This document shows positions 1-23,996 of a stretch of DNA of 23,996 nt, piece after piece. The DNA lies in contig JAKLKB010000159.1 in the NCBI GenBank assembly GCA_023150835.1, positions 1-23,996 of the forward strand, read 5' to 3'. The stretch is from Myxococcota bacterium (GTDB lineage Bacteria > Myxococcota_C > UBA6777). Both the position numbers and the translations under genes were made by a program. The notes under the pieces are model-generated. The model was not told where the DNA came from and searched no databases. It was given only the letters and a program-made list of their open reading frames with translations. How positions within the stretch are numbered: position 1 is the stretch's first letter; each line of letters opens with the position of its first letter.

Positions 1-916
1 CGTCGCGGATCTGTTCAAGCGCTTGGATGGCGCTTTCGAGCAAGGTGTCGAATCGTTCTTGTTCGTCTTCGGGGCAGCGAAGTTTTTTACGGGAGATCTG
101 CTTGCTAACTTTGGCGAGCTTTTCTAAAGCACCGATCAATATCTCGTATTCTTTGGGGAGGGGTTCTTGGGCGGCGACTTTTTGAACGATGGCGTCGACG
201 CCAAGGGTTTGGGCTTCGGAAACGATCTTGCGGATGTCTTTGGTGGGTCGGTCTTTGACGAGGGGCAAGAGCTTGTCTTGTTCGGAAGGATCGAGCTTGA
301 CGAGTTCATTGGCTTGGCCTGCACCGAGTTCTCCGTGTATACGGGCCGCTTTGACTTGTTCGGAGGATCGGGTTTGGCGCAAGATCGCGCTGCGGATGGC
401 CCCTTCGGAGAGTCCCGTTTTTTGGGCCGTCACTTCGACATAAGAGGACTTTCCGTCTTCGACATCTGCGGGGGGTTCGGGTGGAGGGGCATCTTGAGAA
501 GGTGAGGCATCGCGCTTGGGGCGTGGGAGTTTGCGTTCCAAGCCTTCCGAGGAAAGATCGACTTTCTTGGCGGTAGGATAGAGGGACTCGTAGATCTCAC
601 GGCCCCGATTGAGGGCTTGTTCCATCTCCAACGTGTTCAGCGGAAGGCGCATGAGGTTTTCGTCGATGGATATCAGTTCTTGCATCATGTCATCGAGATC
701 GACGACGACAACAGGGACTTGTTCGATGCCCAAAGAGCGCAAGGCCGCATACCGCCGTCCCCCCGCCAACAACATCCCTGTGCTGCTGACGATCAACGGA
801 TGGATCAAGCCCACCGCTCGGATACTTTTCTTCAATTCTTCGATCCCCGTATCCAACCGCAGATACGGATTGGTCACCACGATATCATCGATCGGCATAT
901 AACGAACTTGGTTCAT
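1..916 (-). CDS. ParB/Srx-fold nuclease-like DNA-binding protein (partial, C-terminus missing)
   Basis: The frame is open from an ATG at 916 to the left edge, about 305 codons, with no stop, so the C-terminus is outside the window. The N-terminal ~110 residues look like a ParB N-terminal domain: the start resembles the 'I.V.NPYLR.D..I.EL..SI...GLIHPLIV' pattern, GGRRYAALRSLG (residues 52-63) corresponds to the ParB arginine-rich box that binds nucleotide in the family, and IDENLMRLPL (84-93) to the following conserved ENL.R segment. A stretch around residues 155-200 (TGLSEGAIRSAIL) looks like a helix-turn-helix, and the tail is charged and helical. A GGAGG lies 10 bases upstream of the ATG. 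It follows the glycosidase gene on the same strand by 181 bases. It could be a partition protein or one of the many ParB-like regulators; no ParA or parS site is visible, so the role is open. Confidence 0.85.
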   Translation of the reverse strand, partial: MNQVRYMPIDDIVVTNPYLRLDTGIEELKKSIRAVGLIHPLIVSSTGMLLAGGRRYAALRSLGIEQVPVVVVDLDDMMQELISIDENLMRLPLNTLEMEQALNRGREIYESLYPTAKKVDLSSEGLERKLPRPKRDASPSQDAPPPEPPADVEDGKSSYVEVTAQKTGLSEGAIRSAILRQTRSSEQVKAARIHGELGAGQANELVKLDPSEQDKLLPLVKDRPTKDIRKIVSEAQTLGVDAIVQKVAAQEPLPKEYEILIGALEKLAKVSKQISRKKLRCPEDEQERFDTLLESAIQALEQIRD

Positions 917-1097
917 CGTCGCAAAACCTCCATCACAACGAACGGATCGTCCTTCCCCTGTAGGTCTGGCCGCTCCACCCCTTGATGCACAAGAGGCGGA
1001 ACAACGAGGCGAGAGCAGAGGCCGATTTTGTCCGATTATCGGCCTTGTTCAACGCGCCACTTGTGTTTGCAGGTTATAGAGGTTTGAGGAAGGGAGG

Positions 1098-3401
1098 TCA
1101 ACCCACACGCGCTCTTCGCATCCACAAAAGCAACAAAAACAACATCCCCATCCAAAGAGGGGCCGTGTCGGTGGTTTCGCAGGTGCATCCCGAAGTGGAG
1201 CGTTCGGTCAAGTCTTCTGTGTTGGACGGAGTATCGGAGGTCGTTTCGGAGGGCGCAGCATCGGGCAAAGAAGAATCGGCAGGGGTCTCGGAGGCGGCAG
1301 GCTCGGAGGGGACAGCATCGGTGGTCGGCTCGGTGTAAAGGGGCTCTTGCGTGGGTTCGGACGAGACCTCTTGCGGCGATCCATCGGGAGGATTGGACTC
1401 GGAGGGCGTCGGTTCGGAGGTCGGTTCGGAGGCAGAAGGCGGCATCAAACGTGCGGCCTTGAACTGGCGGGGATCTTTGCCTTGCCCGATGCCGGGTGTC
1501 CATTCGATGTACCCTTTTCGACCGTTGCCATCGTCGTCATTGAAGAGCAGGCTCATAAAAAAGACGGCGTTCGATTGTAGTTTGAGCGGAGAGATCGAGG
1601 CAGAGGGGAAAAAGATCTCGTAGATCGTGGTGTCGCCTTGGCGTTTGATCACGGCTTGAAGGTTGGCGGGATTCGCGCCTTGGGGGATCACGGTGCGCTC
1701 CGACTCGACTTTTCCGCCCAAAAGCGCCAAGCCGTACTCATAATCACCGTCGATATCGTAGTTTGGGCCTGCTCGATCGGCATCGGCATCAAGGGCGACT
1801 TGGAGTGAGTCGCCCATCCATAATGTCCCGGGCGATGCGTTGTTGACGTGTTGATCGTCCTTGACCCGCGCTGCAAAGTACAAGCCTTGGCTCGACCACA
1901 TCCACCAAAACTCGACCGAAAGATCCGCATCTCCTGCACGATCCGCCGTCAACTTGACGTAGCTCTTGCCATCCAAACGAACGGCGGTAGCGCCCGACCA
2001 CTCGGGCAGATCGCCATCGATCACGACTTGGGCAGGAGCATGAGCCACAGGATATTCTTGGATCGGCGGGATACCACCGTCTTGTACCGTGACGTCGACA
2101 CGTGTTCCGATGGCGATGCCGTGATTGTCTGTGACGGTCAAGGTCACTTGATAGACGCCTGCTTTGGCGAAGGTGTGTGTCACTTTTGCCCCTGTCGCGT
2201 CTTCGCCGACGCCATCGGTGTGATCGAAGTCCCATGCGTACTTGACGATCTGACCGTCAGGATCGGTGGAGGCGGAACCATCGAACGAAACGGGCGTATT
2301 GGTTTTGACGGTGCGTGCGGCTCCTGCTCGTGGAACAGGTTGGCGAGCCTTGATCAGATCGCGATACGCCGTCCAAGCGGGCTTTCGCTGCCCGTCGGCG
2401 CGCACGATGCCCCATTTATCGGGGATATTGGGATCATCGCGCAGCTCGTAAGGAAAGACCCGTTTCCACCACGCCCGCCCCAACATCGTGTCGAGCATCT
2501 TGGTATATTCGGTGGCTTGGGCGGCTTCGGAGATCTCGTCGGTCTTCCAGCCGATCTCGGTGATCCAGATCGGCTTTTGAGCGGCTCCTTGGGCCTGAAC
2601 GGTCGACAAAAAACTCGGATACTCCCACGGCCAGACGCTGCCATCCAAACTCCGCATATAGTCCGATTGGTAGGTATGATGTGAGATCACATCGATCGAT
2701 CCCTTGGCCTGCTTGAGGACTTCTTCGAGCCAAGGCTGCCAAGCATGCGCTTTGTTTTCCAACGAACTCCCGCCCAGATGCGCAAGATCCAAGGCCACCA
2801 CCACCGCATCAGGATCGGCCGCTTTAACGGCCTGTGAACCCGGCAACAAGATCGTTTGCAGATAGGTTTGGATGCGCTGTGCGCGAGGCGTGCTGTCTGC
2901 AAACCACAAGAAATGCGTCAAGTTGGGTTCATTCCAGATCCCCCAATGGCTGATCTTTCCCTTGTATCGGCTCACAACGGCCTGCACAAAACGCGACCAG
3001 TCCGCAGGATCTTTGGGACCCGATCGTTCGTTGGCCTGCACGCTTGACGCCGCCCAGTTCGGGGCATACGCCAACGTCGCATACACATTCAATTGATGTT
3101 TGACGGCCATATCCACCAAGCCATCCGCAACGGCCCAGTTGTACTGGCCTTTGCTTGGCTCCATCGACAACCAGTCAAAGTCCACCCGAATCCATCCCAC
3201 CCCCAGATCCGTGATCGACGACACCACCGTCGCATTCCCATCCCACCCCAACGTATGGATGTTGATCCCAAACGGCGAACCGTACGTCGGCGTCCAACGG
3301 TGCGGAACCGCCCCTGCTTCGGCCCCCCAAAAGATCATCAGACCAACCACCCCACAAGCGATCCACCACCACAAACGACCTACCCACCGCCCAACACACA
3401 T
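1098..3401 (-). CDS. Secreted clan-A glycoside hydrolase (GH39/GH5-like) with PKD, CBM9-like and MYXO-CTERM-like tail
   Basis: The protein has 767 residues from the ATG at 3401, chosen because a strong AAGGAGG sits just upstream and a signal peptide follows directly (hydrophobic 11-27, cleavage near AEAGA). Residues 40-350 form a TIM-barrel of clan GH-A type: WNEPN gives the likely acid/base Glu158 and ITEIGW the likely nucleophile Glu282. Residues 365-440 are a PKD-type domain (SFDGSASTDPDG, YAWDFD). Residues 453-652 look like a CBM9/DOMON-type carbohydrate-binding domain (VIDGDLPEW, GLYFAARVKDDQ, GDSLQVALDAD). A Ser/Glu/Pro/Thr-rich linker (656-735) leads to GCTC, a short hydrophobic helix and RRAR, the layout of MYXO-CTERM sorting signals, so it is probably displayed at or released from the cell surface. 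Substrate cannot be told; plant or microbial beta-glycan is a guess. Confidence 0.9.
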   Translation of the reverse strand: MCVGRWVGRLWWWIACGVVGLMIFWGAEAGAVPHRWTPTYGSPFGINIHTLGWDGNATVVSSITDLGVGWIRVDFDWLSMEPSKGQYNWAVADGLVDMAVKHQLNVYATLAYAPNWAASSVQANERSGPKDPADWSRFVQAVVSRYKGKISHWGIWNEPNLTHFLWFADSTPRAQRIQTYLQTILLPGSQAVKAADPDAVVVALDLAHLGGSSLENKAHAWQPWLEEVLKQAKGSIDVISHHTYQSDYMRSLDGSVWPWEYPSFLSTVQAQGAAQKPIWITEIGWKTDEISEAAQATEYTKMLDTMLGRAWWKRVFPYELRDDPNIPDKWGIVRADGQRKPAWTAYRDLIKARQPVPRAGAARTVKTNTPVSFDGSASTDPDGQIVKYAWDFDHTDGVGEDATGAKVTHTFAKAGVYQVTLTVTDNHGIAIGTRVDVTVQDGGIPPIQEYPVAHAPAQVVIDGDLPEWSGATAVRLDGKSYVKLTADRAGDADLSVEFWWMWSSQGLYFAARVKDDQHVNNASPGTLWMGDSLQVALDADADRAGPNYDIDGDYEYGLALLGGKVESERTVIPQGANPANLQAVIKRQGDTTIYEIFFPSASISPLKLQSNAVFFMSLLFNDDDGNGRKGYIEWTPGIGQGKDPRQFKAARLMPPSASEPTSEPTPSESNPPDGSPQEVSSEPTQEPLYTEPTTDAVPSEPAASETPADSSLPDAAPSETTSDTPSNTEDLTERSTSGCTCETTDTAPLWMGMLFLLLLWMRRARVG

Positions 3402-3589
3402 GGCGGGCCTCCTTTTTCCAATGCGCGTCCTCACCGTGCGCAAACAAGACCTTCCGCGCACGCTCTCCGATGCAAACACACGCAACATAACACAATCGGG
3501 CTGATTCGTGATACTCTCCCGTCGAACAGAGCACTTCTCTGGGCAAAAGCAAAACAGCCCACCGCCGATCAACGAAAGGAAGGTATTTG

Positions 3590-4498
3590 ATGCGCTTGAT
3601 TCATCTTGAAAACGAGGATTGGCAAGTCGGGATCTTGCCGGATACGGGCGGAAGTGTCGCGTATGGCCGCGTGCGCAGCACTAAAGGATGGGTGGATCTC
3701 TTGCGTCCGACGCCCGTCGAAGATTACCATCGATCGGGGGCTTGCGCCTCTTTCTTGATGATGCCTTGGGCCAATCGGATCAAAGAGGGCTTGTATCATG
3801 CGATGGATCGGACCTATTCGCTACGAACCGTTCAGGACGACGGAACCGCCCGTCATGGCGACGTTCGCCAACGTTCGTGGCAAGTGATCGAAGCAACCAC
3901 CGCCTCTTGTGTGCTGTCCTTTTCTTCGCGTGATCACGCGGACCTCAACTTTCCCTTTGCTTTCGCAGCCACACAATCCTTTGGCCTTGAAGGATCGGCA
4001 TTTTGGATGGAAGCTTCGATCCAAAATACCGACCAAGTCCCCTATCCTGCGGGCTTTGGCTTTCACCCGTACTTTGTGCGAAGCTCCCCTCCCCCCGAAG
4101 TGATGCTCCCATGCGAGGCGATGTTTCCACTCGAACGAGCCCTCCCGATCGGCCCCCCCACAAAGATCCCCGAAGACGTGGACTTTCGCACCTCGCGCCC
4201 ACTCTCGGACGCCCATCTCGATCACCTGTTCACCCAACGCCGCTCCCACACACCCGCCCACATCCTTTTTCCCGCACACCAACAACAACTCACGCTTGAT
4301 GCCGATCCTGTCTTTGCCCATTCTCTGCTGTACACACCGACAGGAGAGCCCTTCTTTGCACTCGAACCGCAAACCAACGCCAACGACGGCTTCCGTCTTT
4401 TTGCCCAAGGCATCGAAGGAACAGGCGTCTTTGTCTTGCAACCTAGCGCGATCCAACGCGGTCGGTTTGTCTTGCGGTGCTCTAATTTTTCTTCGTGA
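3590..4498 (+). CDS. Aldose 1-epimerase (mutarotase) family protein
   Basis: This 302-residue protein interconverts alpha and beta anomers of aldoses if it acts like its family. Family landmarks are in order: MMPWANRIKEGLY (57-69, the substrate-binding Asn-Arg), His89 in HGDVRQRSW, GFGFHPYF with the likely catalytic His159, the LDH segment at 210-212, and Glu259 in FALEPQTNANDGF, the position of the catalytic base. There is no signal peptide, so it is cytosolic. I took the ATG at 3590, preceded at six bases by AGGAAGG, over the TTG one codon earlier. It is divergent from the secreted glycosidase, with 188 bases between the two starts that must hold both promoters, which fits a shared role in sugar use. 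Length is typical of the family. Confidence 0.9.
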   Translation: MRLIHLENEDWQVGILPDTGGSVAYGRVRSTKGWVDLLRPTPVEDYHRSGACASFLMMPWANRIKEGLYHAMDRTYSLRTVQDDGTARHGDVRQRSWQVIEATTASCVLSFSSRDHADLNFPFAFAATQSFGLEGSAFWMEASIQNTDQVPYPAGFGFHPYFVRSSPPPEVMLPCEAMFPLERALPIGPPTKIPEDVDFRTSRPLSDAHLDHLFTQRRSHTPAHILFPAHQQQLTLDADPVFAHSLLYTPTGEPFFALEPQTNANDGFRLFAQGIEGTGVFVLQPSAIQRGRFVLRCSNFSS

Positions 4499-4521
4499 AT
4501 GTCTCGAACACTTCGGATATG

Positions 4522-4536
4522 TGGGGTTCCACCCCA
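4522..4536. repeat. Solo hairpin of the TGGGG-N-CCCCA type
   Basis: TGGGGT and ACCCCA pair around the loop TCC, 24 bases after the epimerase stop codon. The same stem with other loops is the core of the dispersed repeat family in this window. There is no T-run directly after it, so it is not a classical terminator. Confidence 0.6.
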
Positions 4537-4637
4537 TACGCGCCTTGTTAAGGTGGAAACACCGGATAGTCTAGCCTGATCGCCTTTTTTTTTCTCCCCC
4601 CCTCAATCCCCCCGTGAACGGGGGGAAGTTGGAACGG

Positions 4638-4902
4638 GCAGCGTCTGCATTTCGTGCATACAGCGTGCGTCATGAAAAAACAAAATCCCCGAGGCTTCCG
4701 ACTTTCGCTCCCTCCCCTGTTCACGGGGGAGGGCGGGGAGGGCGGGGTGGGGGGCTTTCCTCCGCTTCACCTAACGCCTATGGGGTGTCACCCCACGCCC
4801 CGCCATAGAGCGCGGCTCCCTTGACCCCGTATTGGCGGAGTGATCAGTGTTTTTCAAACAAACAGCACCACCGCTTCAAGCGGCGCGAACACGGCTTTTT
4901 TC
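4638..4902 (-). repeat. Dispersed repeat family, copy A (5' and 3' modules)
   Basis: Read on the minus strand it begins with the CCGTGTTCGCG and CTTCAAGCG motifs, has TTTGAAAAACA, then GCCAATACGGGGTC, the hairpin core (4781-4795), TAGGCGTTAGGTGAAGCGG, the C-rich stretch, the GGGGAGGG hairpin and TCATGACGCACGCTG. The half after the hairpin core matches the copy at 23847-23996 almost base for base; the half before it matches copies at 22250, 12582, 11202 and 8347. Similarity may continue left of 4638, where the other copy is cut by the window edge. Confidence 0.85.
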
Positions 4903-5017
4903 GCCCGACGCACGACTTCCCGATCCGTTGACCAAAAAAATTTTTGGTTGGACTAGGAACTTTGATCCAACGTGTCGTCTTAACAAACAGAGTCCACAAA
5001 GCGGCAGGAGATCAGCG

Positions 5018-6277
5018 ATGCAAGAACAGCCCACCCCCAAACCAGTCCCCACACGCTGCGCTGTACCCTCGAACCAACGAGCCTTTCGCGCTGAGATCGA
5101 ACCCCATCTGGCGACACTTCGCCGTCAGATCGCACGCATCGCTCCTGTGGCTGCGGTCGACGATATCCTCCAAGAAACGCTGCTTTGTGCATGGCGTACA
5201 TGGCATGATCAAGCCCAACGCAACGGTGGGATCGTCATCGAACGATGGGGATCTTGGCTGTCCGTCATGGGCCGAAACAAAGCCATCGACTGGCTGCGCC
5301 GCGAAGGTCGAAGTCTTCCGATCGCGCCGCTCGCAGAGGCCGAACAGACGGCCTGTACGCACATCTCTCCCGAAAACCGCATCGCTCAACAACAAGGGCT
5401 TCACTTGGTTCACACAGCCGTCGCAGAACTGCCGCCCCGCCAACGCTCCGTGATCGCGCTGCGCTCCCTCCAAGAAAACGAAGTCGCACAAACCGCACAA
5501 GTACTCGATATCGCCGAAAAAACGGTCTATGCCACCGAAGCCCACGCACGCGAACGACTCAAACATCACCCGATCATGCGCGAAGCATGGACCTTGTTGT
5601 CTGCTGTCGGGGCGATGGCATGGGCTCTCTTGGGGCGCGGAAAACAACTGCTCGCTCACTCTTTCAGTACAGCCAAAGCAGCTTCCCAAACCGCGATCTT
5701 GAGCAAAGCCAGCGTATCCGTGTGGACAAGTGCCGTGACAACGGCCTCTGTGGTCGGCGTGTTCTCGCTCACACCACGCCCACAAACCGATGTCATCACC
5801 GTCTCGCCGATCACGTCTTTCTCTTCGACCGCCTCGGCCTCGTCTGCGACTTCAACGGACGCCAGCACCCCAACCCATCCGTCAGAAAGCCACAGCCCTC
5901 GCCGTCTGAAACAAAGACCGATGCAAACGCATCCAACGCGATCCCCCGTACCCAACCGCGCCAAAGCGCATACCCTCCAAGGAGCCGATGCCATGAAGAT
6001 CAAATCTATCCTTGCCGCCGCCATGATCTCGTCCAGTCTGCTCGGCGCGAACCTCGCCGATGCCAAGCCCCAAGCCAAACCAGAACCCGCCAACCAAAGC
6101 CCCTACATGTACCGAAAAGTCACCAAGATCGACTTTGAAGCCACCACTCTTACGGGTGGACTCGAAAAGCCCATGATGTCCCTCTACTCAGGCCGCGCAC
6201 GAAACAAAATGAAAAGTCTGATCACCTTCCGTAAAAACTTCCGCCTCCGCCTCCAAGAATCCGCCACCAACCTCTAA
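5018..6277 (+). CDS. ECF-type RNA polymerase sigma factor with long membrane-spanning C-terminal extension
   Basis: The protein has 419 residues from the ATG at 5018, with GGAG seven bases upstream; the longer frame upstream lies in repeat A. Residues 25-97 match sigma region 2 (VDDILQETLLCAWRTW, then GRNKAIDWLRREGR) and 134-182 region 4 (ELPPRQRSVIALRS, then a helix-turn-helix with the TVYATEAHARERL recognition helix). After this come two hydrophobic stretches (190-206 and 234-251) and a Ser/Thr/Pro-rich linker (260-320), unusual because typical ECF factors end near residue 180-200. The last 94 residues read as a secreted protein with its own signal peptide and are listed separately. There is no separate anti-sigma gene beside it; the membrane part may tether or control the factor, which is inference. 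An alternative is that two genes have fused. Confidence 0.8.
   Translation: MQEQPTPKPVPTRCAVPSNQRAFRAEIEPHLATLRRQIARIAPVAAVDDILQETLLCAWRTWHDQAQRNGGIVIERWGSWLSVMGRNKAIDWLRREGRSLPIAPLAEAEQTACTHISPENRIAQQQGLHLVHTAVAELPPRQRSVIALRSLQENEVAQTAQVLDIAEKTVYATEAHARERLKHHPIMREAWTLLSAVGAMAWALLGRGKQLLAHSFSTAKAASQTAILSKASVSVWTSAVTTASVVGVFSLTPRPQTDVITVSPITSFSSTASASSATSTDASTPTHPSESHSPRRLKQRPMQTHPTRSPVPNRAKAHTLQGADAMKIKSILAAAMISSSLLGANLADAKPQAKPEPANQSPYMYRKVTKIDFEATTLTGGLEKPMMSLYSGRARNKMKSLITFRKNFRLRLQESATNL
5993..6277 (+). CDS. Possible separate small secreted protein in the same frame as the sigma factor tail
   Basis: An in-frame ATG at 5993 is preceded by AAGGAG at 5979-5984 with an 8-base spacer, a better site than most in this window. 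The 94-residue product would start MKIKSILAAAMISSSLLGAN and have a typical signal peptide ending at LADA-K. The mature part contains a basic/aromatic segment (RKVTKIDFEA), GGLEKP, and SLITFRKNFRLRLQES. That pattern (acidic 'F-E', then 'G-x-L-x-KP', then 'SLI-x-R-x-x-F') resembles a C-terminal motif I recall from myxobacterial envelope proteins; this is memory and not checked. Whether the cell makes this protein alone, as the sigma factor tail, or both, the sequence does not decide. Confidence 0.45.
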   Translation: MKIKSILAAAMISSSLLGANLADAKPQAKPEPANQSPYMYRKVTKIDFEATTLTGGLEKPMMSLYSGRARNKMKSLITFRKNFRLRLQESATNL

Positions 6278-6282
6278 CCACC

Positions 6283-6319
6283 ACCCACCCGTGCGAACAA
6301 GTCAAGGCGATTTTTCGAT
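6283..6319. repeat. 37-bp direct repeat, extragenic copy of the beta-helix gene 3' end
   Basis: Identical over 37 bases to 6356-6392, 36 bases away. The other copy contains the last codons and stop of the minus-strand lipoprotein gene, so this one is a stray duplicate of that gene end. The sequence outside the 37 bases does not match. Confidence 0.85.
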
Positions 6320-6355
6320 CGCGAACAGGCGGGCGCGCAAGAGATAAGGCGAGTA

Positions 6356-6392
6356 ACCCACCCGTGCGAACAAGTCAAGGCGATTTTTCGAT
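6356..6392. repeat. 37-bp direct repeat, copy overlapping the beta-helix gene stop codon
   Basis: Partner of 6283-6319. On the minus strand it encodes the terminal IEKSP and stop of the lipoprotein gene, followed by 19 untranslated bases. Confidence 0.85.
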
Positions 6393-7025
6393 GGCTTGGC
6401 CGTTCAACGTGATCCCCCTCTGACCGGCTTCTAGATCGATGCGCTCCCGAAGCAACCGAGGCTGGAGGATCTGGATATCCTCCGATATCCACGGTGGATT
6501 GTGCGTCATCGAAGAGCCACCCACAAAGATATCTGTGTAGTACACCGAAGCACCGATCTCATTGTCTTGGATCGTGCAATTCTTCGCCCCCATCACGATG
6601 ATCGCCATCTTCTCGTGATCATGGATGCGGTTTTTTGCCACAACGATCTGCTTGGCTTCGTATCGTTGGGCCAAACCTTCGGGCAAGATCACGATCTCGT
6701 CGCTGACTTGGCCACAAGCGATCGCGGCATTGCCACAAAACGAGATATCGTTTTCGGATATCTCCCCATCAAACGAGCCACCTTTCGCAACGATGCACAT
6801 CCCCGAGCGATTTTTGATGTCATGCACTTTGTTCTTGGTGACGCGAAAACGTTTGGCGGCCACCATATCGATCCCTTGTTCCGCCGTCGATCCCGAGACA
6901 TCATTACGCATCCCCGCTTTCACCACCACCACCGCATCAGACGTCTGGTTCGCCGACTTTTTAGGCGCGCAAGCAACGCCAAAGCCCAACACCGCCAAAG
7001 CCCAACACCAAAAGCCAATTCGCAT
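6375..7025 (-). CDS. Putative lipoprotein with parallel beta-helix repeats
   Basis: The protein has 216 residues. It begins with Arg, a hydrophobic stretch and VAC at residues 17-19, a plausible though not ideal lipobox (Gly at -3), followed by a polar region. From about residue 48 to 165 it has the short, Asn/Ile/Gly-rich turns typical of right-handed parallel beta-helices of the NosD/pectate-lyase-like fold (FRVTKNKVHDIKNRSGMCIV, GEISENDISFCGNAAIAC, IVVAKNRIHDHEKMAIIVM, CTIQDNEIGAS). Such helices are often carbohydrate-active or adhesive, but at about five turns this one is short and I see no catalytic signature. A GAGAGGGG motif lies 8 bases upstream of the ATG. It is convergent with the sigma factor gene. 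Four or more Cys residues in the helix part may form disulfides in the periplasm. Confidence 0.7.
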   Translation of the reverse strand: MRIGFWCWALAVLGFGVACAPKKSANQTSDAVVVVKAGMRNDVSGSTAEQGIDMVAAKRFRVTKNKVHDIKNRSGMCIVAKGGSFDGEISENDISFCGNAAIACGQVSDEIVILPEGLAQRYEAKQIVVAKNRIHDHEKMAIIVMGAKNCTIQDNEIGASVYYTDIFVGGSSMTHNPPWISEDIQILQPRLLRERIDLEAGQRGITLNGQAIEKSP

Positions 7026-7308
7026 GATCTTTGCCCCTCTCGCGGTCCGTCAACTTCGCAGTACTCCACGAACACAAGCGCCGCCCAATCTTCCGTAGGT
7101 TGCAACACTGTCCAAAGCAAGACGCGACAAACACCCTTGCTTGCCATTCGTTCGGCAATCAAACGCCCGTCGTTCGGCAATTTACCGCCCTTGCTCGACA
7201 ATTGGTGCCACGCTCCACAACACGGCACAAGCCCCCTCAAAAGAAACGTACCCCCAACCCCAGCGAAAGTGACGCAGCCGCTCTCGCCGCCGAGGAAAAG
7301 TCTTTGCC
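7026..7308. other. Intergenic region with duplicated gene end (283 bp)
   Basis: It lies between two minus-strand genes and holds the upstream region of the beta-helix gene and one copy of the 40-bp repeat. No independent gene is convincing. Confidence 0.6.
7235..7274. repeat. 40-bp direct repeat, extragenic copy of the barrel gene 3' end
   Basis: Identical to 7307-7346 over 40 bases with a 72-base period. On the minus strand it again encodes SLSLGLGVRFF and a TGA, in the same frame as the gene before it, so read-through of the real stop would add 23 residues ending in the same terminal strand. Confidence 0.85.
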
Positions 7309-7346
7309 TCAAAAGAAACGTACCCCCAACCCCAGCGAAAGTGACG
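7307..7346. repeat. 40-bp direct repeat, copy containing the barrel gene stop codon
   Basis: It covers the last eleven sense codons and stop of the outer-membrane protein gene on the minus strand. Its duplicate is 7235-7274. Confidence 0.85.
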
Positions 7347-8148
7347 GCGCGATGTTGTACTGCTGCAAGATCAAATGCACGATCTCGCTTGCACGACCAG
7401 CCTTTTCTTGTGCTTGCTTTTTGTACTCGGCTGGAACCTCGCTCTGAAAATGCGTCGATATCACGATATCGTGACCGATCACTTTCGAGATCCCCACCCC
7501 CAAACGAAGATTTAACACGGAAAACAACAACCATTCCCAACCGATCTCCGCTGTCGCAAAAGAAAGGCTTGCATTCACTTTGTATTGCGTCGATTGCAAA
7601 AGCGCTTGCGAAGCCTCAAACCCCGTGGATACATCCGCCATCGAAGACGCTTGGACTTGACCGCGTAAACGCCACTGCACATAGCTCAATCCCATGTAAA
7701 ATCCGTGTTTTTCTAAAGGACGCCACTCTAACTGCGCTCTCCACACAAAAAAACTCTGCGTGAAATCCTCGATGATCTTTCCCGTCTGAAGGCCGTATGT
7801 ATCCATCCCTATAAGCATTTTGTTGATCTCTTGAACGTACACACGTTGTACTACCCCGAACGATGCCGCAAAACGTACCCCCCCCGGCACTTGCAACGCG
7901 ATCCGTGCGCCTGTTTCAAAGGGCAAATTCAAACTTGCCTCTAAATAAAGATGCCAAAAACCTTGGCGCTCCGCACATCGGTTGGCGAGTAACTCTGATT
8001 CCACACGCTCTAAGCCACCACAAGGGGCCGCAACAGCAGGAAGCGCAAGCCCCCACACCCCCCAAAAAACAAACAGTTTCAACGCTCTGTACTTGCCTCC
8101 AAAACGACACACAAACGCCCAGAGAGACGGTCCAAACGCCTTTTTCAT
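7309..8148 (-). CDS. Putative outer-membrane beta-barrel protein, function unknown
   Basis: The protein has 279 residues. A basic N-terminus and a hydrophobic segment (LFVFWGVWGLALPAVAA, about 25-41) give a signal peptide with cleavage after AVAA. The rest has alternating hydrophobic/polar strands with aromatic girdle residues (WHLYLEASLNLPF, FFVWRAQLEWRPL, FYMGLSYVQWRLRGQV, AEIGWEWLLF, LNLRLGVGI) and ends in LGLGVRFF, the C-terminal aromatic signature recognised by the BAM complex in barrel proteins. Two Cys (near residues 43 and 58) may pair. The start is the only reasonable Met; the Shine-Dalgarno (AAAGG) is 13 bases away and weak. I do not recognise a named family. The terminal strand is duplicated downstream. 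Confidence 0.65.
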   Translation of the reverse strand: MKKAFGPSLWAFVCRFGGKYRALKLFVFWGVWGLALPAVAAPCGGLERVESELLANRCAERQGFWHLYLEASLNLPFETGARIALQVPGGVRFAASFGVVQRVYVQEINKMLIGMDTYGLQTGKIIEDFTQSFFVWRAQLEWRPLEKHGFYMGLSYVQWRLRGQVQASSMADVSTGFEASQALLQSTQYKVNASLSFATAEIGWEWLLFSVLNLRLGVGISKVIGHDIVISTHFQSEVPAEYKKQAQEKAGRASEIVHLILQQYNIAPSLSLGLGVRFF

Positions 8149-8664
8149 GGTTCACCGATGCCTTTCTGTCACGATGCAGCTCAACCCCCATCGCTGCGAG
8201 CGCGCCGATAGCCAGATCGCTCCACCGCCCCCATCACATCCCGTTGTTCTTCTCTTTTCGATTCAATCAAACAAAACGGAAGCGACAAACAAAGGCTTGA
8301 GGGGCAAACAAAAAATTGTTTCGATTTCCCTACAGGAGCCACACAGTTTTTCAAAAACCCCCGTGCTCGCGGCACTTCAATCGGCACCGCGATGGGTTTG
8401 AAAAACGCCTGCTTGCCCCGCCGACACGGGGTCAAGGGGCCTGCGGTCTATGGCGGGGTGTGGGGTGGCACCCCAAACACAACCGCACCGCTGCCCTCAG
8501 AGTGAATCAGGATTCAGAATTCAACTTGAAAGATCAAGGATTTGGAAGGAAAAAACAGGATTGCTTTGTTGGGAAGGAATCGTTATAGTGTGCCGCGTTT
8601 TGAAGGTACGTTGGCGAGCATTGTCGATGTATTTGTTTTTGTTTGTGATTTTTTCGGAGGGCGT
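8149..8664. other. Intergenic region between divergent genes (516 bp)
   Basis: It must hold promoters of the barrel gene and the amylase gene. It contains dispersed repeat copy B (8347-8475). The 8149-8335 part shows nothing I can assign; the stretch just before the amylase is T-rich. Confidence 0.6.
8347..8475 (+). repeat. Dispersed repeat family, copy B (5' module only)
   Basis: It has the CCGTGCTCGCGGCACTTCAA start, GGTTTGAAAAACGC, GCCGACACGGGGTCAAGGGGC and the hairpin TGGGGT-GGC-ACCCCA at 8461-8475, then stops; the TAGGCGTTAGG module is missing. It is more diverged than the other copies. Confidence 0.75.
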
Positions 8665-11169
8665 ATGTTCGAGAGACAAAAGCAACGGTGGATTCGACGA
8701 GGGGTGGCGTGGTGCGTGTTGGTGTTGTGGTGCGGAGTGTCGATGTGGGCGTGCGACACATTGGCCCCGTCGGAGTCGGCGCAAGAGAACCCCCAAGAAA
8801 CCAAACAAGAGGGGACACAAAACAACGAAGGGACGGGCGAGAACACACCGACGGAATCAAGCAACGAACCTGCCCAGACAGAGACCACGACTTCCGAAAA
8901 AACCGAAGAGGGTCGCCCCGAAACCAACGAACCCAATTCGCCCGATGGCTCGACCGAAACAACGCCCGACGGTTCAACGGAACCCACCCCCGAACAGATA
9001 TCCGACGCCAACCCTCCCGAGCAAACAGCGGATCAGCCCACACAACCGACAGGATGCGGTGTGACGACATTTCGTTATGATGCCAAAGGCCAGACTCCCG
9101 TGACGGTTTTTGTGGCGGGCAGTTTTAACAGTTGGGCTGATAGCGTCGCCAAGGGCGCGTATGCGATGGTCAACACCCAAGGCTCGCTTTGGGAAGTGAC
9201 CCAAAAACTCCCCGAAGGTACGCACCAATACAAGTTCGTCGTCGATGGAAAATGGATCCCCGATCCTGACAACCCACGCACCGCACCAGACGGATTTGGC
9301 GGACAAAATAGCATCATCGAGATCGCTCCTTGTACCGATCCCACCGTCGAAGTCACCTCCCACAAAACCACCAACAGCGACTTTACCGCTGATCTGCTCT
9401 TTAAGTCGGGTGCATCGGGATCGGGCATCTCCAAAGTCATCGCCACCCTCGATCACCAAGCCGTTCCTGCGGGCAGCGTCACCCACTCGGGCAATACGAT
9501 CAAAGTCGATCTCAAAGGTCTTGCCAAAGGCATCCACGATCTGCGTGTCGAAGTCGAAGACCAAAACGGCCAACGCTCCGCCGTTAAACTGCTCAAGATC
9601 TATGTGGGCTTTTCGAGCGACTGGCGCGATGTCTCCCTTTACTTCGCGATGATCGATCGCTTTATGGATGGCGATCCCGCCAACAACAAGCCTTTCGCTG
9701 ACACCCCCGACCTGTTGAACTACATGGGCGGTGACTTCAAAGGACTCAGCCAAAAGATCGATAGCGGATACTTCGATGCTCTCGGCATCAACGCGCTCTG
9801 GATCACATGGCCGATCGATAACCCCGATTACGCCGAACCCGGCGCACGCCCGGGCAGCCACTGGTGCAATATGAATCCCAAAGATCCCAACATCCAATGG
9901 ATTCAAACCCGCTACAGCGGTTATCACGGATATTGGCCCGTCAACACCAACAAAGTCGAAGAGCACTTTGGCACACTCCAAGATCTCCAAGATCTCGTCG
10001 TCAAAGCCCACAAACGCGGCATCCGCATCTTGCTCGACTTTACCGTCAACCACCTGCACAAAGAGTCCCCGATCTACAAACAGAACGCCAACAGCGGCTA
10101 TTTCAACACGCCCGCCGAGATCTGCGACAACGTCGGATGGGACAACAAACCCGTCACCTGTTGGTTCGTCGACTATCTCCCCGATATCAACTACAACAAC
10201 ACCGCCATCTCCAAGCTCATGCTCGATCACGTCGTCGACTGGGTCAAAAAAACAGGGGCCGATGGCTTGCGCGTAGACGCACTCAAACACATCGAACAAG
10301 GCTTTATCCGCCAACTCCGCCAACGCACCACCAAAGAATTCGAAAGCACAGGTGTCAACTTTTATATGGTGGGCGAGACCTTTACGGGCGACACAGGCTT
10401 GATCAAGAAGTACATCGGAAACGACCAAGTCCACGGACAATTCGACTTCCCGCTCAATCTCCAGATCCTCAAAGCCTTTGCTCGCAACGAGATCGGCCTC
10501 GATGCCTTTGACCAAGCCGCACGCGGGATCATGGCGTCCTACGGCAGCGATGCACTCATGTCCACCTTCATCGGAAACCACGATATCGCCCGCTTTGTCA
10601 GCATGGCCGGCGGACAGATCCGTTGCGGCATCTGGGACGTGATCAGCAACCGCGCCCAATCATGGAACGGCCCACCCACCGCACCCACCTCCGAAGATGC
10701 TTACAAAAAACTCTTGCTGGCCTTCGCTTATATCTTTGCTCTGCCCGGCATCCCCTTGGTCTATTACGGCGATGAGTTCGGACTCCCGGGGGCAGGCGAT
10801 CCCGATAACCGCCGCATGATGCGCTTTGACAGCCAGTTAAGCGCCTTCGAGAAAAATACCCTCGCCGTGATGCAAAAGATCGGAAAAGCGCGCCAACAAT
10901 ACGACGCCTTGCGTCGCGGCACACTCGGTTCAACCCTCCAAGCCAGTAGCGATCACCTCGTCTTTTTGCGCACAGGACAAGGCGGCCCCGCCGTGATCAT
11001 CCTCAATCGCGGCGGACAACGCACCGTCACCCTTTCCGCAAGCGCTCTCGGCGTCTCCGATGGCACCGTCTTTGAAAACGCCCTTGCTGGCGGGCAAATC
11101 ACCGTCTCTGGTGGCAACCTCACCATCCCCGTAAGCCCTATCACGCCCGTCTTCCTCATCAAAAAATAA
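8665..11169 (+). CDS. Lipoprotein alpha-amylase family enzyme (GH13) with N-terminal CBM48-like domain
   Basis: The protein has 834 residues from the ATG at 8665 (GGAGGG just upstream). A basic start, hydrophobic stretch and Cys30 (SMWAC) suggest a lipoprotein anchor, followed by a Glu/Thr/Pro/Ser-rich linker to about 129. Residues 130-223 resemble a glycogen-binding CBM48/AMPK-type domain (FVAGSFNSWAD, QYKFVVDGKWIPDPDNPRT). Residues 226-315 are another Ig-like domain. The GH13 barrel starts near 320 (SLYFAMIDRFMDGDP) and has all four regions: DFTVNH (Asp458-His463), GLRVDALKH with nucleophile Asp538, GETF with acid/base Glu571, and GNHD with Asp640, then ALPGIPLVYYGDEFG. A C-terminal beta domain ends at VFLIKK. 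It should cleave alpha-1,4-glucans such as starch or glycogen at the cell surface. Its linker style matches the glycosidase at 1098-3401. Confidence 0.93.
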   Translation: MFERQKQRWIRRGVAWCVLVLWCGVSMWACDTLAPSESAQENPQETKQEGTQNNEGTGENTPTESSNEPAQTETTTSEKTEEGRPETNEPNSPDGSTETTPDGSTEPTPEQISDANPPEQTADQPTQPTGCGVTTFRYDAKGQTPVTVFVAGSFNSWADSVAKGAYAMVNTQGSLWEVTQKLPEGTHQYKFVVDGKWIPDPDNPRTAPDGFGGQNSIIEIAPCTDPTVEVTSHKTTNSDFTADLLFKSGASGSGISKVIATLDHQAVPAGSVTHSGNTIKVDLKGLAKGIHDLRVEVEDQNGQRSAVKLLKIYVGFSSDWRDVSLYFAMIDRFMDGDPANNKPFADTPDLLNYMGGDFKGLSQKIDSGYFDALGINALWITWPIDNPDYAEPGARPGSHWCNMNPKDPNIQWIQTRYSGYHGYWPVNTNKVEEHFGTLQDLQDLVVKAHKRGIRILLDFTVNHLHKESPIYKQNANSGYFNTPAEICDNVGWDNKPVTCWFVDYLPDINYNNTAISKLMLDHVVDWVKKTGADGLRVDALKHIEQGFIRQLRQRTTKEFESTGVNFYMVGETFTGDTGLIKKYIGNDQVHGQFDFPLNLQILKAFARNEIGLDAFDQAARGIMASYGSDALMSTFIGNHDIARFVSMAGGQIRCGIWDVISNRAQSWNGPPTAPTSEDAYKKLLLAFAYIFALPGIPLVYYGDEFGLPGAGDPDNRRMMRFDSQLSAFEKNTLAVMQKIGKARQQYDALRRGTLGSTLQASSDHLVFLRTGQGGPAVIILNRGGQRTVTLSASALGVSDGTVFENALAGGQITVSGGNLTIPVSPITPVFLIKK

Positions 11170-11201
11170 ACCAAAGAGAGTCGCGTGATCGGATTGGTTT
11201 G

Positions 11202-11325
11202 GTGGGGTTGGAACCCCACTCCCCACAAGGGGTCACGGCCCCCTTGACCCCGTATCGGCGAAGAGATCAATCCTTTTCCACACAGACGACTCTGTCGCTT
11301 GAAGAAGCGCGAACACGGTTTTTTT
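11202..11325 (-). repeat. Dispersed repeat family, copy C (5' module only)
   Basis: On the minus strand it reads AACCGTGTTCGCGCTTCTTC, AAGCGACAGAGTCG, GCCGATACGGGGTCAAGGGG, a GGGGTCA...TGACCCC stem, and an 18-base hairpin at 11202-11219 (GTGGGGTTGGAACCCCAC). It starts 32 bases after the amylase stop. Confidence 0.8.
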
Positions 11326-11457
11326 GTCCACTGCAAAAGTCCCGCCCTCTCGATGGTTCAGATCTTTGACGACGTGGTGGGAGGGAGTGGGGGCACAAAG
11401 CAACTTTGGCTCCAAAAGCACCGATACATCAACCCGAGGTATGATCGGCCTACCTAG

Positions 11458-11479
11458 GGGCAGCCCCCTGTGGCTGCCC
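11458..11479. repeat. GGGCA...TGCCC hairpin, solo copy
   Basis: GGGCAGCC and GGCTGCCC pair perfectly around a six-base loop. It has the same 8-6-8 layout as the hairpin at 18666-18687 but with other stem bases. Confidence 0.7.
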
Positions 11480-11506
11480 AAGAATAGGGCGTCTACGTAC
11501 GATCCT

Positions 11507-11537
11507 TTGTGTACACACCTCTCGGATATCGTATAAG
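11507..11537 (+). promoter_or_regulatory. Weak promoter-like pair upstream of the peptide gene
   Basis: TTGTGT (11507-11512) and TATAAG (11532-11537) are 19 bases apart, 131 bases before the peptide start. The spacing is long and the -35 poor, so this is only a candidate for the promoter of the peptide gene. Confidence 0.25.
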
Positions 11538-11668
11538 TAGGCTGCCCCCTTTTTCTTTCACCAAGCGTGATCTATCGTTTGTCAGCGAGTACACCGTGCA
11601 AAACAGGCGAGCGCCCGTTCACAAAGCGCCCGCTTGCGACCTTCCATACCACCCAAAGGAAACCAACC

Positions 11669-11944
11669 ATGCCAAATCGTATCAGTACCCAAAACGCCCC
11701 CAAAGTCCAACAAGTCGGCGCACAGCAAATCAAACAAAGCAACAGCCAACAGATCGGCTCCGCCCTCCAACAGATCAAAACAAACCCTTCTCTTGCACAA
11801 CAATTCTCGAACACTCTTCAACAACAAACAGGGGCTTCGAGCGCACAAGTCGGCCAAGTCTTCGGTCAAGGTCTGGCCGGAGCCGTCGCTCAATTGAGCC
11901 AATCCACCGCTGGCGCACAAGTCGGCATCGGCCTCTTGGAATAG
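11669..11944 (+). CDS. Small Gln/Ser-rich protein; possible RiPP precursor or scaffold peptide
   Basis: The product has 91 residues from the ATG at 11669, with AAGGA eight bases upstream. It has 21 Gln and 15 Ser/Thr, and no Cys, Trp, Tyr or His. The N-terminal half is repetitive and helix-prone (VGAQQIKQSNSQQIGSALQQ), the C-terminal half Gly/Ala/Ser/Gln-rich (QQQTGASSAQVGQVFGQG) and it ends AQVGIGLLE. There is no signal peptide or membrane segment. It is the first small gene upstream of the ATP-grasp/LanB/oxoamine synthase genes, which makes it the natural candidate for their peptide substrate, with Ser/Thr as possible modification sites. That is inference from position; I recognise no leader family (no Nif11, NHLP or FNLD-type motif). 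It could equally be a structural helical protein. Confidence 0.65.
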   Translation: MPNRISTQNAPKVQQVGAQQIKQSNSQQIGSALQQIKTNPSLAQQFSNTLQQQTGASSAQVGQVFGQGLAGAVAQLSQSTAGAQVGIGLLE

Positions 11945-11950
11945 CTTTCA

Positions 11951-12037
11951 TTGACGGATGGCTCGGGAGCGCCTTGTCGTTGACAGATTGTTCGCAAGCG
12001 CCTTGTCTTTCACAGATGGCTCGGAAAGGAACGCCTC
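11951..12037 (+). repeat. Three tandem imperfect 29-bp repeats
   Basis: Units start at 11951, 11980 and 12009 (TTGACGGATGG, TTGACAGATTG, TTCACAGATGG), each continuing with a CTCGG/TTCGC and, in the first two, GCGCCTTGTC. They fill the whole 96-base gap between the peptide gene and the next gene, and the third unit supplies that gene's ribosome binding site. Confidence 0.75.
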
Positions 12038-12040
12038 ATC

Positions 12041-12565
12041 ATGGATCAACCCAAAAATACAAGCCGACTGTTGGCTTTTTTTGAGCGCCAAAATGAAGAT
12101 GGGACGTACTTCTACGAAGACGAAGCCGTCCGCCATTTTTTGCCGCTGTTGGCGATGCAGATCGCGATGGAATGGGGCTCACAAGCATGGACACCCCCGA
12201 TCCAACGGCTCATGGACGAGTTTGTCGAAGGGCTTGGGCTACCAGAAGGCTTTGATGGCGCGCAGCTCAACGAAGCGGTCGAAGGTTACTACGCCAAAGC
12301 AGGTGTCGATCCTGCCCTCAAACGCGGCTTCCAAGAACTCGTGCGCGAACTGTTTGCCGACGGAAGCACCCAAGAACTCAGCGATGCTGCCGCCAAACTG
12401 CTCGGGATGGAACCTCAAACCATCCCATCTCCCGCCCCCGCCCATCCGCCCAAAGGACGTGTTGGCGTCTCCGTCGCAGGACTTCTCCTCCAACACACCG
12501 CAGCGCAAAAACGCCCCGAAGACGCTTCTTCGCCCCCTCCGCCCTCCAAAAACAAAGACGAATAG
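12041..12565 (+). CDS. Hypothetical protein of the biosynthetic locus
   Basis: The protein has 174 residues from the ATG at 12041, with AAAGGA about ten bases upstream. I do not recognise a family. Residues 1-120 are mostly helical and acidic (FFERQNEDGTYFYEDEAVRH, FLPLLAMQIAMEWGSQAW, then LMDEFVEGLGLPEGFDGAQL), with no signal peptide or membrane helix. Residues 125-174 form a low-complexity Pro/Ala/Ser/Lys tail ending in a charged KNKDE. It has no Cys. It lies 96 bases after the 91-residue peptide gene and is probably co-transcribed with it; a repeat copy separates it from the ATP-grasp gene. It could be a substrate-recognition or carrier protein for the enzymes that follow, but nothing in the sequence proves that. 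Confidence 0.7.
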   Translation: MDQPKNTSRLLAFFERQNEDGTYFYEDEAVRHFLPLLAMQIAMEWGSQAWTPPIQRLMDEFVEGLGLPEGFDGAQLNEAVEGYYAKAGVDPALKRGFQELVRELFADGSTQELSDAAAKLLGMEPQTIPSPAPAHPPKGRVGVSVAGLLLQHTAAQKRPEDASSPPPPSKNKDE

Positions 12566-12581
12566 GAGCGACGCAACAAAC

Positions 12582-12756
12582 AAAAAACCCCGTGTTCGCG
12601 ATATCTCAAGCGACAGCGTCGTTGGTGTGAAAACTCCGTGCTCACTTTGCCAACACGGGCTCAAGAGGGCGAAGCCCTCTCGCGGGGCGTGGGGCAGCGC
12701 CCCATAGGCGTTAGGTGAAGCGGAGGAAAGCCCCCCACCCCGCCCTCCCCCGTGCA
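12582..12756 (+). repeat. Dispersed repeat family, copy D (5' module and start of 3' module)
   Basis: It has ACCCCGTGTTCGCG, CTCAAGCGACAGCGTCG, GCCAACACGGGCTCA, the stem AGAGGGC-GAA-GCCCTCT, the hairpin TGGGGC-AGC-GCCCCA (12690-12704) and TAGGCGTTAGGTGAAGCGG, and fades after CCCTCCCCCGTG. It sits in the 234-base gap before the ATP-grasp gene. Confidence 0.85.
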
Positions 12757-12799
12757 AACCAACCCCGTAAGTCCGAACGAAGAAGGCTAAAAAATTTCG

Positions 12800-14170
12800 A
12801 TGAAGATCGAGCAGCTTCCCGAAGATCAAGCGTACATCGAAGCCTACGACCGCGCCCTGCGCAAGCATGGCAAAACGATGTTAGAAGAAGCCGCCGCCCT
12901 GATGGAACGCTACGCAGCACGGGGGATCACCACCATCAAAGGCGCGGGCTTTCCGCTTCGCCCCTTGTTTTTGCCACGCCGTCTCCTCGAAGATATCGGG
13001 CGCTCTTTGATCGAAGGCTTTGAACGCCTGCGGATCGCATTGCTCGATCATCTCGAAGACAGCGCATGGTTGGCAGAACACCTCCCCATCCCCCCCGCTC
13101 TGTTTCAGCACCTCAACTTCCGAGAAAGTCTGTCCAAAGAAGCCTTCTTCTCCGTACTTCGCCCTGATGGCTTCTTATTCTCCGATCGCTACGCGCTGAT
13201 CGAACCCAACTTCGGCAATGGCTCGCTGATCAGCAACGCCTACACCGAGATATTGTTTGATTATTTCCAAGGATCGACCGTGTTTCGGGAAATCGGCTGG
13301 CCTTCCACAGGACTGGATCGGCCCTTCCAACGCCTGATCGAGATGCTCCGTTCTCGCCTACCTGCGGGAAAACAACGCTACTTTGTCGCTTTGTTTTGCC
13401 ACCACTGGGAACACCAAGTCATCCAGACATGGGAAGAGCGCGTGATCCAACAGCTTTATCTCGCGCAGCAGATCTTGGCCGAGCAAGGCATCGATACAAG
13501 CGTAGTATACGAGGATGGCTTTTCCATTGATGAATCCGGCCACACCCACCTCAAAGCAGACGGACAGCGCGTCGATCTGGTGTTGCAATTCACCATCGGA
13601 ACGTCATTTATGGACGAGCCTTGGTTATTTGAAGACGCACTCGCCCACCTCACAAGCGCCAAGATCGGCGATGCTCCGTTGATCAAGCCCTTGGCCTCCT
13701 TGTGCATCGACAAAGGCACCTTGCCGCTGATGAATACTCTCGGCGGATGGCCGATCTGCGCAGAAGAAAACTTCCGCGTGGAGATCCCTTGGACGACCTA
13801 CCCCAAAGCCGAACAGGCCGCAGAATACCGCCTGAACAAAGACCGATACGTCTTAAAACGAGCCTTTGATGGCAAAGACACCCATGTCGGCATCTCTACA
13901 GCAGGGCGGCTGTGGAATCGCACTCTGGCCCAAGCCCTCGAAAGCGACGCCTACGTCTTACAACATTATCAGCCCATGCCCCAAACGATCATGCCGATGT
14001 GCTTTGATGGAGAGCATATCGAGTGGGTGCCTGTGCGCGTCGAGTTGTCGCCGTTTTTGGTAGAAGGCCGCTATGCAGGCGCGATCGCACGTTATGCGCC
14101 CGAAGCCGAAGGCTTGGTGATGTCACCCCCACCCGAAAATATGGGGCTAACCAATGTCTTCGGCACCTAA
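12800..14170 (+). CDS. Circularly permuted ATP-grasp / glutathionylspermidine synthase-like ligase (copy 1)
   Basis: The protein has 456 residues. Members of this fold use ATP to join a carboxylate to an amine or thiol through an acyl phosphate. The assignment rests on a series of segments that align in order with the gene at 22426-23766: EPNFGNGS (135-142) with ECNAGDPSG, DLVLQFTIGTSF (259-270), KPLASLCIDKGTLPLMN (296-312) with the other's INPFCTIVADYKGLLEPL, VLKRAFDGKDTHVGIS (351-366) with VLKPNEGYGGFGV (Lys for ATP and a Gly-rich loop, here diverged), VRVELSPFLVEGRYAGAIAR (412-431), and the final GLTNVFGT with VINVHQGG. The usual KPxxGxGG loop is replaced by KRAFDGKDT, so activity may differ. 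The AGAAGG upstream is 13 bases from the ATG. Its end overlaps the LanB start by 17 bases, so the two are translationally coupled. Cytosolic. Confidence 0.7.
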   Translation: MKIEQLPEDQAYIEAYDRALRKHGKTMLEEAAALMERYAARGITTIKGAGFPLRPLFLPRRLLEDIGRSLIEGFERLRIALLDHLEDSAWLAEHLPIPPALFQHLNFRESLSKEAFFSVLRPDGFLFSDRYALIEPNFGNGSLISNAYTEILFDYFQGSTVFREIGWPSTGLDRPFQRLIEMLRSRLPAGKQRYFVALFCHHWEHQVIQTWEERVIQQLYLAQQILAEQGIDTSVVYEDGFSIDESGHTHLKADGQRVDLVLQFTIGTSFMDEPWLFEDALAHLTSAKIGDAPLIKPLASLCIDKGTLPLMNTLGGWPICAEENFRVEIPWTTYPKAEQAAEYRLNKDRYVLKRAFDGKDTHVGISTAGRLWNRTLAQALESDAYVLQHYQPMPQTIMPMCFDGEHIEWVPVRVELSPFLVEGRYAGAIARYAPEAEGLVMSPPPENMGLTNVFGT

Positions 14171-16913
14171 ACCCACCCCACCAACAAATGTTCCAGCCCC
14201 CCTCCACTCAGACGAACCATCCACTGCCGATCAAACCACGCAAACCACGCTCGAACTGGCCGATGGATGGGCGTGTTGGCGACCATTTGCGTTGCGGGGT
14301 GCAGGATTTCCGCTGGATCGAGTCCTGCGCTTTGCCGATCCCAAGCTCCTCGCCGCGTTGGAGAACCACCTCACCAAAGAAACCGAACTTCGCCAAGCGT
14401 GCCTCACCCTGATCGCTGCGTGGTCAAACGGCGGAACTTCCGACGAACGCAACTCCACACGCCAACACATCAAACACACACATCGCCTCCTCGCGCAGCT
14501 TTCGACTTTTTCACATAACCACACACAAACGCCCATCCCTCCGCACTCTACACACGACGGCATACAAACGCCCATCCCTCCGCACTCTACACACGATGAC
14601 ACACAAACGCCCATCCCTCCGCACTCTACACACGATGACACACAAACGCCTGTCTCTCCGCACGCTATACATAACAACTCACAAACGCCCATCCCCTCGT
14701 TGCTGGAGGCATCGCAAGCGGTGTGTGTAGCAGAGGAGGCTTGGGAAAAAGCGCGTGTGGCTTGGGAAGCCGCTTTTGTGGAGGGTGCGCATCGAGAGCA
14801 TCGCGAACTTCAATCGCTGCTTGCACAAGGCGATCTGATGCGTGCGGTGTTGTGGCAAAATCGAGAGGCGGCGATCCACGGGCTTGGGTTGATCCCTCCG
14901 ATGGCATCGGAAGAACAGAACAAGCGCGCTCGCCAAGCAAGGCAGATCGTCCATCGTTATCTTCAACGCTACTGCACCAAAAATGACACCATCGGTTTTT
15001 TTGGTCCCGTGGGATGGGGGTTTTGGAGCGCAGGGGAGACGCATATTCTGGCGGGTTCCAAACAGATGGCGCGACAAGGCGTGTACTTTGAACCGTGGGC
15101 GATGGCGGTGTTTGCGCGCCAATGGAGTGAGTCACCGGCCTTTTTACTGGATATCCCGCCGCGTGTGCATCCGCTGTGCGCGTTGGTCGAAGGCCGACTC
15201 TTGGGCGTCCCGGGCGCAAGAGGCCGAGACAAAAGCCGCGCTCTCACCCCCCAAGAATACGCCCTGATGATGCGCTGCGATGCCCGCCGCACAGCGCGCT
15301 CGATCTTGGCGGATATCGCCCAAGACACCAGCCTTTTTGAAGACTGGAGCCAAGCCTATCAAGTGCTTTGCGATCTGGTGCGCAAGGGTTGGCTGATCTG
15401 GTCCTTGGATATGGCCTTTGAGGCTCACCCCGAACGCCGCCTGTTGGGCGTCGTCGACGCTCTGCAAGATCCGACGATCCAAGCGGCTTGTAAGAAACAG
15501 CTTACGCCGCTGCTGGAGGCTTTCGATGTCGTATCCAAAACCACCGAAGATGCGGCCTCTTTGGCCGAAGCGTTGGGAGCGTTGGAAGTTTGCTTTGTGG
15601 CCCAAAGCGGCGAGTCGGCCACACGCAACCAAGGTGCAACGTACGCAGGACGGACACTGACGTATCTTGACGGCCAAAGAGACGGTCGATGGGAGATCTC
15701 CGATACGCTGCTCGGACAGATCGCCCAGCCGCTTTCACTGATGTTGCAAAGTGCGCGTTGGTACACTTGGCGGATCGCGACGGCGTATCAAGCGCATCTA
15801 CGGGGACTTTGCGATCAGATCCTCGCGACCGAGGGCGGAAGCGACCTACCCTTGGTGCGTTTGTGGCAAGAAGCCAGCGACTGGCTCGATCCCTTTTTTC
15901 CCAAAGCGGTCGAAGAGATCGTCGAAGACTTACAACAGCGCTGGGCGACGATCCTCGACATCTCGGAATCTACGGACAAACGACGTCTCGAACGAGATCC
16001 CGCTGCATTAAAAGAAGCGGTGATGGCGGCTTTTTGGGCTCCACATCCGGGATGGCCTTGCGCTCGGCATCATGCGCCCGATCTGATGTTTGCGGCCCCT
16101 GATCTCGCAGCTTTGGAGCGCGGCGAAGGGCTGTTTGTGCTTGGAGAGCTTCACGCGGGGATCCATCCGCTGTGTACGCTTTCGATGACCACACAACACC
16201 CCGATCTGGCTTCTCTTCAAGCCCTCTACGCACAAGATATCCCCGATATCGGGATCGCTCCGATCCCTGACGTGGACTTTGCCCGATCCTGCCACGATTC
16301 GCGGCTTGCGCCTCGCGATCTGCACCTCGATATGGGCGCGCCGTGGGCGAGCTGGCGCGGTCCCGACCAAGTCCTCCCCATAGGCGCATTCTCGGTTCGC
16401 CCGTCAGGTGGGGGGATCGAGGCCACAACCCGCGATGGACAGCACCGCTTCGATATCTTGCAGATCATCGAGCGTTCTCTCAAACTACGCGCTGCTGTTC
16501 ATTTTTCTTACTTGCCTTCGTGGGCGCATCGCCCGCGCATCCAGCTAGGCCGCTTGGTGATCGCACGCGAAAGCTGGCGCATCTCCGCAGCGCAGATGGC
16601 TTTCGCACGCGAAACACAGCCAAGCAGCCGTTTTGCGGGAGCCTCTCGATGGGCAAGATCCGCCGAGATACCGCGTTTTGTCTTTGCACGCTCCCCCAAA
16701 GAAACCAAGCCGATCTACGTCGACTTCCACAGCCCCCCTTCTGTCGAGATCTTTTGCCATCTGATCCGACAAGCCGAAGACGCTGCACTACATCTAAGTG
16801 AGATGTTGCCAAGTCCCGAAGAGGCGTGGTTATCGGATGCGACGGGGCGTCGTTATGTGAGTGAAGTGCGGATGATCGCCGTCGATCCGCAAGTATGGAG
16901 GCCCCTTCCTTGA
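14154..16913 (+). CDS. Lantibiotic dehydratase (LanB)-type protein, full length
   Basis: The protein has 919 residues, close to the usual LanB length. In the family, LanB uses glutamyl-tRNA to glutamylate Ser/Thr of a precursor peptide and then eliminates glutamate to give dehydroamino acids; relatives (PEARLs) ligate an amino acid to a peptide C-terminus. Evidence is RYLQRYCTKNDTIGFFGPVG (from residue 268), which matches the conserved core of the Lant_dehydr N-terminal domain in its 'KNDTIGFFGP' version, VLGELHAGIHPL (662-673), typical of the second half of the domain, and a C-terminal RFVFARSPKETKPIYVDFHSP pattern with YVDF at 855-858. The N-terminus is Pro/Thr-rich, and residues 124-181 hold a 13-residue tandem repeat absent from what I know of the family. 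The start overlaps the ATP-grasp end and its own end overlaps the next start by 19 bases. No LanC or elimination-domain gene is seen nearby. Confidence 0.85.
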   Translation: MSSAPKPTPPTNVPAPLHSDEPSTADQTTQTTLELADGWACWRPFALRGAGFPLDRVLRFADPKLLAALENHLTKETELRQACLTLIAAWSNGGTSDERNSTRQHIKHTHRLLAQLSTFSHNHTQTPIPPHSTHDGIQTPIPPHSTHDDTQTPIPPHSTHDDTQTPVSPHAIHNNSQTPIPSLLEASQAVCVAEEAWEKARVAWEAAFVEGAHREHRELQSLLAQGDLMRAVLWQNREAAIHGLGLIPPMASEEQNKRARQARQIVHRYLQRYCTKNDTIGFFGPVGWGFWSAGETHILAGSKQMARQGVYFEPWAMAVFARQWSESPAFLLDIPPRVHPLCALVEGRLLGVPGARGRDKSRALTPQEYALMMRCDARRTARSILADIAQDTSLFEDWSQAYQVLCDLVRKGWLIWSLDMAFEAHPERRLLGVVDALQDPTIQAACKKQLTPLLEAFDVVSKTTEDAASLAEALGALEVCFVAQSGESATRNQGATYAGRTLTYLDGQRDGRWEISDTLLGQIAQPLSLMLQSARWYTWRIATAYQAHLRGLCDQILATEGGSDLPLVRLWQEASDWLDPFFPKAVEEIVEDLQQRWATILDISESTDKRRLERDPAALKEAVMAAFWAPHPGWPCARHHAPDLMFAAPDLAALERGEGLFVLGELHAGIHPLCTLSMTTQHPDLASLQALYAQDIPDIGIAPIPDVDFARSCHDSRLAPRDLHLDMGAPWASWRGPDQVLPIGAFSVRPSGGGIEATTRDGQHRFDILQIIERSLKLRAAVHFSYLPSWAHRPRIQLGRLVIARESWRISAAQMAFARETQPSSRFAGASRWARSAEIPRFVFARSPKETKPIYVDFHSPPSVEIFCHLIRQAEDAALHLSEMLPSPEEAWLSDATGRRYVSEVRMIAVDPQVWRPLP
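14523..14696 (+). repeat. 39-bp tandem repeats inside the LanB gene
   Basis: Four 39-base units start at 14523, 14562, 14601 and 14640, with a partial fifth at 14679. They encode TQTPIPPHSTHDD-like 13-residue units (LanB residues 124-181). The first three are nearly identical and the fourth is diverged (TQTPVSPHAIHNN). The frame is kept, so array length may vary between strains. Confidence 0.9.
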
Positions 16914-18316
16914 CACAAGATCCCCAATCCACCAAGTCGCGACAACATGCCGCAACACAAGATCCCAAACCCGCCAAGTCGCTACGAAACACCGCTGCAA
17001 TGGTCGGTCGCGCCGTACCGATCCTCGATCAAGCCGTTTCTGCCGGCCTCATGCACGTCACGCTCCAAGATCGCGCCAACAAGCGCGTCCGCCTCGACGA
17101 TGGCCGCGTCGTCACCGAGTTTATCAACTGCTCTTATCTCGGGCTGGATCTGCATCCTGCGGTGCTCGCTGGCGCAAAACAGGTCTTGGATGACTGGGGA
17201 ATTCATCTCTGCTGTGCGCGTTCGCGCTTTTCCATCGGCCCCAATGCTCTTCTCGAAGACGGTCTCTCCGCTCTGTTTCGTGGACGAGCGATCACCTTCC
17301 CATCCGTCACAAGTACGCACATGTCGGTGCTTCCGTTGCTTGCGAGTGGTGTGCTCTTGGACGATCGCCATCCGCGCCCGATGCGTGTGATCTTCGATCG
17401 CTTTGCGCACGCTTCGATGCAGTACCTCAAACCGATCTTGGCCGAAGAAGCGCAAGTTTGCACCATCCCACACAACGACCTCGACGCTCTGCGCAGCCAA
17501 GTCCAAGAAGCCCATGCTTGCGGGCAACGCGCCGTCTATCTCGCGGATGGCGTCTACTCAATGGGCGGCATGTGTCCTGTCACCGACCTGATCGCGATGG
17601 CCCAAGAACTCGACTTTGCGCTCTACATCGACGACGCACACGGAACTTCCATCTTTGGCGAACAAGGCGAAGGCTACGTCCTCAGCCAGATCCAAGGCCC
17701 GCTCCCTGAACAAGTCTTTGTGTGCTTTTCTCTCGCCAAGGGCTTTGGCTGCAATGGCGGTGGCATCGTCCTTCCCAACACACGCACCGAACGCTTGATC
17801 CGCCAGTTCGGACAAACCTACAACTTCTCCGCCCCCCTCGATTTTTCTCTAATCGGCGGGGCGCTCGCGGCCTTGGAACTCCACCGCAACGGAGAAGTCC
17901 GACGCCTACAAACTCAACTCGACCGACAGATCGCCCTTTTTGTGTACGGTGAAGCCCAACAACCCACCCCTCCGCTCGTATCAGCAACCTCAAGTCACCT
18001 CATCCTCCCAAACACCCGAAACCACGACGTGATGGTGCCTTTCTTGACATGGAACGAACATGATCGACCGATCGACGGTCGCCTTGGACCGATTCGGATG
18101 GTCTTTGTCGGCGAAGAAGCCCGTGGCATCGACTGGGGACAAAAGCTGATCGAACGGGGCTATTTTGTCTCAGCAGCTTTTTTCCCCGTCGTTCCGCGAG
18201 GTCGCTCACAACTGCGTATCGCCATCACAGCAGGCCACGACCGCCAACAGATCTTGGGCCTTCGTGATGCCCTCCGCGATATCGCCGAAGCATCCGGTGT
18301 GTTGTCTGTTGCCTAG
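16895..18316 (+). CDS. Alpha-oxoamine synthase-type PLP enzyme (AONS/KBL/SPT-like)
   Basis: The protein has 473 residues. The family condenses an amino acid with an acyl thioester and loses CO2 to give an alpha-amino ketone, as in biotin (BioF), sphingolipid (SPT) and CAI-1 autoinducer synthesis. Landmarks are in order: FINCSYLGLDLHP (76-88), the RFSIGP and L..GRAITFPS regions, DGVYSMGGMCP (218-228; relatives usually have an acidic residue where this has Gly-Gly), DDAHG (246-250, Asp for the PLP nitrogen and His stacking), FSLAKGFGCNGG with PLP-binding Lys282, and a C-terminal domain with RIAITAGHD (441-449). An N-terminal tail of about 35 residues is extra; the Met at residue 36 (17000) is an alternative start, but the 16895 ATG overlaps the LanB stop and suggests coupling. 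It is not near biotin or sphingolipid genes, so a role in the LanB pathway is inferred. Confidence 0.85.
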   Translation: MEAPSLTQDPQSTKSRQHAATQDPKPAKSLRNTAAMVGRAVPILDQAVSAGLMHVTLQDRANKRVRLDDGRVVTEFINCSYLGLDLHPAVLAGAKQVLDDWGIHLCCARSRFSIGPNALLEDGLSALFRGRAITFPSVTSTHMSVLPLLASGVLLDDRHPRPMRVIFDRFAHASMQYLKPILAEEAQVCTIPHNDLDALRSQVQEAHACGQRAVYLADGVYSMGGMCPVTDLIAMAQELDFALYIDDAHGTSIFGEQGEGYVLSQIQGPLPEQVFVCFSLAKGFGCNGGGIVLPNTRTERLIRQFGQTYNFSAPLDFSLIGGALAALELHRNGEVRRLQTQLDRQIALFVYGEAQQPTPPLVSATSSHLILPNTRNHDVMVPFLTWNEHDRPIDGRLGPIRMVFVGEEARGIDWGQKLIERGYFVSAAFFPVVPRGRSQLRIAITAGHDRQQILGLRDALRDIAEASGVLSVA

Positions 18317-18435
18317 CTTTCCCCCCCTTTCGTTGCCCTATCCACGTTCCAGCGCCCGTCCACCCCGAAGGGCTACGAGATCTCCCGTATCACCACATGG
18401 GGAGCGCATTCCTTGATGATATGCGCGTTCTCCAT

Positions 18436-18515
18436 CTCGCTACATGACAGGCCAATGACGAGCGAGCGAAACATCGGAAAGAACGAAGTGTTTTGGAGGC
18501 TCAAACATGACAAGA
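18436..18515 (-). mobile_element. Remnant of the IS4-family element end (80 bp)
   Basis: It matches 20971-21050, the 3' end of the intact element, at 78 of 80 bases by eye, in the same orientation. It includes the terminal inverted repeat and the last ~25 codons of the transposase, ending in VM and TAG within the repeat. The rest of this copy is gone. Confidence 0.9.
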
Positions 18516-18559
18516 CCAACGCCATGAGAGAGGTATCAAGAGGCAACACTTCTCAGTCA

Positions 18560-18687
18560 GGGCAACCACACCTGGTTGCCCCTACGTGTTGGAAATCACA
18601 CGGTGTTTTGTAGGCAACCACACATGGTTGCCCCTACGTGTTGGAAATCACACGGTGTTTTGTAGGGGCAGGCCCCCGTGCCTGCCC
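18560..18687. repeat. Tandem array of GGGCA...TGCCC hairpins
   Basis: Two 52-base units (18561-18612 and 18613-18664), one mismatch apart by eye, each carry a GGCAACCA/TGGTTGCC hairpin followed by CCTACGTGTTGG and ACGGTGTTTTGTA. Right after them comes a third hairpin with a different stem (GGGCAGGC at 18666-18673, GCCTGCCC at 18680-18687). Confidence 0.85.
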
Positions 18688-18843
18688 TCGATCTGTTGCG
18701 TCGCTGACCTCTTCATCGCTATCTGTTTTGAACGAACCCCTCGAGTTTTCGTTGTTTTCTTCAACTATAGACAATAAAAAGAGTACAGTTTCTGTTTATT
18801 AATTATTCAACCAAATTCACAAATAAACGTTTTTTACGAAATT

Positions 18844-20088
18844 TTATTTTTTGTTCATAACAACAATATATTCATTATTTATCGTTGTTGCAGTTTTTCC
18901 CGTTTCGTTTGTTGGACTGTTTTTTCGAGGCATTCTTTTATTTGGAATATTTCTAATGAAAGTATATTTGTGTTCAAATTCAAATTGTTCAAAAATAGAT
19001 TTTGTAAATTCATCTGTCAAAAGTGTTATGTCTTTTACTCTTCTGTTTCCAACGACGTAGCAAGCATATCCTCCTCTTTTTATAACATTTGCAACGTTAG
19101 AAATAGATTTTATATAATCAACATAAAAACTATATACTTCTCTTGCCCTTTTCTCATCAATAGAGGCTATTTGTTGGATAGTAGCATCCAACAATTGAAA
19201 GCCTGTTGGGAAGATCTCTTTTGGGGCACCTCCCATCAATCGACTATCCAAGTTGTCGGCCTCTTCAAAGCCTAGCCATTGGCTAGATAAGCGTGAAAAC
19301 TGGCCGTAAGCAACGGTTGTTTTGCTGTCTCCGTAAGGGGGAGATGTGACAACTAAGTCTACGGACTCATCTTCGAGCGTTACTTCTTGAGAAGAATCAA
19401 ATTCAAACACGTACACTTGACTATTGAACGAATTTGTTTTTTTTAGAAAACTTTCAAGACCTTTTTTGTTGCGATTCACTTTAGAAAGAAGCATGGAGAA
19501 CACATCAGGCTTGAATTTTTTTACTTGTTCTTCTGTCATTCGATATAATTTGAATTCGCCATTTCTTGTTAGACTACTTTCTCTTACAGTTTCACTAAAA
19601 GCGATGAGGAAAAAATCTTTTATTCTATTATTTTCTATTGTATCAATAAATTGCTTTATGATCGCGAGTTCTGAAATCGTCTGAGGAAGAAACCAGTAAT
19701 CAATATTTTTGAATTGAGGTATGTTTTGAGGATAGCAAATTTTCCCAAAATTTACACTCAGCAGATAATTGTGAAGTGATTGTACGTAAGCTTCCAGCTC
19801 TTTTACACAGAGCTTTGATGTTTTTGTTTTTGCTATAAGTCGTGCGAGTGGGTTTAGATCTGAACCAAAAGCATTGATTCCACAAAGGTTCGCTTCAACC
19901 AAAGAAGTTCCTGTTCCGCAGTAAGGATCAAAAAGAGACTTTGCACCTTTTCCATATTCTCGAATCAACCGCTCTGCAATTTGTGGAATCATCATCGCTG
20001 GATAATTATGGAAGCAATGTGTGTCTCTCTTTACATTTTCCGTTTGAAAATCCCAAGAATAATCGTTTTCTTTTCTTAATGTCATCAT
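18844..20088 (-). CDS. DNA methyltransferase of the restriction-modification operon (probably N4-cytosine)
   Basis: The protein has 414 residues and should methylate the site cut by the partner nuclease. HNYPAMMIPQIAERLI (27-42) and LFDPYCGTGTSLVEA (52-66) form the AdoMet-binding region (motif I, D-P-x-x-G-x-G-T), and TSPPYGDSKTTVAYGQFSR (248-266) has the catalytic SPPY, typical of N4-cytosine enzymes though also used by some N6-adenine ones. Motif I precedes the catalytic motif by about 190 residues, leaving a variable region that may read the target. The start is at the first of two Met codons (20088); GAGG in the end of the nuclease gene is the ribosome binding site, and the stop of that gene is 3 bases upstream. 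Base composition is much richer in A and T than the flanking genes. It pairs with the MvaI/BcnI-like nuclease, whose known relatives cut CCNGG-type sites. Confidence 0.88.
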   Translation of the reverse strand: MMTLRKENDYSWDFQTENVKRDTHCFHNYPAMMIPQIAERLIREYGKGAKSLFDPYCGTGTSLVEANLCGINAFGSDLNPLARLIAKTKTSKLCVKELEAYVQSLHNYLLSVNFGKICYPQNIPQFKNIDYWFLPQTISELAIIKQFIDTIENNRIKDFFLIAFSETVRESSLTRNGEFKLYRMTEEQVKKFKPDVFSMLLSKVNRNKKGLESFLKKTNSFNSQVYVFEFDSSQEVTLEDESVDLVVTSPPYGDSKTTVAYGQFSRLSSQWLGFEEADNLDSRLMGGAPKEIFPTGFQLLDATIQQIASIDEKRAREVYSFYVDYIKSISNVANVIKRGGYACYVVGNRRVKDITLLTDEFTKSIFEQFEFEHKYTFIRNIPNKRMPRKNSPTNETGKTATTINNEYIVVMNKK

Positions 20089-20091
20089 TTA

Positions 20092-20772
20092 TTACAAGTC
20101 CTCGATTTTTTTGAATAGTAGGTGGAGTTTGTCTTCAAAAATTCTAAAACCTGTACCATGATTTCTTGCTCTCGTGCCTTTATCATGAAGCCTTAAATCT
20201 ACAAGTAAGTTTCCTGTTTTAAATAAATCAGAAAGCAAATCGGAGGATGTTTCTCTCATTATCTGGGCTCTGTAAAATTGGAAATATTCTACACCAGCCC
20301 TTTCCTCTACGTGTGCGGATACAAAAATTAACGCAGGAATTTTCTTTGCAAATCTTTCTGCAATTGTGGCAATTTGCCACGTTGCGATAATCTCTCCAGA
20401 TATGTGTTGTACAGCGATTTCATGTTGAGATACGGTCAAAAAGAGTCCCGCACTATTTGGAGATAAAGACATCGTGTAATACATTCCCAATCTGCCATTT
20501 TGGTCGAAACTTCCGTATTTTTTTATTGCCGTTAAAGGATTAATTTTCCAACATTTTTTATTAAACGTAAATAAAGTGATCATACTATTCGAATGATCCC
20601 GATGAGCTTTAATCTCAATGCCTTTTATATCGGGCAGTGCTAGGTTGTTTTCTCTCAATCCAATCAACATTTCAAAAGTATAACCAACACCTGTTGGGCC
20701 TTTTCTTAGGGATTTTACGAATCCTTTGGATTTTAGCAATTGAAATTCTGTTGTCAACTCGTCTAGTGTCAT
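20092..20772 (-). CDS. MvaI/BcnI-family type II restriction endonuclease
   Basis: The protein has 226 residues from the ATG at 20772. GPTGVGYTFEMLIG (25-38), LPDIKGIEIKAHR (46-58) and NHGTGFRI (204-211) match the MvaI/BcnI family. Asp48, Glu53 and Lys55 give the D-x4-E-x-K catalytic centre described for MvaI. Members of the family are small monomeric nucleases cutting CC(A/T)GG or CC(C/G)GG; which applies here cannot be read from sequence. A longer frame to a GTG at 20838 exists, but a near-perfect promoter overlaps it (the GTG is in its spacer), and the chosen ATG has GGGGT seven bases upstream. It is the first gene of a two-gene operon with the methyltransferase 3 bases downstream. It is AT-rich and probably transferred. 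Confidence 0.88.
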   Translation of the reverse strand: MTLDELTTEFQLLKSKGFVKSLRKGPTGVGYTFEMLIGLRENNLALPDIKGIEIKAHRDHSNSMITLFTFNKKCWKINPLTAIKKYGSFDQNGRLGMYYTMSLSPNSAGLFLTVSQHEIAVQHISGEIIATWQIATIAERFAKKIPALIFVSAHVEERAGVEYFQFYRAQIMRETSSDLLSDLFKTGNLLVDLRLHDKGTRARNHGTGFRIFEDKLHLLFKKIEDL

Positions 20773-20826
20773 TTGAGTACCCCGAATAAGTGTTAATTTG
20801 ATATCGAGAAACGATTGCAACGAGCT

Positions 20827-20855
20827 TATATAACGCACAATCGATTCTATGTCAA
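20827..20855 (-). promoter_or_regulatory. Sigma-70-type promoter of the restriction-modification operon
   Basis: On the minus strand, TTGACA (20855-20850) and TATATA (20832-20827) are separated by exactly 17 bases. Transcription would start near 20820, about 48 bases before the ATG at 20772. This site decides the start of the nuclease. The consensus form is unlike the rest of the window and fits imported DNA. Confidence 0.7.
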
Positions 20856-20865
20856 GAGTGTCATT

Positions 20866-20970
20866 TTAAATAAAGCCCATAGATTCAAAGAAATCCATAT
20901 TTACATCATAGTAAGGCAAATTTTTTCTCCCATTGATAGATGTATAAGATGGAGACTTTTTTGTTGTAGA
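20866..20970 (-). pseudogene. Possible C-terminal gene fragment cut by the IS element
   Basis: An open frame ending at 20866 with TAA runs into the IS end at 20970 and encodes about 34 residues (TTKKSPSYTSINGRKNLPYY then DVNMDFFESMGFI). It has no start of its own and has the AT-rich codon use of the island. It could be the tail of a gene lost when the IS inserted, or chance. Confidence 0.3.
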
Positions 20971-20985
20971 CTCGCTACATGACAG
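20971..20985. repeat. IS left terminal inverted repeat
   Basis: Exact complement of 22179-22193. The transposase stop codon lies inside it. Confidence 0.9.
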
Positions 20986-22042
20986 GCCAATGACGAGCGA
21001 GCGAAGCATCGGAAAGAACGAAGTGTTTTGGAGGTTCAAACATGACAAGAAAATGTCCTCCATTTTTGAGCTGCCTCTCTAACCAAGAAAGTCCAAGCCG
21101 AAACAAGCTCTTATCTTGTCGTCGAAGGCTTCGATCTACTTGATCCACTTTTCTTTCTATCACGACTTGAAGCCCCAAATAGACCATCCACAAATAACTC
21201 AGACAACAGAGCATAAGAAGACGACTTAATCTCTCTGGGCAAGACAAATGGCTCTTGTCAATTCCAAATCCCCTACTTTTTTGATCGCTAAAAAAGGTTT
21301 CAATGATGAATCGTTTTCGATACCAATTCAATGACTTGTGTGCATCTGGCAAGGTGGACAACAAATACCAAGGCTGTTTTTCTTTTGGCTTCCAATGAGC
21401 GATGGCATGAAGTGGGCCGAAAGCCTGTGCTGTGACATTGGCATCGCAAACAGAGAGCGTCTGGCCTTGAGCCACGGGCAAAGCGTGTTGGATTTGCTGT
21501 ACGTTGTCGCCTTGGTGAAGCAACGTGTTTTTGGCGGTACGCACAACGAAGTCCCAACCACATTCTTCCGACAGATAACGCAAAAAAGAGACATTATCGT
21601 ACTCACCGTCGCCGAGCAAAATAACATCCTGCCTGCTCCCAAGAAGTTCTTTCGCGTGCTTTGCGAAGGCAACGTGCTTGTCTGCGCTCCGATGACCTTT
21701 TCCTCCTTGCTCAACCTGCCAGAGCAAGGGCAAAAGGCGTCCTTTGTAAAGGATACCAAGCATCAAGACAACGCATCCACGGCCAATCTCACTGACATCA
21801 AGGGCAAGCGGGAGTCGTATCCCCTCAAATGCCCGAAGCAGTGATTGAATGAATGGAAGCATGAGCGTTTTCGGCTCGGCATCGGAGGCAATGAAACGTT
21901 GAAAGCGCCGATGGGTACTTTCTGTTTTGGCATTGGAAGGGGCGGCCTGCGCAAGTTGCGTAAGGTGGCATCGGCCTTTCCTCACGAGAGCAGAGATCAT
22001 CAAAGACATCGTGACGACACGACTCTGAGAAGTCGTTGTCAA
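20975..22042 (-). CDS. IS4-family DDE transposase (main frame)
   Basis: The frame is 355 codons from a TTG at 22042. Asp82 (LDVSEIG), Asp145 (LLGDGEYDN) and Glu248 form the DDE triad; Glu248 is in a perfect IS4 YREK signature (Tyr241, Arg244, Glu248, Lys255 in YRKRFIIETFFSDQK). The N-terminal part (VVTMSLMISALVRKGRCHLT) resembles the IS4 DNA-binding region. The frame has no ATG with a ribosome binding site at its start. A strong AAGGAG and ATG lie upstream at 22097 in another frame (MSDAKRLYTKVQDTQAEDFD), so the complete protein probably needs a +1 frameshift or the gene carries a frameshift mutation near 22030-22050. It may therefore be inactive. Confidence 0.88.
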   Translation of the reverse strand: MTTTSQSRVVTMSLMISALVRKGRCHLTQLAQAAPSNAKTESTHRRFQRFIASDAEPKTLMLPFIQSLLRAFEGIRLPLALDVSEIGRGCVVLMLGILYKGRLLPLLWQVEQGGKGHRSADKHVAFAKHAKELLGSRQDVILLGDGEYDNVSFLRYLSEECGWDFVVRTAKNTLLHQGDNVQQIQHALPVAQGQTLSVCDANVTAQAFGPLHAIAHWKPKEKQPWYLLSTLPDAHKSLNWYRKRFIIETFFSDQKSRGFGIDKSHLSCPERLSRLLMLCCLSYLWMVYLGLQVVIERKVDQVDRSLRRQDKSLFRLGLSWLERQLKNGGHFLVMFEPPKHFVLSDASLARHWPVM

Positions 22043-22097
22043 AATCTTCTGCTTGGGTATCTTGCACTTTCGTGTACAGTCTTTTCGCGTCGCTCAT
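21825..22097 (-). CDS. Upstream frame of the IS4 transposase (likely true N-terminus, frameshifted)
   Basis: It starts at ATG 22097 with AAGGAG seven bases upstream. The first ~25 residues (MSDAKRLYTKVQDTQAEDFD, then NDFSES) look like a genuine protein start; the later residues are the shadow of the main transposase frame. It is listed because it gives the likely start of translation of the IS gene. Confidence 0.4.
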   Translation of the reverse strand: MSDAKRLYTKVQDTQAEDFDNDFSESCRHDVFDDLCSREERPMPPYATCAGRPFQCQNRKYPSALSTFHCLRCRAENAHASIHSITASGI

Positions 22098-22178
22098 TTG
22101 GTGCTCCTTTGGTTGGTTAGTGCTACCAAGGTACCTCATGAGCGACGTTTTTTCTAGAGCTTTCGCTGTTTTCTCAAA

Positions 22179-22193
22179 CTGTCATGTAGCGAG
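22179..22193. repeat. IS right terminal inverted repeat
   Basis: Exact complement of 20971-20985; it lies about 80 bases upstream of the probable transposase start at 22097. Confidence 0.9.
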
Positions 22194-22425
22194 CGTGTGG
22201 TAGACTTTCTTTACAAACCCCATCGTTGCTTGCCCTCCTTACGCAGCATTTCAAAAAAACCCGTATTTGCGAAACTTCAAGCGGCGCTGTCGTTTGTTTG
22301 AAAAACAATGATCTTCCCGCCAATACGGGGTCGAGGGGGCCGCGACCCCTTGCGGGGCGTGGGGCAGCGCCCCACAAAACAAACCCAACCGCGTAAGCCC
22401 AGCACAAAAAATCAAGTACATCAGC
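22194..22425. other. Intergenic region between IS and second ATP-grasp gene (232 bp)
   Basis: It holds repeat copy E and nothing else I can assign. Confidence 0.7.
22250..22375 (+). repeat. Dispersed repeat family, copy E (5' module only)
   Basis: It reads ACCCGTATTTGCG, CTTCAAGCGGCGCTGTCG, TTTGTTTGAAAAACAATGAT, CCGCCAATACGGGGTCG, a GGGGTCG/CGACCCC stem and the hairpin TGGGGC-AGC-GCCCCA (22360-22374), then stops. It is the cleanest copy of the 5' module. Confidence 0.85.
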
Positions 22426-23766
22426 CTATGTCGACGAAGAGACGAACACGACAGGCAAGAGAGCGCCACCTTGGTGGACGTTGATCACGCTTGAATCAGA
22501 GATACGCGCAAAACAGCCGACAAATCGGGACTTGTGAACCCACGCGCTGAGAGTGACGTTCTTTTCGACCACCTGTGCCCGCCCTTGGGCGTCTTGCATC
22601 ACAAAACGACCCCGTGAGGCTGGCCATGCACGTTGCGCGACATAAGAAAAAGGTCGCATCACAGCCTCTTGGAGGGTTTGTTCCCAGATATCGGCGCTGC
22701 ATACGCGTCCGAGGATCACCCCAAAACCACCGTATCCTTCGTTGGGTTTGAGTACCCATTCGCTGCGCTGCTCGCGAAGCAAAGACAGCAGATCGACTTC
22801 TCGATCTTCGTACAAGACTTTTTCTTCACGCACCACAAAAGTCCACGGCATACACTCGCGCAACACAGCGCGCACTTCTTGCGGCAAGGACTCCTGATAA
22901 TGAGGCGAGCTCAACGGCTCCAACAGCCCCTTGTAATCGGCCACGATGGTGCAAAAAGGATTGATCAGCTTGACCGCTCCTGCACGATATGCGTCAAACA
23001 ACGGGCGCGTGGCAGGCCAATATCCCTCCAACAACAGCTCGTCGATGGTGTCGCGGATCACCCCGTCGATCGGGCGTTCTTCGGACCACAGGCGCTTTCC
23101 ATCCCATCGCAACGAACGCGGGTCAGCAAGCGTGATCGACAAGCCCCGCGCCTTGAGTCCTTCCACGATCAAGCGATGCTCGTCATGCACCAACGAAGCC
23201 GCATCGCTTAGCTGTACCCACGCAGCAGGCGGAGCAAGCGTTGCGTTCACAAGCCCTGCATACGCATCAAGCAAGATATCTTCGTGGATATCCCCCATGC
23301 ACCGAAGTTTTTGCATCGCTGGAAGCAAGCGCATCGCCGCAAGAAAAGCATCCGTGAACCCCGCCCCCGAAGGATCACCCGCGTTGCACTCCATCACTCG
23401 AAACACGCCCGCTTTGTCGTCCCAAAAACCGTCAAATCGCGCACAAAACATCGCCTGTTCCCGCTCCGCATCCAGTCGCGCAACCTCCCATGCTTCGGGG
23501 CGCATCGAGATCATCCACGCAGCAAGCCTCCCCCTCAAGATATCTTGAACCGCTCGATCAAAAGCCTCGGCCAACGCTTCGACTTGGGCTTGGAGAGCCG
23601 AACGGATCCCGAACGGCAACAGCAATGGCTGCGGAAGTGTCGGGATCTTCACACCCAAACGCCGCATCGCCTCTTGCATCGGCACAAAGTGCGCGTCTGG
23701 CTCCTCGCAAAGCGTCCGAAGATACGCTTGTTGCCATGCGTTCCTTTCTGTCACCTCCTCTCGCAT
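22426..23766 (-). CDS. Glutathionylspermidine synthase-like ATP-grasp ligase (copy 2)
   Basis: The protein has 446 residues from the ATG at 23766, chosen for a perfect AAGGAGG five bases upstream; the longer frame runs into repeat F. The fold is that of glutathionylspermidine synthase C-terminal domains and circularly permuted ATP-grasps: RVMECNAGDPSG (123-134), a Rossmann-like middle part (AWVQLSDAASLVHDEHRLIV, then LADPRSLRW), INPFCTIVADYKGLLEPL (268-285), VLKPNEGYGGFGV (338-350) with the ATP-binding Lys and Gly-rich loop intact, and VEKNVTLSAWV to RISDSSVINVHQGG (400-434). It aligns segment by segment with the protein at 12800-14170 but keeps a more standard nucleotide loop. No amidase domain is present. 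It is convergent with the biosynthetic trio and separated from it by the imported island. Substrate unknown; cytosolic. Confidence 0.75.
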   Translation of the reverse strand: MREEVTERNAWQQAYLRTLCEEPDAHFVPMQEAMRRLGVKIPTLPQPLLLPFGIRSALQAQVEALAEAFDRAVQDILRGRLAAWMISMRPEAWEVARLDAEREQAMFCARFDGFWDDKAGVFRVMECNAGDPSGAGFTDAFLAAMRLLPAMQKLRCMGDIHEDILLDAYAGLVNATLAPPAAWVQLSDAASLVHDEHRLIVEGLKARGLSITLADPRSLRWDGKRLWSEERPIDGVIRDTIDELLLEGYWPATRPLFDAYRAGAVKLINPFCTIVADYKGLLEPLSSPHYQESLPQEVRAVLRECMPWTFVVREEKVLYEDREVDLLSLLREQRSEWVLKPNEGYGGFGVILGRVCSADIWEQTLQEAVMRPFSYVAQRAWPASRGRFVMQDAQGRAQVVEKNVTLSAWVHKSRFVGCFARISDSSVINVHQGGALLPVVFVSSST

Positions 23767-23846
23767 CTGAACCTCCTTCTCTGGTCTCTCCAAAGATCTA
23801 GCCTGTTTTCGCCTTCCGATCAACCTGTTTTGCTTTCGTTGGCACG

Positions 23847-23996
23847 TGTGGGGCTTTGCCCCATAGGCGTTAGGTGAAGCGGAGGAAAGCCCCCCACCCC
23901 GCCCTCCCCCGTGAACAGGGGAGGGAGCGAAAGTCGGAAGCCTCGGGGATTTTGTTTTTTCATGACGCACGCTGTATGCACCAAATGCAGACGCTG
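23847..23996 (+). repeat. Dispersed repeat family, copy F (3' module, cut by window edge)
   Basis: It starts at the hairpin TGGGGC-TTT-GCCCCA (23849-23863) and continues TAGGCGTTAGGTGAAGCGG, AAAGCCCCCCACCCCG, the CCCTCCCC/GGGGAGGG hairpin, GCGAAAGTCGGAAGCC and TCATGACGCACGCTG to the window end. It is nearly identical to the complement of 4638-4795. The 5' module is absent. Confidence 0.88.

Follow-up and report, generated by a model that had tools for sequence, protein, structure and literature searches.

A recurrent Myxococcota locus that combines a PEARL-type ligase, an alpha-oxoamine synthase and two permuted ATP-grasps with a small peptide ending in [LV]E: a possible carrier-peptide pathway

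The stretch of DNA analysed here (the window; 23,996 nucleotides) is the entire contig C103 of G000, the 7.56-Mb draft genome of a Myxococcota bacterium. On its plus strand lie the gene of a 91-residue peptide (11669-11944), an open reading frame of 174 residues (u174; 12041-12565) and three genes that encode an ATP-grasp ligase (ATP-grasp 1; 12800-14170), a LanB-like protein of 919 residues (14154-16913) and a PLP-dependent enzyme (16895-18316), each overlapping its neighbour, by 17 and 19 bases, respectively. The gene of a second ATP-grasp ligase (ATP-grasp 2; 22426-23766) is on the minus strand, and its product matches Pfam CP_ATPgrasp_2 (1.9e-9). The original prediction, made from the sequence alone, had described all of these genes, and their positions were confirmed. 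u174 has no Pfam match; its initial ~100 residues are also found in another locus (L045), between the peptide gene and ATP-grasp 1 (43% identity over 102 residues). No Rfam family and no tRNA was detected in the window, which also yielded neither a peptidase nor an exporter.

In the window genome, ATP-grasp 2 is separated from the other pathway genes by a low-GC, minus-strand insertion (18844-22042) which, judging from Pfam matches, carries a DNA methyltransferase, an MvaI/BcnI-type restriction enzyme and a DDE transposase. The nearest relative, a sister species of the same genus (Myxococcota bacterium isolate KLAP109; G001, loci L010/L044), has the same genes in the same order and lacks the insertion at this place: its ATP-grasp 2 and PLP genes converge, and a 145-residue reading frame is all that lies between them. 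The restriction-modification/transposase insertion is outside the pathway. Its restriction-modification genes were the only match when the window was searched against a defence library. A dispersed repeat of ~175 bp lies at ~12580-12755, between u174 and ATP-grasp 1, and again at 4735-4901; it has at least 43 matches genome-wide, several of them close to contig ends. In G001 the copy between u174 and ATP-grasp 1 is absent, and the two genes are 5 bp apart.

The LanB-like protein had been read as a full-length LanB, which proved incorrect. It does belong to the LanB-related families, its one Pfam match being to PF04738 (1.1e-24), but this is the glutamylation domain, and the elimination domain is not part of the protein. 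No PF14028 elimination domain was found in G000 or G001 either, and it is absent from nine of the ten other genomes that carry the system, the tenth having it in a separate frame of 1260 residues. The length of the protein has two sources: its N-terminus is extended, and it has a low-confidence insert of ~55 residues made of tandem repeats. This insert (residues ~121-181) consists of tandem QTPIPPHSTHDD units, is predicted to be disordered and differs between the window species and G001; a resembling repeat occurs in another reading frame of the window genome (G000 C157:39526-39711). The structural model (pLDDT 85.5) agrees along its whole length with TbtB, a protein that has the glutamylation domain only (Z 25.5, rmsd 4.8, 709 residues), whereas full-length LanBs match it over their N-terminal part only.

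A requirement for ATP distinguishes peptide aminoacyl-tRNA ligases (PEARLs) from LanBs. Functional residues of PEARLs have been published for BhaBC-Trp and TglB (PMC11962472). All nine of those positions, matched by numbering, identity and spacing rather than through a reference alignment, correspond to residues of the window protein (R48, Y269, R272, D643, E665, R805, F844, E904 and R906), which vary little or not at all in a set of 32 sequences. The published roles of the matched residues suggest ATP-dependent phosphorylation and binding of the tRNA CCA end. Since the nine positions match and are almost invariant, we assign the LanB-like protein, on residues and predicted fold, as a putative PEARL-type ligase and not a dehydratase.

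The PLP enzyme matches PRK07505 (7e-116) and the BioF/KBL families of alpha-oxoamine synthases, and its PLP lysine (Lys282), His249, Asp247 and His172 are invariant in five members; it is an alpha-oxoamine synthase with an intact active site. In such enzymes the PLP adduct forms on a free amino group. Consequently, the product would have to be joined to anything else afterwards, which offers a reason for the presence of extra ligases. The nearest solved relative, Alb29 of the albogrisin pathway (PDB 8XHA), is distant and has a different set of partner genes; it condenses L-Glu with acyl-CoAs (PMC11906848). Rhizobial relatives were considered as a lead and dropped, their neighbours being regulators and transport genes and no PEARLs. 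Those relatives, on three rhizobial plasmids (L041-L043; 37-38% identity), directly follow a response-regulator or winged-helix gene and have an ABC transporter operon nearby, a context that could hint at the synthesis of a signal.

ATP-grasp 1 has no Pfam match, and a sequence search of the PDB returned nothing for it. Its assignment to the permuted type was nevertheless upheld by a profile-profile match to ATP-grasp 2, in which the two align over most of their length (hhalign 99.4%), and by its predicted fold. The model is of moderate quality (pLDDT 65, pTM 0.71) and matches glutathione synthetase, YgiC, YjfC, glutathionylspermidine synthetase and Cp1B, with Z of 15-16 compared with no more than 7 for ATP-grasps of other kinds. 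ATP-grasp 2 matches 3N6X by profile. Families of the GSS/GspS/YgiC type join a carboxylate to an amine at the expense of ATP, several of them at the C-terminus of a peptide. In Cp1B, mutation has established that the residues of an R-x-D and an E-x-N motif are required (PMC12568646). The same motif is present in ATP-grasp 1 (R121-x-D123, E135-x-N137), where it is invariant among the members covering the region, and in ATP-grasp 2 (R110-x-D112, E126-x-N128), where two members have E-x-Q. Both proteins thus resemble permuted glutathione/glutathionylspermidine synthetases with the catalytic motif kept, and share fold and motif with the YgiC/YjfC peptidyl-polyamine synthetases, GspS, glutathione synthetase and Cp1B; they differ from those systems in their partner genes and, for ATP-grasp 1, in a sequence too divergent for Pfam. 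More distant ATP-grasp homologues (24-30% identity) were set aside because their neighbours are unrelated, and a search of plasmids with ATP-grasp 1 gave no match.

When named bacterial and archaeal genomes were scanned for the PEARL, 79 loci spread over many phyla were obtained. The detailed examination covered only G001's locus, five further loci of myxobacterial type and an unclassified contig; ATP-grasp 1 was found in L044, L045, L046, L066, L084 and L086 and in none of the rest. Among 195 Myxococcota genomes, a profile search recovered ATP-grasp 1 in 11, ten of which also encode the oxoamine synthase, the eleventh genome being highly fragmented; a second search of 383 genomes, an overlapping set, added none. 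With the window genome, G001 and the genome of L066, this makes 14 genomes, mostly myxobacterial, and the actual distribution is probably wider than the named genomes scanned. Whether the homologues are neighbours elsewhere had been put forward as one test of the original prediction, which it passed: the four enzyme genes occur together in nine loci, namely the window, G001 and L137-L143. One of these copies, L143, looks decayed, since it has a stop in the PLP frame and a split ATP-grasp 2. In L066 the peptide, ATP-grasp 1 and the PEARL are present, with no oxoamine synthase or ATP-grasp 2 within 20 kb. The arrangement is not constant: peptide, u174, ATP-grasp 1, PEARL and PLP gene with a convergent ATP-grasp 2, as against PLP gene, ATP-grasp 2, peptide, ATP-grasp 1 and PEARL. 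As the gene order differs, the association exceeds what shared descent of a single arrangement would give. The 12 PEARLs of these loci that were placed on the tree group together in a single clade (SH-aLRT 99). The original prediction also stated that there is no protease; this stands for the window and fails in one myxobacterial clade (L138-L142), where an M28 peptidase directly follows the PEARL in the members examined.

Other PEARL loci have features of their own. In sister PEARL loci of other Myxococcota, different small proteins (L075:15848-16081 and L052:12167-12544, both plus strand) have in common a DV-x-EVLERKISP end region and are perhaps another class of PEARL carrier. On two Streptomyces plasmids (L027, L028), paired PEARL-like genes accompany an MbtH protein, an adenylation enzyme, a PLP enzyme, an acyl carrier protein and a phosphopantetheinyl transferase, next to a LanM gene; this is apparently a carrier-protein PEARL cluster of a kind common in Streptomyces. 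Another unusual PEARL cluster is that of L029 (NZ_CP108679.1), in which a PEARL-like gene adjoins a methylaspartate mutase pair, an acyl carrier protein, an AMP-binding protein, an ATP-grasp and a condensation-domain protein.

The peptide gene of the window is preceded by an AAGGA ribosome-binding site and differs from that of G001 at 12 synonymous and no nonsynonymous sites (dN 0, dS 0.22); the peptide is under strong purifying selection. An identical protein despite 12 synonymous changes indicates that the gene is translated and constrained. Small reading frames with a ribosome-binding site were listed from the gap that immediately precedes ATP-grasp 1 (or u174), and the C-terminus was left free. 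Every locus with a sizeable gap, L138 excepted, has one credible candidate. The candidates end in GIGLLE (window and G001), PGRPLE, PGSEPLE, GRKPVE, PGKPLE, GKKPVE and PGKPVE, so that all seven distinct peptides, from eight loci including the window, end in Glu and have the form [LV]E. By comparison, this end was found in two of 164 other proteins from the same and neighbouring loci (smoothed rate 0.018), and six independent occurrences by chance would have a probability of ~3e-11. The motif was first seen in four loci and checked in the remainder later, which makes the last three a cleaner test than the others. The peptides, of 46-123 residues, are mostly dissimilar in sequence, L125 and L137 being the one pair that is alike; several have W-x-P and a Pro/Lys-rich stretch, and the composition of the window peptide is unlike that of the Pro/Lys-rich ones. 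Six of the seven, that of the window among them, have no Cys. In the five genomes of the clade L138-L142, which have kept the enzymes, no such peptide was found in cis: the only conserved small frames there are part of ATP-grasp 1, an upstream protein ending in DDDAPF and a pair of short frames with Ala or Arg as the last residue. A search with the pattern W-x-P...P[LV]E regained three known peptides and gave no clear carrier in this clade. Scaffolds of PEARLs are recognised through their C-termini and have been likened to amino-group carriers loaded on a C-terminal Glu (PMC9303977).

On balance, we lean slightly towards a pearlin-like system in which a carrier peptide ending in [LV]E, with its cargo held by an amide bond, serves to make an amide that contains an amino ketone. 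The small ribosomal peptide would be the amide-linked carrier. The PEARL would phosphorylate a carboxylate, most simply that of the C-terminal Glu or of a group already attached there, and couple it to the amino acid that an aminoacyl-tRNA brings. An alpha-amino ketone would come from the oxoamine synthase, by condensation of a free amino acid and an acyl thioester with loss of CO2, and the two GspS/YgiC-like ATP-grasps would form the remaining amide bonds, linking the amine of the amino ketone to the carrier-bound chain, after which a peptidase would free the product. Both proposals of the original prediction have a place here. That of a scaffold peptide which is extended and then frees a small molecule has the better support, because the enzyme is of the PEARL type and the peptides have a common [LV]E end; that of an amino ketone would be chemically apt, given the intact oxoamine synthase. 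Several points count against this reading: the clade without a peptide, the divergent composition of the window peptide, the incomplete L066 locus, the lack of a peptidase or exporter in the window, the other PEARLs of the wider family that need no carrier peptide (PMC11212132), and the matching of PEARL residues by published numbering.

The missing peptides of L138-L142 speak for a pathway without any carrier, in which the amino ketone is joined to amino acids in solution by three stand-alone ligases and the peptide genes are accessory. Enzymes that would allow this are known: PEARLs of the wider family act without a carrier peptide and occur in small-molecule clusters that have no such carrier, SnaE extending a nonribosomal product (PMC11212132), and Cp1B joins small molecules (PMC12568646); moreover, wider relatives of the PEARL described here are found in carrier-protein clusters of Streptomyces. 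Such a pathway would not explain why seven distinct peptides in the same place all end in [LV]E, nor the purifying selection on the window peptide, and we regard it as unlikely, yet as carrying real weight since a clade of five genomes has no peptide that could be found. A combined route, in which the C-terminal Glu of the peptide is loaded by the GspS-like ATP-grasps, much as LysX loads amino-group carriers, and extended by the PEARL, with an amino ketone from the oxoamine synthase assembled and released on it, seems to us equally doubtful; if true, it would unite two known strategies of amide-linked carriage in an assembly line of three ligases that uses no thiol.

The peptide itself could also be the final product instead of a recycled carrier: a RiPP bearing a ketone or amide at its C-terminus, for instance a bacteriocin or an inhibitor of proteases. 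The authors of the pearlin work consider this alternative, too, for the pathways they describe (PMC9303977), the window peptide has a Gly/Ala-rich, bacteriocin-like terminal stretch, and the window lacks a releasing peptidase. A product of this kind is difficult to reconcile with peptides that range from 46 to 123 residues and share no core except the last residues, and with the absence of an exporter or leader-cleaving protease beside them; we consider it improbable. A class I lanthipeptide-type modification, in which the LanB-like enzyme glutamylates Ser/Thr of a Ser/Gln-rich peptide for dehydration, would fit the PF04738 match, the presence of Ser and Thr in the window peptide and the fact that the best fold match, TbtB, is the glutamylation protein of a split LanB. 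With PF14028 missing from the window genome, the sister species and nine of the ten other genomes, the residues by which PEARLs phosphorylate with ATP conserved, Cys lacking in the window peptide and Ser/Thr very scarce in several of the peptides, we think this very improbable indeed.

The carrier-peptide reading places the locus closest to the pearlin pathways for 3-thiaglutamate (tgl), 3-thiahomoleucine (tmo) and ammosamide (amm). In these, as in the eight loci here that have a peptide, a PEARL-type enzyme adjoins a small peptide gene, the peptide is conserved mainly at its C-terminus and other enzymes presumably act on the added group. The locus differs in having an oxoamine synthase and two GspS-like ligases in place of TglHI, radical SAM or flavin enzymes, peptides that end in [LV]E and not in PLALA, and, in the window, no dedicated protease. 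We therefore view the system as a variant of the pearlin kind; peptide extension being putative, it is not classed as a proven member. Clusters of the SnaE type, such as that of threopeptin (PMC11212132), likewise contain single-domain ligases annotated as LanB, and Streptomyces relatives of the locus PEARL occur in such clusters; the present locus has a peptide gene and lacks genes for an NRPS, a PKS, adenylation or a thiol carrier. With the amino-group carriers LysW and Vzb22 and their LysX-type ATP-grasps it shares a small peptide ending in Glu, ATP-grasp ligases and, as proposed here, an intermediate held by an amide bond. In contrast to LysW and Vzb22, its peptides have no Cys-rich, zinc-binding globular domain, its ATP-grasps are of the permuted GSS/GspS type and not LysX/RimK, and a PEARL is added. 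Thus, the small peptide may work like an AmCP, though we do not class it as one.

Each of the enzyme types, PEARLs, oxoamine synthases and permuted ATP-grasps, is already known by itself. A search of the literature, confined to open-access papers, found no pathway that combines the three. Few PEARL pathways have been characterised, and in those the added residue is altered by oxidation, thiol chemistry or methylation. The gene set described here would bring to a peptide carrier the formation of a C-C bond by decarboxylation and two further amide ligases. A small reading frame with an [LV]E end directly upstream of an ATP-grasp gene provides a sequence handle for carriers missed by annotation, and the gene set, being small and expressible, would be useful for finding a new class of myxobacterial compounds.
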